Shown here piece by piece: positions 1 through 57,310 of a stretch of DNA of 57,310 nucleotides. This DNA comes from an uncultured Lachnospiraceae bacterium. GTDB taxonomy: Bacteria > Bacillota > Clostridia > Lachnospirales > Lachnospiraceae. The translations under genes were made by a program, and so were the position numbers. The notes beneath the pieces are model-generated. The model had not been told where the DNA came from and searched no databases. It worked only from the letters and a program-made list of their open reading frames with translations. The DNA is taken from contig CALWLK010000046.1 in NCBI GenBank assembly GCA_944381505.1, positions 1 through 57,310 on the forward strand, given 5' to 3'. The first letter of the stretch is position 1, and each line of letters opens with the position of its first letter.

Positions 1-1005
1 TCCGTGCAGAGTTATATGCTTGCTGATACCTGCTTTATCAAGAACTCTGACAAGGAGACGGCGAAGAGTATTGTAATCTATAGGTTTAGATGAGTCATTC
101 CTTTGTACCCAAATATACGCAGAACCACGACGCTTTCCGAGAGAACGCCAGCGCTCATTATATCTTTTTATCAATATATCATTAGAAGCAGAATTGAGTT
201 TTATCGTTCTCCTTGAGGATTTTGTTTTTGTCTTTCCTTCTGAGCCTACGATTACTTTACCGTCTTTATCTACGGTTTTAGTTCTGTTTATCTTAAGTGT
301 TTTATCGCTTTTGCTCCAATCTGAGAACCTGAGTGTTGAGGCTTCGCCTGGTCTTTCGTAGGTCAGAAAGATAAATTGTAAAAGGTCTGCATTTCCGCCA
401 ATCTCGTCGCAGGCTTCAAAGAAAGCCTTTGCCTCATCTGAATTAAGCACCTTGTCAGGACTTAAAACAGGGTCGTAACCTAAATGTATGCCATAGCAGG
501 GATTTTGAGCCATATTGTCTTGATATACATAATTAAAGTATAGTTGAAGAAGAGAGTAGGCCTTATCTATCGTACTTATAGAATAGTGCATGCCTCTCAA
601 TTCTTCGATATATTCCAATACATCATTATGAGTTATCTCCAGAGGGTGCTTTAAACTTATAAGATATGAAAAGACCTGATGGTCTATAGTCGTTTTGTTC
701 CTAACATAAGTAGACTGCGCCCAACCCTCAGATAATTTATAATCAATGAAATGATAAAGAGCGTCAATAAGAGTTTCTGATTTGACTGGAACAGAGGAGA
801 GATTTTTCTTTTCCTCTACATCGAGTTTTTTCAGTAAAGCCTCCTTTGCAGCTTGCCTTGTCTTTCCGCTCCCTGTTTGCCTATAACTGGACTTAGCAAG
901 TTGAACAGTACATTTTGCTTCATAGTATGTATATTTTTTTGTTCTTCCTGCCTTGGTCTTATAATTTTTTTCTTTCTTTTCAATGACGATAGGTGTGTAC
1001 TTCAT
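1..1005 (-). CDS. Tyrosine recombinase / integrase (C-terminus off the window)
   Basis: Site-specific recombinase of the phage/ICE integrase family, read leftwards and cut by the window edge after 335 residues with no stop. In order: a basic N-terminal region (about 1-70), a SAM-like core-binding domain (about 75-170) and the start of the catalytic domain from about 190. The box-I arginine is R218 in TYERPGEASTLRFSD. The beta-hairpin region SSRRTIKLN follows, and the reading ends at SKHITLHG, where the HxLRH box begins. The ATG at 1005 has GAGGGA 8 bases upstream, and that ribosome-site segment is itself tandemly duplicated. It lies just beyond the 3' end of tRNA-Cys in the same direction, typical of an element integrated at a tRNA. 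The tyrosine nucleophile cannot be seen. Confidence 0.9.
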   Translation of the reverse strand, partial: MKYTPIVIEKKEKNYKTKAGRTKKYTYYEAKCTVQLAKSSYRQTGSGKTRQAAKEALLKKLDVEEKKNLSSVPVKSETLIDALYHFIDYKLSEGWAQSTYVRNKTTIDHQVFSYLISLKHPLEITHNDVLEYIEELRGMHYSISTIDKAYSLLQLYFNYVYQDNMAQNPCYGIHLGYDPVLSPDKVLNSDEAKAFFEACDEIGGNADLLQFIFLTYERPGEASTLRFSDWSKSDKTLKINRTKTVDKDGKVIVGSEGKTKTKSSRRTIKLNSASNDILIKRYNERWRSLGKRRGSAYIWVQRNDSSKPIDYNTLRRLLVRVLDKAGISKHITLHG

Positions 1006-1085
1006 AATTTTTCCCTCAATTTTCCCTCAATTTGATTTTAAAACAAAGGAAAAAATAAGGAAAGTGTAAAATGGTATTTTCCCAC

Positions 1086-1124
1086 AAAAAAAGCCCAAAA
1101 GCCTTAAAATAAAGGGTTTTGGAC
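1086..1124 (-). terminator. Rho-independent terminator after tRNA-Cys
   Basis: Read on the minus strand, GTCCAAAA pairs with TTTTGGGC (one G-U), followed by one mismatch and two more pairs, an A/T-rich loop, and a run of seven T. It sits 15 bases beyond the tRNA 3' end and upstream of the integrase start, so it should end the tRNA transcript. Confidence 0.75.
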
Positions 1125-1138
1125 TATCTTAGGTGTAG

Positions 1139-1209
1139 AGGCGACGACCGGATTTGAACCGGTGATCAGGGTGTTGCAGACCCACGCCTTACCACTTGGC
1201 TACGTCGCC
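1139..1209 (-). tRNA. tRNA-Cys (GCA anticodon)
   Basis: The minus strand gives a full cloverleaf. The acceptor stem GGCGACG pairs with CGTCGCC, the anticodon loop is TCTGCAA, which carries anticodon GCA, and the T arm is ACCGGTTCAAATCCGGT. The discriminator is U and CCA is not encoded. The 71-base length fits tRNA-Cys. A tyrosine integrase begins 134 bases beyond its 3' end, which suggests the 3' half serves as an attachment site. Confidence 0.95.
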
Positions 1210-1231
1210 ATGCCAAATTCAAAGCTTTTTT

Positions 1232-1260
1232 ATTATATAGTAATAAGTATTCCGTGTCAA
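1232..1260 (-). promoter_or_regulatory. Consensus promoter of tRNA-Cys
   Basis: Minus strand TTGACA (1260-1255) and TATAAT (1237-1232) are separated by exactly 17 bases, a perfect sigma-70/SigA consensus. It lies 22 bases upstream of the mature tRNA 5' end. Confidence 0.85.
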
Positions 1261-1363
1261 GGGGTTTAAAAATAATAGTCCGGAGTGTATAATAGCGGTA
1301 AATAATGAAACCCGATGTTCCGGTTTTTGATACCGGATGACGGGATGCGATGAAAGGATAGCT

Positions 1364-2269
1364 ATGGAAAAGACCGGATTTAAGATAATAAGCGACAGCT
1401 GCTGCGACCTGCCCAAGGATTACTGCGAGGCAAACGATATAGGCATAGTGCCTCTCTATGTTGCCTTTGAGGACGGCGTTTACAAGAGAGACTATCTGGA
1501 CTTCACATATCACGAGTTTTATCAGAAGATGTTGGATAATCCGGGAAATTTTCCCAAGACCTCTCTTCCCGGTCCGGAGGATTACATAAATGTGTTCAAG
1601 CCCTTTGTGGAGGCGGGAGGGGGCGTGCTCTGCCTGTGCATGACCACTACCATGAGCGGGTCTTACAACTCCGCGAAGGCTGCAGTGGATGCCCTCCGAG
1701 ACGACTTCCCCGATGCGGATATAGAGGTGGTGGACACAAAGGCCCTCACGATATTTCAGGGGCTTCTGGTGAAGGAGGCTGTGAGGCTCAGGAGCATGGG
1801 AAAGAGCCTTTCGGAGACAGCGGATATCATACGGAGTATAAAGTCCGACGGAGGAGCTTTCTTTACCATAGGAGATCTCACCTATCTCAACAAGGGAGGA
1901 AGGATAGGCGGCTTGGTGAAGCTTGCCGCCATAGGCTTGGGCTTGAAGCCCGTCATATATTTTAAGGAGGGGATAATATCTCTTGCGGCCATAACAAGAA
2001 GCAGGAAAAAATCTCTCTCGGAGCTTGCAAAGCAGACTGCGGCGTTTTTTGCAAAGACGAAGGCGAAGCTCGAAGACTATGAGCTGTTGGTGGGCTACGG
2101 ACTCTCAAAGGAGGACGGTTTAGAGCTGAAGACTCTTTTTGTAAATGCCCTCAAGAAGGTCGGCTATGACAGAGATCCGGAGCTTGTTCAGATAGGGACT
2201 ATGGTAGGAGCTCACAATGGGCCTTACCTTATGGGAATAGTTTTCATGAAGAGATATTCCGAGCAATAA
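1364..2269 (+). CDS. DegV family fatty-acid-binding protein
   Basis: 301-residue cytosolic protein of the DegV family. Characterised members bind a fatty acid and some serve as the FakB subunit of fatty acid kinase. The sequence opens with FKIISDSCCDLPKDY, has TTTMSGSYNSAKAA in the middle and NKGGRIGGLVKLAAIGLGLK in the second half, all at the places expected for DegV, and the length is normal. An upstream in-frame ATG exists at 1337, but the ATG at 1364 has AAAGGA at a proper distance and begins at the family's usual N-terminus. No FakA kinase is nearby, so the role in lipid salvage is inference from family. Confidence 0.9.
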   Translation: MEKTGFKIISDSCCDLPKDYCEANDIGIVPLYVAFEDGVYKRDYLDFTYHEFYQKMLDNPGNFPKTSLPGPEDYINVFKPFVEAGGGVLCLCMTTTMSGSYNSAKAAVDALRDDFPDADIEVVDTKALTIFQGLLVKEAVRLRSMGKSLSETADIIRSIKSDGGAFFTIGDLTYLNKGGRIGGLVKLAAIGLGLKPVIYFKEGIISLAAITRSRKKSLSELAKQTAAFFAKTKAKLEDYELLVGYGLSKEDGLELKTLFVNALKKVGYDRDPELVQIGTMVGAHNGPYLMGIVFMKRYSEQ

Positions 2270-2334
2270 GTACAGAGAGATATAACGGTAAATAACACAA
2301 TAAACAGGATCACAGGAATAAGGGGGACAGCAAA

Positions 2335-3171
2335 ATGAAGAGATTTGGAAGGATCCTTGCGTCGGCAGTGCTTTTGTCTATGAGCCTCTGCATGGAAGCT
2401 GTGGCGGCGCCCGGGGGAGCGGTGACCATCATAAGGACTGGCGGGGATTCTCAAGGACCTCAGGTTTCAGGGGGGCCTGTGGCTCCTTCACAGGGAGGCA
2501 CAGTGATAGAGCTTCCTTTTAAGCTTGTCACTCCCTCTCATTTTCGAGGGGATTACAACGTGGCTTGGGGAAGCGTGCAGAGAGCCGACGGATCATGGGC
2601 GGATGTGTCATACGACTACGCAATCATGAATCCCTACTACAGAGTTTTGAGGGAGGAGACGGACAGTACCGGAGTGGAGTGGTACGTGTGCGCTGCCCAC
2701 GCCACAAAGGCCGGAGACTATTTCACTGACGACGGCTCCTTCTACAATGAGCTGTGGCTTAAGAAAGCGGACTGCACGGAGACGAATACAGTCACTGTAA
2801 ACACGGATAATCCCACCAGATTAAAGATAGTGGAGACGGCTCTTTCCACCCTGGGACTTCCCTATCAGGCGGGAGCCTCGGGGCCTGACAGCTTTGACTG
2901 CTCGGGCTATGTATATTACGTAATGAACGCTTCGGGAGTGGCCGTTCCCAGGACCTCCTCAGACGGCATGCTTGGCCTTGGCCGAAACGTAAGCTATGAG
3001 GAGCTTAAACCCGGAGACATAGTGGGACGCTCGGGACATGTGGGGATATACATAGGGGACGACAAATTCGTTCACGCCTCCGAGACTGTCACAGGGGTTA
3101 TATCCGACACTATAGCCATGTACTCCCGCACCAACAGCTTTACCAATTATATAAATGTAGTTGGAGATTGA
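2335..3171 (+). CDS. Secreted NlpC/P60 cell-wall peptidase
   Basis: 278 residues. A signal peptide (about 1-25, ending VAA) is followed by a Gly/Pro-rich linker, a region of about 60-150 resembling a small wall-binding or SH3-like domain, and a C-terminal NlpC/P60 domain (about 160-278). The catalytic cysteine is C189 in DSFDCSGYVYYV and the histidine H235 in GRSGHVGIYIG, with H247 as a likely third residue. NlpC/P60 enzymes cut peptide stems of peptidoglycan outside the cell. The start is fixed by GGGGGA upstream and by the signal peptide. It follows degV by 65 bases and may share its transcript. Confidence 0.88.
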   Translation: MKRFGRILASAVLLSMSLCMEAVAAPGGAVTIIRTGGDSQGPQVSGGPVAPSQGGTVIELPFKLVTPSHFRGDYNVAWGSVQRADGSWADVSYDYAIMNPYYRVLREETDSTGVEWYVCAAHATKAGDYFTDDGSFYNELWLKKADCTETNTVTVNTDNPTRLKIVETALSTLGLPYQAGASGPDSFDCSGYVYYVMNASGVAVPRTSSDGMLGLGRNVSYEELKPGDIVGRSGHVGIYIGDDKFVHASETVTGVISDTIAMYSRTNSFTNYINVVGD

Positions 3172-3235
3172 TGAGATATCACATCACCGAAAAATAAAAC
3201 AGAGCCGGGAACAGGACACAGGGGAATTCTCACAT

Positions 3236-3721
3236 ATGAAGGACAAGGAAAAGACCAAGACAAATGTCATGAGGCTTCTCGACAAGGCGAAGATAGCCTA
3301 TGATACAAAGGAATATGAGTACAGCGAGGAAGACCTCTCAGGCGTACACGCGGCGGAGGTATTGGGCTTTCCCTGCGATATGGTTTATAAGACCCTTGTG
3401 CTTCGGGGAGACAAGACCGGTTACTTTGTCTGCTGCATACCTGTGGACAGGGAGATAGATCTGAAGAAAGCCGCAAAGGTATCCGGAAATAAGAGCGCCG
3501 AGCTCATACATGTGAAGGAGCTTTTGCCCCTTACAGGATATGTGAGAGGCGGCTGCTCACCAATAGGCATGAAAAAAAGATTCGATACATATATAGATGA
3601 GAGCGCCGAGGACAAAGAAAGGATAAGCGTAAGCGCGGGGCAGAGGGGAGTGCAGGTACTTTTGTCTCCCGGGGAGCTGGCAGCTTATATCGGAGCTGAA
3701 TTCAAGGAGCTTGTGCAGTGA
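3236..3721 (+). CDS. ybaK: Cys-tRNA(Pro) deacylase, YbaK family
   Basis: 161-residue YbaK/EbsC-type trans-editing enzyme, expected to hydrolyse mischarged Cys-tRNA(Pro). KTNVMRLLDKAKIAY opens the domain, the conserved lysine lies in DMVYKTLVLRG, and the glycine-rich GGCSPIGMKKRFDTYID and the C-terminal RGVQVLLSPGEL complete it. The ATG at 3236 is preferred over an in-frame codon at 3161 because GGGGAA sits nine bases before it and the family N-terminus begins here; the longer form would overlap the NlpC gene. Its stop overlaps the GTG start of the next gene, so the two are probably translationally coupled. Confidence 0.9.
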   Translation: MKDKEKTKTNVMRLLDKAKIAYDTKEYEYSEEDLSGVHAAEVLGFPCDMVYKTLVLRGDKTGYFVCCIPVDREIDLKKAAKVSGNKSAELIHVKELLPLTGYVRGGCSPIGMKKRFDTYIDESAEDKERISVSAGQRGVQVLLSPGELAAYIGAEFKELVQ

Positions 3722-4242
3722 AGACGATGAAGCTTATGCGCGCCGAGAGAGGTGAGGGGCTGCAGATCACGGAATTCGTAAAACAGGTCAAGGGATCCAT
3801 GGGAGATCAGACAGATTGGCTTTTCCTCAACAATTCCGAGGAGGAGAGAAGACGCATAGACGAAGGTCTCGATCCCGCATATAAGGCTGTGGACACTGAG
3901 ACCGGAGAGACAGGGGGCGTGCTCATAGTGGAGATCCCTCATCTCATCGGAGGGGAAAACCTCGGGGACTATATAGGTCTCTCGGGAGATGAGTTAAAAA
4001 GGGTAGCCCACATGGATACCGCAGCGGTAGCTCCCGGCTACAGGGGTCTTAAGCTTCAGAGGAGGCTTATGAGCATGGCGGAGGAGGAGCTGGCTCTGCA
4101 GGGCTATAGGTATCTTATGTGTACCGTACATCCCGACAACATCTACAGCAGAGGAAACGTGATCTCCCTCGGCTACAGGCCTGTGTGGAAGGGAGAAAAG
4201 TACGGCGGGACCTTAAGAGAGGTAATGCTCAAGGAGATTTGA
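3718..4242 (+). CDS. GNAT family N-acetyltransferase
   Basis: 174 residues. The acetyl-CoA-binding part is visible as HMDTAAVAPGYRGLKLQRRL, a variant of the V-x-P-x-x-R/Q-x-x-G-x-G/A motif A, followed by YLMCTVHPDNIYSRGNVISL. The GTG at 3718 overlaps the ybaK stop and has AAGGAG nine bases upstream; an ATG at 3727 is the alternative. The substrate is unknown. Operon with ybaK and the DUF1275 gene eight bases downstream. Confidence 0.82.
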   Translation: MKTMKLMRAERGEGLQITEFVKQVKGSMGDQTDWLFLNNSEEERRRIDEGLDPAYKAVDTETGETGGVLIVEIPHLIGGENLGDYIGLSGDELKRVAHMDTAAVAPGYRGLKLQRRLMSMAEEELALQGYRYLMCTVHPDNIYSRGNVISLGYRPVWKGEKYGGTLREVMLKEI

Positions 4243-4249
4243 GATATTT

Positions 4250-4930
4250 ATGAAGAGAGCCGCACAGAGTTCGGAATCAATAGAGCTTGGAATAATGCTT
4301 TCCCTGGCGGGGGGCTTTATGGATGCGTATTCATATATAATGAGAGGAAGGGTGTTTGCAAACGCTCAGACCGGGAATATACTCCTTTTGGGGGTGAGGA
4401 TCTCGGAGGGCGATTTTGCAAACATCCATCGTTATTTGTTTCCGATAGTTTTCTTTACAGGGGGCATCGCTCTGGCGAGACTTCTGAGGGATCCCGAGAA
4501 GAGGACCATACACTGGCGGCAGCTGACGGTGTTCATTGAGATGCTTATATTCTCCGCTGTGGCTTTTATGCCGCTTGCGATGAATCTTCTTGCAAACAGC
4601 ATGACCTCCTTTGCCTGCGGGCTGCAGGTGGAGAGCTTCAGAAAGATACACGGAAGGAGCGCCGCCACCACCATGTGCATTGGGAACCTGCGCAGCGCCA
4701 CCGAAAACATCTGCGATTACGTGAAAACAAAAGACCGGGACAGCCTTTTTTCGGGACTGTTTTACTACGGCGTTATAGCTCTCTTTATTGCAGGGGCGGT
4801 AATAGGAAACCTGTGCATAAAGGTCCTCAAAGAGAGGGCTATCCTTGTGTGCACAGGCTTTCTTTTCATAGCTTTTATAATTATGTTTTCCGACAGGGAG
4901 AGGGAAGCTAAGCCTCCATATAAGCCTTGA
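4250..4930 (+). CDS. DUF1275 (YoaK-like) membrane protein
   Basis: 226-residue integral membrane protein with about six hydrophobic segments. The family signature GGFMDAYSYIMRGRVFANAQ followed by TGNILLLG identifies DUF1275 (YoaK). The function of the family is not established; some annotations suggest transport. It is the last gene of the ybaK-GNAT run. Its last 23 bases overlap the 3' end of the convergent M42 peptidase gene, with no terminator between them. Confidence 0.87.
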   Translation: MKRAAQSSESIELGIMLSLAGGFMDAYSYIMRGRVFANAQTGNILLLGVRISEGDFANIHRYLFPIVFFTGGIALARLLRDPEKRTIHWRQLTVFIEMLIFSAVAFMPLAMNLLANSMTSFACGLQVESFRKIHGRSAATTMCIGNLRSATENICDYVKTKDRDSLFSGLFYYGVIALFIAGAVIGNLCIKVLKERAILVCTGFLFIAFIIMFSDREREAKPPYKP

Positions 4931-5954
4931 TGAGCTTAAAGGTATTTTCCACTGCATCCATGTGGCTTCTCTCATATCCGTGGGAGGCATATACTCCGGG
5001 GCCGATGAGGGCGTGGCGCAGATCATATCCCGCTCTGAGGGTCGCCTCCACGTCTGAGCCGTAATGGGGATATATGTCCACGGCGTAACCGATGCCATTC
5101 TTCTCGGCAAGCTCTATGAGCTTTGTCACCACGTCGTAATTGTAGGGGCCGCCGCCGTCCTTTGCGGCTATGGATACCTCATGCTCCGTGCAGGTAAGTC
5201 CCTTTCCGATGCAGCCCATATCCACGGACCAAGCCTCAGTGACTCCCTCGGGGCAGCCTGAGGAGCCTCCATGGCCTACCTCCTCGTAGATGGTAAAGTG
5301 CATGTATACACGTCTTTTGAGCTCAATATTGTTGTCCTTGACATACTTTGCATATCCTATGAGTATGGCGGCGGAGAGCTTGTCGTCAAGGAAACGGCTC
5401 TTTATATATCCCTTCTCGGTGATCCTGGTGCGGGGCTCAAAGCAAACGTAGTCGCCGGGCCTTATCCCGAGAGCCCTCACATCCTCTGCATTTTTCACAT
5501 CCTCGTCTATGACGATCTCCACGGTATCCCAATCCCTCTTGGTGGTGGCGTACTCGCTGTTTACATGCACCGAGGGGTTTATGAGCTGGCAGGTCCCCTC
5601 ATATTTTCTTTTGTCTCTGGTGATTATCCTGACATTTTCGGCCTCGGCGTTATTAGGCTGCATTCCGCCTATATTTGTGAGCATAAGGCGGCCGTCAGGC
5701 TTTATCTCCCGAACCATGGCACCGAGGGTGTCACAGTGGGCCTCAAGGAGTATAGCGTCGTTGGGGTCCCCGGATTCAAGGTCCGCGATAACGCCGCCCT
5801 TTAAGGTGCGCCCGGCCTTTACTCCCATCTTTGAAAATTCGGAGAGAAGGTAGTCCGTCACCTCTCTGCCGTAGCCCGAGGGGCTGTCGATATCGAGGAG
5901 CGCCTTTGCCTCCTCAAGGATAAGATCCACATACTCTTTGTCGGAAAGCTTCAT
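4908..5954 (-). CDS. M42 family metallo-aminopeptidase
   Basis: 348-residue cytosolic di-metal peptidase of the M42 (glutamyl aminopeptidase/endoglucanase-like) family. The metal and catalytic residues are in place: LEAHCDTLGAM (H73, D75), SRFLDDKLSA (bridging Asp), TIYEEVGHGGS (Glu-Glu pair) and a late histidine in YASHGYERSHMD. The length is normal for the family. It probably trims peptides to amino acids for fermentation, which is inference. It is transcribed alone from a consensus promoter 54 bases upstream. Confidence 0.92.
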   Translation of the reverse strand: MKLSDKEYVDLILEEAKALLDIDSPSGYGREVTDYLLSEFSKMGVKAGRTLKGGVIADLESGDPNDAILLEAHCDTLGAMVREIKPDGRLMLTNIGGMQPNNAEAENVRIITRDKRKYEGTCQLINPSVHVNSEYATTKRDWDTVEIVIDEDVKNAEDVRALGIRPGDYVCFEPRTRITEKGYIKSRFLDDKLSAAILIGYAKYVKDNNIELKRRVYMHFTIYEEVGHGGSSGCPEGVTEAWSVDMGCIGKGLTCTEHEVSIAAKDGGGPYNYDVVTKLIELAEKNGIGYAVDIYPHYGSDVEATLRAGYDLRHALIGPGVYASHGYERSHMDAVENTFKLIKAYMEA

Positions 5955-6007
5955 TTCTATTCACCTCAATTTTTAAGTATTATGTATATTTTAACTGTCT
6001 AAAGCTA

Positions 6008-6036
6008 AATATACATAAGAATAAAGCGGCTGTCAA
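6008..6036 (-). promoter_or_regulatory. Promoter of the M42 peptidase gene
   Basis: Minus strand TTGACA (6036-6031), a 17-base spacer and TATATT (6013-6008), directly upstream of the M42 start at 5954. Confidence 0.75.
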
Positions 6037-6133
6037 ATTTTAAGATAAAATAAAGTTTTTTATCTATATCAATTCTCCGGGAATTATAATATAATGATTA
6101 CGCAGCTTATAAAAAGAAAAGTGAGGTAGCAGT

Positions 6134-6646
6134 ATGAAAAGCATGATTTCAGCGGTAAAAGATATGTTCCGGCATTACTTCAACTGGCACGGCAGGCTCT
6201 CAAGGGCAGGCTACTGGTGGGGATGGCTTGGAATAACTCTCATATCCTTTATCTTAAATCTTCTTGTAAATTTTGTGGAGGACGATCTCAGCATCCTTGT
6301 GGGGATATGGAGCCTTGTAACCTTCTTTCCTCTGCTGTTTGCGGCTATGAGGAGATATCACGACTCGGGAAAGCCCGGATGGCTCGCGGTGATATTTAAC
6401 GGTCTGGGGACCGTCTTTGCGGCTCTGGGTATCATAGGTATGTTTATAGGAGCGGCCACAGGCCTCTACTACATGTTCTCACAGGAGGGAGGAAGCCTTA
6501 CCCTGGCCATAATCTCGTTTTCGGGAGTTTTCCTTATCATTTCTCTGGTGCTTTCCATCCTGAATCTGGTATTCCTTTTACTCTCGGGGACTCCCGGGGA
6601 GAACGCCTACGGAATGCCCAAGCCCTTTAATCCTGACGAGGATTGA
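6134..6646 (+). CDS. DUF805 membrane protein
   Basis: 170-residue protein with four hydrophobic segments. The N-terminal FNWHGRLSRAGYWWGWLG and RRYHDSGKPGWLAVIF are the signature stretches of DUF805. The function is unknown in the family; some members are linked to stress or envelope. TATAAT-like boxes at 6085-6095 lie just downstream of a dyad (AATTC-tccgg-GAATT, 6070-6084), a possible operator. The stop lies three bases before the next start, so it is cotranscribed with the NUDIX gene. Confidence 0.85.
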   Translation: MKSMISAVKDMFRHYFNWHGRLSRAGYWWGWLGITLISFILNLLVNFVEDDLSILVGIWSLVTFFPLLFAAMRRYHDSGKPGWLAVIFNGLGTVFAALGIIGMFIGAATGLYYMFSQEGGSLTLAIISFSGVFLIISLVLSILNLVFLLLSGTPGENAYGMPKPFNPDED

Positions 6647-6648
6647 TC

Positions 6649-7104
6649 ATGAAGCTTTCCACACTTTGTTATCTTGAGAGAGACGGGAAATACCTGATGC
6701 TCTACAGGAACAAAAAGAAAAATGACGTAAACCACGGCAAATGGATAGGAGTTGGAGGAAAGCTTGAAGCCTCTGAGGCTCCTGAGGAGGGGCTTATGAG
6801 GGAGGTCCTTGAGGAGACGGGACTCAGGCTTTCGAGTTACAGATTCAGGGGCATAATAACCTTTGTATACGACGATAAGGAACCCGAGTATATATTTACC
6901 TATACCTCCTCCGAGTTTGAGGGAGAGCTTTCGGAGTGCGACGAGGGCGAGCTTCGCTGGGTGGATAAGAGAGAAGTCCTCAAGCTTCCCCTGTGGGAGG
7001 GGGACAAGCCCATGCTCAGGAGGCTTATGGAGAGCGACGAGGTGTTCTCCATAAAGCTCTGCTACGATAAAAATGACGTTTTGACAGAGGTGAAGGAGTT
7101 TTGA
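6649..7104 (+). CDS. NUDIX hydrolase (8-oxo-dGTP diphosphatase-like)
   Basis: 151-residue NUDIX protein. The NUDIX box reads GKLEASEAPEEGLMREVLEE followed directly by TG, with all expected G, R, E and E positions present. The N-terminal MKLSTLCYLERDGKYLMLYR and GKWIGVGGK are typical of the clostridial MutT/8-oxo-dGTP diphosphatase subgroup. The ATG at 6649 is preferred over a TTG at 6643. The stop overlaps the start of the radical SAM gene (TGATG), which implies coupling. Likely role: nucleotide pool cleaning, by family. Confidence 0.87.
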   Translation: MKLSTLCYLERDGKYLMLYRNKKKNDVNHGKWIGVGGKLEASEAPEEGLMREVLEETGLRLSSYRFRGIITFVYDDKEPEYIFTYTSSEFEGELSECDEGELRWVDKREVLKLPLWEGDKPMLRRLMESDEVFSIKLCYDKNDVLTEVKEF

Positions 7105-8159
7105 TGACCTACCCTGACACATGGAAAAGACCGTGGCACAGCGTGGGAGATGAGCTTTTAAGGACCTACGGCGGAAAGGTTTATAAGCTATCCTTGGAGA
7201 CAGGGTGCACCTGCCCCGTGAGGGACGGCACGAAGGGCACGGGAGGATGTATCTTCTGCGGAGAGGCGGGAGCAGGTGAATTTGCCGAGAAGGCAGGATT
7301 TCCTGTGAAGGAACAGATAAGGCTTGCAAAGGAGAGAGTGGCGGCAAAGGTCGGAAGGACTCCTGCAGGTTATATAGCTTATTTCCAGTCCTTCACCAAC
7401 ACCTACGGGGACTTCGGAAGGCTCTCGGCAATGTTTCGGGAGGCGGCGGATAGTCCGGATATACTGATACTCTCCATTGCCACAAGGCCTGACTGCATAA
7501 GCGAAGAGATGTACCGATTTTTGGGAGAGCTCTGCAGAAAAAAGCCTGTCTGGGTGGAGCTGGGGCTTCAGACCGCCCATGAGAGGACTGCGGATTTCAT
7601 AAGGAGAGGCTACGACACAGAGGTATTCAAGGAGGCTGCAGAGAGGCTTAAATCAGAGGGGATAACTGTGATAGCCCACATGATAGCGGGACTTCCCGGG
7701 GAAGACGAGGACATGATAAAGGAGACTGCCCGCTATATCTCAGAGCTTGCGGGAAAAGAAGGAGAGCCTCTCGTTGACGGAATAAAGATTCACCTTCTGT
7801 ACGTGCTTGAGGGCACGGATCTGGGAAATATATATAAGGAGGCTTTGGAGAAAAACCGATGCTCGGGAGACGAGAGCTTCGACGCAAAGACTTCCGTGTG
7901 CGAGTGCGGAGAGGACTTGGGGATATCCTTTGAGGGAGAGAAGCTTAACTGGCATATTTTTTCCATGGAGGAATACATAGAGCTTCTTATAGATATTTTG
8001 GAGCTTCTGCCTCAAAGGATGGTAATACACAGGATAACGGGAGATGCACCAAAGAGCCTTCTCCTCGCGCCCATGTGGAGCGCAAACAAAAAGAGGGTAT
8101 TAAACACCTTTTCGAGAAGGCTTGGAGAAAGAGAGAGTTATCAAGGGAAGGCTTTATGA
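7104..8159 (+). CDS. TIGR01212 family radical SAM protein (YhcC-like)
   Basis: 351 residues. The N-terminus YKLSLETGCTCPVRDGTKG then GGCIFCGEAGAGEF carries the unusual radical SAM cluster cysteines (C-x-C then CxxC) of the TIGR01212/YhcC group. FQSFTNTYG, LSIATRPDC, VELGLQTAHERT and HMIAGLPGED are the core-barrel motifs. The ATG at 7104 overlaps the previous stop and has GAAGGAG at the right distance. The reaction is not established for the family; placement with a NUDIX gene hints at nucleic-acid or tRNA metabolism. Confidence 0.88.
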   Translation: MTYPDTWKRPWHSVGDELLRTYGGKVYKLSLETGCTCPVRDGTKGTGGCIFCGEAGAGEFAEKAGFPVKEQIRLAKERVAAKVGRTPAGYIAYFQSFTNTYGDFGRLSAMFREAADSPDILILSIATRPDCISEEMYRFLGELCRKKPVWVELGLQTAHERTADFIRRGYDTEVFKEAAERLKSEGITVIAHMIAGLPGEDEDMIKETARYISELAGKEGEPLVDGIKIHLLYVLEGTDLGNIYKEALEKNRCSGDESFDAKTSVCECGEDLGISFEGEKLNWHIFSMEEYIELLIDILELLPQRMVIHRITGDAPKSLLLAPMWSANKKRVLNTFSRRLGERESYQGKAL

Positions 8160-8169
8160 GCCGGAGATT

Positions 8170-8198
8170 TTGACACTGAATTATTTCATGAATATATT
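8170..8198 (+). promoter_or_regulatory. Promoter of the DJ-1/PfpI gene
   Basis: TTGACA (8170-8175), a 17-base spacer, then TATATT (8193-8198), 40 bases before the start codon at 8238. Confidence 0.78.
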
Positions 8199-8237
8199 TA
8201 ATAAGATAGGACTATAAATCAAAAAGGAGGAATGAAA

Positions 8238-8795
8238 ATGGCTAAGGTATATGCGTTTCTTGCTGACGGCCTTGAGGAGGTGGAGTGCCTCGCCGCCTGC
8301 GATGTTCTGAAGAGAGCGGGAGTTGAGGTGGAGATGGTCTCTGTAAATGAGGGCAGAGAGGTCACAGGCTCCCACAGAGTGAGGATAATATGCGACAGCA
8401 GCATAGGTGAGAAGGCGGGCTTCGACGACGCGGATGTGTTGTTCCTCCCCGGAGGTATGCCCGGGACTCTCAATCTCATGAACTGTACAAGGCTCACAGA
8501 GGCCTTAAAAATTCAGTACCAAAGGGGAGGCAGGATAGCGGCCATATGCGCGGCCCCCTCTATTTTGGGGAAACTTGGATTTTTGGAGGGAAGGGAGGCC
8601 ACCTGCTATCCCGGCTTTGAGGATAAGCTTGCAGGCGCCCGATACACAAAGAAAGGCGTGGTGACAGACGGAAACATCACCACCGCAAGGGGCTTGGGCT
8701 ATGCTCTTGATCTGGGGATAGAGCTCACAGGGCTCCTCGTATCAAGAGAGAAGGCGGCGGAGGTCAAGGCCTCCATACAGTACGATCAGTTCTGA
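8238..8795 (+). CDS. DJ-1/PfpI family protein
   Basis: 185-residue DJ-1/ThiJ/PfpI protein. The nucleophile-elbow cysteine lies in RIAAICAAPSILG and the conserved glutamate in ADGLEEVECLA. VLFLPGGMPG and DGNITTARGLGYALDL are the other family stretches. The ATG at 8238 has AAGGAGG seven bases upstream; the ATG at 8232 is too close to that site. Proposed roles of relatives are redox or glycation protection; specific chemistry cannot be read here. Single gene with its own promoter and a strong hairpin terminator. Confidence 0.88.
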   Translation: MAKVYAFLADGLEEVECLAACDVLKRAGVEVEMVSVNEGREVTGSHRVRIICDSSIGEKAGFDDADVLFLPGGMPGTLNLMNCTRLTEALKIQYQRGGRIAAICAAPSILGKLGFLEGREATCYPGFEDKLAGARYTKKGVVTDGNITTARGLGYALDLGIELTGLLVSREKAAEVKASIQYDQF

Positions 8796-8830
8796 CAGAG
8801 GAAGTTTTAAAAGCTCCTATACTATTTTAT

Positions 8831-8895
8831 AAAAAAATCATCTTTCACAAGAGCCTCAAAAAAGGCTGATTATGTGCAAGATGATTTTTTTTATT
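8831..8895 (+). terminator. Terminator after the DJ-1 gene
   Basis: A long hairpin: AAAAAAATCATCTT pairs with AAGATGATTTTTTT, with an inner AGCCT/AGGCT hairpin. It ends in a T run on the plus strand and has a matching A run on the left, so it could work in both directions. Confidence 0.78.
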
Positions 8896-8966
8896 TGAAA
8901 AAACAAATAAATATTTTATAAATCAACTAAGTAATATAAAAATTCTTAAAGATTACACCGGCAATA

Positions 8967-9031
8967 TTGACAAAAATGGTTAAGCATGTTAAAAGTTAAG
9001 GTAGTTAATAGTGAACCTACTTAACTATTAA
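8967..9031 (+). promoter_or_regulatory. Promoter and nested TTAA dyads before the ABC importer operon
   Basis: TTGACA (8967-8972), 17 bases, then TAAAAG (8990-8995). From the spacer to 9031 there are seven TTAA blocks. They form a dyad GTTAA(G)GTAG / CTACTTAAC (8995-9004 with 9017-9025, one bulged base) and a second dyad TTAATAG / CTATTAA (9005-9011 with 9025-9031). The position over the -10 and start region suggests repressor binding. The MarR protein encoded in the same operon is the natural candidate, by inference. Confidence 0.6.
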
Positions 9032-9055
9032 AAATGTCAAGGAGGAAAAGGTAAA

Positions 9056-9961
9056 ATGAAAAAGAAACTTTTTGCAATGGCTTTGGCACTTGCAGCAGTG
9101 ACAGCTATGACAGGATGCGGATCCGGCTCGGAGAGCGCTGAGACTGAGGCTCAGACAGAGGCTGCCGCAGAGGAGGGCGCTGCAGAGGAGGAGGCTTCCG
9201 AGGAGACGGAGGCTGAGGCTTCGGGTGAGCCTTCAAGGCTTGACAAGATACTTGAGAGCGGCGTTCTTAAGGTTGGAACCGAGGGAACATACAAGCCCTT
9301 CACATACCATGACGACAACAATGAGCTGACAGGATACGACGTTGAGGTCGCAAAGGCAATAGGCGAGAAGCTTGGAGTAGAGGTGGAGTTTTCCGAGATC
9401 ACATGGGAGGGACTTCTCACTTCTCTTGACACGGGAACAGTAGATCTTGTCCTCAATCAGGTTGGAGTTACAGATGAGAGAAAGGAGAAGTATGATTTCT
9501 CAACACCTTATCTCTACAGCTATATAGCTCTCATTACCACAGACGACAATGCGGATATCAACAGCTGGGAGGAGGCAAGAGGAAAGAAGACCTCTCTCAA
9601 CGTTTCCAGTAACTATGCTCTTATCGCCGAGGATTACGACATGGAGATCACAGCTTCAGATACCTTCAGTAAAGATATAGAGCTTCTTCTTGCAGGACGT
9701 ACGGACTGCGTGATCAACAATACGATAGCATTTAACGACTTTGTGACTCAGAAGCCTGACACCCCTATAAGGATAGCTGCGGTCCAGGAGACTCCGGATA
9801 CGGTTGCGATTCCCATACCCAAGGGAAATGAGGATCTTGTGGAGGCTGTAAATCAGGCCATTGATGAGCTCAGAGCAGACGGAACTCTCACAGAGCTTTC
9901 GGAAAAGTTCCTCGGAACAGACTTCTCAAAGGAGCTTACGCTTGAGGAGCTTCAGCAGTAA
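9056..9961 (+). CDS. Substrate-binding lipoprotein, polar amino acid ABC family
   Basis: 301-residue lipoprotein. The signal peptide ends in TAMTGC, so C21 is the lipidated residue, followed by a Glu/Ala/Ser-rich linker (about 22-58) that tethers the domain to the membrane. The remainder is a family-3 solute-binding domain: LKVGTEGTYKPFTYHDDN, GYDVEVAKAIGEKLG, FSEITWEGLLTSLDTGTVDL and YDFSTPYLYS. Relatives bind amino acids such as cystine or glutamine. First gene of the six-gene operon; GGAGG precedes the start. Confidence 0.93.
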   Translation: MKKKLFAMALALAAVTAMTGCGSGSESAETEAQTEAAAEEGAAEEEASEETEAEASGEPSRLDKILESGVLKVGTEGTYKPFTYHDDNNELTGYDVEVAKAIGEKLGVEVEFSEITWEGLLTSLDTGTVDLVLNQVGVTDERKEKYDFSTPYLYSYIALITTDDNADINSWEEARGKKTSLNVSSNYALIAEDYDMEITASDTFSKDIELLLAGRTDCVINNTIAFNDFVTQKPDTPIRIAAVQETPDTVAIPIPKGNEDLVEAVNQAIDELRADGTLTELSEKFLGTDFSKELTLEELQQ

Positions 9962-9983
9962 TTAAGTCAGGAGGGCGGCCTAT

Positions 9984-10688
9984 ATGGATGCACGCGCGAT
10001 AGAAATATTAACCGAATCATTTTGGCCGATACTTAAAGCGGGATTGTGTTACACGATCCCGCTTACTCTCATAGCATTTGTGCTGGGCACTTTGCTGGCG
10101 GCACTGGTGGCAATAGTGAGAGTCTCAAAGGTACCGGTATTGAATAAGATATGTGAGTTGTACGTATGGATCATAAGAGGTACGCCCCTTTTGGTTCAGC
10201 TGTTCTTGGTGTTTTTCGGACTTCCCAAGGTGGGCATAGTCATAGAGCCTATGCCGGCGGGGATCATGGTGTTCAGCATAAGCATCGGAGCCTACAGCTC
10301 AGAGATTTTCAGAGCTGCGATACTCTCTATACCCAAGGGACAGTGGGAGGCGGCTATGGCTCTGGGGATGTCCTATCCTCAGCAGCTCATACGAATAATC
10401 CTGCCTCAGGCGTTTAAGATAGCGCTTCCGCCTCTTTTCAACAGTTTCATATCCCTTGTAAAGGACACCTCTCTTGCGGCGAATATCACCATCCCCGAGA
10501 TGCTTTTGACGACGCAGAGGATAACCGCAAGAAATTACGAGCCTCTTCTTATGTACATAGAGGTAGGTTTTATTTACCTTCTGTTCTGTACTGTGCTCAA
10601 CTTTGTTCAGACCAAGATGGAGGAGAGGCTTATGCTGACTCCTGACGAGAAGAAGAAGATACAGAAGATCAATGATGCGCAGGCTTAG
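9984..10688 (+). CDS. Amino-acid-type ABC transporter permease
   Basis: 234-residue HisM/GlnP-type permease with about five membrane spans. The coupling (EAA) loop reads EAAMALGMSYPQQLIRIILP followed by QAFKIALPP, and the N-terminal LYVWIIRGTPLLVQLFLVFF is the family signature. Only one permease gene is present, so the channel is probably a homodimer. Lies 22 bases after the binding protein and nine bases before the ATPase. Confidence 0.93.
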   Translation: MDARAIEILTESFWPILKAGLCYTIPLTLIAFVLGTLLAALVAIVRVSKVPVLNKICELYVWIIRGTPLLVQLFLVFFGLPKVGIVIEPMPAGIMVFSISIGAYSSEIFRAAILSIPKGQWEAAMALGMSYPQQLIRIILPQAFKIALPPLFNSFISLVKDTSLAANITIPEMLLTTQRITARNYEPLLMYIEVGFIYLLFCTVLNFVQTKMEERLMLTPDEKKKIQKINDAQA

Positions 10689-10697
10689 GAGGGTATT

Positions 10698-11429
10698 ATG
10701 CTGAAAATAGAAAAATTAAACAAGTATTTTGGCGACAATCATGTCCTCAAAGATATTTCTCTGGACATAGAGACAAAAAAGACCACTGTCATCATAGGAT
10801 CTTCAGGTTCCGGAAAGTCAACGCTTTTAAGATGCATCAACCTTTTGGAAACACCTAATTCGGGAGTGATAAATCTGGACGGCACGGAGCTGGACTTCTC
10901 AAAGAAGATTCCCGGAAACGTAAAAAAGAGCTTTACAAAGCGCACAGGCATGGTTTTTCAGAGCTTCAATCTCTTTCCCCATAAGACCGCTCTGGAAAAT
11001 ATCATAGAGGGACCTGTGGTAGTCCTTAAAAAGGATAAAAAGACCGCTATAGACGAGGCGATGGAGCTTCTGAGGAGAGTAGGACTGGAGGATAAGAGAG
11101 ACAGCTATCCCAATCAGCTTTCGGGAGGCCAGCAGCAGAGAATAGCTATAGCGAGAGCTCTCGCCATGAAGCCCGAGGTCCTTCTATTTGACGAGCCCAC
11201 GTCTGCCCTTGACCCCGAGCTGGGAGCGGAGGTTTTGGGGCTCATAAAGGAATTATCGAAGGAAGACTATACTATCATAATCGTCACCCACAATATGTCC
11301 TTTGCGAGAGAAGTGAGCGACGAGGTGGTATTTGTGGAGAAGGGCGAGATACTTGCCAAGGGAAGCTATGATGACCTTACAGCTATGCATAATGAGAGGA
11401 TAACTCAGTTCTTGAGTTACTTGGATTGA
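10698..11429 (+). CDS. Amino-acid-type ABC transporter ATPase
   Basis: 243-residue GlnQ/HisP-type ATPase. Walker A GSSGSGKSTLLR, Q-loop MVFQSFNLFPHKT, signature LSGGQQQRIAIARA, Walker B EVLLFDEPTSALDPE and the H-loop IIVTHNMSFA are all intact, so it should energise the upstream permease. The length is normal. The stop lies one base before the kinase gene, which ties the sugar kinase to this importer. Confidence 0.95.
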   Translation: MLKIEKLNKYFGDNHVLKDISLDIETKKTTVIIGSSGSGKSTLLRCINLLETPNSGVINLDGTELDFSKKIPGNVKKSFTKRTGMVFQSFNLFPHKTALENIIEGPVVVLKKDKKTAIDEAMELLRRVGLEDKRDSYPNQLSGGQQQRIAIARALAMKPEVLLFDEPTSALDPELGAEVLGLIKELSKEDYTIIIVTHNMSFAREVSDEVVFVEKGEILAKGSYDDLTAMHNERITQFLSYLD

Positions 11430-11430
11430 T

Positions 11431-12351
11431 ATGATGAAGATGAATGGTGAGATTTTGGGCCTTGGCTCATTGATAATGGATATATCCATACAGTGCGACA
11501 GGCTTCCTAAGCCGGGAGAAACGGTGTACACCCTCGCCTCCTATAATGTGAACCCGGGAGGCAAGGGGGGAAATCAGGCTGTCGCCGCAGCAAGATCGGG
11601 AGGCAGAGTAAGGCTTATAGGCCGCATTACGGAGGATGACTACGGAAAGAAGCTTCTTTGCGCCTATGAGAAGGAAAATATTGTAACAGAATCCCTCATA
11701 AGAGATGACAGCTCAAGCACGGGGGTCTGCTTCGTCTGGGTGGACAGCACGGGAACCAATGAATGCCTGTGTTCTCTGGGAGTAAACGCTAAGGTGACTC
11801 CCGCGGACATCATGGCTTTTGAGCCTTTCTTTGAGGAGGGCACCATAGTGATGACTACCCTTGAGTATGAGCCGGAGATACTGGAGCTCGTCACGAAAAC
11901 CGCAAAAGAAAAGGGCTGCTTTGTCGTTGTGGATCCATCGTCCAAGGATTATTCAAAGCTGACGGAGGATATAGCGAAAAGGATAGATGTTTTAAAGCCC
12001 AACGAGGTGGAGACGGAGATACTCACGGGAGTAAGAGTCGAGACCTTGGAGGATGCGAAGCGGGCAGTGGCTATATTGAGAGAAAGAGGCATCTCAATCC
12101 CCATAGTTTCCCTTGGTGAGAGGGGAGCTGTATATGGCTACGAAGGTGAAATATATGAAGTCGAGGGTATCAAGGTAAAAGCGGTAGATACCACAGCGGC
12201 GGGAGATACTTTCATAGGGAGCCTGTGTGCAAAGCTCTCCAAGGGAGAGGATATACACAGCGCCGTGAGCTATGCCAACCGCGCGGCTGCCTACTGTGTG
12301 ACCCGTCCCGGGGCACAAAGTTCTATACCTTTTGAAAAAAGTGTATTATAA
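11431..12351 (+). CDS. PfkB/ribokinase family sugar kinase
   Basis: 306-residue carbohydrate kinase. PfkB signature 1 is NPGGKGGNQAVAAARSGG; signature 2 is DTTAAGDTFIGSLCA, with the catalytic base aspartate in AAGD. The GGKGxNQA form is the ribokinase type. It should phosphorylate a sugar or nucleoside-like substrate in the cytosol. Starts one base after the ABC ATPase; three closely spaced ATGs (11431, 11434, 11440) are possible, none with a strong ribosome site. Coupling to an amino-acid-type importer is unusual and leaves the substrate open. Confidence 0.88.
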   Translation: MMKMNGEILGLGSLIMDISIQCDRLPKPGETVYTLASYNVNPGGKGGNQAVAAARSGGRVRLIGRITEDDYGKKLLCAYEKENIVTESLIRDDSSSTGVCFVWVDSTGTNECLCSLGVNAKVTPADIMAFEPFFEEGTIVMTTLEYEPEILELVTKTAKEKGCFVVVDPSSKDYSKLTEDIAKRIDVLKPNEVETEILTGVRVETLEDAKRAVAILRERGISIPIVSLGERGAVYGYEGEIYEVEGIKVKAVDTTAAGDTFIGSLCAKLSKGEDIHSAVSYANRAAAYCVTRPGAQSSIPFEKSVL

Positions 12352-12388
12352 TTAAAAAATACGCTTGTTTTAAGGGGAGGAGCAAAAG

Positions 12389-12883
12389 GTGGATAACGCA
12401 GACAGGTATCCTTTATATTGCAGAATGATGGACGAGCTTAAGCTCACTAATGAATTGATGAATGAGTATGACAGCCTTCCGCATGACTATGGGAACGAGG
12501 TGTTATACCAATCCGAAGCTCATCTGATACAGTTTATCGGAAAAAACCCCGGAACTACCGTCACTGAGGCGGCATTATGGTTTAAAAAGACAAAGAGCGC
12601 CTGTTCACAGATGGTTAAAAAGCTTGTGAATAAAAATTGGGTAGTCCAAAAGCAAAATGTGCTCAACAACAGAGAATACAACCTGTATCTCACAGACGCA
12701 GGGAAGATCGTCTATGAGCATCATGAGAATTTTGACAGAATGTCCTACGAGCACAATTCCAAGCAGCTGGGAGACTTTACAGATGAAGAGCTGGAGCTTT
12801 TTATACGCATAGAAAAACAAATGAACAAGCTTATAGGTCTTGACGTGGAGAGAAGCTATGATTACTTCAAGCCTAAGGGATAA
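12389..12883 (+). CDS. MarR family transcriptional regulator
   Basis: 164-residue winged-helix regulator. The helix-turn-helix lies around 52-80 (PGTTVTEAALWFKKTKSACS) and the wing around NKNWVVQKQNVLNNREYNLY, with helical dimerisation ends. The start is GTG at 12389, with GGGGAGGAG just upstream. It sits between the kinase and BtpA genes and is the likely sensor for the imported compound, acting on the TTAA dyads at about 8980-9031 (inference). Confidence 0.88.
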   Translation: MDNADRYPLYCRMMDELKLTNELMNEYDSLPHDYGNEVLYQSEAHLIQFIGKNPGTTVTEAALWFKKTKSACSQMVKKLVNKNWVVQKQNVLNNREYNLYLTDAGKIVYEHHENFDRMSYEHNSKQLGDFTDEELELFIRIEKQMNKLIGLDVERSYDYFKPKG

Positions 12884-12899
12884 GGCGAAGGAGGAGCGA

Positions 12900-13718
12900 A
12901 TGGAAAATAAATTAGACAAGATATTCGGAGTGAAGAAGCCTGTTATAGGAATGGTACATTTAAGGCCCCTGCCCGGATCTCCGAAATATGACCCTGTGAA
13001 TATGGGTATGAAAAAGATAGTAGAGACGGCAGTGGAGGAAGCGTTGAAGCTTGAGGAGGCCGGAGTGGACGGCGTTCAGGTGGAAAACATGTGGGATATC
13101 CCCTACCAGAGGCCTGCGGATATCGGATATGAGACTGCGGCGGCTCTTGCAGTCGGTATAAACGAGGTAAAAAACAAGGTAAAGATACCTGTGGGAACCG
13201 AGTGTCATATGAACGGTGCGGACTGCGCCATGGCCTGCGCTGTGGCGGCGGGCGCGGAGTGGATAAGGGTATTTGAGTGGTGCAATTCCTTCATCTCCCA
13301 ATCCGGATTTATAGACGCCATGGGGGCGAAGGTGTCGAGAATGAGATCCTCTCTCAAGGCTGATGTTGCAGCGCTCTGCGACGTAAACGTCAAGCATGGA
13401 AGCCACTATATAATCCATGACAGGAGCGTTGCGGAGCAGGCTATGGACATAGAGGCTCAGGACGGGGACGCAGTGATAGTTACAGGCTTTGACACAGGAA
13501 CACCACCCACAGTGGAGAAGATCCTTGAGTGCAAGAAGGCGGTGAGCCTCCCTATTTTGATAGGCAGCGGACTCAATATAGACAACGTAAACGAGCTTTT
13601 GGCCGCAGCCGACGGAGCTATAATCGGAAGCTGGTTCAAGGAGGGCAACAATTGGAAGAATCCTGTGAGCTTTGAGCGGACGAAGGCCTTCATGGATAAG
13701 GTAAAGGCCATGAGATAA
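12900..13718 (+). CDS. BtpA/SgcQ family TIM-barrel protein
   Basis: 272 residues. KPVIGMVHLRPLPGSPKYD, EEAGVDGVQVENMWDIPY, VGTECHMNGADCAMACA, DAVIVTGFDTGTPPTVEKI and LIGSGLNIDNVNELLAAADG are the core motifs of the BtpA/SgcQ family. The name comes from a cyanobacterial photosystem I accumulation factor, a role not possible here; E. coli SgcQ lies in an uncharacterised sugar operon. The fold suggests an enzyme acting on a phosphorylated small molecule, perhaps the kinase product. GGAGGA precedes the ATG at 12900; an in-frame codon upstream would overlap marR. Confidence 0.85.
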   Translation: MENKLDKIFGVKKPVIGMVHLRPLPGSPKYDPVNMGMKKIVETAVEEALKLEEAGVDGVQVENMWDIPYQRPADIGYETAAALAVGINEVKNKVKIPVGTECHMNGADCAMACAVAAGAEWIRVFEWCNSFISQSGFIDAMGAKVSRMRSSLKADVAALCDVNVKHGSHYIIHDRSVAEQAMDIEAQDGDAVIVTGFDTGTPPTVEKILECKKAVSLPILIGSGLNIDNVNELLAAADGAIIGSWFKEGNNWKNPVSFERTKAFMDKVKAMR

Positions 13719-13729
13719 GAAAAGAGACA

Positions 13730-13766
13730 GGGCTTTGAGAGAGATCTCAGAGCCCTTTTTTGTGTT
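13730..13766 (+). terminator. Terminator of the ABC/PfkB/MarR/BtpA operon
   Basis: GGGCTTTGAGA pairs with TCTCAGAGCCC around a short loop, followed by TTTTTTGTGTTTT. It begins 12 bases after the BtpA gene. Confidence 0.88.
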
Positions 13767-13868
13767 TTCATAAAAGGTATGAAATAAAAGCCCGGGATCC
13801 GCGTATATATTTTGAGGACCCGGAAAGAGGGCGAAGGCTTTTCGCGGAGGCTTTCCTCAGGATGCGGA

Positions 13869-13902
13869 TTGTAATAAGCTCCGGGATAGTATATTATACT
13901 AT
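13869..13902 (+). promoter_or_regulatory. Promoter with a perfect dyad upstream of the ECF sigma gene
   Basis: TTGTAA (13869-13874), 17 bases, TATTAT (13892-13897). The -10 box sits inside the perfect inverted repeat ATAGTATA-t-TATACTAT (13886-13902), so the promoter itself is a dyad and may be an operator. A separate ECF-type promoter is not evident. Confidence 0.6.
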
Positions 13903-13953
13903 TATTCATGCCGATATGAAGACATGAAAAAACAGACTAAGGAAGCCTGCGAG

Positions 13954-14514
13954 ATGTCAATGAACAAGCGAGAAAAGCTTAACTACATAGCTGAAAATTA
14001 TATGAGGCTTATGTGGCACAGAGCCTATCAGGTCACCTCGGATCGCCATGAGGCTGAGGACGCCTGTCAGGAGGCCTTCATAAAAATAATAAGGATGATA
14101 GATGATATCGAGGACGTCACGGAGCTCAGGGCAAAGGCTCTGTGCTGTATCATTGCAAAAAACACGGCCATAGACATGATGAGAAAGACCGGGAGGCTGA
14201 CGCCCACGGAGGATATATATCTGGATCTGGAGTCCAAAGACGAGGTCCGAGAGACGCCTGAATCCCTTGCGGAATCCGCAGAGGGCATAGAGGATATAAG
14301 AAAAGCTCTCGGAGAGCTTTCCGAGACTTACAGGGAGGTCATAGAGCTCAGGTGCTTCTATGAATTTTCCGCAGAGAAAGCGGGAGAGATATTGGGGATA
14401 AGCCCCAACTCGGTAAACATAAGGCTTTCGAGAGCTCGAAAGGCATTGAAAGATATTTTGGAGAGACAAAAAAAGGGAGAAAGGACGGAGGCATATCAAT
14501 ATGACGGAAAATAA
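13954..14514 (+). CDS. RNA polymerase ECF-type sigma factor
   Basis: About 186 residues. Region 2 is visible as RHEAEDACQEAFIKIIRMID and region 4 as SETYREVIELRCFYEFSAEK followed by AGEILGISPNSVNIRLSRAR, the sigma-70 region-4 HTH. The ATG at 13954 has AAGGAAG eight bases upstream; an in-frame ATG at 13924 is an alternative giving ten more residues. It overlaps the next gene by 14 bases; that gene encodes a membrane protein with a cytosolic N-terminus, the classic sigma/anti-sigma pair. Confidence 0.88.
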   Translation: MSMNKREKLNYIAENYMRLMWHRAYQVTSDRHEAEDACQEAFIKIIRMIDDIEDVTELRAKALCCIIAKNTAIDMMRKTGRLTPTEDIYLDLESKDEVRETPESLAESAEGIEDIRKALGELSETYREVIELRCFYEFSAEKAGEILGISPNSVNIRLSRARKALKDILERQKKGERTEAYQYDGK

Positions 14515-15547
14515 GACCGGAAAAAATTATGCGGATGAGATGCTGAAGTCCGCTTTATATGAGGAGATAAAAGAAGACATCGGCGCTCTGGAGCGGGAAG
14601 CCGGAGAGAACGGGTATGAGTTTTCCGAGGCGTTCAAGGCAAACTTGGGAAGGCTCATAGACGAGGCCTGCTCCGAAAAAGAGGAGACAAAAGAGAAAAA
14701 GGACAAGGTAATAAACCTCTCCGCCTTAAGGATGAGGAGGGCTCTTGCGGGAGCAGCCTCCTTGGCGGTGGTTGCGGGAGCGGCGTTTATAGCTCTGAGA
14801 ACAGTTCCCATGTCCGGCGCTTCAGCGGCAATAGAAGAAACTGCGGCGGCCATGGCCGCGGGAGAGCGGGAGGCGGCTATGGACGAGGCGGGGCCTATGA
14901 TGAGATCGGGAGTCAACTCTCCGGAGGCTAAGCCTTCCGCTGCGGCGGCCTTTGCCTATAGCGCCCGGGAAAAAGTCGACAGCGGTTCTTCGGAGACGGC
15001 AGCGGCGGAGAGCATTGCTTCTGAGGATTCTGCTTTAACAGAGGCTGCTTCGGTAAATCCCATGGAGGAGGTCGAAGGCTCGGAGGATATCCTCTCCAAA
15101 CTTGGGATAAGCCTTTGCATCAATGATGAGGAAGGAGCGGATCCCCATTACTATATAATTTCAGGGAGCATTGCACAGATAGATTACTACAGCGAAAATC
15201 TTGGCGCAGAGGTATGCCTGAGAGCCGCATCCGAGGACACAGGACTCTCAGGGAGAGAGCTTTCAGGCGTATATATGGACTTTACGGAGACATCAGAGGC
15301 CGAGATCGGCACAAAAGAGGATACTGTAGGTGAAGACAATACCGCCAATCCTCAGGAGGGCGGGGTAGAAGTCAAATTGGAATTTACAGAGCCCTATCAG
15401 TCGGAGGGAGAGTCCGAAGAAAGAGGAGCTCTTGCCTCTTGGAGCATGGGAGGAGTGAATTACAGCCTTTGGGCCGATGGGATTAAGAAGGGCGAAGAGT
15501 CGCTTCTTAAAGAAGTGCGGTCGACAGTGGAGGAAAGTTTTAATTAA
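14501..15547 (+). CDS. Membrane anti-sigma factor with extracytoplasmic DUF4367-like domain
   Basis: 348 residues. A charged cytosolic N-terminus (about 1-82) is followed by one membrane segment (about 85-105, ALAGAASLAVVAGAAFIALR), an Ala/Glu/Ser-rich low-complexity stalk (about 108-190) and an outside domain ending in LASWSMGGVNYSLWADGIKK, which resembles the DUF4367 W-x-x-G-G-x-x-Y-x-L motif. It should hold the upstream ECF sigma factor inactive at the membrane. No zinc-binding ZAS motif (HxxxCxxC) is seen. Its last eight bases overlap the convergent DUF5662 gene. Confidence 0.75.
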   Translation: MTENKTGKNYADEMLKSALYEEIKEDIGALEREAGENGYEFSEAFKANLGRLIDEACSEKEETKEKKDKVINLSALRMRRALAGAASLAVVAGAAFIALRTVPMSGASAAIEETAAAMAAGEREAAMDEAGPMMRSGVNSPEAKPSAAAAFAYSAREKVDSGSSETAAAESIASEDSALTEAASVNPMEEVEGSEDILSKLGISLCINDEEGADPHYYIISGSIAQIDYYSENLGAEVCLRAASEDTGLSGRELSGVYMDFTETSEAEIGTKEDTVGEDNTANPQEGGVEVKLEFTEPYQSEGESEERGALASWSMGGVNYSLWADGIKKGEESLLKEVRSTVEESFN

Positions 15548-16199
15548 GCGGAGTATGTTTAAGTCTCAGGGATTCGGCGCTGTAGTCGGATCCCTTTTCT
15601 TTTTTTAGTATTTCTCTGATGAAGGCAAAGGAGGCCTCCTCACCCTCGTCGCGCATTATGATGAGGGCCCTTTCGAGGACGGCTCTCGTATCGGGATGCA
15701 TTATCACCCTGTCTTTTGTCTTTGCGTAGTATTCCCATGGATCGGAGGGCTTGTAGTCTGAACCGTGATAAGCCATGCAGGCGGCCCTGCGGTCGCAGAC
15801 CATCTCCGCCACATATCTGAGGGGCATCCTGCAGCCCAACACCCCTCCGGGAGCCTTTGATGAAAAGTCTATCCAATATTCAAAGTGGTGCTTGTTGCGT
15901 CCCTTGTGGTGGAGCCAGGCCCTTGACATGCCGCAGAGCTCCCTCTCCACTGCGTTGGGGGAGCGGTCTCCCACATAGTTTTTGACCCCTGTGACAAACT
16001 CCTGAGGAGAGTACTTGGACAGATCGTGCATTATGCCCTGCCTGTAGAGCCCTATCTTAAAGCAGCCCGACGCGACGTATAGCTTGTGCTTCGTTATGGT
16101 GGAGAGATGTCCGAAAAATCTCTGAAAAAAGCTCATCTTTGGAAGCCTCAGATCCTCGCCGTATATGTTCTTTTTTACTATGTACTCTCTCTTTTTCAT
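15540..16199 (-). CDS. DUF5662 family protein
   Basis: 219 residues, soluble. HDLSKYSPQEFVTGVKNYVG, AWLHHKGRNKHHFEYWID and MPLRYVAEMVCDRRAACMAY are the conserved stretches of DUF5662, common in Clostridia. The ordered histidines and aspartates (HDLSKYS, HHKGRNKHH) look like a metal site, possibly an HD-like phosphohydrolase fold, but no function is established. Single gene, convergent with the anti-sigma gene. Confidence 0.8.
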   Translation of the reverse strand: MKKREYIVKKNIYGEDLRLPKMSFFQRFFGHLSTITKHKLYVASGCFKIGLYRQGIMHDLSKYSPQEFVTGVKNYVGDRSPNAVERELCGMSRAWLHHKGRNKHHFEYWIDFSSKAPGGVLGCRMPLRYVAEMVCDRRAACMAYHGSDYKPSDPWEYYAKTKDRVIMHPDTRAVLERALIIMRDEGEEASFAFIREILKKEKGSDYSAESLRLKHTPLN

Positions 16200-16323
16200 C
16201 TAAGTCACCTTGATTTTGTGGAAAGAAAAGCTGTATTATGCTAAAATTATATTATTAATTTTCGGAATTGCAAACAAAAATCGGAGTATAGGCCGAGGTT
16301 TTATAGCGCAAAGGAGGAGGAAA

Positions 16324-17541
16324 ATGAGGGGAGCAGGGCTATTCAAAAATTCGGGACGCCGCAGGGCGGCATTCTTTCTTGCGGCTTTTATGACGATATT
16401 TTCGCAGCTTACAGCCTTCGGGCAGTCGGCCTTTTACAGAGAGCCCGCATCAAAGAAGGGGCTTTTGTGTCAGACGGAGGCGATGCTTGCGGACTGTCTT
16501 GAGCTTTCGGCGGATCATGTCATATTCAACGTGCCCATGAGCGCAGCGCTGAAAGAGGGGACTCTGAGAGCCTATGATTCATTTATCAATAAGCTTGACG
16601 CAAACGGGGTTTCCGTCACAGTGGTTCTTTTAAACGACAGGCAGACCGTAAGGCCTGAGCTCATATACGGGGACCAAAACGCCGCCTGCAATTATTTCAT
16701 GTTAAATGTATTTACAGAGGAGGGGAAGCAGGCTGTAAGGGAGGTAGTGGGAGGCCTTGCCGACAGATGGCAAAACAAGGTCTCAAACTGGATAATCGGA
16801 AACGAGATACAGGATCAGATCTGGAATTATATAGGCCCTATGGACGCGGAGACCTACTGCCGCAGATATGCGGAGGCCTTTCGCTTCTGCTATGACCTCA
16901 TAAAGTCCTGTAATTCTCTTGCGGAGGTGTATATACCCTTTGATTACGGCTGGATGAATGAGGAAAACGGCAGCACGAAGTACAGTGGAAGGAACTGCCT
17001 CGATCTCCTTTCGGCCATATTTAAGGAGGGAGGAGATCTGGACTGGGGAGTTGCATGGCATGCCTATCCCGATCCCCTGACGAGCCCTGTATTTTGGGAC
17101 GACGCTCAGGCTGCGGATTCCTCGGAGGCATATATAGTAAACCTTCGAAACCTCCATGTGCTTACCGACTATATGCAGAGGCCCGAGATGCTGTCTCCCA
17201 CGGGAGAGGTCAGGAATATCATCCTTTCGGAGCAGGGCTTTACCTCGGCGGTAAACGGGGTCACGGACGAGAGCCTTCAGGCTGCGGCATATGCCTACGG
17301 ATACTTCATTGCCGAGAGCAACCCCTACATAAAAGCCTTTATGCTCAACCGCCAGGTGGATGCAAAGACAGAGGTTCAGGCGGGGCATTCCTTCGGCATA
17401 TGGAACACGGACATGAACGCCGCGGAGAACGAGAAGCCCACAGGGAAAAAATATCTGTGGCAGGTATTTAAGGATATAGACACGGAAAATAACGGCTATA
17501 TAAAGGAGCTTGTGAGAAATTACACGGGAGCTTCGTTTTAG
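16324..17541 (+). CDS. Secreted DUF5722 protein, glycosidase-like
   Basis: 405 residues with an N-terminal signal peptide (about 1-36, RRAAFFLAAFMTIFSQLTAFG). The body matches DUF5722. It carries SNWIIGNEIQDQIWNYIG and, later, NIILSEQGFTSAVNG. The spaced GNE and SEQG glutamates resemble the acid/base and nucleophile of clan GH-A glycosidases, and DWGVAWHAYPDPL fits a barrel strand; this is inference from motif layout. The ATG at 16324 has AAAGGAGGAGG just upstream; an open frame extending to 16210 lacks a ribosome site. Confidence 0.78.
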   Translation: MRGAGLFKNSGRRRAAFFLAAFMTIFSQLTAFGQSAFYREPASKKGLLCQTEAMLADCLELSADHVIFNVPMSAALKEGTLRAYDSFINKLDANGVSVTVVLLNDRQTVRPELIYGDQNAACNYFMLNVFTEEGKQAVREVVGGLADRWQNKVSNWIIGNEIQDQIWNYIGPMDAETYCRRYAEAFRFCYDLIKSCNSLAEVYIPFDYGWMNEENGSTKYSGRNCLDLLSAIFKEGGDLDWGVAWHAYPDPLTSPVFWDDAQAADSSEAYIVNLRNLHVLTDYMQRPEMLSPTGEVRNIILSEQGFTSAVNGVTDESLQAAAYAYGYFIAESNPYIKAFMLNRQVDAKTEVQAGHSFGIWNTDMNAAENEKPTGKKYLWQVFKDIDTENNGYIKELVRNYTGASF

Positions 17542-17574
17542 CCGAACACAATAAACATTAAAAGGAGACTTGAA

Positions 17575-18099
17575 ATGGAAAAGAAAAATCCTGTAGTTAC
17601 TATTGAGATGGAAAACGGAGACGTTATGAAGGCGGAGCTCTACCCTGATGTGGCTCCCAATACTGTAAACAATTTCATAAGCCTCGCAAAGAGCGGATTT
17701 TATGACGGAGTGATATTTCACAGAGTTATAAAAGGGTTCATGATACAGGGAGGAGATCCCACCGGTACCGGCATGGGCGGTCCCGACTATTCCATAAGAG
17801 GAGAGTTCTCGTCAAACGGCTTTAAAAACGATCTGAAGCATGACAAGGGAGTCCTCTCCATGGCGAGGACCATGGCGCCTGACAGTGCGGGATCACAGTT
17901 TTTCATCATGCATGAGAAATCTCCTCATCTGGACGGACAGTATGCAGCCTTCGGAAGAGTGACGGAGGGGCTTTCCGTTGTAGATAAGATTGCCTCTGTG
18001 AGGACGGATTTCAGGGACAAGCCCGTGGAGGAGCAGAAGATAGCCAAGATGACGGTGGAGACCTTCGGCGAGGAATATCCCGAGCCCGAGAAGTGTTGA
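17575..18099 (+). CDS. Cyclophilin-type peptidyl-prolyl cis-trans isomerase
   Basis: 174 residues, cytosolic (no signal peptide). The cyclophilin motifs are FYDGVIFHRVIKGFMIQGGD, GGPDYSIRGEF, MARTMAPDSAGSQFFIMHEK and DGQYAAFGRVTEG. The active-site Arg (FHRVI) and Phe/Gln residues are present; the usual tryptophan region is replaced by HLDGQYAAFG. It assists proline isomerisation during folding. AAAGGAG precedes the start, and the flavin reductase gene begins one base after the stop. Confidence 0.93.
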   Translation: MEKKNPVVTIEMENGDVMKAELYPDVAPNTVNNFISLAKSGFYDGVIFHRVIKGFMIQGGDPTGTGMGGPDYSIRGEFSSNGFKNDLKHDKGVLSMARTMAPDSAGSQFFIMHEKSPHLDGQYAAFGRVTEGLSVVDKIASVRTDFRDKPVEEQKIAKMTVETFGEEYPEPEKC

Positions 18100-18100
18100 T

Positions 18101-18718
18101 ATGGCAAAGACAGTCAAGGAAAAGAAAAAAGAGCTTAGAAAGAGACAGGCCGAGAAGCACAAGAAGACCCTGTGGAAGCCCGCCACCATGATATATCCTG
18201 TGCCCGCCGTTATGGTGAGCTGCGGAGATTACGACGGGCTCTCCAACATAATCACTGTGGCTTGGACGGGGATAGTGAGCTCCGAGCCGCCGACGGTGTA
18301 CATTTCCGTAAGGCCCGAGAGATACAGCTACGATATCATAAAGGCGAGCGGGGAGTTTGTCATAAATCTCACTACGGAGGCCCTTGTGAAAAAGACGGAC
18401 TTTTGCGGAGTCTGCTCCGGGAGAGACGTTGACAAGTGGGAGGCGATGGATCTCACAAAGGGCAGGGCGGCAAGGGTAAAGGCGCCCCTTATAGAGGAGA
18501 GCCCTGTAAATATAGAGTGCGCCGTTGAGAGTATAGTGAAAGCGGGAAGCCACGATATGTTTATAGCCAAGGTCCTTGGAGTGGACGTGGAGGAGCGCTT
18601 TATAGACGAGAGGGGAAGACTTGACCTCGGAAAGTGCAAGCTCACAGCCTACGCCCACGGGGAGTACTTCGCCTTGGGAAAGCTTTTGGGAAGCTTCGGC
18701 TACTCTGTAAAAAAATAA
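18101..18718 (+). CDS. Flavin reductase family protein (flavoredoxin-like)
   Basis: 205 residues. After a Lys-rich N-terminus (about 1-25) comes an FMN-binding split-barrel flavin reductase domain: YPVPAVMVSCGDYDGLSNII, TVAWTGIVSSEPPTVYISV, GEFVINLTTEALVKKTDFCG and IECAVESIVKAGSHDMFIAK. Members transfer electrons through FMN or bind it as flavoredoxin; the partner is unknown. Linked to the cyclophilin gene with one base between. Confidence 0.88.
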   Translation: MAKTVKEKKKELRKRQAEKHKKTLWKPATMIYPVPAVMVSCGDYDGLSNIITVAWTGIVSSEPPTVYISVRPERYSYDIIKASGEFVINLTTEALVKKTDFCGVCSGRDVDKWEAMDLTKGRAARVKAPLIEESPVNIECAVESIVKAGSHDMFIAKVLGVDVEERFIDERGRLDLGKCKLTAYAHGEYFALGKLLGSFGYSVKK

Positions 18719-18748
18719 GCCAAAACCGGAAAGGAAATATCACAAGCT

Positions 18749-19738
18749 ATGACAGAACCGGATTTATTGAGACCGGAGGATCTGGTATTTAAGAGATTTG
18801 ACGAGGAAGCCCTTGTAAAATGCAGGGAATTCTTCTTTAAGAGGCCCAACAAGAGCTGCGACAGCGGCCCTATGGACAGTTATATATGGAGAAATTATTA
18901 CGACGTTAAATACTGCGTTGTAAATGACGAGGCTCTGCTCATGACGGAATCCGGAAACGGAAAGACGGCGGGGATCATACCGCTTTGCGCTCCGGAAAAG
19001 GCCGGAAAATATTTCAAGCTTTTGGAGAGATATTTTAACGAGGTATTGAAGGCCCCCTTTGTGATCTATCTCGCGGACGAGGAGGGCATGCTTTTGGTAA
19101 AGGAGCAGGGACTTCTCGAGAACTATACCGTGAAGGAGGAGGAAGACCTGAAGGACTACCTCTACAGCGGAGACGAGCTGAGAGAGCTTAAGGGAAGAAA
19201 ATTTGCCAAAAAGAGAAACCACATAAACGGGTTTTTGAAGGCCTATGATGGCAGATGGGAGTACAGAAGCCTGAAGAAGGAGGACAAGACCGAGATAATG
19301 GCCTGCCTTTCGGCTTGGAAGCTCAACAAGGACGCGGCGGGGGAGGAGACCGGAGTGGCCATGGACGAGGAGAGCTATGACGCCATGGAATCTCTGGACG
19401 CGGAGATACTGGGCATCCACGACATCCTGAACCACGAGGTGGTCTTCGACAATGTGAAGGCGGGAGGCATATTCATAGACGGAAGGCTCAAGGCCTTTTC
19501 CATAGGAAACTACAATCCCGCGGAGAGGATGGCCATCATAGATATAGAGAAGGCGGATCCGGACATCACAGGCCTCTATCAGATGATCAACAAGGAGTTT
19601 TTGCTGCATGAGTTTCCCGACGCGGAGATAGTAAACAGGGAGGACGACGTGGGACTCCCGGGCCTCAGAAAGGCGAAGCTCTCGTATTTTCCCATAGGAT
19701 ATGAGAGAAAATATATGATAAAGCAAAAAGGCTTTTAA
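18749..19738 (+). CDS. DUF2156 (LPG-synthase C-terminal-like) protein
   Basis: 329-residue soluble protein. YLYSGDELRELKGRKFAKKR then NHINGFLKAY is the signature of DUF2156, the domain shared with the catalytic part of MprF lysyltransferases, built of tandem GNAT-like folds. DGRLKAFSIGNYNP and MINKEFLLHEFPDAEIVNRE are consistent. It lacks the MprF membrane region, so it probably acts on a soluble aminoacyl-tRNA-dependent or acyl substrate, unknown. No strong ribosome site is seen at the ATG at 18749. Confidence 0.83.
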   Translation: MTEPDLLRPEDLVFKRFDEEALVKCREFFFKRPNKSCDSGPMDSYIWRNYYDVKYCVVNDEALLMTESGNGKTAGIIPLCAPEKAGKYFKLLERYFNEVLKAPFVIYLADEEGMLLVKEQGLLENYTVKEEEDLKDYLYSGDELRELKGRKFAKKRNHINGFLKAYDGRWEYRSLKKEDKTEIMACLSAWKLNKDAAGEETGVAMDEESYDAMESLDAEILGIHDILNHEVVFDNVKAGGIFIDGRLKAFSIGNYNPAERMAIIDIEKADPDITGLYQMINKEFLLHEFPDAEIVNREDDVGLPGLRKAKLSYFPIGYERKYMIKQKGF

Positions 19739-19775
19739 AAGGAGCGGACTTTTAAAGGAGAAGGGCAGCCGAGGG

Positions 19776-20288
19776 ATGGAGAGAGTGAGATTTCTTTCAA
19801 AGGAAGAGTATAAAGATACGGAAAGACTCGCGAGGCTCTGCTTCGGGGAGGAGGACTTTGACGAGGAGTATTACGGTAAGGACATATACAATAATCTCGT
19901 GGCGGTAAAGGAAACAGACGCGGAGATAGTATCAATGGCCCATCTTTCGGGCATGAGGCTCGAGCTTGAGGGGGGCAAAAGCGCAAGGGCCTGCTATGTG
20001 CTCTACGTGGCGACAGACCCCCGGGAGAGACACAAGGGATATATGGACGAGGTCATGTCCTTCTGCACGGAAAGGCTCAGGGACAGGGGCGTTGAGCTCA
20101 TGTTTCTCGTTCCGGTAGACCCCGAGATATATACACATCTCGGCTTCACCCATGAGTGGAGGTTCAACGAGGATGAGAGAGAGCTTCTCTATGCGGACGA
20201 GGGACTTTGCAGCTGCTACGGAAAGAACCTTAACGGAGGCGGCTTTGAGCCCCCTGAAAGGATAGTTCCCGACAGCTCTGTACTTTAA
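19776..20288 (+). CDS. GNAT family N-acetyltransferase
   Basis: 170 residues. The acetyl-CoA site is in YVLYVATDPRERHKGYMDEV (V-x-x-x-x-R-x-x-G-x-M variant) with FLVPVDPEIYTHLGFTHEW closing the fold, similar to Eis-like acetyltransferases. The substrate is unknown. It lies 37 bases after the DUF2156 gene, probably cotranscribed, and is followed by a clear terminator. Confidence 0.83.
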   Translation: MERVRFLSKEEYKDTERLARLCFGEEDFDEEYYGKDIYNNLVAVKETDAEIVSMAHLSGMRLELEGGKSARACYVLYVATDPRERHKGYMDEVMSFCTERLRDRGVELMFLVPVDPEIYTHLGFTHEWRFNEDERELLYADEGLCSCYGKNLNGGGFEPPERIVPDSSVL

Positions 20289-20308
20289 AAATAATGAAAA
20301 ATAACTGC

Positions 20309-20340
20309 AAAAAGCCCTTGCTAAAAAGGGCTTTTTTTGT
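20309..20340 (+). terminator. Terminator before the rpsF operon
   Basis: AAAAAGCCC pairs with GGGCTTTTT across the loop TTGCTAAAAA, ending in seven T. It separates the GNAT gene from the rpsF leader. Confidence 0.88.
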
Positions 20341-20369
20341 TAGTATTATGTATTGCAGCAAATAAATTC

Positions 20370-20420
20370 CTTGCTCCTGAAAAGTTTCAGGGGCCGGATG
20401 ACCAAAAGGAGGTAACGCAT
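20370..20420 (+). promoter_or_regulatory. rpsF leader with hairpin, possible S6:S18 autoregulatory site
   Basis: CCTGAA pairs with TTCAGG around AAGT, followed by GGCCGGATGACC and then AAAGGAGG before rpsF. Many bacteria carry an S6:S18-binding hairpin with a conserved CCG in this leader. The CCG and position fit, but the motif was judged by eye only. Confidence 0.35.
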
Positions 20421-20708
20421 ATGAATAAGTATGAGATCACAGTTATTCTTAGTGCGAAACTCGAGGAGGAGCAGAGAAACGAGAACCTTGAGAAGATCAA
20501 GGCTTACATCACTCGTTTCGGCGGAACCGTAGGTGAGGTTGAGGATTGGGGCAAGAAGAAGCTTGCCTATGATATCCAGCATCAGAGTGAGGGATACTAT
20601 TATCTCATCAACTTTGAGGGAACAGCCGACACACCTAACGAGCTCGAGGCAAATGTTCGCATTATGGAGCCTGTTCTCAGATACTTGGTAGTTAAGAAAG
20701 AGAACTAA
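20421..20708 (+). CDS. rpsF: 30S ribosomal protein S6
   Basis: 95 residues. MNKYEITVILSAKLEEEQRN opens the S6 fold, GGTVGEVEDWGKKKLAYDIQ and EGYYYLINFEG are canonical, and EPVLRYLVVKKEN ends it. It binds 16S rRNA with S18. AAAGGAGG is placed correctly before the ATG at 20421; the frame extends upstream without a start signal. First gene of the conserved rpsF-ssb-rpsR operon. Confidence 0.97.
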   Translation: MNKYEITVILSAKLEEEQRNENLEKIKAYITRFGGTVGEVEDWGKKKLAYDIQHQSEGYYYLINFEGTADTPNELEANVRIMEPVLRYLVVKKEN

Positions 20709-20737
20709 TTAGAGTATTTAAGAGAAAGTGTGAAAGT

Positions 20738-21196
20738 ATGAATAAAGTTATTTTAATGGGCAGACTCACAAGGGATCCCGATATCAGATACACTCAGGGA
20801 GAGAACAGCATGGCGGTTGCGAGATATACCCTCGCGGTCGACAGGCGTATGAGAAGGGACAGCGCCGACGGGCAGCAGACAGCCGATTTCATCGGATGCG
20901 TAGCCTTCGGAAAGAGCGCGGAGTTTGCGGAGAGATACCTTCACCAGGGCACGAAGCTTGTTGTCACAGGTCGTATCCAGACAGGAAGCTACACAAACAA
21001 GGACGGACAGAAGGTCTACACCACAGACGTGGTCGTTGAGGATCAGGAGTTCGCCGAGAGCAAGAACGCACAGTCTCAGGGAGGCTATGATGCAGCCCCC
21101 GCTTATCAGCAGGAGAGACATGTAGAGAGCTCTGTAGGAGACGGATTCATGAATATCCCCGACGGCGTTGAGGACGAGGGACTTCCGTTCAACTAA
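20738..21196 (+). CDS. ssb: Single-stranded DNA-binding protein
   Basis: 152 residues. The OB fold runs from [19 protein letters not shown] through TLAVDRR and [20 protein letters not shown] to VVVEDQEF (about 1-108). A Gln/Gly/Ala-rich linker follows, and the acidic tip DEGLPFN is a variant of DDDIPF that recruits partner proteins. It coats single-stranded DNA in replication and repair. Normal length for a chromosomal SSB and in the conserved rpsF-ssb-rpsR order. Confidence 0.96.
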
Positions 21197-21218
21197 GAAT
21201 AACAAGGAGGAAATACCA

Positions 21219-21488
21219 ATGGCATTTCAGAAGACTGAAAAGGCAGAGGGAAGCGTAAAGCCCAAGAGACCCGGATTCCGCAGAAGAAGGAAAGTCTGCG
21301 TATTCTGCGGCGAGAAGGCTAAGCCCATCGATTATAAAGATGTCGCTACATTAAAGAAATATATCTCCGAGAGAGGAAAGATACTCCCCAGGAGGATCAC
21401 AGGAAACTGCGCAAAGCACCAGAGAGAGCTTACAGTTGCAGTTAAGAGAGCGAGACATTTAGCGCTCCTCCCCTATTCAGTGGAGTAG
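21219..21488 (+). CDS. rpsR: 30S ribosomal protein S18, zinc-binding form
   Basis: 89 residues. [18 protein letters not shown] supplies a CxxC and [20 protein letters not shown] supplies the CxxH half of a zinc site, so this is a C+ paralogue. [10 protein letters not shown] is the universal C-terminus. The ATG at 21219 has AAGGAGG eight bases upstream, and a codon farther upstream would overlap ssb. The gene ends the operon, followed by a GC-rich terminator. Confidence 0.96.
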
Positions 21489-21510
21489 GAAACAGGAAAA
21501 GAGCTGAATT

Positions 21511-21556
21511 ACAGCAAATTAAGACCCCGGCAGACCATGCCGGGGCCTTTTGCTGT
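21511..21556. terminator. Bidirectional terminator after rpsR
   Basis: An inner stem CCCCGGC / GCCGGGG and an outer stem ACAGCAAA / TTTTGCTGT make a long hairpin with weak T/A runs on both sides. It lies between rpsR and the convergent gene ending at 21617. Confidence 0.8.
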
Positions 21557-21616
21557 CGGAAAATCCGAACATATAGCGAACATATAGAGTTACAAGGCAG
21601 AAAGTGCTGACAGAGA

Positions 21617-22315
21617 TCAACCGAAAGCCGGCTGATTGTGGAGTTCAAGGATATAAAAGCCCGGCTCACCGGAACTTTGCATGAGGGTGAGATATAAAGA
21701 GCCTGCTTTCGCATAGGCCTCCCCTTCTCCTGAAGGCTTTGTATAGTCAAATTTCAGATACATCCTGACTCCGTCGAAGTCCTCATCGTAACCTGTTATG
21801 GTATAAGCATCCCCGCCTGCAAAGCCTGCGGCTGCAAGCTCCTCATAATCGATATCCGGCTTGACATATCTGAAATCCGGACTCTCCAAATACTCGCCAT
21901 AGACAGAAAGAAGGATCTTGGCAGCTGAGGTAAAAAACTCTCTTTGCTCGGAGTCAAGGACTCTCAGCAGCTGACGCTCTCCGTCTTTTGTCCACGCTCC
22001 GCTTTGGTCTACAGCAAAACCGTCGGGAGTCGTCAGGCTTTCTGCCATCCGGCCGTCGGAATTAAAGTAGTAGCATTCTGCATATCCGTCGTCATTTCCG
22101 TCTATCCATCTCCAACAGGAGGCGGGATAGCTTCCGTCCGGGCGCTCGTACCACCATTTGCAGGAATCGGTCCCCGCCCCACAGTGCCAATGACCTGAAA
22201 GCTCAAGCTCGGCAGTTCTGAAATTCCGCCAAGTCGGAAGCTCCGAGGCAAAAGCCGGAAGGACGGATATAAGGGACAGAAAGGCAGTGGCTAAGGTCAT
22301 CACATAACGTTTCAT
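21617..22315 (-). CDS. Secreted protein with cell-wall-binding-like repeat
   Basis: 232 residues. A signal peptide (about 1-24, ending AFA) is followed by a region (about 40-100) with WWYERPDGSYPASCWRWIDG then DGYAECYYFNSDGRMAESL. This Trp/Tyr/Gly pattern resembles the choline/cell-wall-binding repeats of Lachnospiraceae surface proteins. The C-terminal half (about 115-232) is not recognised. Probably exported and wall-associated. It has its own transcript on the minus strand and converges on the ribosomal operon. Confidence 0.72.
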   Translation of the reverse strand: MKRYVMTLATAFLSLISVLPAFASELPTWRNFRTAELELSGHWHCGAGTDSCKWWYERPDGSYPASCWRWIDGNDDGYAECYYFNSDGRMAESLTTPDGFAVDQSGAWTKDGERQLLRVLDSEQREFFTSAAKILLSVYGEYLESPDFRYVKPDIDYEELAAAGFAGGDAYTITGYDEDFDGVRMYLKFDYTKPSGEGEAYAKAGSLYLTLMQSSGEPGFYILELHNQPAFG

Positions 22316-22578
22316 TTAGCACCTCCCCGATTATTTTATAATATAATTATAGTATGTCCCGACAGTGTCGGGGCTTAAGATTTTATTACAAATATTCAGG
22401 ATCAGCCATAAAAAAGGGGTATGGAGAAACTGTAGCCGGATAAGCGGTATTTATGATAGAATACTATGGTATTTTGACTTGGAAGTATTGTCCGAGAGCT
22501 CTTACACCGGATCCGTTCCCCATGAGGAAGGTCGGAAATCTGTGATTATGTCTCGAAAGGCAGGTACAGGTATTTAAG
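22316..22578. other. Intergenic region between the secreted protein gene and truA
   Basis: Divergent 263-base gap. AT-rich boxes around 22333-22352 could serve the minus-strand gene. A short hairpin CCCGAC-agt-GTCGGG lies at about 22358. A 70-codon open frame in the gap has no convincing start signal or composition and was not called. Confidence 0.4.
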
Positions 22579-23334
22579 ATGCAGAACTACAAATTTCTCA
22601 TAGAATACGACGGCACTCGCTACAACGGCTGGCAGAGGCTTAAAAATAACGATGAAACCATACAGGGCAAAATAGAGACAGTCCTCTCTCGAATGACGGA
22701 CAAGCCCGTGCAGCTTACGGGAGCGGGGAGGACGGATGCGGGAGTGCATGCCCGAGGGCAAGTGGCAAACGCTTTCTTGGACACAGGGCTTGGGGAGGCG
22801 GATATCCGCGCCTATATGAACAGATATCTCCCCGAGGACATAAGGATACTCTCCGTGGAGAAGGAAGACGAGCGATTTCACAGCAGATTTTGCGCCAGGG
22901 AAAAGCTCTACTGCTATTATATAAGCACAGGGGAGAAGCCCTCTGCATTTCTGAGAAAGTACCTGTATCACCCTGGAGCCGAGGCCTTGAGGGGCTTGGA
23001 CCGGGAAAGGATGGTGGAGGCCGCGTCTCTCCTTACGGGAAGACATGATTTTAAAGCCTTCTGCGGAAACAAGCACATGAAAAAATCCACGGTGAGAGAA
23101 GTGCGCTTAATAGATATAGATTTTTTTCCGGAAAAAGAGATAATAAAGATAAGCTACAGGGGAGACGGCTTCCTTCAATATATGATAAGGATAATGACAG
23201 GGACTCTCCTTGAGGTGGGGCTCGGGAAAAAAGAGCCCTCGGAGATACCTGATATACTTGCTTCGGGAGACAGAGAGCGAGCGGGCTTTACAGCTCCCGC
23301 TTGCGGGCTGTTTTTGGAGGAGATAAGCTTTTAG
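22579..23334 (+). CDS. truA: tRNA pseudouridine synthase A
   Basis: 251 residues. The catalytic aspartate lies in TGAGRTDAGVHARGQV. FLIEYDGTRYNGWQRL opens the TruA domain, with FHSRFCAREKLYCYYI, GRHDFKAFCGN and FLQYMIRIMTGTLLEVGLGK following. It makes pseudouridine at positions 38-40 of tRNA anticodon arms. The ribosome site is weak. Overlap with an upstream extension of the next gene makes that gene's start uncertain. Confidence 0.95.
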   Translation: MQNYKFLIEYDGTRYNGWQRLKNNDETIQGKIETVLSRMTDKPVQLTGAGRTDAGVHARGQVANAFLDTGLGEADIRAYMNRYLPEDIRILSVEKEDERFHSRFCAREKLYCYYISTGEKPSAFLRKYLYHPGAEALRGLDRERMVEAASLLTGRHDFKAFCGNKHMKKSTVREVRLIDIDFFPEKEIIKISYRGDGFLQYMIRIMTGTLLEVGLGKKEPSEIPDILASGDRERAGFTAPACGLFLEEISF

Positions 23335-23372
23335 GGCGGAGCGTCAGACGGGAGAAATCGGATTTACAGCTT

Positions 23373-24368
23373 ATGGACAGACTTTATAAAGAAGAAAAAG
23401 ATGACAATAACGTAGTTTTAAGCGACAAGGAGGCCTCCTCAAAAAGCGGCGGGAGCATAAGAAAGGGCGTAATATGCGCGGTGCTCGGAGCTGTGAGCTG
23501 GGGGCTCTCAGGCACTCTCAGCCAATACATGTTTATGAATTACGAGCTTGATTCCTCGTGGCTCACCACAATGAGGATGACGGCATCGGGGATAGTGCTC
23601 CTTCTGTTGTCTCTTGTCACCGAGAGGAGTGCACTGTGGGGCATAGTAAGCCACAGGAGGGATCTCATCCACGAGATAATATTCGGCATTGCGGGGCTTA
23701 TGTTTTGCCAGTTCGCATATTTGTCGGCGATACAGCACTCGAATTCGGCCACGGCCACAGTGCTCCAGAACTTGAGCGTGCCCCTGATAGCCGTATTCAC
23801 GGCCATTATTACAGGGAAGCTGCCGAAAAAGAAGCAGGTATTCTCCATCATTTTGGCTCTCTTGGGAGTCTTTCTTATAGCCACCCATGGAAATCCCTCG
23901 AGCATGGTGATATCGAAAAAGGGGCTCATGTGGGGCCTCGGCGCGGCGCTGGGAGTCATAACCTACTCCATGCTTTCGGCGGGCCTTGTGGCCAAGTGGG
24001 GGAGCAGGGCGGTAAGCGCCTACGGGATGCTCATAGGAGGAGTGATCCTTGGAGGACTCACCGGCTCCTTCGGAATGAGGCCTGCGCTTGACGTATACGG
24101 ATATATAGTTATGGGTCTCATAGTCCTCATAGGGACGGTGGGGGCCTTCACCCTGTTTTTGGAGGGTATACACGAGCTGGGAGCTGTGAGGGCTACCATC
24201 ATAGGCTGCCTTGAGCCTGTCACGGCCACCATAGTGTCTGCCCTGTGGCTGGGATCGGTGTTTACTCTCCCTGATATATTGGGATTTGTATGTATATTGG
24301 CGACGGTCATCATATTCAATACCGGGGACGGGAGCGACGCCCCCGGGGATGAAGGATCACAAAAATAA
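23373..24368 (+). CDS. DMT/EamA family transporter
   Basis: 331 residues with ten hydrophobic segments in two EamA halves: SWGLSGTLSQYMFMNYEL begins the first and MWGLGAALGVITYSMLSAGL the second. LEPVTATIVSALWLGSVF is the typical penultimate EamA stretch. It is a drug/metabolite exporter family member with unknown substrate. The start is uncertain: the frame is open from 23301 inside truA, and the ATG at 23373 avoids that overlap but has no strong ribosome site. Confidence 0.87.
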   Translation: MDRLYKEEKDDNNVVLSDKEASSKSGGSIRKGVICAVLGAVSWGLSGTLSQYMFMNYELDSSWLTTMRMTASGIVLLLLSLVTERSALWGIVSHRRDLIHEIIFGIAGLMFCQFAYLSAIQHSNSATATVLQNLSVPLIAVFTAIITGKLPKKKQVFSIILALLGVFLIATHGNPSSMVISKKGLMWGLGAALGVITYSMLSAGLVAKWGSRAVSAYGMLIGGVILGGLTGSFGMRPALDVYGYIVMGLIVLIGTVGAFTLFLEGIHELGAVRATIIGCLEPVTATIVSALWLGSVFTLPDILGFVCILATVIIFNTGDGSDAPGDEGSQK

Positions 24369-24393
24369 ATACTGACTGAGAAAGGAAGGCAAA

Positions 24394-25587
24394 ATGGACG
24401 AGATAAGGAAAAGGATAGTGGAATTTGCGGAAAGACACGGGGACGAGTACAAGGACATTGCTCTAAAGATCCACGAGAAGCCGGAGGTCAGCAACTACGA
24501 GTTTTTCGCATCGGAGATACTCTCCGAAAAGCTCAGGGAGGAGGGCTTTGAGATAGAAATGCCTGCGGCAGGGCACAGGACAGGCTTTGCGGCGAGATAC
24601 AGCTCGGGAAAGCCGGGCCCCGTGCTGTGCTTTTTGGCGGAGTATGATGCTCTTTCAGGACTCGGACACGGCTGCGGACATAATCTCTTCGGAGCCACAT
24701 CATCCCTTGCGGGAGCAGCCTTAAAAAGCGTTATAGACGAGGTCGGCGGAGAGGTGAGAGTCTACGGCACTCCCGGAGAGGAGGGAGGAGAGAACGGCAG
24801 CGCCAAGGGAAGCTTTGTGAGAGAGGGTTACTTCAAGGACGTGGACGCGGCACTTTCGGCCCATCCCGGAGTGGGTCATGTGCTCACGGAAAAGAGCCTC
24901 GGCTGCGCTCCCGTGGACATAGAGTTTTGGGGAAAGTCCTCCCACGCGGCTGCGGCTCCCGAGAAGGGCATAAACGCTCTGGATGCCCTCATTCAGACCT
25001 ACAATTCCATAAACGCCCTGAGACAGCACCTTCCGGACGACGTGAGGATACACGGGATAATCACAGACGGAGGCAAGGCTCCAAACGCTGTCCCCGACTA
25101 TGCGGCGGCAAAGTTCTATCTGAGAGCCGCCTCTGCAGGGACCCTGGAGGACGTTTATCGTAAGGTGGAGCGCATAGTTGAGGCCTCGGCCCTCGCCATG
25201 GGAGCCAAGGGAAGGATGCAGCCCTACCAGAACAGAGTGGAGAACATGGTGCCCACGCCCCTTTTTGACAGCGTATACGCCAAGAATCTGGAGCTTTTCG
25301 GAGAGAAGGCCGAGCTTCCCGGGAAGGGCTCGGTGGGTTCTACGGATATAGGAAACGTGAGCCAGGTGATACCCGCAATTCAGCCGAAGATAAATATCAG
25401 CGACAGGGATATAAAGGGCCACAGCATAGAGTTCGTTGAGGCCTCCCGATCAAAGAAGGGCCTGGACTCCATAGTCCTCGGAGCAAAGGTCCTGGCACTC
25501 ACAGCCCTCGATCTTATAGAGGACCCGAAGCTCCTTTCCGATATAAAGGAGCAGCACGCCTACATGGTGACTCATCAGGCGGATTGA
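24394..25587 (+). CDS. M20 family amidohydrolase (AbgB-like)
   Basis: 397 residues, M20D-type zinc amidohydrolase. FLAEYDALSGLGHGCGHNLF carries metal-binding and catalytic residues. YGTPGEEGGENGSAKGSF holds the catalytic Glu pair, the dimerisation domain lies at about 170-290 and includes SSHAAAAPEKGINALDA, and a late histidine is in KGHSIEF. The GHGCGHN and TPGEEGG forms match the AbgB (p-aminobenzoyl-glutamate hydrolase) group. The convergent gene resembles AbgT, the matching transporter family, which strengthens the call. GAAAGGAAGG precedes the start. Confidence 0.87.
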   Translation: MDEIRKRIVEFAERHGDEYKDIALKIHEKPEVSNYEFFASEILSEKLREEGFEIEMPAAGHRTGFAARYSSGKPGPVLCFLAEYDALSGLGHGCGHNLFGATSSLAGAALKSVIDEVGGEVRVYGTPGEEGGENGSAKGSFVREGYFKDVDAALSAHPGVGHVLTEKSLGCAPVDIEFWGKSSHAAAAPEKGINALDALIQTYNSINALRQHLPDDVRIHGIITDGGKAPNAVPDYAAAKFYLRAASAGTLEDVYRKVERIVEASALAMGAKGRMQPYQNRVENMVPTPLFDSVYAKNLELFGEKAELPGKGSVGSTDIGNVSQVIPAIQPKINISDRDIKGHSIEFVEASRSKKGLDSIVLGAKVLALTALDLIEDPKLLSDIKEQHAYMVTHQAD

Positions 25588-26723
25588 GCGAGCCGGGAAA
25601 TGATAAGGGAAAAGCCTGATACAGCGGCAAAAGCAAACGCATAAGGCAGGAGCAGAGACAGGAAGTCCAAGGCTCCCGCCTTTTTCCTTTTGCGCTCGCT
25701 GTAGAAATTAAAGAGCCTCAGGGCACACAAAAAAGAGAGGCTCAGAGGAGAGAGAATACGGAGGAGGGTCACAACAGCGCCAAACGGAAGCTGAGCCTCA
25801 AAAGCTGTTATACCAAGCTTTTCGAGGGGAGGGATTAGGAGAGGCGCGGCTATCAGCCAAAAGAGAGATGAGATCGGAAGAGCCACGGTCATTAGCCGAA
25901 AGGGAGGCGATATCGGCAGAGCCGTGGCCGTCAGCTGAAAGAGAGATGATGCCGGCAGCGCCGAGGAAGGAAGGTCTGAGTGCAGAGCCCGGCTCCCCTG
26001 CCCGAGATCCTTAAGGCTTCCCGCTCCCACGCCGTAGGCCGTCCCTCCGACGAAAAAGAGGAGGAGGTACAAAAAGCGAGCCGGGATTTTAAAGGCATAG
26101 GAATCAAGTAAAAAGCCCCCCAAAAGGAGGAGAGCACAGAGGACAAGAGCTGCCGCCGCACACTTAAGTCCCCGTATCTCCGGGGGAAGGAGACGAGCGG
26201 CTTTTAGGGCCGAGTCCTCAGCCCCGAGGCCATACTCTGAAAAGCTTCTTTTTATCATCCTTGAGGTAAAGGTTTTGCATACTCGGGGGAAAAGGAGTAA
26301 AGAGAGCAGGGGTATGAGAAGTGAAGTGAGGAAAAGGCTGTATATGTCCTTGTCGGAGGCACCGAGAGATAAGGTTACCGAGGACATAAAGACGGCTGTG
26401 GGAGAGAAAGGAAAAGAGAAATATCCACCGACAAGGGCGGAGGAGTAGCCGAGCACAACTCCCTCTCGAGGATCTCCTCCAAGGGCGCTCATGACAGAGG
26501 CGCAGAGAGTTACGGAAAACAAGACTCCGCCTTCTCCGAAGGAGCCTGAAATAAGGGATGTGAGAGCGCAGCTATAGAGTATAAGCTCTACAGGGAGCCT
26601 GAAAAGGAGATATCTCACGGCAGAGCACAAAAAGCCTGTCTTATCTCCGTAAAAAAGTGCCAAGGACTGGAGAAAAAATATTGCTATGGGGGATAACAGG
26701 AAGGAAAGAATACTGTCAGGCAT
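25575..26723 (-). CDS. Divergent AbgT-like membrane transporter
   Basis: 382 residues, strongly hydrophobic. YGDKTGFLCSAVRYLLFR followed by MSALGGDPREGVVLGYSS and ALVGGYFSFPFSP aligns by eye to the AbgT stretch AEKTGLL...AAGRHPLAGIAAAFAGVSGGFSAN. The next membrane segment and EYGLG also fit. It is shorter than typical AbgT (about 500), lacking the N-terminal ~60 residues and part of the second half, and contains a tandem-repeat linker. The ATG at 26723 has AGAGGAG eight bases upstream, better than the ATG at 26768. It overlaps the AbgB-like gene tail to tail by 13 bases. Confidence 0.55.
   Translation of the reverse strand: MPDSILSFLLSPIAIFFLQSLALFYGDKTGFLCSAVRYLLFRLPVELILYSCALTSLISGSFGEGGVLFSVTLCASVMSALGGDPREGVVLGYSSALVGGYFSFPFSPTAVFMSSVTLSLGASDKDIYSLFLTSLLIPLLSLLLFPRVCKTFTSRMIKRSFSEYGLGAEDSALKAARLLPPEIRGLKCAAAALVLCALLLLGGFLLDSYAFKIPARFLYLLLFFVGGTAYGVGAGSLKDLGQGSRALHSDLPSSALPASSLFQLTATALPISPPFRLMTVALPISSLFWLIAAPLLIPPLEKLGITAFEAQLPFGAVVTLLRILSPLSLSFLCALRLFNFYSERKRKKAGALDFLSLLLPYAFAFAAVSGFSLIISRLAQSA
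25840..25956. repeat. Three tandem 39-bp units inside the AbgT-like gene
   Basis: Units begin at 25840, 25879 and 25918 (AGAGSC...), with a partial fourth at 25957. Each encodes 13 residues in frame, giving the imperfect repeats SSLFQLTATALPI, SPPFRLMTVALPI and SSLFWLIAAPLLI. Copies differ by several bases, so the expansion is not brand new. Confidence 0.8.
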
Positions 26724-26872
26724 GGAGCCGGCTCCTCTCAAATAAATACGACTACCTGACAATAACACAGATTCAATAATTAATCTACTGTATCAATATC
26801 AAATATACAAGATCCGATATTCCATAAGTGTAACAGTCTTATCTTATAATTGACATCTGAGGAGAGACAGCC

Positions 26873-27304
26873 ATGGTATTATTGGGAAAGAAAATCAAAG
26901 ATCTGAGAAACACGTACAGGCTTACCCAGACGGAGCTTGCGTTTAAGGTGGGCGTCACAAAGTCTACCATAGCGGCCTACGAGAACAACAGCCGCACTCC
27001 CTCCTTTGATATACTCATAAAGCTCGCGAGGGTATTCCATGTGACCACGGATTCTCTTTTGGCGGACGCCTCGGAGACTGTAATAAGGGCAAGGAACCTC
27101 ACGGACGAGCAGATAATAATACTTGACACGATGATAGAGAGCTTTCAGGCCGCAAATCTCCTTAAGGGGGCTGTGGACAGCGAGGCGGCCATAGCGGACG
27201 TCATAGAAAAATACAGGGAGATCTCGGCGGGAAAGATTCGCGGAGGGAGGAAGGCCGGGAGAAAAGACGGTGAAAAGAGGATAGACAAAAGCTTGGAACT
27301 GTAA
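26873..27304 (+). CDS. XRE family HTH regulator
   Basis: 143 residues. An N-terminal Cro/CI-type helix-turn-helix (about 6-60, LRNTYRLTQTELAFKVGVTK then STIAAYENNSRTPSFDILIK) is followed by a helical region and a very basic tail (GGRKAGRKDGEKRIDK). The target is unknown. GGAG sits 10 or so bases before the ATG. A TATAAT box at 26845-26850 may be its -10. It is divergent from the AbgT-like gene and could regulate it. Confidence 0.87.
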   Translation: MVLLGKKIKDLRNTYRLTQTELAFKVGVTKSTIAAYENNSRTPSFDILIKLARVFHVTTDSLLADASETVIRARNLTDEQIIILDTMIESFQAANLLKGAVDSEAAIADVIEKYREISAGKIRGGRKAGRKDGEKRIDKSLEL

Positions 27305-27343
27305 AACGGAAACAGACATGCGCACAACATGGGAACAGCAATA

Positions 27344-27381
27344 AAACACAGGCGGCTCGAAAAGAACCGCCTGTGTTTTTT
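27344..27381. terminator. Bidirectional terminator between the XRE gene and the BCCT gene
   Basis: AAACACAGGCGG pairs perfectly with CCGCCTGTGTTT around CTCGAAAAGAA, with A and T runs on either side. It can end both the XRE transcript and the grd/BCCT transcript. Confidence 0.88.
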
Positions 27382-27421
27382 GAAACTTGAGTTTTATTAT
27401 AGCTTTATGTTGGAGAAAAGC

Positions 27422-28933
27422 TTATTTCTTTTCCTTCTTCTCAGACATCAGCGCCTTTATAAGGGCAGCCCCCGCAAAGAACATAATGAATATGAAGGGG
27501 AAGGCCGCCGCAAGGGAGATGGTCTGGAGAGGATTCAGGCCGCCGGCCATGAGAAGACCAACTGCCAAAACCGCCATTGCCACGCCCCAAAGCACCTTTA
27601 TGGAGTTGGGAGGCTCAAGCTCTCCCTCGGTGGAGAACATTGCAAGTATGAAGGTTCCCGAGTTCGCCGAGGTTATGAAGAAGGTGCACAGAAGCACCAG
27701 TGAGATCACGCAGAGTATGCTTCCGAGAGGGAACTGCTGCATTACTATAAAGAGTCCTGTCTCGGGAGTCGCCGCTATCTCTGAGAGCTGCTCAAGGTTC
27801 ATAGCTCCCTGTGTGAAAAGGTGGATGGGAAGTGTTCCCATTATTGCGAACCATACTATGGAGCCAAGGGCCGGAGCAAGTACGACTCCGAAGATGAACT
27901 CTTTTATGGTCCTTCCCTTTGATATACGAGCTATGAAGGAGCCTACAAAGGGAGCCCATGCTATCCACCATGCCCAGTAGAAGATCCTCCAAGCGCCTAC
28001 CCAGGTGTTGTCCCCATAGGGCATCATCATAAGGCTGTCGCCGAAGAAGTTCTGGATGTACTGTCCGAGGCCGTTGGTGAGGTTGTCGAGTATCTCGACC
28101 TTGGGTCCTACAAGGAAGGTGAGTATGAGAAGGCCTATAGCTATGTAGAGGTTCGCGTCACCTATGAGCTTGATTCCCTTTCCGATTCCGTCAACCGCTG
28201 ACCAGATATAGATAACGCTTATTATGGCGATTATGATTATCTGAACCATGAGGTTTGAAGGAATTCCGAAAAGGTGGGTGAGTCCCGCGTTTATCTGAAG
28301 GACTCCGAGTCCCAAGGAGGTAACGACACCTGCTACGGTAGCGAATACCGCAAGGACGTCTATAGTCTTTCCGAGCCAGCCCTTAACTCCCTTCTCGCCG
28401 ATAAGGGGCTCGAAGATGGAGCTTATAAGTCCGGGCTTTCCCTTCCTGAAGGTGAAGTATGCGAGGCCGAGGCCTATTATGCAGTAGTTTGCCCAAGGAT
28501 GGAAGCCCCAATGCATGAAGGATGACCTTATTGCAAAGTCTATAGCCTCATCGCTTCCGGGCTCAATGCCGGGGATGGGAGAAGCCATATGAGAGATGGG
28601 CTCCGATATGCCCCAGAATACAAGGCCTACGCCCATACCTGCTCCGAAGAGCATTGCAAACCAAGACATTGTGGAATACTCGGGCTTTGAGTCGTCGGGA
28701 CCCAGCTTTACGTTGCCCCACTTGCTGAAGGCTATGCCGAAGGAAAATATAACGAAGGCAAGCATCGCAAGGAGATAAAGCCATCCGAAATCCTCAGTTA
28801 TAACGCCGTAGATGGCGTTTGAAACTACGGTAAAGTTGCCGTTGAATGCCACAGCCCAGACCGTCACGACCGCTGTGAGGAGCAGTGATACGACAAAGAC
28901 TGTGCTCATCTTTTTCTCTTTTTTATCGTTCAT
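27422..28933 (-). CDS. BCCT family betaine/choline/carnitine transporter
   Basis: 503 residues, 12 predicted membrane spans. The BCCT signature is complete: FGAGMGVGLVFWGISEPISH with the glycine-rich GMG stretch seen in sodium-coupled members, the aromatic box IFYWAWWIAWAPFVGSFIAR and the Glu/Lys-rich cytosolic tail. It lies 51 bases after the grdH-like gene in the same direction, so it most likely imports glycine betaine (or a similar methylamine) for the reductase. Confidence 0.93.
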   Translation of the reverse strand: MNDKKEKKMSTVFVVSLLLTAVVTVWAVAFNGNFTVVSNAIYGVITEDFGWLYLLAMLAFVIFSFGIAFSKWGNVKLGPDDSKPEYSTMSWFAMLFGAGMGVGLVFWGISEPISHMASPIPGIEPGSDEAIDFAIRSSFMHWGFHPWANYCIIGLGLAYFTFRKGKPGLISSIFEPLIGEKGVKGWLGKTIDVLAVFATVAGVVTSLGLGVLQINAGLTHLFGIPSNLMVQIIIIAIISVIYIWSAVDGIGKGIKLIGDANLYIAIGLLILTFLVGPKVEILDNLTNGLGQYIQNFFGDSLMMMPYGDNTWVGAWRIFYWAWWIAWAPFVGSFIARISKGRTIKEFIFGVVLAPALGSIVWFAIMGTLPIHLFTQGAMNLEQLSEIAATPETGLFIVMQQFPLGSILCVISLVLLCTFFITSANSGTFILAMFSTEGELEPPNSIKVLWGVAMAVLAVGLLMAGGLNPLQTISLAAAFPFIFIMFFAGAALIKALMSEKKEKK

Positions 28934-28984
28934 AAATTTTGCGCCTTTCTATCCCCCTGTATAGATGGGCGATGTTTTAAGATA

Positions 28985-30304
28985 TTAAATCTCAACCTTG
29001 AATACGGTAGGTTTCTTGATCTCTGTTGCAAGAGCGTCCAAAGCGGTGCCGACTCTTGACTTTCTGAGAGTGTGCTGCTCCTCCTTTGAGGTTCCCGGAT
29101 TTCCGAGAGGATAAGGGATGGAGATTGTAGGAACGATCCTGTTTACGCCTACAGTCTGGGCAACAGGAACAAGGTTACACATGAGAACAACAGGGAATCC
29201 CGCGCGCTCAAATTCTTTTACCATCGTTGACCCGCAACGAGTACAGGTTCCTCAGGTAGATACCATTATTACCGCGTCTACGTTGTCCTCCTGTAAGAGG
29301 GGAATGATCTCCTTTGCCATTCTCTTCGCCTCGCCCTGAGTGGTACCTGTACCTACGGTCGAGTAGAAGTATTTGTGGATGGAGCCGATCTTTCCTTCCT
29401 TTAAATATTCCTTCATAACGTCAACAGGCATGATGACATTGGGATCCGCATTTGCCGCAGCGGGATCGAAACCTGCATGGATAGTCTTGAATACTCCGCT
29501 CTCAAGTCTGTCCATCTCGGATATGTCGTATCTTCCCCATCTGGTGGCGGAAGCCGACTGGATCCTGTCGGGGTTGTCCACGGGAACTATTCCTCCTGTG
29601 GTGGTGAGAGCTATCTTCGCCTTTGAGAGATCCTTGAGTGCCGGAGCAATGGGAACAAGGTCCTTCTTGGGAATTATGAGCTCTGATACGAAGGGCTTTC
29701 CTGTAGCCTTTGCTATGAGCATGTCAACCGCACGGTCTGCAGCCATAACTCCGTCTTTTCTCCAAACCTGATGACGGATGCCTCTCTGATAATATCCTTC
29801 GGCATCGGGGCCCTCTATCTCCTCGCCCTTCAATATCTTTCCGGCGAGAGCTACCATCATGTCGGCGTCATTTTTCATGCTTGCCGCCGAATGGCTGCCC
29901 TTCATGATGTACATATCCTTCTTGAACATCTCAACGCCGGGGTTCTCAGCGTGCATGGAGGTGATAACGGGAACGCCGAACTTCGCCTCAACGGCCTTTC
30001 CTATCTCACCGCAGGCAACGCCGTAACGTCCTGCCTGGAATGCGGGGCCTGCGAGGAAGAGATCGAACTCCTTGCCCTCCAGCTCCTTGAGTATCCTCTC
30101 TATAGCTTCGTCTCTGTGGGTGCTCATGAAGTTGTCTCCGCAGATAACGGTGTAGGTTACCTGAGCATCATAAGCCTTAAGTCCCATGTTGATGGCGCCT
30201 GTAGGGCCTACCACGCCCTGTCTTACTTCGGGCTCAAAATCAGCCTTGTCCTCTCCGCCGATACCGGCAAAGAACTGATTTATGTAGCATATAACGCTTT
30301 TCAT
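28985..30304 (-). CDS. grdH: Glycine/sarcosine/betaine reductase component B gamma subunit, selenoprotein
   Basis: 439 residues when the in-frame UGA at 29254-29252 is read as selenocysteine (U351). Without this the frame splits into 350- and 79-residue pieces. The active site reads VST-U-GTCTRCGSTMVKEFE, the UxxCxxC motif of GrdB/GrdF/GrdH. FFAGIGGEDKADFEP opens the protein, and GPAFQAGRYGVACG and GGIVPVDNPDRIQSA are family stretches. It cleaves the amine substrate with GrdI and passes the carboxymethyl group to selenoprotein A. The neighbouring BCCT transporter favours betaine (GrdH), though glycine or sarcosine cannot be excluded. AAAGGAG lies eight bases before the ATG. Confidence 0.92.
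29224..29254 (-). promoter_or_regulatory. UGA-Sec codon and candidate bacterial SECIS in the grdH-like gene
   Basis: The UGA occupies 29254-29252. Seventeen bases after it begins the loop CGGGT closed by the 6-bp stem TCGTTG / CAACGA. The spacing, short stem and a G at the second loop position fit the bacterial SECIS model read by SelB. Confidence 0.75.
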
Positions 30305-30329
30305 AAAGTGAAACTCCTTTCTCTCCGGA

Positions 30330-31655
30330 TTAAAATTCTTTCATAGTCTTTGTGGACCAGCCAATGATCTGATCTCCGCAGAACATTGCGTTGTTCTCCA
30401 TGATGATGGAGCCGTCGGGCCTTACCGAAGGTCCGAGTATCTCGTCGCCTGCCCATCCGCCTGAGAGTCCGTCGCGGCCGAGAGACTCAAGCTCTCCGAT
30501 AACCTCGGGCATGGGAGGAAGCTCTATGAGCTCTGAAACGTTTCCTGTGGAGACGATAGCGTCCTCCTTCTCATCCATTGAAACGAGGGGATCAGACTTT
30601 CCGTCACGGCCTGTACACTCGTTTGTAAGTCCTACGGTCTTTACTCCTGCATCCTCGAGGGCCACTATGCAGCCTGTGAAGTCGGCGTCGGGATTTCCGT
30701 ATCCCTCCTCGGTTACGATGGCGGCGTCAGCGCCGAGATCCTTTGCTATCCTTGCAACAAAGAGAGCCGAGCGCTCCTTCTGGTCAAGGGCAACATTAAG
30801 GTTTGACATTATTACGCCGAGGAAGTTGATTGTCTTTCCGTGCTCCTTGTAAAGTCTCTTTATAACGGGGCAGTTCTGGAAATCATAGGTAGCCCACTTT
30901 GATGAGCAGGGCATGAAACTTCCCGAGATCATTGCTCCGTCAAGCACCTCGTTGGGATTCATAAAGGTGGGGAGCATGTGGTTGCAGTCCCATCCGTAGC
31001 AGAGATCGTTGTATCCCATCTCCTCCATCTGTGACTGAGGCTGCATTACGTATACTACTGAAGGGAGCTTCTCGGTAGCGGGATCTCTCTTTATAACGGG
31101 CTCAAGCTCGTAGCTCTCGATCTCCTCGGGCTCAAGATCCTTTACGCACTTTCCGATGTACTCAGCCAGCTTGTGAACAGCTTCTCTTATGGCTCTGTTC
31201 TTCTTCTGCTGCTCTCTCTTCTCGAAATCCTCGTCTGTGTCGGCCACAAGGACGATGTTCTTGAGCTGTGAGAAGTAGGTGTACTTGGCTCCTTCGCCGC
31301 CCATGTCGATAAGTCCGTCCTGGAATCCTCCCCAGTGACGTCCTACAGCGAGAAGGCTCATTCCCTTAAGGCAGTGGGTCCTTCCGTTGCCGGCCTGAGA
31401 AAGGGGGCCTGTGTAGCCGGGGAAAAGAGCGTCGCCGTTTAATTTGACTCTGCACTCCACAGCTTCCTTGACAGGAACCAGCCTTACCATGTCTCCGGGC
31501 TTTACTATCCGAAGATCAGCTTCTGTGATATGAGGATCCTTTTTTACGAAATTAAGGCAGTCCTCCTTATCCACCGTAAGGATGCCGTTCTCATACTTGG
31601 TTTCATTGCCGAAAACGATATCCTTTACATAAAAGTTACCGAGTTCCAGTTTCAT
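30330..31655 (-). CDS. grdI: Glycine/sarcosine/betaine reductase component B alpha/beta proprotein
   Basis: 441 residues. MKLELGNFYVKDIVFGN, GPLSQAGNGRTHCLKGMSLL and SLGRDGLSGGWAGDEILGPS mark GrdE/GrdG/GrdI. Known relatives are cleaved at an internal cysteine near residue 240 to form a pyruvoyl group that binds the amine; C250 in SFMPCSSKW is the nearest candidate, with C224 and C262 also in range. It works with the gamma subunit 25 bases downstream. Assignment to betaine (GrdI) rests on the BCCT gene in the operon. The ribosome site is AAAGGAG. GrdA, GrdC, GrdD and the sel genes are not in this window. Confidence 0.92.
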   Translation of the reverse strand: MKLELGNFYVKDIVFGNETKYENGILTVDKEDCLNFVKKDPHITEADLRIVKPGDMVRLVPVKEAVECRVKLNGDALFPGYTGPLSQAGNGRTHCLKGMSLLAVGRHWGGFQDGLIDMGGEGAKYTYFSQLKNIVLVADTDEDFEKREQQKKNRAIREAVHKLAEYIGKCVKDLEPEEIESYELEPVIKRDPATEKLPSVVYVMQPQSQMEEMGYNDLCYGWDCNHMLPTFMNPNEVLDGAMISGSFMPCSSKWATYDFQNCPVIKRLYKEHGKTINFLGVIMSNLNVALDQKERSALFVARIAKDLGADAAIVTEEGYGNPDADFTGCIVALEDAGVKTVGLTNECTGRDGKSDPLVSMDEKEDAIVSTGNVSELIELPPMPEVIGELESLGRDGLSGGWAGDEILGPSVRPDGSIIMENNAMFCGDQIIGWSTKTMKEF

Positions 31656-31839
31656 AAAAACATACTCCTTTCTTGATATTTTATAGGGTTCTTATAAAAC
31701 GCTTTCTGTTAGAATTTTAACATAACTTTCGAAAAATTTCTGTTAACTGATGTTAATTTTCACAAAATCGGAGTATTGCTGAATGTTATCGTGATAAGAT
31801 ATCAATATATCGCGATAAGTTTGTGCATTGTTACTTGTG
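31656..31839 (-). promoter_or_regulatory. grd operon control region with paired palindromes
   Basis: Two dyads, TTATCGTGATAA (31786-31797) and TATCGCGATA (31808-31817), have centres 21 bp apart, two helical turns. Closer to the gene are TTAACATCAGTTAA (about 31743-31756, minus strand) and TGTTA-aaattc-TAACA (about 31708-31723), the latter overlapping a -10-like TAAAAT. The adjacent TetR-DUF3841 protein is the likely ligand of one of these (inference). Confidence 0.5.
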
Positions 31840-31898
31840 CATAAAAATAAAGAGAACCGACAGCTGCAATTTTATACAAAATGCATAGCTGCCGGTTC
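31840..31898 (-). terminator. Terminator after the TetR-DUF3841 gene
   Basis: On the minus strand GAACCG-g-CAGCT and AGCTG-t-CGGTTC form a long hairpin whose upper part pairs GCATTTT with AAAATTGC, followed by CTTTATTTTTA. It isolates the TetR transcript from the grd promoter. Confidence 0.75.
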
Positions 31899-31965
31899 AA
31901 GAACAAATTTTCAAATCGGAATCTTTGTGCGGGAAAATAAATTCCCGAAAAATCTTTTGTAACTT

Positions 31966-33240
31966 TTAATATCGCTCGCATTCCACCAACCATTCAGGCC
32001 TTAGCTCGAAGCATATCCCCAGCTCGTCCTCAGGGCCCAGAGGGGTGATGTTGAATATCCTGTCCCAACTGTTTAATATCTTCCTCTTCAGGAGAGGGTA
32101 GTAGTTTCCCTCGTTGCCTGTGACAAGGAAGGCCTCGCTTGCGATGCCATATCTCTGAAGCTCCCTGTCAAAGTCGTCCCCGTCTTTTTTGTCATAGGGC
32201 ATATACATGTAGTTTACTCTGTAGCCCCAGGCATACTCGGAAAAGACCTTCACATATTTCTGAGGTATATTAAGCTTTAAAATACAGGTATCCTCCACAG
32301 GGCGCAGCCTGTATTCCTCGTGCATGGAGAGCCATATGGGGAAAACGTCTCCCTTTGGAACGGCCATGATGTTTCTGCATTTGTCAGTGAGCCACTTATA
32401 AAGACCTATGTAGTAATCGGAGATGCTGCCGTTTTTGGCCCGAACAAAGCTCTCCTTTGCGGTGTAGACCTCTCCTCGCTCAAGAGTGTCAGCCACGGCG
32501 AGGTGCTGTCTTGTCCACACGGTAAAATATTCTTCCTTTTCGCCTCTGTGGCCGTAGTCGTGGCCCAGAGTATCAGACGCATACATTCCCACGATATCCT
32601 CTATCTCCCTCTTTATTTCACTGACTCTGTCCTCTATCTCGCTCTCCTTGATGCCGTAATCAAGTATATCCTTCAAATAACCCTTGTAGAGAAAGCATAC
32701 ATGGTGGTTGAGCCTTGCGGCGTTCTCAGGGGGGAGCACTCCCGCGTCAACGCAGCGCTTGACCATGACCATATCCCTCTCCAGAATGTCGGTGCTTTTA
32801 AGCATTACCTGGAGATAGGGGCTTACGATGTTTATCCTCTCGGGAAACATTGCGTAGTATTCTCTTATGGATTCGGGAAGAGTGCGGCTCATCTCGCTGA
32901 AAAATATCACGTCGAAGACCTTGGGATGCTTGAAGGCGGTCCTGCAGTAGCACTCCCATATGCCTATGTGCATTTCCCATATGTCCTTCCACTCGCTCTC
33001 GTGGGCATTGAGATCATTGAGATATTCGTTGAAGTACACCAGATAAGAAAAATATATGAGCTCATCGAGATTTTTGAAGTAGTGGTAGAGGCTTGTGGAG
33101 CTGCAGCCGAACTCCTTGGCGATACGCCTTATGGAGAGGGCCTCCACACCCTCTGTGTTTATTATCTCGAAGGCCTTGTCTATATAGTCCCTTCTGTTCA
33201 GATCCTTGAAGTATTTCTTTTTGCCCGTCTCGTGTTCCAT
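31966..33240 (-). CDS. TetR regulator fused to a DUF3841 domain
   Basis: 424 residues, twice the usual TetR length. An N-terminal TetR HTH (about 17-62: DYIDKAFEIINTEGVEALSI then IAKEFGCSSTSLYHYFKNLD) and helical TetR core run to about 225. From about 237 a complete DUF3841 domain follows: EYFTVWTRQHLAVADTLERG, FPIWLSMHEEYRLRP and YYPLLKRKILNSWDRIFNIT. It is homologous to the whole of the neighbouring 33297-33884 protein. DUF3841 probably replaces or adds to the ligand-sensing part; its ligand is unknown. Its 3' end faces the grd control region, and the likely targets are grd and/or its own upstream operon. Confidence 0.85.
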   Translation of the reverse strand: MEHETGKKKYFKDLNRRDYIDKAFEIINTEGVEALSIRRIAKEFGCSSTSLYHYFKNLDELIYFSYLVYFNEYLNDLNAHESEWKDIWEMHIGIWECYCRTAFKHPKVFDVIFFSEMSRTLPESIREYYAMFPERINIVSPYLQVMLKSTDILERDMVMVKRCVDAGVLPPENAARLNHHVCFLYKGYLKDILDYGIKESEIEDRVSEIKREIEDIVGMYASDTLGHDYGHRGEKEEYFTVWTRQHLAVADTLERGEVYTAKESFVRAKNGSISDYYIGLYKWLTDKCRNIMAVPKGDVFPIWLSMHEEYRLRPVEDTCILKLNIPQKYVKVFSEYAWGYRVNYMYMPYDKKDGDDFDRELQRYGIASEAFLVTGNEGNYYPLLKRKILNSWDRIFNITPLGPEDELGICFELRPEWLVECERY

Positions 33241-33296
33241 GTTTTGTGTCCGCTCCGTCTAAAGTAATATGGATTGTGTGAATAAAAATGCCCGGC

Positions 33297-33884
33297 CTAA
33301 AGGAGCTTTGCGCTCACTATGTCCTCCCTCTTGAGAGTCCACACCGCGCCCTGAATATCTTCGGCTTCCGTGTTCTCTGTGTCGAAGATCCTCTCCCAGC
33401 TTTTTTTGATCTCTGATTTTACGGAAGGATAAAAGGGAGTCTTGAAGGCATCAAAGCCTGTTTGGATCCCCTGACGCTCGAGTCTTGAGAGAAAAGCCTC
33501 CTCGTCTTCCGGGTCTCTCCCCACGTAGGAGAGATTCAGTACCTTCTGCCACTTGGCTCTGTCAAAGAGGAGTATGCGCTCCTTTTGGAAGGCCGCTTCA
33601 ATGAGATAAAATCCTGTATCTCCGTAGAGCCATTTCGGTGAGTTAAAGAGCCATATGGGCGAATCCGCCCCTGAAGGCGCAAAAAAGCCCGCAGACTCGG
33701 CGTAAGACCTGAAAAAGGAGTAGGCCTCGCTGAAGATCCATGAGCTTTCACCGTATTTCTTTTGAATGTATTCTTTTTTTACGAAGGACAGGCCGTCTCT
33801 TTCTATGCAGTCCAAGACTACCTTGGCCTGTACTGTGTACATATGGATGAGGCCGTCCTCTCTCAGCAAAGAATCCCTGTTCAT
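33297..33884 (-). CDS. Stand-alone DUF3841 protein
   Basis: 195-residue soluble protein formed of one DUF3841 domain: LIHMYTVQAKVVLDCIERDG, ADSPIWLFNSPKWLYGD, EEAFLSRLERQGIQTGF and FYPSVKSEIKKSWERIFDT. These align in order with the C-terminal half of the TetR fusion 56 bases downstream. The function is unknown. GGGGGAAG sits five bases before the ATG. It lies 42 bases after the P-loop kinase gene, so it likely belongs to the ECF/kinase transcript. Confidence 0.8.
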   Translation of the reverse strand: MNRDSLLREDGLIHMYTVQAKVVLDCIERDGLSFVKKEYIQKKYGESSWIFSEAYSFFRSYAESAGFFAPSGADSPIWLFNSPKWLYGDTGFYLIEAAFQKERILLFDRAKWQKVLNLSYVGRDPEDEEAFLSRLERQGIQTGFDAFKTPFYPSVKSEIKKSWERIFDTENTEAEDIQGAVWTLKREDIVSAKLL

Positions 33885-33926
33885 AAAACTTCCCCCGGCT
33901 CGAAAAACACATCTTACAAATAGAGT

Positions 33927-34625
33927 TTACACGGTTTTTAGGGGCTTGTCAAAAAGAACTTCTGAAATCCCTTCTATATCAAAGAAATCAAAGTAGCTCT
34001 CCTCCATAGGGATCCATTTTTTTCGGAAAACCTCCCGGGCTTCGGGGCCGTTTCTTTTAAGTATGCGCTCACTTTGAAGCTCGGGACTTATTGTAGAGAA
34101 GATCTTAAGATCATAGAGCTCCCGAAATTCGGGCCTCAGGCAGTAGGCGCCCTCCACTATGTATATGCGGGAGGGGGCGAGCCTTACGGGTTCTTTTATG
34201 TAATCCATGACGGAGCAGTCAAAGCGACGGTAGCTTATCACGGGAGTGCAAGGCCGGGCAGGACCCGGCTTTAAGCCGGAGCTTTCCTTCAGAGCCTTGA
34301 GGGGCAGGAAGACCTCACTTGAGAATCTCTCGTAGTGGACATTTCCTCCCGGCTCAAGGAGACGCTCGGGGCTCCGCAGGGAAGGGGGAAGGAAAAAATC
34401 GTCCATGTGGATGACAGAGGCGGTTGTGTCAGGGCCCGCCGCATCAAGCCTTTCTTTGAGGAGGGCGGAGAGAGTCGTCTTCCCCGAGGCGCATCTTCCG
34501 TCTACAGCGGCCACAAATATTCTGCCCTCAGGGAGAGAGCGGATCCTTTCAAGGATGAGTCCTAAGATGCCGTCTGCGGACATATGGGGCTTTTTATCAG
34601 TTTTCATGATTTTACCGATATCCAT
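33927..34625 (-). CDS. Uridine-kinase-like P-loop kinase
   Basis: 232 residues. Walker A is AVDGRCASGKTTLSALL; ASVIHMDDFFLPPSLRS holds the conserved DD-F substrate motif of uridine/pantothenate-type kinases, and IYIVEGAYCL matches their E-G strand. It should phosphorylate a small nucleoside or vitamin-like molecule. It starts 22 bases after the ECF S component, suggesting uptake followed by phosphate trapping (inference). The exact start could be 34625 or the ATG at 34607; AAAGG lies before the former. Confidence 0.83.
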   Translation of the reverse strand: MDIGKIMKTDKKPHMSADGILGLILERIRSLPEGRIFVAAVDGRCASGKTTLSALLKERLDAAGPDTTASVIHMDDFFLPPSLRSPERLLEPGGNVHYERFSSEVFLPLKALKESSGLKPGPARPCTPVISYRRFDCSVMDYIKEPVRLAPSRIYIVEGAYCLRPEFRELYDLKIFSTISPELQSERILKRNGPEAREVFRKKWIPMEESYFDFFDIEGISEVLFDKPLKTV

Positions 34626-34646
34626 TTCACACCGGCCTTTCGCGCA

Positions 34647-35189
34647 TCAGTCCGTTATGCGTGCCCTCTTCAGGGCGAGAACTATAGGAGGTATTATGAC
34701 AAGGTGCAGTATTATGGCAGGGACGGCGCTTATGAAGGCCCCTGCCAGAAACAGCTGTAAGGTGAAATCCATACCCAAGAGGAGAAATATCAGGTAGGCG
34801 GCGATGCCCCATACTATCCTTCCCGCGAGCATGGATATAATGAGGGAGAGATATATGCCCTTTGCCGAGGGACCGGTCAATTTTACCAAGATACCTGCCG
34901 AAAATCCGTAGGCCGCCATCTCAAAGGCCATGGCAAGGCCGCAGGGGGCTCCCGGCATCGAGGGGATGAGGGGAGGCATGTGGAAGAGGAAGTACCTTAA
35001 AAGGGGCGCTGTAAAGCCTGTGAGAGCGCCGTAAAAGGGGCCGCAGATAAAGCCGCACAAAAGCACCGGGATGTGCATGGGTGAGAGCATATTCCCTATC
35101 TCGGGTATCTGTCCCGTGAGAAAGGGGAGTACAAGGCAGAGAGCAAGGCAAAGGCCTGCAAAACAAAGCTTTTTCGTTCCTGTTTTCAT
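34647..35189 (-). CDS. ECF transporter S component
   Basis: 180-residue membrane protein with about six spans. GQIPEIGNMLSPMHIPVLLC followed by GFICGPFYGALTGFTAPLLR and GLAMAFEMAAYGFSAG are typical of a clostridial ECF S-component group of unassigned vitamin or nucleoside specificity. No EcfA/EcfT genes are nearby, so it must share a common module (group II). GAAAGGAATG precedes the start. It is the first gene of a transcript with a long structured leader, which might sense the imported compound. Confidence 0.85.
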   Translation of the reverse strand: MKTGTKKLCFAGLCLALCLVLPFLTGQIPEIGNMLSPMHIPVLLCGFICGPFYGALTGFTAPLLRYFLFHMPPLIPSMPGAPCGLAMAFEMAAYGFSAGILVKLTGPSAKGIYLSLIISMLAGRIVWGIAAYLIFLLLGMDFTLQLFLAGAFISAVPAIILHLVIIPPIVLALKRARITD

Positions 35190-35362
35190 GATGGGTCATT
35201 CCTTTCAGTGAAAAATAAAATACCACAAAACTATGGCTTTAGAAGTTTTCTTCTGAAAACACATACCTTCATGGTATCAATAGAAAAGGGCGTGTCACCC
35301 TGTGCAATTCGGTTTTAAAAATCTTATCGGCCTTGGGCCGTAAATCGGGGCTTCCTGCCCGC
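35190..35362 (-). promoter_or_regulatory. Structured 5' leader of the ECF/kinase/DUF3841 operon, possible riboswitch
   Basis: Minus strand transcript of about 170 bases. Near its 5' end a closing stem TTATC / GATAA holds two hairpins, GGGC-aggaa-GCCC and CGGCC-caa-GGCCG, i.e. a three-way junction. Farther on come AGGG-tgacacg-CCCT followed by TTTT, ATACC-atgaa-GGTAT, and AGAAG-aaaa-CTTCT before the ribosome site. It does not match a riboswitch class known to me by eye. Confidence 0.45.
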
Positions 35363-35369
35363 AGATAAA

Positions 35370-35398
35370 AATATACAGCATTGCTGACACTGCGTCAA
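35370..35398 (-). promoter_or_regulatory. Promoter of the ECF/kinase/DUF3841 operon
   Basis: Minus strand TTGACG (35398-35393), a 17-base spacer, TATATT (35375-35370). This places the start about 170 bases before the S-component gene. Confidence 0.75.
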
Positions 35399-35451
35399 TA
35401 TGAAATTATATAAAGAGAATTTATCATTGTAGGCTTACAGGGCTCCTGCTG

Positions 35452-35868
35452 TCACAGAACTTCGTCCTTTGCGATAAGCTTAACCGCCTCCGCGGCAAGC
35501 TCCGAAAGCCCCATATCAGAGACTCCCGCCACAAGTATGCCGCACCTGTTTACGGGGATCAGTATCTTTTTGGCAGGGCTTCTGCCTATGGCGGCGGCCA
35601 TAGCCTCCGTCACCTCACCGAGGAGAGCGTCGGCGCACAATATCCCCACGGGGCCTATTATATAATCCGCATCGCGGCTTATGACTATGGCGGGATTCTC
35701 CCCGGTGGCTCCGTGATCCGCACCGCTCTTTAACATTGCCGAGGTGGCTATGCTGTTGGTACCAACGGCGTAAAGCTGCGCGCCCTCAAGGCGAGGCTCG
35801 GACTTTATTTTCTCCGCAAGGAGACATCCGAGCCGTCCTCCCTGTCCGTCTATTATAAGTATCTTCAT
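35452..35868 (-). CDS. DUF3842 family protein
   Basis: 138 residues. MKILIIDGQGGRLGCLLAEK opens a Rossmann-like fold; YAVGTNSIATSAMLKSGADH, YIIGPVGILCADALLGEVTE and ILIPVNRCGILVAGV are the DUF3842 stretches. The glycine-rich start could bind a nucleotide. The function is unknown. The ATG overlaps the Sir2 stop by four bases (ATGA), so the two are translationally coupled and may act on the same NAD-related process (inference). Confidence 0.82.
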   Translation of the reverse strand: MKILIIDGQGGRLGCLLAEKIKSEPRLEGAQLYAVGTNSIATSAMLKSGADHGATGENPAIVISRDADYIIGPVGILCADALLGEVTEAMAAAIGRSPAKKILIPVNRCGILVAGVSDMGLSELAAEAVKLIAKDEVL

Positions 35869-36635
35869 TCTACCTGTTTCCTTTCCTGAGATCCGAGAGC
35901 CTCAAAGACTCTGCCTATGCTCTCGTGGATGACGAGATCCGCCGTCTCATCCCTTGCGGTCCGGTCTCTGTTTATGAGGACAAGCTTATCTCCCCTGTAG
36001 TAATTGAGAAGCCCTGCGGCAGGCCATACGGTGAGGGAGGTGCCCCCTATTATGAGCATGTCGGCGTTATGGATGTAATATACGGCTTTATTCATGACCT
36101 CCTCATCAAGAGCCTCCTCATAGAGAACCACATCGGGCTTTACTATGCCGCCGCACTCGTCGCAGCGGGGGACGCCGTCCGCCTCCGTCACATAGGAAAG
36201 GCTGAAGGCCTTTTTGCACTTCATGCAGTGATTCCTGAGAACGGAGCCGTGGAGCTCAAGGACATTTCGACTTCCGGCCTTTTGGTGGAGGCCGTCTATA
36301 TTCTGGGTTATGACAGCCCTCAGCTTCCCCTCTTTTTCAAGCCTTGCGAGGGCCAGATGAGCGGCGTTTGGCTTTGCATCCGGAAAGAGCATCTTGTCCT
36401 TATAGAATCTGAAAAACTCCTCGGGATCCCGCATAAAAAAGCTGTGGCTTATTATCATCTCCGGAGGATATTTGTATTTCATGTTGTAGAGGCCGTCTTG
36501 AGAGCGAAAATCCGGGATGCCGCTCTCGGTGGAGACCCCCGCGCCTCCGAAGAAAACTATGTTGTCGCTTGCCTCTGTCATGGCGCAAAGTCGGTCGATT
36601 TCAGAGTCAAAGGCGTTTTTGTTTTGATTTGGCAT
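35865..36635 (-). CDS. NAD-dependent protein deacylase, Sir2 family
   Basis: 256 residues. FFGGAGVSTESGIPDFRSQD holds the NAD-binding motif, ITQNIDGLHQKAGS the catalytic core and LELHGSV the catalytic histidine. The zinc site is two CxxC pairs, CMKCKKAF and CDECGG. Length and motifs are those of bacterial sirtuins that remove acyl groups from lysines with NAD. AGGAGG lies just before the ATG at 36635. Overlaps DUF3842 by four bases. Confidence 0.94.
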   Translation of the reverse strand: MPNQNKNAFDSEIDRLCAMTEASDNIVFFGGAGVSTESGIPDFRSQDGLYNMKYKYPPEMIISHSFFMRDPEEFFRFYKDKMLFPDAKPNAAHLALARLEKEGKLRAVITQNIDGLHQKAGSRNVLELHGSVLRNHCMKCKKAFSLSYVTEADGVPRCDECGGIVKPDVVLYEEALDEEVMNKAVYYIHNADMLIIGGTSLTVWPAAGLLNYYRGDKLVLINRDRTARDETADLVIHESIGRVFEALGSQERKQVE

Positions 36636-36726
36636 ATGTGACCTCCTGTCTGCAAGGGCTATAATTCAAGCATACCTTAAGCTGCAAAGATTTGGAATAG
36701 CCGGTTTTCTTGCTATAAAACCTCAG

Positions 36727-36776
36727 TTATGGTATAACATATACTATATATTTATGGTACAGCGTATACTATATAT
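36727..36776. repeat. Tandem 25-bp repeat in the sir2/gdpP intergenic region
   Basis: Two adjacent 25-base units start TTATGGTA and end TATACTATATAT (36727-36751 and 36752-36776), differing at three positions. They lie in the divergent promoter region and include -10-like and GTATAC-type elements, so they may be duplicated promoter or operator sites. Confidence 0.75.
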
Positions 36777-36854
36777 GCATTATACACTTGACACAACAGA
36801 AATTCATTTGTTTTGTTTTGAGACAGTCAGATTATATAACGGCTGATATAAAAT

Positions 36855-38906
36855 ATGAAGAATCGCAAGAAACCTTTAATATCCATAGCCAATTATCTGA
36901 GGTGGCCCCTTTTTCTGTCGCTGCTTTTGATAATCGCAAACCTTATCCTTATCAGGTTTTCGCCGGAGACTGCCGTCTACACCACGGCGGTCACCTTGCT
37001 GTACGCGTTTATAGCCTGCGGACTGTACCTTTATACGAGGAAGGGCCTTTTCTACGGCCTTGTCAATTTTGCCGGAGGCTTTGAGGACGTTGAAAAAAAG
37101 CTCTTTGACGAGATGAGCATCCCCTTTGTCATGTGCGACAGGAGCGGGAACATAATCTCGGAGAACAAGGCCTTCTCGGAGATAATCAAGGAGGGCAAAT
37201 CGAGCTCCAAAAAGAACATCTCGGCTATATTCCCCGACATAACGAGGGAGATACTCCGCTCCGACGAGGAGGCGGTCATAGTGCACACCTCCTTCGGCGG
37301 CAGAAGGTACAGCGTGGAGATAGTCTGGACCCCTATAGCCATGGGGGAGGATGAGGAGGACAGCATACTCTACGAGTCCGGAAAGATCGTTGCAGCCATG
37401 TACTTCAGGGATGAGACAGATCTTGTGGAGTACAAAAAGCTCTACAGGGACAGCAGGCCCTGCGAGGGACTTATTTATCTTGACAACTACGATGAGGCCA
37501 TGGAGGGCATAGACGACGTGAGACGCTCTCTTCTTACAGCCCTCATAGACAGGAAGGTAAACAGCTACATAAACTCCATGAACGGGGTCACAAAGAAGCT
37601 GGAGAAGGACAAATACTTCTTCTTCGTGACAGAGCAGTACCTCCAAAAGATGATAGAGGACAAGTTCTCCATACTGAAGGATGCCAAGTCCGTGAACATA
37701 GGAAACGAGATGGCGGTGACTTTGAGCATAGGAATAGGAGCCGAGGGCTCCTCCGATTACAGGCAGAATTACGACTATGCTAGGACGGCCATCGACCTTG
37801 CCCTCGGAAGAGGCGGAGATCAGGTAGTCATAAAGACGGCGGACAATATACAGTATTTCGGCGGGAAGACCCATGCCGTGGAGAAAAACACCCGCGTAAA
37901 GGCGAGAGTGAAGGCCCATGCCTTCAGGGAGCTCCTCGAAAACAAGGACAAGGTCATAATAATGGGCCACAAGATAAGCGACATAGATTGCCTCGGTGCG
38001 GCTGTGGGCTTTTACAGGATAGCCCTCTCCATGGGGAAGAAGGCATATATCGTGCTGAACGAAGCCCGAGGCTCGCTGAAGCCCCTATATGAGAGCTTCA
38101 AAAAGAATGAGAGCTATCCCAAGGAGATGTTTGTAAGCGGAGAGAGAGCCCTCATGCTGGTGGACGACGGAACGATAGTGGTCGTGGTGGACGTGAATCG
38201 TCCCGGCTATACCGAGGAGCCCAGGCTCCTTTCGGCCTGCGACACCGTAGTGGTGGTGGACCACCACAGAAAGAGCTCGGACACTATAGATAATGCAATA
38301 CTCTCCTACGTGGAGCCCTTCGCCTCCTCGGCTTCGGAGATGGTGGCGGAAATATTGCAGTATATCGGGGACAATATAAAGCTGACCTCCGCCGAGGCGG
38401 ACGCGATGTACTCCGGAATAATGATAGACACTCAGAACTTCACCACTCAGACAGGGGTGAGGACCTTTGAGGCGGCGGCCTTCCTCAAGAGGAGCGGCGC
38501 GGATATCATAAGGATAAGGAAGATATTCAGAGATAATCTTGCGGATTACAAGGCAAAGGCCAAGGCTGTGGACAGCGCGGAGATATACAGGGAGCATTTC
38601 GCCATAAGCGAGTGCGACGCCGAGGGCACGGAGGCCCCCACTGTGGTAGGAGCCCAGGCGGCCAACAGCCTTTTGGAGATAAGCGGTATAAAGGCCTCCA
38701 TAGTGCTCACCTGTTATCAGGAAAAGATATACGTGTCGGCACGCTCCATAGACGAGGTCAACGTTCAGGTCATGATGGAGAAGCTGGGAGGCGGCGGCCA
38801 CAAGTCGGTGGCGGGAGCCCAGTTAAAGGATATGAGCATAGAGGAGGCCAAGAAGGCCATAAAGAATATTATTGACGAGATGTTAAATGAAGGCGAGGTA
38901 TCATAA
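36855..38906 (+). CDS. gdpP: GdpP family cyclic-di-AMP phosphodiesterase
   Basis: 683 residues. Two membrane helices (about 12-60) are followed by a PAS-like domain (about 75-200), a degenerate GGDEF domain (about 205-335), then DHH/DHHA1 (about 360-675). Catalytic motifs are IMGHKISDIDCLGAA, DVNRP, VVVDHHRKS and, in DHHA1, LGGGGHKSVAGAQL. It hydrolyses c-di-AMP to pApA and so controls osmotic and wall homeostasis. The stop lies directly before rplI. A TTGACA at 36788 could belong to its promoter. Confidence 0.95.
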   Translation: MKNRKKPLISIANYLRWPLFLSLLLIIANLILIRFSPETAVYTTAVTLLYAFIACGLYLYTRKGLFYGLVNFAGGFEDVEKKLFDEMSIPFVMCDRSGNIISENKAFSEIIKEGKSSSKKNISAIFPDITREILRSDEEAVIVHTSFGGRRYSVEIVWTPIAMGEDEEDSILYESGKIVAAMYFRDETDLVEYKKLYRDSRPCEGLIYLDNYDEAMEGIDDVRRSLLTALIDRKVNSYINSMNGVTKKLEKDKYFFFVTEQYLQKMIEDKFSILKDAKSVNIGNEMAVTLSIGIGAEGSSDYRQNYDYARTAIDLALGRGGDQVVIKTADNIQYFGGKTHAVEKNTRVKARVKAHAFRELLENKDKVIIMGHKISDIDCLGAAVGFYRIALSMGKKAYIVLNEARGSLKPLYESFKKNESYPKEMFVSGERALMLVDDGTIVVVVDVNRPGYTEEPRLLSACDTVVVVDHHRKSSDTIDNAILSYVEPFASSASEMVAEILQYIGDNIKLTSAEADAMYSGIMIDTQNFTTQTGVRTFEAAAFLKRSGADIIRIRKIFRDNLADYKAKAKAVDSAEIYREHFAISECDAEGTEAPTVVGAQAANSLLEISGIKASIVLTCYQEKIYVSARSIDEVNVQVMMEKLGGGGHKSVAGAQLKDMSIEEAKKAIKNIIDEMLNEGEVS

Positions 38907-39353
38907 ATGCAGATAGTACTTTTACAGGATGTGAAGAGCCTTGGAAAAAAAGGCGACGTAGTCAAGGTAAACGACGGATATGCCAGAAATTTCATCCTCC
39001 CCAAGAAGCTGGGGGTTGAAGCCAATGCGGCAAATCTCAATACCTTGAAGCTTCAAAAGGCAAATGCCGAGAAGATAGAGGCGGCGAAGGTGGCGGAGGC
39101 AAAGGAGCTCTCCGAAAAGCTCTCCAACGCATCGGTGACTCTGAAGATAAAGACAGGGGAAGGCGGAAAGACCTTCGGTTCCGTGACGGGAAAAGAGATA
39201 GCTCAGGCGATAAAATCCGAGCTGGGGATAGATATAGACAAGAAAAGGATAGTGCTTCCCGAGCCCATAAAGGCTGTGGGCACCAGAGAAGTTCAGATAA
39301 AGCTCCACAAGGAAGTAAACGCCAACATAAGAGTTAAGGTAGAGGAAGCATAA
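38907..39353 (+). CDS. rplI: 50S ribosomal protein L9
   Basis: 148 residues. MQIVLLQDVKSLGKKGDVVK followed by VNDGYARNFILPKKLGVEA is the universal L9 N-terminal domain, with a long central helix and the C-terminal rRNA-binding domain KTFGSVTGKEIAQAI. The start follows the gdpP stop without a gap and the stop shares a base with the dnaB start, so gdpP-rplI-dnaB is one operon. Confidence 0.97.
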   Translation: MQIVLLQDVKSLGKKGDVVKVNDGYARNFILPKKLGVEANAANLNTLKLQKANAEKIEAAKVAEAKELSEKLSNASVTLKIKTGEGGKTFGSVTGKEIAQAIKSELGIDIDKKRIVLPEPIKAVGTREVQIKLHKEVNANIRVKVEEA

Positions 39354-40699
39354 TGAACGCGGATGAGGCGATTTTAAAGAGAGTTTCTCCTCACAGTCAG
39401 GAGGCGGAGCAGTCGGTGATAGGCTCCATGCTCATGGATAAGGACGCTGCGGTCACAGCCTGCGAGATGCTTGAGGAGGAGGACTTTTACGAGTCCTCCT
39501 TTAAGCTCATGTTCTCGGCTATGAGAGACATGGTTTCCGAGGATGTTCCCATTACGCTGGTGACTCTCAGGGACAGGCTTGAGAAGGACGGAGCCCCGGA
39601 GGAGATAAGAGATCTCTCCTTCATAAAGGGGATAATGGACGTAAATCCCACCTCCGCTTATGTTAAGTCCTATGCAGGTATAGTCAAGGAAAAATCCGTA
39701 TTGAGAAAGCTCATAAGGATGAGCGAGAAGGTCTCCGAGAATTGCTACGGAGGCACGGAGAGCCTTGACGTCATCCTGGAGGAGGCGGAGAAGGGCATAT
39801 TCGATCTCATTAAAAACAAGGACCGCAAGGAATTTGTACCTATAGACGAGATAGCCATAGAGGTCATGAACAAGATAGAGGAGGCCTCAAGGCTGAAGGA
39901 GCCCATCACAGGAGTCCCCTCGGGCTTTACGGATCTGGATTACATGACCACAGGCTTTCAGCCCTCGGATTTCATTTTGGTGGCGGCAAGGCCCTCCATG
40001 GGAAAGACGGCCTTTGTCCTTAACATAATGGAGTATGTGGCCCTCAAAAAGAATCTCCCCTGCATGATCTTTTCTCTGGAGATGAGCAAGGAGCAGCTTG
40101 TAAAGAGGATGTTCGCCATGGACTCGGGAATTGACTCCCAGAACCTCCGCTCCGGAAAGCTCACAGACGACGAGTGGGGAAGGCTGGTGGACACTGTGGG
40201 GAGAGTGGGAAAGGCCAATCTCATGATAGACGACACCCCGGGAATCACGGTGACAGAGCTTCGGAGCAAGTGCAGGAAGGCGAAGCTTGAGCATGGCCTG
40301 AGCCTCATAATCATAGACTACCTTCAGCTCATGACGGGAAGCTCCAAAAAGGCGGACAACAGGCAGCAGGAGATATCGGATATATCCAGGTCTCTGAAGG
40401 CTCTGGCAAGAGACCTTGACTGCCCGGTGATAGCCCTCTCCCAGCTCTCGAGAGCCTGCGAGCTGAGGGCCGATCACAGGCCTATGCTGTCGGATCTCAG
40501 AGAGTCGGGAGCCATAGAGCAGGATGCGGATATGGTCATGTTCCTCTACAGGGACGACTACTATAATCCGGACACGGAACACCCCGGGGAGGCTGAGGTC
40601 ATAATAGCCAAGCAGAGGAACGGTCCCATAGGCACCATCACTCTCAACTGGCAGGCGTCCACCACGAAATTTGTGGGGAAGGAGAGAGTTTACAGTTGA
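39353..40699 (+). CDS. dnaB: Replicative DNA helicase DnaB
   Basis: 448 residues. The N-terminal DnaB domain (about 8-115, SPHSQEAEQSVIGSMLMDKD) and RecA-like C-terminal domain (about 185-445) carry Walker A LVAARPSMGKTAF, Walker B SLIIIDYLQLMTGS and the arginine-finger region ESGAIEQDADMVMFLYRDDY. It is the hexameric helicase at the replication fork. No intein is present. Last gene of the gdpP-rplI-dnaB operon. Confidence 0.97.
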   Translation: MNADEAILKRVSPHSQEAEQSVIGSMLMDKDAAVTACEMLEEEDFYESSFKLMFSAMRDMVSEDVPITLVTLRDRLEKDGAPEEIRDLSFIKGIMDVNPTSAYVKSYAGIVKEKSVLRKLIRMSEKVSENCYGGTESLDVILEEAEKGIFDLIKNKDRKEFVPIDEIAIEVMNKIEEASRLKEPITGVPSGFTDLDYMTTGFQPSDFILVAARPSMGKTAFVLNIMEYVALKKNLPCMIFSLEMSKEQLVKRMFAMDSGIDSQNLRSGKLTDDEWGRLVDTVGRVGKANLMIDDTPGITVTELRSKCRKAKLEHGLSLIIIDYLQLMTGSSKKADNRQQEISDISRSLKALARDLDCPVIALSQLSRACELRADHRPMLSDLRESGAIEQDADMVMFLYRDDYYNPDTEHPGEAEVIIAKQRNGPIGTITLNWQASTTKFVGKERVYS

Positions 40700-40739
40700 T
40701 GATACCCCGGGAGCCGGGCAGGAGCCAAGAGTCCGTCCC

Positions 40740-40768
40740 TTGCAAATTTCAGTAAACTGTGGTAATTA
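40740..40768 (+). promoter_or_regulatory. Probable promoter of the DUF1858 gene
   Basis: TTGCAA (40740-40745), 17 bases, TAATTA (40763-40768), 46 bases before the start codon. Confidence 0.45.
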
Positions 40769-40813
40769 TATAGCCGAGGACGAAAACCAAATCAGAAATA
40801 TGGAGGAAATAAA

Positions 40814-41026
40814 ATGAAGTCGATAAACAAAGATATGCTTATAGGTGAGCTCATTCAGGTAGATGAGGTGATCCCTAACATACTTATGAGAGCGGGTATG
40901 CACTGTCTCGGATGCCCGGCATCACAGATGGAGTCTCTGGAAGAGGCTTGTATGGTTCACGGCATTGACTGTGACACTCTGGTAAACGGAATAAACGAGA
41001 TCCTTGCAATGCAGGAAAACAAATAG
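40814..41026 (+). CDS. DUF1858 small protein
   Basis: 70 residues. INKDMLIGELIQVDEVIPNI then HCLGCPASQMESLEEACMVH is the DUF1858 domain; the CxxC (C32, C35) is usual for this hybrid-cluster-associated family and may bind metal or act in redox. The ribosome site is GGAGG. The gene next door is a ferredoxin with its own promoter. The molecular role is unknown. Confidence 0.85.
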   Translation: MKSINKDMLIGELIQVDEVIPNILMRAGMHCLGCPASQMESLEEACMVHGIDCDTLVNGINEILAMQENK

Positions 41027-41049
41027 AGTGCACTTTATCTCAAACATAC

Positions 41050-41078
41050 TTGAACAAAAAAACCGAATGGTGTAATAT
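41050..41078 (+). promoter_or_regulatory. Promoter of the ferredoxin gene
   Basis: TTGAAC (41050-41055), 17 bases, TAATAT (41073-41078), 47 bases before the ATG at 41125. Confidence 0.6.
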
Positions 41079-41124
41079 TAATCCACAGGTTAAGCAGTTT
41101 TATATAATTAAGGAGGATACAGAT

Positions 41125-41295
41125 ATGGCATATAAGATCAATGACGGTTGTGTTTCATGCGGAGCTTGCGCTGATGCATGTCCCGTTGGAGCTATCTCCG
41201 AGGGAGACGGAAAGTACGTTATCAACGCTGATGCATGCGTAGATTGCGGAACATGCGAGTCAACATGCCCTACAGGCTCTATCGAGCAGGCATAA
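41125..41295 (+). CDS. 2[4Fe-4S] clostridial ferredoxin
   Basis: 56 residues. Two CxxCxxCxxxCP motifs, CVSCGACADACPVGAI and CVDCGTCESTCPTGSI, bind two [4Fe-4S] clusters. It carries low-potential electrons in fermentation. The ATG at 41125 follows AAGGAGG and gives the canonical MAYKINDGC start; the frame is open back to 41050, but that stretch holds the promoter. Single gene with its own terminator, probably highly expressed. Confidence 0.96.
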   Translation: MAYKINDGCVSCGACADACPVGAISEGDGKYVINADACVDCGTCESTCPTGSIEQA

Positions 41296-41354
41296 TCGAC
41301 CGAAATCTAAAAGAAGCAAAAGGAAGTGTCACAAAAGGGTGCTTTCATAAAAAA

Positions 41355-41387
41355 TAAGCGAGGCCGAAAGGCGCTCGCTTGTTTTTT
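41355..41387 (+). terminator. Terminator after ferredoxin
   Basis: AAGCGAG pairs with CTCGCTT around an inner GCC-gaaa-GGC hairpin, followed by GTTTTTT. Confidence 0.85.
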
Positions 41388-41414
41388 GCTCCGATAAAAT
41401 TTACATGACCGGTA

Positions 41415-42164
41415 TTATATGGATGACAATTTCTTGAAAGCGTCATCCTTTATGATGATCTCATAGTGCTCGTCAAAATATGCCTCGCTGGAGGGCGTTA
41501 TCTTGAGCTTTGGCGCATATTCGGAGAGCATGTTGCAGACTCTTGTGAACTCATCCTTGTGAGTCCCGTCGTTTCTGATGACCAGAACGAACTTTCCGTC
41601 CCCTCTCTTATATAGGCGGTTGTAGCCTGAAAACGCGCTTCCTATGGAACATGCTGTGACTATGACTTTGTCAAGATCCTCAAATAGGAAGGCCCTGTGG
41701 TACAGCTCGTCCTCCGCCTCGGAGAGTATGGCGCTCTGATAGCCGGGGGCGGAAACTGCCGCCTGCTGCTCCGCCGATATGGCGTTCTGCCTCTCCTTCA
41801 TTTGCTTGAGTATGTCGTCGGCACCCTCTAAGAGTTCCGGTATAAGCTTCTGGATCCAAGATTCGGAGCCCATGGGAGAGGGCGTGAACTTGGAAAATCT
41901 GGTGTCAAGCTCCTCGGGATTTTCAACCTTGGAAATAATGAGCTGAATGGAGTCAGCGCTCAGGGGTATGGCTTCTATCATAACGGGAACATTCTCCGCC
42001 TCAAAGCCTACCTCGTTGCTTGCCTTGGCCATCATCTCCTGAAAGAGCTTTCTCGCCTTTTCCGTACCATATGCCATGTCCCGCAGATTGAGATTGCGGA
42101 CACTGAGATCAAATCCGGTAAGCGTACATCTTATGGAGTTTTCATTGATTCTTTCTATTTTCAT
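41415..42164 (-). CDS. mecA: Adaptor protein MecA
   Basis: 249 residues. The N-terminal KIERINENSIRCTLTGFDLS and the C-terminal domain with ALLFEDLDKVI-like AFLFEDLDKVIVTACSIG and YNRLYKRGDGKFVLVIRND are MecA features. MecA delivers substrates to ClpC for unfolding and proteolysis. Monocistronic on the minus strand. Confidence 0.9.
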   Translation of the reverse strand: MKIERINENSIRCTLTGFDLSVRNLNLRDMAYGTEKARKLFQEMMAKASNEVGFEAENVPVMIEAIPLSADSIQLIISKVENPEELDTRFSKFTPSPMGSESWIQKLIPELLEGADDILKQMKERQNAISAEQQAAVSAPGYQSAILSEAEDELYHRAFLFEDLDKVIVTACSIGSAFSGYNRLYKRGDGKFVLVIRNDGTHKDEFTRVCNMLSEYAPKLKITPSSEAYFDEHYEIIIKDDAFKKLSSI

Positions 42165-42693
42165 GATTCTCCTCCAACATAAATATACTATAATAAAGGC
42201 AATAATTCAATTATGCTTCCTGAAATTTAGGAATATTTTAGATTTGCTTAATGCTTTTGTCAATGTATATGAAAAACCTTCTCCAAATAAGTAGTCTTGA
42301 CGGAGGCTTTTTCCGGAGTTAAGCTTTAATCAGACCCGAAGCACGGCGGACATAAGCCCGGGAAACCTTAAACCATATGATTTCCGGCACTTTTTAAGGC
42401 CGATATTCTTTCGGCCCGGAAGTTCCGAACATTCTGTAATTCTTACTGAATTCCCGATTTCATAAATTAAGGCGCGGAGGCCTTAAGACACAAAAGACCA
42501 TTGGAGACCTCCTTTAAATGCCCTGTGAAAAAGAAGATTAAATCAAGAAAACCTAAGTTAAAAGCTATATGGGAATAGGGCGGATTTCTGCCGAAAAAGG
42601 GTCATCTGACAAGGGATCGTCCATGAAACATTTGCTGCAGCCGTACCTCCTTAAAGGTAAGCTTTCGGGGACGCCCTTGGGGAAAGGAGCCAT
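42165..42693. other. 529-base non-coding gap with several hairpins
   Basis: No credible gene. On the plus strand it contains CGGAGG-cttttt-CCGGAG (about 42300-42317), GGCCGA-tattctt-TCGGCC (about 42399-42417) and TTAAGGC-gcggag-GCCTTAA (about 42468-42487), plus several unpaired AT-rich stretches. The run of hairpins suggests an RNA or a long leader for the gene at 42694, but it matches no RNA class I recognise. Confidence 0.4.
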
Positions 42694-42939
42694 ATGAGAG
42701 AAGCCGAATATTGCTGTCAGGCCCACAGAGACCGCTGCTTGGAGGAACTGAGAGAGCTCAGAAAAAGAGGCGTGAGAGTCCTTATAGACGGAGTCGAAAA
42801 GCCTGAGAGCGGATGGAGCGAACTCTTCGGAGTTTGCGACGACGGAGGATTCTACATGGGTGACTACATTTTAGGAAAGGAGGAGAGAGAAGAGAAAGAG
42901 GTATTGAAAGAGATCCGATTTGACAAAGTCAGGCAGTGA
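42694..42939 (+). CDS. Small hypothetical protein
   Basis: 81 residues, acidic, soluble, no signal or membrane segment. GVRVLIDGVEKPESGW and GFYMGDYILGKEE then EIRFDKVRQ resemble short uncharacterised proteins seen in Lachnospiraceae (pattern: helical start, a G-x-x-V/I-x-x-D-G strand, YMxDY, x-R-FD-x-V end). GAAAGGAG lies before the ATG. It is preceded by the long hairpin-rich gap. The function is unknown. Confidence 0.7.
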   Translation: MREAEYCCQAHRDRCLEELRELRKRGVRVLIDGVEKPESGWSELFGVCDDGGFYMGDYILGKEEREEKEVLKEIRFDKVRQ

Positions 42940-43035
42940 AAAATATGTATTGTCTGCAGATCAGCCGATATGCTTAGATTTCTTTGGATGAGGGTATCAT
43001 TTTTGTCGACATCCTATGAGGCACGGGCATATCGG

Positions 43036-43064
43036 TTGATTTTTGTTTTTCTGTAATATATAAT
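43036..43064 (+). promoter_or_regulatory. Promoter of the GH18 gene
   Basis: TTGATT (43036-43041), 17 bases, TATAAT (43059-43064), 35 bases before the start. Confidence 0.75.
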
Positions 43065-43099
43065 CGTGGTTATGATTTTAATACTTTGAGAGGGGTCAT

Positions 43100-44887
43100 A
43101 TGGCCGAACGGAGATCAAGAAGAAAAAATTACGAATATAATGCCGCCGGGGATTTGGATATCCAATCCGAGGCCTACAGCAGAAAGCGGGAGATAAGGAC
43201 AAGAAGGAGGAAAAAGAGAAAGCTCATGAATATCCTCTCCCTTCTTTTTGTGCTTCTCCTCTGCCCTGGTATAGGGGGCATATATCTGTACGGAAAATAC
43301 AGTCCGTCGAAGGAGAGAAAGGATCTGAACGAGTGGTTTGAGGTCTCGGGAAGCGAGGTCAAGGTACACCTTGACGACAGCAGGGTGGAGGAGATACTCG
43401 GGCTTAGCGCAAACGGCACGGTATATCTGCCTATAGACTGGGTGAACGAAAACCTCAACAAGAGGTTCTATTGGAATGAGGAGGAGGGGCTTCTCACCTA
43501 CACTCTCCCCGACGAGGTAACAGACATGACTGCCGAGAGCGTGGACGAGGAGGGGATACCTGTGTTTGTGTCCGGCGACTCGGGAATGCTCCTCGGTATA
43601 AACACTATCGAAAAGTACACCGACGTAAGGATACTTGACTTTGCGGGAGATGAGGAGAGCGCAAAGAGGATATTCATATATAATGATGAGGGCCCTGTCA
43701 TGAGGGCCGAGGTAAAAAAGGATACCGCCATAAGGACGAAAGGGGGCATAAAGGCTCCTGTCCTTGCGGACCTCGAAAAGGGAGAGTACGTAAACATCCT
43801 TGAGGATCTGGGGGATTGGTCCAGAGTAAGCTCCGAAAAGGGATTTGTGGGCTATGTGAGGAACAAGAGCCTTGAGGAGCCTGAGGAATATGTTTACGAG
43901 ACTGATTTCGTGGCCCCTGTCTTTGAGCAGAACTCCATAGGCGAGAAGGTGGTATTGGCATGGCATTACGTCTCCGGAAAGGCCGGAAACGCCACCTTCG
44001 ACGAGTATTACGCCAATACCAAGGGCTTGAACGTCATATGCCCCACCTGGATACAGTTTAAGGACAGCGAGGGCGGCTATGAGAATTTCACCACAGAGGA
44101 GTACCTTCAGAAGGCCCATGAGGCGGGGCTTCAGGTCTGGGTGATGGTGGATAACTTTAACGATCCGGTGGGAAAGACGGAATTCAGCACGAAGGAGGTC
44201 ATGAGCAACACCGAGAAGCGAAGAAGGATAATAGAAAATCTCATAAACGACGCAGTAACCTACGGATATGACGGCTTCAATCTGGACTTTGAGGGGCTGC
44301 CCACGGAGGCGGGAGTCCATTATGTACAGTTCTTCAGGGAGCTCTCCGTGGCCTGCAGGAGGGAGGGATTGGTGCTCTCCATAGACAACTACGTTCCCTT
44401 CAACTTCAACGACCACTATGATCTTTCGGAGCAGGCGGATTTCGCGGACTATGTTGTCATCATGGGCTACGACGAGCATAATACGAGCTCCGAGGAGGCG
44501 GGCTCGGTGGCTTCCATCGGATATGTGAGATCAGGGATAGAGAGGACGCTTGAGGAGGTGCCCAAGGAGAGAGTCATAAACGCTGTGCCCTTCTACACCA
44601 GAGTGTGGACCGAGAGTGGGCCCAATCTGAGCTCAAGAGCCCTTGGCATAGCAGAGGCGGCGGATTTTGTTTCGACTCGAGGCATGGAGCTTACCTGGGA
44701 CGAGGAGTCGGGCCAGTATTACGGAAGGCAGGAGACGGAGACCGGCGTCACCGAGATATGGCAGGAAGATGCCCGTTCCATAGGCCTCAAGGCGGATCTT
44801 GTGAGAGAGTATGAGCTGGCGGGTATAGGAGCTTGGAGACTGGGCTTTGAGACCCCCGAGATCTGGGATGAGATGCAGTTGAATTAA
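43100..44887 (+). CDS. Membrane-anchored SH3/GH18 glycoside hydrolase
   Basis: 595 residues. A basic N-terminus with RRRKKRKLM precedes one membrane helix (about 43-62). Then come a copper-amine-oxidase-like or small wall domain (about 80-200), an SH3-like domain (about 205-265, AIRTKGGIKAPVLADLEKGE) and a GH18 barrel (about 285-595). The catalytic DxxDxDxE-type motif is DGFNLDFEGLP, with Glu as proton donor, and YVVIMGYDEHNTSS is a later barrel motif. It resembles YaaH-like enzymes acting on peptidoglycan or spore cortex. Own promoter. Confidence 0.9.
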   Translation: MAERRSRRKNYEYNAAGDLDIQSEAYSRKREIRTRRRKKRKLMNILSLLFVLLLCPGIGGIYLYGKYSPSKERKDLNEWFEVSGSEVKVHLDDSRVEEILGLSANGTVYLPIDWVNENLNKRFYWNEEEGLLTYTLPDEVTDMTAESVDEEGIPVFVSGDSGMLLGINTIEKYTDVRILDFAGDEESAKRIFIYNDEGPVMRAEVKKDTAIRTKGGIKAPVLADLEKGEYVNILEDLGDWSRVSSEKGFVGYVRNKSLEEPEEYVYETDFVAPVFEQNSIGEKVVLAWHYVSGKAGNATFDEYYANTKGLNVICPTWIQFKDSEGGYENFTTEEYLQKAHEAGLQVWVMVDNFNDPVGKTEFSTKEVMSNTEKRRRIIENLINDAVTYGYDGFNLDFEGLPTEAGVHYVQFFRELSVACRREGLVLSIDNYVPFNFNDHYDLSEQADFADYVVIMGYDEHNTSSEEAGSVASIGYVRSGIERTLEEVPKERVINAVPFYTRVWTESGPNLSSRALGIAEAADFVSTRGMELTWDEESGQYYGRQETETGVTEIWQEDARSIGLKADLVREYELAGIGAWRLGFETPEIWDEMQLN

Positions 44888-44918
44888 TACAGTCTCTATT
44901 GAAGAAAGAAGACAGAGG

Positions 44919-46094
44919 ATGTTGAACACTACCGTATTTGAACTTTCCGATTACAAAAAGACAGGGGAGATAAGCTTTTCGGATGAGGAAAAGCTCATTG
45001 AGGCTGCCGGGATACTGAGGGAGGGCGGACTTGTGGCCTTTCCCACAGAGACGGTCTACGGACTGGGAGGAAACGGACTTCTGAAGGAAGCCTCCAAAAA
45101 CATATATGCGGCGAAGGGCAGACCTTCGGACAACCCCCTCATAGTGCATGTGGCTGACATGGAGAGCGTTGAGCCCTTGGTGAAGGAGATACCGCCCATG
45201 GCGAGGATCCTTGCCGAGAAGTTTTGGCCCGGGCCCCTCACCATGATAATGGAAAAATCCCCCCGCGTGCCCTACGAGACTACAGGAGGGCTTGAGACAG
45301 TGGCTGTAAGGATGCCCTCGGACAAGGCCGCGTTGGAGCTTATAAGGCTTTCAGGTGTCCCTGTGGCGGCGCCAAGCGCAAACACCTCCGGAAGGCCCAG
45401 CCCCACCACGGCCTTCCACGTGAAGGAGGACCTTTTCGGAAAGATAGACGCCATAGTGGACGGGGGAGCCACAGGTATAGGAGTGGAATCCACCATAGTG
45501 GACTTGAGCGGCGAGGAGCCGGTGCTCTTGAGGCCCGGGGCGATCACCAAGGAGATGCTGGAGGCAGCTCTCAACGAGGCTGTGGATGTGGATCCGGCTC
45601 TGGAGAAGCCCATGGAAAAGGATGTGCATCCCAAGGCTCCCGGAATGAAGTACAGACATTACGCCCCCAAGGCCCCCATGGTCATAGTTCAGGGAGATTT
45701 CTATGAGGGAGCCGACGGTATTGAGGACGGGCTCAGGGTATATGAGGAGCTCATGAAGATCGTAGACACTGTAAAGGCCCTTGTGAGCGAAAATGCGGCC
45801 GAGGGAAAGCGCGTAGGAGTAATCTGCTCGGATGAGACCTGGGAATATTATTTTGAGAGGGGAGCAGTCCTTCCCAAGGAAAAGGTCTACAGGACAGAGA
45901 CGGTGGAGCTCAGAAGCATAGGCTCGCGGAAGGATGAAAAGAGTATCGCCCATAATCTTTACTCGGTGCTCAGAGATTTTGACGACGAGGACATAGACTA
46001 TATAATCGCCGAGGGAGTTGACCCGAGAAAGCTTGGGTACGCCATCATGAACCGCATGCAGAAGGCGGCGGGATGGCATATTATAAGGGTTTAG
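44919..46094 (+). CDS. L-threonylcarbamoyladenylate synthase (Sua5 type)
   Basis: 391 residues. The TsaC domain (about 1-225) has VAFPTETVYGLGGNGL, KGRPSDNPLIVHV, WPGPLTMI, VPVAAPSANTSGRPSPT and STIVDLSGEEPVLLRPGAIT. The C-terminal Sua5 domain (about 250-391) ends with DYIIAEGVDPRKLGYAIMNR. It makes threonylcarbamoyl-AMP for t6A37 in tRNA. The ATG at 44919 has only a weak ribosome site (AGAGG). Follows the GH18 gene by 31 bases. Confidence 0.95.
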   Translation: MLNTTVFELSDYKKTGEISFSDEEKLIEAAGILREGGLVAFPTETVYGLGGNGLLKEASKNIYAAKGRPSDNPLIVHVADMESVEPLVKEIPPMARILAEKFWPGPLTMIMEKSPRVPYETTGGLETVAVRMPSDKAALELIRLSGVPVAAPSANTSGRPSPTTAFHVKEDLFGKIDAIVDGGATGIGVESTIVDLSGEEPVLLRPGAITKEMLEAALNEAVDVDPALEKPMEKDVHPKAPGMKYRHYAPKAPMVIVQGDFYEGADGIEDGLRVYEELMKIVDTVKALVSENAAEGKRVGVICSDETWEYYFERGAVLPKEKVYRTETVELRSIGSRKDEKSIAHNLYSVLRDFDDEDIDYIIAEGVDPRKLGYAIMNRMQKAAGWHIIRV

Positions 46095-46175
46095 ATATAA
46101 AACAGCTTGCCTGCACAGAGAAAATAATATAAAATGAAGACTGTTTATCAAGCCAAAACAAAAGGAGAGGTCGAA

Positions 46176-46289
46176 ATGAAAAGCGGTAAAAAGATGAGTC
46201 CTGAAAAGAAGAGAAAGATCTTGTCAACGATCATAATCATAATCTTGATCTTGGCAATGGTGCTTCCCACGGTGGCGTCATTCTTATAA
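46176..46289 (+). CDS. 37-residue single-span membrane peptide
   Basis: A short open frame with the strong site AAAGGAGAGG nine bases upstream of the ATG. It encodes a basic head (MKSGKKMSPEKKRKIL) and one hydrophobic helix (STIIIIILILAMVLPTVA) ending SFL. The layout resembles small Firmicutes membrane proteins such as Prli42-type or DUF4044 peptides, without a clear match. A GC-rich hairpin (GGGCAG / CTGCCC) follows. Confidence 0.65.
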   Translation: MKSGKKMSPEKKRKILSTIIIIILILAMVLPTVASFL

Positions 46290-46340
46290 AAAGAGGCAGG
46301 GCAGTCTGAAAGGGCTGCCCCCTTGTGTACAGGGAAAAAT

Positions 46341-46910
46341 ATGGACATAGCTGTTTTGGGATATGCGGGGCTTTCGGGAAGCCGCAAGATATTTGAAATC
46401 AAAAGAGATGAAATAGAAAAGAGATACTGCAAAAGCTTTTTGAGGGTCCTCATGGAGAGAAGTGACAGCGAAAGCTCGGTGTATCCGCTTGTGGAAAAGG
46501 CACTCAAAAAAGGCCTCATTCGGGACGCGGAGGCTGCCCGGGAGGGCGGAGTGCTTGCGGCGTTGTGGAGGCTTTTGGACAGGAACCGACTCGGCTGCGA
46601 GTACAGTATGAGAAAAATACCTATACTTCAGCAGACTGTGGAGATTTGCGAGATGTACGGACTTGACCCCTACAGGCTTTCCTCGAAGGGCTGCATGATC
46701 TGTCTCTGCGAAAACGAGAGGGAGCTTAAGGCCTTTATGGAGAAGGCGGGAGCTGTGGATATTCCCCTTCATTACATAGGAAGGACTGAAAAGGGAAAGG
46801 CGAGAAAAAGGACAGACGGCGCGGAAACAGCCTATCTCAGAAGGCCCGAGCCGGATGAGCTTCTTAAAATAAATCTGACTTATTCAGGTGACACGACGAA
46901 AGGAGACTGA
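46341..46910 (+). CDS. AIR-synthase C-domain protein (HypE-like, truncated)
   Basis: 189 residues. The region about 65-150 (EGGVLAALWRLLDRNRLGCE then KIPILQQTVEICEMYGLDPY and RLSSKGCMICLCEN) matches the C-terminal AIRS domain of HypE/ThiL/SelD proteins, while the N-terminal ATP-binding PurM domain is absent. MDIAVLGYAGLSGSRKIFEI forms a different N-terminus. The ATG at 46341 is preferred over one at 46323. Linked to an Lrp regulator two bases downstream. The function is unknown. Confidence 0.72.
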   Translation: MDIAVLGYAGLSGSRKIFEIKRDEIEKRYCKSFLRVLMERSDSESSVYPLVEKALKKGLIRDAEAAREGGVLAALWRLLDRNRLGCEYSMRKIPILQQTVEICEMYGLDPYRLSSKGCMICLCENERELKAFMEKAGAVDIPLHYIGRTEKGKARKRTDGAETAYLRRPEPDELLKINLTYSGDTTKGD

Positions 46911-46912
46911 AA

Positions 46913-47392
46913 ATGAGAGAAAAGATATTGAGACTTTTGGAGGGCAATGCAAAGCTTTCCGCAGGGGAGGTTGCAGTGCTCCTCGGGGAGGATGAAAAGA
47001 AGGTCGCAGAGGAGATAAAGGCCATGGAGGATGAAAAGGTCATCTGCGGCTACCACACCATGATAAATTGGAATCTGATGCCCGATGAAAAGGCTGACGC
47101 CATAATAGAGGTCAAGGTGGCTCCCCAGAGAGGAGTGGGCTTTGACAGGATAGCCGAGAGGATATGGCAGTATCCCGAGGTGGAGGGTATTTATCTCATG
47201 AGCGGTTCCTTCGATTTCGCCATCTTCCTTCAGGGAAGATCCATGAGGGAGGTTGCCATGTTCGTGGCTGAAAAGCTCAGCACCCTCGATTCCATCTTGA
47301 GTACCTCCACCCAGTTCGTCTTGAAGAAATATAAGGATAACGGAGTGATAATGGAGAAGCCCGAAAAAGATGAAAGGATGTCCATATCATGA
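46913..47392 (+). CDS. Lrp/AsnC family regulator
   Basis: 159 residues. An N-terminal winged HTH (about 1-50, LEGNAKLSAGEVAVLLGEDE) and a RAM/AsnC ligand domain (about 62-140, DAIIEVKVAPQRGVGFDRIA then EGIYLMSGSFDFAIFLQG). Likely senses an amino acid and controls the aminotransferase gene it overlaps by four bases (ATGA). AAAGGAG precedes the start. Confidence 0.88.
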   Translation: MREKILRLLEGNAKLSAGEVAVLLGEDEKKVAEEIKAMEDEKVICGYHTMINWNLMPDEKADAIIEVKVAPQRGVGFDRIAERIWQYPEVEGIYLMSGSFDFAIFLQGRSMREVAMFVAEKLSTLDSILSTSTQFVLKKYKDNGVIMEKPEKDERMSIS

Positions 47393-48546
47393 GAAATCCC
47401 CTTTCAAAGACCATAGAGAGCATACCGCCCTCAGGCATAAGAAAATTTTTTGACGTGGTAAACGAGATAGAGGGAGCTGTATCTCTGGGCGTTGGAGAGC
47501 CGGATTTCGACACCCCTTGGCATGTGAGGGACGAGGGGATATATTCCCTTGAGAAGGGCCGCACCTTTTACACCTCAAATTCGGGCCTTAAGGAGCTCAG
47601 GGAGGAGATTTGCCGCTTCACCTTAAGAAAATATAACTGCAGCTACACAGTGCCCGAGACTCTGGTTACAGTGGGGGGATCGGAGGCCATAGATGTGGCT
47701 TTGAGAGCCATGCTTGATCCCGGGGACGAGGTGATAATCCCCGAGCCCTGCTACGTCTCCTACAAGCCCTGCGTCATACTTGCGGGAGGGACTCCCGTCA
47801 TAATAGACCTGAAGGAGGAGAACCGCTTCAGGCTCACACAAGAGGAGCTTCTCTCCGCCATCACAGACAGGACGAAGATACTCCTTCTGTCCTTCCCCAA
47901 TAACCCCACCGGAGCCATAATGGAGAGGGAGGATCTGGAGAAGATCGCCCGCATATGCATAGAGAAGGATATATTTGTCATCTCAGACGAGATATATTCA
48001 GAGCTCACCTACGGGAAAGAGCGTCACGTGAGCATAGCCTCCCTCCCGGGGATGAAGGAGAGGACCATAGTGATAAACGGCTTTTCAAAGGCCTTTGCCA
48101 TGACCGGATGGAGGCTGGGATACGCCATGGGGCCTGTCGAGATCATAAAGCAGATGACGAAGATCCATCAGTTTGCCATAATGTGCGCCCCCACCACCGG
48201 CCAGTTCGCCGCTGTGGAGGCTTTGAGAAACGGAGACGAGGACATAGAGCTTATGAGAGAGTCCTACGATCAGAGGAGGCGCTATCTCCTTGACGCCTTC
48301 GGTAAGATGGAGCTTCCGTGCTTTGAGCCTGAGGGGGCCTTCTACATGTTCCCCTCCATAAAGCGCTTTAACATGAGCTCCGATGAGTTTGCGGAGAGGC
48401 TTCTCAAGGCGGAAAAGCTTGCTGTGGTTCCGGGCTCGGCCTTCGGAACGAGCGGAGAGGGATTTTTGAGGATCTCCTACGCCTATTCCCTCGACAGCCT
48501 GAAGGAGGCCATGGAAAGGCTGGGAAGATTTATAGGCAGCTTGTAA
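47389..48546 (+). CDS. PLP-dependent class I/II aminotransferase
   Basis: 385 residues. The PLP lysine lies in NGFSKAFAMTGWRLGYA; SLGVGEPDFDTPWHVRDEG, TVGGSEAIDVALRAMLDPGD, LLSFPNNPTGAIM and DEIYSELTY are type-I fold motifs. GEGFLRISYAYS near the end carries the substrate-binding arginine. Closest by motif to aromatic or aspartate-type aminotransferases (AraT/PatA-like). The amino acid used is not certain. Coupled to the Lrp gene. Confidence 0.93.
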   Translation: MRNPLSKTIESIPPSGIRKFFDVVNEIEGAVSLGVGEPDFDTPWHVRDEGIYSLEKGRTFYTSNSGLKELREEICRFTLRKYNCSYTVPETLVTVGGSEAIDVALRAMLDPGDEVIIPEPCYVSYKPCVILAGGTPVIIDLKEENRFRLTQEELLSAITDRTKILLLSFPNNPTGAIMEREDLEKIARICIEKDIFVISDEIYSELTYGKERHVSIASLPGMKERTIVINGFSKAFAMTGWRLGYAMGPVEIIKQMTKIHQFAIMCAPTTGQFAAVEALRNGDEDIELMRESYDQRRRYLLDAFGKMELPCFEPEGAFYMFPSIKRFNMSSDEFAERLLKAEKLAVVPGSAFGTSGEGFLRISYAYSLDSLKEAMERLGRFIGSL

Positions 48547-48607
48547 TACATATAATATAGGCAGGATACAGGCAGTATTTAATACCGGAAAATCGGTTGA
48601 ATATAAG

Positions 48608-48683
48608 GATCCGCGGTACGCGAAAGGATTCGGCAGGGAGCAGTTGTGACCTTCCCCGTCGAGGGCGTACTACGGGTCTTTTT
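48608..48683 (+). ncRNA. Long-hairpin RNA or large terminator
   Basis: GATCCGCGGTACGC (48608-48621) pairs with GCGTACTACGGGTC (48665-48678) in 14 steps with one mismatch and two G-U. Inside, CGGC-a-GGGA pairs with TTCCC-c-GTCG. Five T follow directly. It may be just the aminotransferase terminator, but the branched 43-base interior is larger than normal. It is not SRP RNA (no GGAA loop domain) and not tRNA. Confidence 0.45.
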
Positions 48684-48722
48684 ATATTAAAAAATTTGGG
48701 TTCCCGAATTTGTAAAAATCTG

Positions 48723-48776
48723 TTGACAATATTCAAATAAGTGCTAATATAAACATATGAACAATCGTTCAAATAT
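48723..48776 (+). promoter_or_regulatory. Promoter and ArsR-type operator of the zinc efflux operon
   Basis: TTGACA (48723-48728), 16 bases, TAATAT (48745-48750). Immediately downstream is ATATGAAC-aatc-GTTCAAATAT (48755-48776), whose TGAAC/GTTCA dyad matches operators of SmtB/CzrA-type sensors. The operon encodes such a sensor, which suggests autoregulation. Confidence 0.75.
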
Positions 48777-48802
48777 TAAATTCATAAAAGGAGTCTTATA
48801 TC

Positions 48803-49021
48803 ATGAAGAAGAAATATGAGCTTGAGGATCTGGACTGTGCCAACTGCGCGAGAAAGATGGAGGAGGCTATAAGCAAGATAGAGGGGGTAAGGGAGATAAA
48901 CATTTCTTTTATGGCTCAGAAGCTCACTATCGACGCGGATGACGACAGGTTTGACGAGATCATGAGGGAAGTGGAGAGGACCATAAAAAAGGTGGAGCCC
49001 GACTGTAATATCCTCATGTAG
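48803..49021 (+). CDS. Heavy-metal-associated (HMA) domain protein
   Basis: 72 residues, a single HMA ferredoxin-like domain. LEDLDCANCARKMEEAI holds the metal-binding CxxC (DCANC). It is the form normally fused at the N-terminus of zinc P1B ATPases; here it is a separate gene ahead of an ATPase that lacks it, so it may act as a metal donor or regulator. AAAGGAG lies before the ATG. Confidence 0.9.
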   Translation: MKKKYELEDLDCANCARKMEEAISKIEGVREINISFMAQKLTIDADDDRFDEIMREVERTIKKVEPDCNILM

Positions 49022-49070
49022 CTGAAGATACGGGAAGATGCGGAAGGGCGCACTTTAAGAGGGCAGATTT

Positions 49071-49385
49071 ATGAAGAAGGAAAAGATGACTATTATAGAC
49101 GTGACGGAAAACGAGCTCTATGACCTTGCGGAGCTCTTTAAGACCTTCGGGGATTCCACGAGGATAAAGATACTCTACGTGCTCTTTGATATGGAGAGGA
49201 GCGTGGGAGACATCGCCGACAAGCTCAACATGACTCAGTCGGCCATATCCCACCAGCTCAAGATATTGAAGCAGGCCCACCTCATTAAGTCGAGGAGGGA
49301 CGGAAAGACCATGCTATACAGCCTTGACGATGACCATGTAAAAACCATAATAGACATGGGCAAGCAGCATATAGAGGAGAAATAG
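49071..49385 (+). CDS. ArsR/SmtB family metal sensor repressor
   Basis: 104 residues. The winged HTH has FKTFGDSTRIKILYVLFD and MTQSAISHQLKILKQAHLIK. The C-terminal helix DDDHVKTIIDMGKQHIEEK shows D-x-H, then H eleven residues on, then E at +3, exactly the alpha-5 zinc site of SmtB/CzrA. There is no CadC-type cysteine cluster, so zinc or cobalt rather than cadmium/lead sensing is favoured. It probably binds the dyad at 48755-48776. Confidence 0.92.
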   Translation: MKKEKMTIIDVTENELYDLAELFKTFGDSTRIKILYVLFDMERSVGDIADKLNMTQSAISHQLKILKQAHLIKSRRDGKTMLYSLDDDHVKTIIDMGKQHIEEK

Positions 49386-49406
49386 AGACGGGAAAGTGTG
49401 CATGAC

Positions 49407-51314
49407 ATGACTAAAAAGCAGAGAAAAGAACTTCAAAGGATAATCATTGCGGCGATCATATTTTTTGTGTTTATGATCGGAGAGAACCTGGGGCTTTTTC
49501 CATTCATGGAAAACAGCCTCATAAGATTTATAATATTCCTGGTCCCCTACTATATAGTGGGAAAGGACGTGGTAAAGGGGGCTCTTCACGGAATAAAGGA
49601 GAGGGATATCTTTGATGAGGAATTCCTCATGACTATAGCTACTATAGGAGCCTTCGCCGTGGGTGAGTTTCCCGAGGCGGCGGCGGTAATGCTTTTTTAC
49701 TCCATAGGAGAGTGGTTCCAGAGCTATGCCGTGGGCAAGTCCAGAAGATCCATAAAGGCTCTCATGGATATAGCGCCTGAGTACGCAAATCTCCTTTCCG
49801 AGGACGGCAGCACAAGAGAGGTGGACCCTTCCGAGGTAAAGCCGGGGGATGTGATAGTGATAAAGGCCGGGGAGAAGGTGCCTGTTGACGGAGAGATCCT
49901 TGAGGGGTCGAGTATGGTGGACACGGCGGCCATCACAGGAGAATCCGTGCCCCGAAGCGCCCGCCCGGGTGACGAGATAATAAGCGGATGTATAAACGGA
50001 GAGGGACTTCTCAAGGTAAGAGTGCTCAAAAAATATGAGGACTCTACAGTGGCTAAGATACTTGACCTTGTGGAGAATGCCTCCTCAAAGAAGTCAAGGA
50101 CCGAGAAATTCATAACACGCTTTGCAAGGGTCTATACCCCCATAGTGGTCATCGGAGCAGTGATACTTGCCTTCGTGCCTCCCATAGTGATATATGCAGC
50201 AACTGCGGCAGGGATCATTCCGGAGGGTGCCATAGGAGGAGGCTTCTTGGAGTGGATAAGGAGGGCCTGTACCTTCCTCGTAATATCCTGCCCCTGCGCC
50301 CTTGTGATATCCGTTCCCTTGAGCTTCTTCGGAGGCATAGGAGCCGCGTCAAGAGCGGGTGTCCTTGTGAAGGGCTCAAACTACCTTGAAAACCTCGGAG
50401 AGCTCTCGGTGCTTGTGAGCGATAAGACAGGGACGCTCACAAAGGGAGAGTTCAGGGTGAGCTCGGTGCTTCCGGAGGACAACAAAGAGGAGATACTCCG
50501 CCTGGCGGCCTACGCCGAGAATTTCTCGGACCATCCCATTGCGGCCTCCATAAAGAGCGCCTACGGCGGAGATATAGAAGAAAAGCTCATTAAAGACATG
50601 GAGAACGTAAGCGGTCAGGGAATAAAGGCCCTTGTTGACGGGAAAAAGGTCCTGTGCGGAAACGACAAGCTCATGAGAGCGGAGAAAATAGAATTTGTTC
50701 CCTGCGAGGCTGCGGGAACTGTGGTCTACATTGCCTGCGACGGGAAATTTGAGGGAACTGTGGTCATCTCCGACACTGTAAAGGAGGAGGCCCGCGAGGC
50801 CGTGTCAGCCATAAAAAATGCCGGCGTGAGAGAGGTGGTAATGCTCACGGGAGACAGGAGAGAGGTCGGAGAGGTCGTTGCCTCAGAGCTCGGCCTGACG
50901 AAGGCTTATACGGAGCTCCTTCCGGGGGACAAGGTGAACATAGTGGAGGAGCTGGAGGAAAAGCTCTCCAAAAAGGAAAAGCTTGCCTTTGTGGGTGACG
51001 GCATAAACGACGCTCCTGTCCTTGCAAGAGCGGACATAGGCATAGCCATGGGATCCATGGGCTCCGATGCTGCAATAGAGGCTGCGGATGTGGTCATAAT
51101 GGACGACAACCTTATGCGGATACCCCAGGTCATAAGGATAGCGGGAAAGACCCTCTCCATAGCAAAGCAGAACATCGTGTTTGCCATAGGAGTAAAAACA
51201 GTCGTGCTCATATTGGGAGCGCTGGGAATAGCCAATATGTGGGCGGCGGTGTTTGCGGATACCGGGGTGAGCTTCATATGCGTGCTGAACTCCATGAGAG
51301 CTCTTAGGGAATAG
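49407..51314 (+). CDS. Zinc/cadmium-exporting P1B-type ATPase
   Basis: 635 residues, ZntA/CadA type. SCPCALVIS in the membrane binds metal, DKTGTLTKGE carries the phosphorylated Asp, and GDGINDAPVLARADIGIAMG is the hinge. The C-terminal KTVVLILGALGIANMWAAVF then ADTGVSF has the Lys and Asp typical of Zn/Cd/Pb pumps. There is no N-terminal HMA domain; that is the separate 48803 gene. The ATG at 49407 is preferred; a GTG at 49398 is in frame. It follows the sensor gene by 21 bases. Confidence 0.95.
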   Translation: MTKKQRKELQRIIIAAIIFFVFMIGENLGLFPFMENSLIRFIIFLVPYYIVGKDVVKGALHGIKERDIFDEEFLMTIATIGAFAVGEFPEAAAVMLFYSIGEWFQSYAVGKSRRSIKALMDIAPEYANLLSEDGSTREVDPSEVKPGDVIVIKAGEKVPVDGEILEGSSMVDTAAITGESVPRSARPGDEIISGCINGEGLLKVRVLKKYEDSTVAKILDLVENASSKKSRTEKFITRFARVYTPIVVIGAVILAFVPPIVIYAATAAGIIPEGAIGGGFLEWIRRACTFLVISCPCALVISVPLSFFGGIGAASRAGVLVKGSNYLENLGELSVLVSDKTGTLTKGEFRVSSVLPEDNKEEILRLAAYAENFSDHPIAASIKSAYGGDIEEKLIKDMENVSGQGIKALVDGKKVLCGNDKLMRAEKIEFVPCEAAGTVVYIACDGKFEGTVVISDTVKEEAREAVSAIKNAGVREVVMLTGDRREVGEVVASELGLTKAYTELLPGDKVNIVEELEEKLSKKEKLAFVGDGINDAPVLARADIGIAMGSMGSDAAIEAADVVIMDDNLMRIPQVIRIAGKTLSIAKQNIVFAIGVKTVVLILGALGIANMWAAVFADTGVSFICVLNSMRALRE

Positions 51315-51368
51315 GAAAAGACCGGCGTCAGATGAGATACAGATATTACATAATAAAGGAGGCGGCCG

Positions 51369-51611
51369 ATGAAAAAGTTAAAGGAATTTCTCTTGTCCGA
51401 TAAGGGAATGAGGCTTGTAAATATAGTTTTTTTGCTGTCGTTTTTGGTGCCTGACGCCTTTTTCAGCATGGCTGCGGCAATGCTTTGGCTTTTGTTTCTC
51501 TATTATTCAGGGAGACGCTCCGAGTCAAAGGCTGTGAAGGCCGTGTACGGAGTATTCGGCGCCATAGCGGTGCTTCTGATCGTACTGTCTCTGATAAGTA
51601 TATTTAATTGA
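51369..51611 (+). CDS. Small membrane protein, unknown
   Basis: 80 residues with two to three hydrophobic segments (VNIVFLLSFLVPDAFFSMAA, LWLLFLYYSG and VFGAIAVLLIVLSLISIF). GGAGG lies before the ATG. It sits 54 bases after the P1B ATPase and could belong to the zinc operon. No family is recognised. Confidence 0.65.
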   Translation: MKKLKEFLLSDKGMRLVNIVFLLSFLVPDAFFSMAAAMLWLLFLYYSGRRSESKAVKAVYGVFGAIAVLLIVLSLISIFN

Positions 51612-51633
51612 TTGCACGGATGATTTATAGGAA

Positions 51634-51689
51634 ACCCTCAAAATAAGGGTAAAAAATGTAATTTTACCCCTTATTTTGAGGGTGTTTTT
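51634..51689. terminator. Long bidirectional terminator
   Basis: ACCCTCAAAATAAGGG and the next TAAAA pair with TTTTA and CCCTTATTTTGAGGGT, a stem of about 20 bp with one bulge, followed by GTTTTTCTTTTC. It ends the zinc/small-protein transcript. Confidence 0.88.
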
Positions 51690-51755
51690 CTTTTCATAAG
51701 CGTAGAGTTTGGTGTATAATATTTCAATCATTGCAATTTACGGAGGAAGCTTTTT

Positions 51756-52244
51756 ATGGAGAGAAGGGATAAAATAAACTATTACCTTGATCTGGCGGAG
51801 GTCGTGTCAAAAAGAGGGACCTGCCTCAGGAGGCTTTACGGGGCTGTCATAGTAAAAAATGACGAGGTCATCTCCACCGGTTACGTGGGGGCCCCCAGAG
51901 GAAGGAAAAACTGCTCGGACCTCGGGGTTTGCATAAGGGAAAAAATGAAGATACCCAGAGGTGAGAGGTATGAGCTCTGCCGCAGCGTACATGCCGAGGC
52001 GAACGCCATCATAAGCGCCGAGAGAAACAAGATGATAGGATCTTCGCTTTTCCTTGTAGGAGTAGACGTGAGGACAGGGGAATATGTAGAGAATGCCTCC
52101 TGCTGCTCCATGTGCAAGCGCATGGTGATAAATGCGGGCATAGAGAAGGTGTACGTAAGGGATGACAAGGACAGCTACAGAGTGATAGAGGTGTCCGATT
52201 GGATAGAAAACGACGAGTCACTCGAAGGAGTAATGGGATATTAA
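51756..52244 (+). CDS. dCMP deaminase family (ComEB-like) protein
   Basis: 162 residues. The zinc-dependent deaminase motifs are SVHAEANAIISAERNKM (HAE) and ASCCSMCKRMVINAGIEKVY, where the usual PCxxC is CCSMC. CLRRLYGAVIVKNDEVISTG and YVGAPRGRKNC match the dCMP deaminase/ComEB subgroup. It probably converts dCMP to dUMP for thymidylate supply. GGAGG precedes the ATG. Confidence 0.87.
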   Translation: MERRDKINYYLDLAEVVSKRGTCLRRLYGAVIVKNDEVISTGYVGAPRGRKNCSDLGVCIREKMKIPRGERYELCRSVHAEANAIISAERNKMIGSSLFLVGVDVRTGEYVENASCCSMCKRMVINAGIEKVYVRDDKDSYRVIEVSDWIENDESLEGVMGY

Positions 52245-52304
52245 AAACTCCGTTACAGGGAACGAAAATAATAAAAAAGTATGTATATGAGATAAGGAGA
52301 AAAC

Positions 52305-52769
52305 ATGCTTAAAGAAGGAATGAAGGCCCCTGAGTTTACTCTCAGGGACCAGAATGACAGGGATATAAGCCTCTCGGATTTTCGGGGAAAGAATGTGGTC
52401 ATCTTCTTTTATTCAAAGGATATGACAGCGGGGTGAGCGTCTCAGGCTCAGGGCTATGCTGAGCTTTATCCTCGGTTTGAGGAAAAGAACGCGGTGGTAA
52501 TAGGCATAAGCAAGGACAGTTCTGCATCCCACAAAAAATTTGAACAGAAGTATGAGATTCCGTATATACTGCTCTCGGATCCCGAGAAGGAGGTGCTTGA
52601 TGCCTACGGGGTTTGGAAGGAAAAGAACATGTACGGGAAAAAGGTCATGGGAGTTGTGAGATCGAGCTTTATAATTGACGAGGAGGGGAATATCGAAAAG
52701 ATATTCTTAAAGGTAAAAGCAAAGGAAAATCCCGGGGAAACTCTCTCTTTTTTAGAGGCTCTTTCATGA
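52305..52769 (+). CDS. Selenocysteine peroxiredoxin (BCP/PrxQ type)
   Basis: 154 residues when the UGA at 52434-52436 is read as selenocysteine (U44). KEGMKAPEFTLRDQNDRDIS and FRGKNVVIFFYSKDMTAG-U replace the TPGC peroxidatic site of BCP/PrxQ, so U44 is at the attacking position. VVIGISKDSSASHKKFEQKY, YGVWKEKNMYGKKVMGVVRS and SFIIDEEGNIEKIF complete the thioredoxin fold. The protein has no cysteine at all, so there is no resolving thiol; it must be resolved by a partner. AAGGAGA precedes the ATG. Its stop overlaps the yaaA start. A pseudogene is the alternative but fits worse. Confidence 0.85.
52434..52466 (+). promoter_or_regulatory. UGA-Sec codon and candidate bacterial SECIS in the peroxiredoxin gene
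   Basis: After the UGA, AGGCTCAG pairs with CTGAGCTT (8 bp, one G-U) around the loop GGCTATG. The loop starts 15 bases after the UGA and has G at its first two positions, close to the bacterial SECIS model. Confidence 0.75.
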
Positions 52770-53542
52770 GGATAATAATTTCCCCCGCAAAAAAGATGGT
52801 GAGAGATACGGACACCTTCACAGCAACGGGAAAGCCCGCCCTTATGGACAAGGTCCTCATACTGAAGGATTACCTTGAAAAAAGGAGCTATGAGGAACTG
52901 AAAAGCATCTGGCAGTGCAATGAAAAGCTTGCCCTCTTAAGCTATGAGAGGCTGAGGGAGGCGGACATTTCCGAGGGCCAAAAGACCCCTGCCGTCATTG
53001 CCTATGACGGCATACAGTATCAGTATATGTCTCCCAAAACTCTTGAGAAGGATGCCCTTTTGTATATTGAAAAGAACTTGAGGATATTGTCCGGGCTTTA
53101 CGGGGTGCTTAGGGCTATGGACGGAGTGGAGCCCTACAGGCTGGAGATGCAGGCGCGCTTGGAGCCGCCGCTTTTTATGGAAAACGGGGGTGAGAGAATA
53201 ACGCCCTGTGCGAGCCTTTATGACTTCTGGGGCGAAGATATCTGCCGCGAGCTTTTTTCAGGGGAGGACACGGTCTTGAATCTTGCCTCCAAGGAGTATT
53301 CAAAGGCTGTGGAGCCTTATATAAAGGAAGGCGACAGATTCATAAGCTGTGCTTTTTGCGAACTGAAGGAAGGAAAGCCGAAGCAGAAGGCCACGCTTTC
53401 AAAGATGGCCAGAGGGGAGGCTGTGCGCTTCATGGCTCAAAGTAATACAGAAAAGCCCGAGGATATCAAAAACTTTTCAGGTCTCGGATTTTCTTTTGAG
53501 GAAAAGTATTCCGACGAGAACAACTATGTTTTTGTGAGGTAA
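52766..53542 (+). CDS. yaaA: Peroxide stress protein YaaA
   Basis: 258 residues. MRIIISPAKKMVRDTDTF, PAVIAYDGIQYQYMSP, LRILSGLYGVLRAMDGVEPY and NLASKEYSKAV are signatures of YaaA (DUF328). E. coli YaaA lowers free iron and protects DNA under peroxide stress. The ATG overlaps the selenoprotein peroxiredoxin stop by four bases, so both are coupled: one removes peroxide, the other limits its damage. Confidence 0.93.
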   Translation: MRIIISPAKKMVRDTDTFTATGKPALMDKVLILKDYLEKRSYEELKSIWQCNEKLALLSYERLREADISEGQKTPAVIAYDGIQYQYMSPKTLEKDALLYIEKNLRILSGLYGVLRAMDGVEPYRLEMQARLEPPLFMENGGERITPCASLYDFWGEDICRELFSGEDTVLNLASKEYSKAVEPYIKEGDRFISCAFCELKEGKPKQKATLSKMARGEAVRFMAQSNTEKPEDIKNFSGLGFSFEEKYSDENNYVFVR

Positions 53543-53551
53543 GAGGACAGG

Positions 53552-54766
53552 ATGATAAAAGTAAGCGAAGCCAAGGCCTTTCTTATAAAGGGGAAGGGCA
53601 AAAGCCTTAAATCAGGCGGCATGTGGGTATATGACAATGAGATAGACAGGATCGAGGGAGACTTTGAGGAGGGCGATATAATAGAGATCCATGATTTCGA
53701 CGGCTATTTCATGGGCTACGGCTACATTAATACCCGCTCAAAGATAAGCATAAGACTTCTCTCCAAATGGAGAGAGGACGTGCCCTCAGAGAACCTTCTC
53801 GAGAAACGCCTCAGAAATGCGTGGGAATACAGAAAAAATGTTATAGACACCTCCTCCTGCAGACTGGTTTTCGGGGAGGCGGATTGGCTCCCCGGGATAG
53901 TCATAGACAAGTTTTCCGATGTCCTCGTGGTGGAGTCACTTGCCTTGGGCATAGACAGGATGAAGCCCGAGATAGTAGCACTTATGAAAAAGATACTCGA
54001 GGAGGACGGTATCCGGATAAGAGGGGTCTATGAGAGGAGCGACGCACGCATAAGGCTGAAGGAGGGCATGAGCCCTGAGAAGGGATTTTTGGGAGAGCCC
54101 TTTGACACAAATGTGCTCATAGAGGAAAACGGCGTTAAATATATGGTGGACGTGGCGGAGGGCCAGAAGACAGGATTTTTCTTGGACCAAAAGTGTAACA
54201 GAGAGGCGATAAAGAAGCTTTGCAGAGGAAAGAGGGTCCTTGACTGCTTCACCCACACAGGCACCTTTGCCCTCAATGCCGCATATGCGGGAGCGGAGAA
54301 GGTCACCGCCGTTGACATATCGGAGGCTGCAATAGGGAGGGCAAGGTATAATGCCGAGCTTAACGGCCTTTCGGACAGGGTGGATTTTCTGTGCGAGGAC
54401 GTGTTCTCACTGCTTACGAGATATGAGAGGGAGGGGGAGAGCTTCGATGTGGTGATACTTGACCCTCCCGCCTTCACCAAGTCCAAGGACACGGTAAAGC
54501 AGGCTATAAAGGGCTACAGGGACATAAATATGAGAGGCATGAGGCTTGTAAAGGACGGAGGCTTCCTCGCCACCTGCTCCTGCTCTCATTTCTTTACGGA
54601 GGAGCTCATGGTGAAAACCTTGAGGGAGGCTGCTGCGGGAGCAGGGCACAGGAGGCTCAGGCAGGTGGAATTCAGGCAGCAGGCTCCGGATCACCCGGTG
54701 CTTTGGGCGGCGGATGATTCCTATTATCTCAAATTCTATATCTTTCAGGTCTGCAGTGAATTATGA
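53552..54766 (+). CDS. RlmI-type 23S rRNA methyltransferase (PUA + SAM domain)
   Basis: 404 residues. The N-terminal PUA domain (about 1-80, KGKGKSLKSGGMWVYDNEI) and the class I methyltransferase (about 195-404) have RVLDCFTHTGTFALNAAYAG as the SAM motif, VTAVDISEAAIGRARYNAEL and VVILDPPAFTKSKD. This is the RlmI/YwbD m5C1962 group. The end overlaps the MATE gene by four bases. Starts nine bases after yaaA. Confidence 0.92.
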   Translation: MIKVSEAKAFLIKGKGKSLKSGGMWVYDNEIDRIEGDFEEGDIIEIHDFDGYFMGYGYINTRSKISIRLLSKWREDVPSENLLEKRLRNAWEYRKNVIDTSSCRLVFGEADWLPGIVIDKFSDVLVVESLALGIDRMKPEIVALMKKILEEDGIRIRGVYERSDARIRLKEGMSPEKGFLGEPFDTNVLIEENGVKYMVDVAEGQKTGFFLDQKCNREAIKKLCRGKRVLDCFTHTGTFALNAAYAGAEKVTAVDISEAAIGRARYNAELNGLSDRVDFLCEDVFSLLTRYEREGESFDVVILDPPAFTKSKDTVKQAIKGYRDINMRGMRLVKDGGFLATCSCSHFFTEELMVKTLREAAAGAGHRRLRQVEFRQQAPDHPVLWAADDSYYLKFYIFQVCSEL

Positions 54767-56115
54767 TGACAAACAAGCTTGATTCGGACGATATAAAGGG
54801 CCTTGTGTTCGGCCTCGCAATACCGAGCATGACGGCCCAATTCGTCAGCGTCCTCTACAGTATAGTGGACAGGATGTATATAGGAAACATAGCGGACATA
54901 GGAGAGACCGCCCTTGCGGGGGTCGGTGTCTGCGGCCCCATAGTGACGATGATATCAGCCTTCGCCTCCCTCATAGGGATAGGCGGAGGCCCCTTTGTGA
55001 GCATTAAACTCGGAGAAAAGAAGGAGAAGGAGGCGCAGAAGATCCTCTCGGACTGCTTCGTTATCCTGTTTGTGATATCCGTGGCTGTCATGGCGCTTGC
55101 ATTTGTCTTGAAGGATGAGCTTTTGCTGCGCTTCGGGGCCTCGGAGAGAGTCTTTCCCTATGCCGATGAGTATATGACTTGGTATCTCACGGGCACGGTC
55201 TTTGCCCTTCTGTCCACCGGGATGAACCAGTTCATAATATGTCAGGGATACTCCAAGACGGGAATGCTCTCCGTGCTGATAGGCGCGGCCTTAAACATTA
55301 TTTTGGATCCCATATTCATTTTTACTCTGGGCATGAAGGTGAAAGGAGCGGCTATAGCCACGGTCATATCCCAGCTTGCAAGCTGCATATTCGTCCTGAG
55401 CTTCCTCTTCGGGAAAAGGCCCATGCTCAGGATCCGGCCCTCCCTGCCCTCATCCAAAAATATAAGGAGAGTGCTGAAGCTTGGGCTTACGCCCTTTCTT
55501 ATAATTGCCTTTGACAATGTGATGCTCATCTCCCTCAATGCGATGATAACAAAGTACGGGGAGGGAGGCGGCGGTGACATGCTCCTTGCGGCAAACACCA
55601 TACTTCAGTCCTTTATGCTCATTATAACCATGCCGCTTGGCGGTATAACAGGGGGTACTCAGACTATACTCGGATATAATTTCGGCGCGGGAAGGCCTGA
55701 TAAGATTAAGAAAGCTCAGAAGTACATCGCGGGCCTTAGCCTTGTCTTCTGTATGGTAATGTTTGTGATCGCCCGCTTTTTCTCGGAGTATTTCATAATG
55801 ATATTTACGAGGGACAGAGAATACATAGAACTCACGAAGACGATAACAAGGCTCTACACTTTGGGAGTGCCCTTTTTAGCCTTGCAGTACACTATAGTGG
55901 ACGGCTTTACGGGAATGGGAATATTCAAATATGCCTTTTTGCTTTCGGCGTGGAGAAAAGTCATATATTTCGCCTGCGTGTTTATTATTCCCGCCATATT
56001 CGGCGTGTCTCATATCTTTTATTGCGAGCCCTTGTCTGATATAATGGGAACGGGAGTTTCTGTAGCGGTGTATCTCACCTTGGGAAGGAAGCTCCTGTCT
56101 CGGATCGGGTCATAA
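54763..56115 (+). CDS. MATE family efflux transporter
   Basis: 450 residues, 12 membrane spans in two homologous halves. IPSMTAQFVSVLYSIVDRMY and GAALNIILDPIFIFTLGMKV in the first half, MPLGGITGGTQTILGYNFGA and LYTLGVPFLALQYTIVDGFT in the second, are MATE signatures. It exports drugs or metabolites using an ion gradient. The ATGA start overlaps the methyltransferase gene. Confidence 0.93.
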   Translation: MMTNKLDSDDIKGLVFGLAIPSMTAQFVSVLYSIVDRMYIGNIADIGETALAGVGVCGPIVTMISAFASLIGIGGGPFVSIKLGEKKEKEAQKILSDCFVILFVISVAVMALAFVLKDELLLRFGASERVFPYADEYMTWYLTGTVFALLSTGMNQFIICQGYSKTGMLSVLIGAALNIILDPIFIFTLGMKVKGAAIATVISQLASCIFVLSFLFGKRPMLRIRPSLPSSKNIRRVLKLGLTPFLIIAFDNVMLISLNAMITKYGEGGGGDMLLAANTILQSFMLIITMPLGGITGGTQTILGYNFGAGRPDKIKKAQKYIAGLSLVFCMVMFVIARFFSEYFIMIFTRDREYIELTKTITRLYTLGVPFLALQYTIVDGFTGMGIFKYAFLLSAWRKVIYFACVFIIPAIFGVSHIFYCEPLSDIMGTGVSVAVYLTLGRKLLSRIGS

Positions 56116-56148
56116 ATTCTTAATAATCTCAATCTTTTCTCAAAAATA

Positions 56149-56964
56149 ATGAAGTCAAAACAGGATATTTTTTCTGCGGCAAGCGGCATTATGCTGCTTG
56201 CCCTTTGGGCGGCGCTGCTTCTTTTTTCCGCGCGAAGGGAGAGGGAAGCCTCGGTCTACAAAAAACTCCTTTCAGGGGAGCTTTCAGAGGCGGCGGCAAG
56301 CCCGGAAGCGGAAAAGGCGGGGACGGTACCGGAGGCCGAGGGATCCGGGGAGTTTTATAAAAGGCTTTGGGAGCTCCATTCGCTTAACAATGATATGGTG
56401 GGATGGCTGGACATTCCCGGAACGGGTATAAGCTATCCGGTGATGGGCGAGGGCTTAGAGGGGGAGGATTTTTATCTCACCCATGATTTCCGAAAGGATC
56501 GGTCGGCGCGGGGGGCTCTTTATACTGACGGTGTTTCTTCAAATATAATATACGGCCACAATATGAAGGACGGCAGCATGTTCGGCGACCTTGACTTCTA
56601 CAAGGATAAAGAGTATATGGAGGAGCACGGCGAGCTGGTCCTTTACAGGCTTCGGACTCCGGACAAAATCACAGTAAGTAAATATGAGTTGGTATCTTCC
56701 TTCACAATTTCAGAAAAAAATTTCAAAGCTTCCGCCTTTCTGTCGATGATAAAAGGGGAGAGCCGAGAGGAGAGGGAAAAGCTCGCGGATTACCTGAAAA
56801 GGGCAAATGTTGTACCTATAAGTGAAAAAATTAACGATACCGACAAATTGGACTTTTTGTTGCTTGTGACTTGCGATTACTCCGAGGAAAACAGTCGCCT
56901 TTTTGTGGTAGCGAATAAAATTTCTCAATGGACAAAATGTACTAAAAAGGGTACAATTATTTAA
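56149..56964 (+). CDS. srtB: Class B sortase
   Basis: 271 residues. An N-terminal membrane anchor (about 8-28) precedes a sortase B domain: MVGWLDIPGTGISYPVM, the catalytic histidine in SNIIYGHNMKDGSMFGDLDF, the cysteine in LLVTCDYSEENSRLFVVANK and its partner arginine (SRL). It attaches surface proteins to peptidoglycan or pili. No sorting substrate gene is visible nearby. The ribosome site is weak; the 3' end contains TGTAC-taaaaagg-GTACA. Confidence 0.92.
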   Translation: MKSKQDIFSAASGIMLLALWAALLLFSARREREASVYKKLLSGELSEAAASPEAEKAGTVPEAEGSGEFYKRLWELHSLNNDMVGWLDIPGTGISYPVMGEGLEGEDFYLTHDFRKDRSARGALYTDGVSSNIIYGHNMKDGSMFGDLDFYKDKEYMEEHGELVLYRLRTPDKITVSKYELVSSFTISEKNFKASAFLSMIKGESREEREKLADYLKRANVVPISEKINDTDKLDFLLLVTCDYSEENSRLFVVANKISQWTKCTKKGTII

Positions 56965-56995
56965 CGAGATTACTTTGAAGAAGGAGGGGCAAAAG

Positions 56996-57307
56996 GTGGC
57001 AAAAGAGATTATCGATGCGATCAAGGACGCCGAGGAAAAGAGCTCTGAAGCGGTGAAGCTTGCACAGACAGCCGCTGAGGAACTCATCTCAACGACCAAG
57101 CGTCTTTCATCCGAAGAATTTGCAAAGACGGTCGAAGAGCTGTCCGCAAAGCGTGACGCCGCCGTGAAGGAGGCCGAGAAAAAGGCTGAGGACATGGTTT
57201 CAGAGGCCTGCAGCAAGGCAAAAGAGGAAGTCGCATCTCTTAAAAATTCAGTTACCTCTAAGGAAAACGAAGCGATAGACAGTATTCTTTCCGAACTTTT
57301 AAGCTGA
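56996..57307 (+). CDS. Coiled-coil protein, probable V-ATPase G/H-like subunit
   Basis: 103 residues, almost wholly helical, with Ala/Glu/Lys heptads (AAEELISTTKRLSSEEFAKT, KRDAAVKEAEKKAEDMVSEA). This resembles the small stalk subunit that begins clostridial V-type ATPase operons. Starts with GTG at 56996 after AAGGAGGGG. The window ends three bases after the stop, so the operon cannot be confirmed. Confidence 0.6.
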   Translation: MAKEIIDAIKDAEEKSSEAVKLAQTAAEELISTTKRLSSEEFAKTVEELSAKRDAAVKEAEKKAEDMVSEACSKAKEEVASLKNSVTSKENEAIDSILSELLS

Positions 57308-57310
57308 TTT

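Follow-up and report, generated by a model that had tools for sequence, protein, structure and literature searches.

Selenocysteine (Sec)-containing BCP peroxiredoxins are neither rare nor new. They have been in print since 2005, when passages of the Sargasso Sea selenoproteome study recorded 43 peroxiredoxin selenoproteins of COG1225 with a TxxU motif (PMC1088965). A survey of 2006 gives 12 peroxiredoxin selenoproteins and five Cys-to-Sec events (PMC1794560), and the group, which a 2022 review labels COG1225 (Bcp) TxxU (PMC9312934), also appears in a review of 2026. Several other systems are close enough to invite comparison. Atypical 2-Cys PrxQ/BCP enzymes carry a C-X4-C arrangement, and the passages of PMC5302317 on which we draw give a Pxxx(T/S)xxC motif plus a distant Arg as the criterion for PrxQ/BCP peroxiredoxins and place AhpE and Prx6 in other peroxiredoxin subfamilies. 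PrxU of Eubacterium acidaminophilum is described as a Sec peroxiredoxin of a strict anaerobe. For animal Sec-glutathione peroxidases, a Cys-to-Sec change is described as having removed the need for a resolving Cys, which was lost later (PMC8614756).

The window analysed here is the whole 57,310-nucleotide stretch of a contig from an uncultured Lachnospiraceae bacterium. Based on profile matches, structure prediction, and selection, a Sec-containing BCP/PrxQ peroxiredoxin gene was assigned to 52305..52769 on the plus strand. It starts with an ATG at 52305, with AAGGAG 5 nt upstream, and runs for 43 codons to a TGA at 52434-52436 (codon 44), then for another 110 codons to its own stop, a TGA at 52767-52769. 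When the first TGA is taken as a residue, the product has 154 aa and lacks any Cys. The first-pass annotation had described a frame intact on both sides of one UGA, a UGA at the peroxidatic Cys of the BCP motif, and a protein otherwise free of Cys, and all three descriptions hold: the read-through product passes the family models, its in-frame UGA (TAG-U) aligns with TGC or TGT in 106 of 110 loci (the other 4 having TGA), and its translation contains no Cys. Scores were 136.6 bits against Pfam AhpC-TSA (PF00578; cut-off 26) and 144.9 bits against NCBIfam PRK09437 (thioredoxin-dependent thiol peroxidase/BCP; cut-off 140), the latter obtained on 155 aa with both Sec and the terminal TGA written as Cys. 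The AlphaFold model has a mean pLDDT of 97.3, and its ten best PDB matches comprise the BCP model 9a4d, the B. ambifaria alkyl hydroperoxide reductase 5enu, and X. campestris PrxQ/BCP entries, with TMq values of 0.97 for 9a4d, an integrative model of ACKA-BCP, and 0.92-0.94 for crystal structures such as 5enu and X. campestris PrxQ 5iiz. Gly28, Tyr36, position 44, Gly67, and Asp71 are invariant in 58 aligned relatives, as are the active-site residues Thr41 (52425..52427, plus strand) and Arg119 (52659..52661, plus strand). Within the Pxxx(T/S)xxC motif the window protein retains Thr41, along with the distant Arg119, and has Sec for Cys and Ser37 for Pro, a replacement shared by 21 of the 192 Cys rows and seen in 4 of the 19 Sec rows (window protein included). 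It is the single match of the peroxiredoxin family in its own genome at E 1e-5. As judged from these sequence features, the gene very probably encodes a peroxide-destroying enzyme with selenocysteine as its only catalytic residue.

This protein resembles the COG1225 TxxU peroxiredoxins in COG-level family (by label), in a peroxidatic Sec following T-x-x, and in the use of bacterial Sec machinery. It departs from their PxxxTxxU motif through Ser in place of Pro, and its clade, which sits within 2-Cys PrxQs, shows 37-49% identity to the 14 other Sec-BCPs of our phylum scan. Fold, Thr41, Arg119, and length are those of an atypical 2-Cys PrxQ; however, Sec replaces the peroxidatic Cys and there is no resolving Cys, and a protein without any Cys does not belong to that class. 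A single catalytic chalcogen and the need for an external thiol are features of 1-Cys peroxiredoxins (PrxQ without a resolving Cys, AhpE, Prx6), although these use sulfur where the window protein would use selenium. Animal Sec-glutathione peroxidases likewise combine a change from Cys to Sec with a lost resolving Cys, but belong to another family and rely on a eukaryotic SECIS. The first-pass annotation had named PrxU of E. acidaminophilum as an example of the Sec-containing Prx of a few anaerobes; with 63.8 bits against NCBIfam NF040737 (cut-off 270), the window protein falls in a different Prx family, and PrxU is not its closest relative.

The same annotation had considered a Cys-less Sec-BCP unusual, a view that the literature on the TxxU family and our genome scans both contradict. 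A phylum sample of 398 genomes gave a match in 69, the window genome included; of the remaining 68, 14 have a UGA at codon 44, all 14 without Cys49 (residue 49 being Q, I, D, E, E, N, V, V, V, and five times K); this count rests on 67 of 71 non-own match rows, as G788 and second matches in G626, G665, and G752 were listed without a stop. Cys49 was present in 41 of the 53 distinct Cys rows from this sample. Across all 19 Sec rows gathered in this study, 10 have no Cys at all in the aligned columns. Closer to the window genome, the only Sec forms in a family sample (58 of 200 genomes matching) were those of the genome itself and of G117, and an order sample (125 of 392 genomes matching) contributed two more, in G289 and G325, both from family f19 and both with SelA over cut-off. 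For rows of these two samples beyond the retrieved loci, the call rests on the stop column of the match table; the one TGA of G560 in the order sample, where the match ends at residue 152, was assumed to be terminal. Five phylum-scan genomes of one genus (g353; L228-L232) encode Sec-PrxQs with Lys49 and an extra Cys at 8, 98, or 100, and have a hairpin with a GGU loop 31 nt after the UGA.

A search of 25 genomes from the genus of the window bacterium returned PrxQ at E 1e-5 in 16, one of which (G210) had a weak paralogue only; two weak matches (28-32% identity; G200 and G210) were treated as paralogues. The 15 genomes with an orthologue (truncated in G213) divide into 3 Sec and 12 Cys forms. 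Most of the closest Cys relatives are 2-Cys PrxQs of the type C44-X4-C49, and all three Sec species have Gln at the resolving-Cys position, which in the window is codon 49, CAG (52449..52451, plus strand). Over 211 distinct rows (237 best hits, giving 236 rows and then 211 once the truncated L142 and duplicates had been dropped), Cys49 occurs in 170 of 192 Cys forms vs 1 of 19 Sec forms. Pooled Fisher p values for this association ignore kinship, the rows being related and chosen by similarity, and only four independent pairs lie on starred branches of the tree (on average 2.6 in the same direction, 0.1 opposite, and 1.3 without difference), too few for significance. One f19 locus, L179 of G325, combines U44 with a Cys codon (TGC) at 49, and the other, L178, is U44-R49; both show gaps within about residues 104-110. 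L179, which comes from one genome that is 78% complete, indicates that Sec and Cys49 can coexist, and the f19 pair fits an order in which Sec came first and the resolving Cys was lost later. We lean, if only slightly, towards the reading that entry of Sec at the peroxidatic site repeatedly converts atypical 2-Cys PrxQs into 1-Sec peroxidases, in a bacterial parallel to the animal glutathione peroxidases that would include a genus with both states next to yaaA. Within the literature covered on Sec-peroxiredoxins and the resolving Cys, namely titles, abstract openings, and passages, mostly from outside the subscription journals, a loss of the Cys49 type is not stated for peroxiredoxins.

Immediately downstream of the peroxiredoxin stands yaaA, which encodes a peroxide stress protein (52766..53542, plus strand; NF002543 254.4 bits, cut-off 204) and whose start overlaps the peroxiredoxin stop (ATGA). 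In E. coli, YaaA is described as shrinking the iron pool during H2O2 stress (PMC8115020). PrxQ adjoins yaaA at both sister Sec loci and at 8 of the 11 genus Cys loci examined, at 1 of the 14 next nearest loci (L052-L065, with flanks of 3 kb or less), and at none of the 18 more remote loci tested, a set that includes 16 Sec forms. Upstream lies a deaminase-like gene (51756..52244, plus strand), which reaches 52.3 bits against a ComEB model with a cut-off of 219.45. Further upstream, the stretch 48803-51314 holds genes for a small metal-binding-like protein and an ArsR-like regulator, both named by eye, and for a heavy-metal P-type ATPase (TIGR01525, 580.9 bits), in an order kept in both sister species.

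The origin of the Sec form was approached with two trees. In the first (129 rows, quick method, columns 44 and 49 removed), the three Sec species formed a 100% clade within a starred set of 9, the other six being Cys forms and five of these having Cys49. In a more careful tree of 61 rows, a starred set of 32 contained them together with 29 Cys forms. The 129-row tree required 8 Sec/Cys changes, starred branches forcing 4 of them, and the 61-row tree required 6, of which 5 were forced; as one element of the recurrent-conversion reading, and with the same modest preference, we suppose a minimum of four or five switches between Cys and Sec among PrxQ lineages. A single clade of all 19 Sec rows was rejected (p-AU 0.00136), as was a clade uniting the Sec forms of the genus with the 14 phylum-scan Sec rows (p-AU 0.00152); a clade of the genus Sec forms with the two f19 Sec forms was not rejected (p-AU 0.145). 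These results suggest that the switch to Sec here likely was a separate Cys-to-Sec change among 2-Cys PrxQs, with Cys49 lost before the three species split: the lineage seems to have switched on its own, and to have lost the helper Cys at about the same time. Conversion in place has one competitor, namely that the Sec gene was gained by horizontal transfer into the PrxQ-yaaA site, to which we give somewhat less than an even chance. A clade of the genus Sec forms with the YaaA-linked Cys-PrxQs of the genus was weakly rejected (p-AU 0.040), and the rows nearest by path are PrxQs outside the genus set, as a transfer would predict. The PrxQ-yaaA pairing, however, also characterizes most of the genus Cys loci examined, and the 80 loci retained out of 403 relatives include none with Sec that is closer than the two sisters.

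A second alternative concerns the loss of Cys49, which might reflect the SECIS and not chemistry, codon 49 lying in a stem that a Cys codon would weaken. The first-pass annotation had noted a SECIS-like hairpin after the UGA, and there is one: at 52444..52466 on the plus strand, 8 bp enclose a 7-nt loop, GGCUAUG, and codon 49 forms part of the 5' arm. A bacterial SECIS (bSECIS) model, as given in passages of PMC13188914, calls for a stem of 4-16 bp, a loop of 3-9 nt that has a G within its first two positions, and a spacing of 16-37 nt; the window hairpin fits in all features except its UGA-to-loop spacing of 15 nt, one short of the minimum. Taken alone, it is not significant. Folding relative to 200 dinucleotide shuffles gave a z of -2.07 for 52440-52470 (5 of 200 as good), and z values from -0.34 to -1.53 for the other three of the four windows folded. 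Against synonymous recodings the window gene was not distinct (p 0.288; 0.088 and 0.046 for the sisters), nor was its hairpin among Cys genes, 36 of 192 of which have an equally stable one when any hairpin counts. Synonymous conservation over the hairpin (5 of 6 codons vs 41 of 101, p 0.08) is suggestive only, and in the sister locus L050 an A-C mismatch breaks the stem. At the peroxiredoxin UGA, Rfam found no SECIS, and relaxing E up to 10 gave three non-SECIS matches far below their gathering scores.

Considered as a group, Sec genes are enriched for bSECIS geometry at weak energy cut-offs only, by a comparison whose p values are rough given that the genes are related. With a minimum spacing of 15 nt, chosen to match the 15 nt of the window gene itself, the geometry was found in 16, 10, 4, and 3 of 19 Sec genes and in 51, 27, 15, and 7 of 192 Cys genes at -3, -5, -7, and -9 kcal/mol, respectively (p 1e-6, 2.5e-4, 0.08, and 0.05). 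Under the strict spacing of at least 16 nt, at which the window hairpin drops out, the counts were 13, 7, 2, and 1 of 19 vs 49, 27, 15, and 7 of 192 (p 2.6e-4, 0.02, 0.47, and 0.54). Folding statistics failed to separate Sec from Cys genes and likewise gave a z of -0.05 for the Rfam-recognised SECIS of the GrdH-like gene described below; since they neither single out that element nor distinguish the two groups, simple folding statistics are uninformative here. A role of the peroxiredoxin hairpin as a SECIS is plausible, not proven. As for Cys49, replacing codon 49 with UGU or UGC would leave the isolated hairpin weaker, at -5.4 or -6.9 instead of -10.6 kcal/mol, and any gene so laid out has its codon 49 at 13-15 nt past the UGA. 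Yet L179 keeps its TGC at codon 49 with U44, and a model scan placed the best hairpin of several other Sec genes further downstream. The SECIS of animal glutathione peroxidases is located elsewhere. The same loss of a resolving Cys is nonetheless told for these enzymes (PMC8614756), and we consider it unlikely that RNA structure accounts for the absence of Cys49.

A third alternative, that a nonsense mutation or a sequencing or assembly error has left a broken or misread Cys-PrxQ, could appeal to the single base separating TGA from TGC/TGT and to the fragmented state of the bin, but was rejected on the evidence of the sister species and of selection. The four TGA loci represent three genomes (the window genome, G117 with L051, and G219 with L050; one locus is counted twice), so that the identical TGA stands in three assemblies of three species, the sister Sec proteins being 82% identical to the window protein. 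Nor would an error at codon 44 account for Gln49, which all three share. Downstream of the UGA, dN/dS for the three species pairs was 0.131, 0.102, and 0.083, similar to the values for two intact Cys pairs (0.055 and 0.093). With the UGA shared between sister species and strong selection acting downstream of it, the comparison indicates that the in-frame UGA is neither an error nor a mark of a pseudogene, and we regard either possibility as very improbable.

Absence of sel genes, which the first-pass annotation had named as the observation that would overturn its reading, was looked for in the genome, a 1.80 Mb bin of 100 contigs that is 86.6% complete. A tRNA-Sec with anticodon UCA (61.3 bits, cut-off 47), SelA (584.5 bits) and SelB (361.9 bits) beside it, and SelD (360.1 bits) are all there, each over its cut-off. 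The SelD gene (L018, minus strand of contig C49 of the window genome, G000) has an in-frame UGA of its own, U16 in GECGGUASK, and SelD itself is probably a selenoprotein. Only matches over cut-off were counted, because weaker ones occurred in up to 14 of 14 control genomes; over cut-off, these controls had tRNA-Sec in 5, SelA in 1, SelB in 2, and SelD in 2, so that a tRNA-Sec match alone would not settle Sec capacity. In the 25 genus genomes, SelA was over cut-off in 6, namely the 3 Sec-PrxQ genomes and 3 in which no PrxQ orthologue was found (G210, G216, and G218), where Sec is presumably kept for other proteins. It was over cut-off in no Cys-PrxQ genome out of 12; SelA-like matches in two of these, G201 and G221, reached 56-57 bits, far under cut-off. 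Decoding of the UGA as Trp or another residue under a variant code, for which it can be said that the frame stays open with TGA as any residue, was rejected as extremely improbable given the complete Sec machinery, the Cys aligned with it at every locus that does not itself have TGA, and the use of TGA to terminate both the peroxiredoxin gene and a methyltransferase gene in the window.

Together, these observations point to a 1-Sec PrxQ/BCP peroxidase. SelB would bring Sec-tRNA to the UGA at 52434, helped by the hairpin directly after it, and the Sec44 selenolate, with Thr41 and Arg119, would attack H2O2 or an organic peroxide to give a selenenic acid. Relatives of the 2-Cys type would resolve this intermediate through Cys49; with Gln at this position and hence no resolving Cys, an external thiol would be required, first forming and then reducing a selenenylsulfide. 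The first-pass annotation had likewise proposed a 1-Sec enzyme dependent on an external reductant, of which the first part agrees with the lack of any other Cys and the second follows, by inference, from the absence of a resolving Cys. The reductant would most likely be thioredoxin, and the genome encodes a canonical thioredoxin (TIGR01068, 101.5 bits, cut-off 96.8) and a second small thioredoxin-family protein (PF00085, 26 bits, cut-off 23.5). The peroxiredoxin and yaaA may be co-transcribed as a small peroxide-defence operon. The Sec form would have arisen among 2-Cys PrxQs by a Cys-to-Sec change apart from that of the other Sec-BCPs of the phylum, and the resolving Cys would have been lost before the three species diverged. 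We hold this explanation as a whole, including mechanism, operon with yaaA, and separate origin, to be highly probable.

The window contains a second selenoprotein gene, for a GrdH-like betaine reductase selenoprotein B (28985..30304, minus strand), in which the TGA at 29252-29254 corresponds to Sec351. It scored 770.2 bits against NF040795, just under the cut-off of 775, and 654.5 bits against TIGR01918 (cut-off 65.45), and directly after its UGA lies an Rfam SECIS_4 (29214..29251, minus strand; 53.6 bits, gathering score 38). The gene has a GrdG-like subunit on one side (30330-31655; 347 bits against a cut-off of 780) and a BCCT transporter on the other (27422-28933), and the three look like a betaine-reducing Sec operon.

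With the peroxiredoxin, the use of Sec in this bacterium, which has betaine reductase genes, would extend to peroxide defence. The interest of the locus lies in the pairing of Cys and Sec forms inside one genus and in a loss of the resolving Cys that is apparently recurrent. Here, Cys and Sec forms of one small peroxidase, about 50-62% identical, occur in a single genus and mostly beside the same gene, and such a matched pair lets one ask why a cell pays for selenocysteine and how selenocysteine affects the requirement for a resolving Cys.
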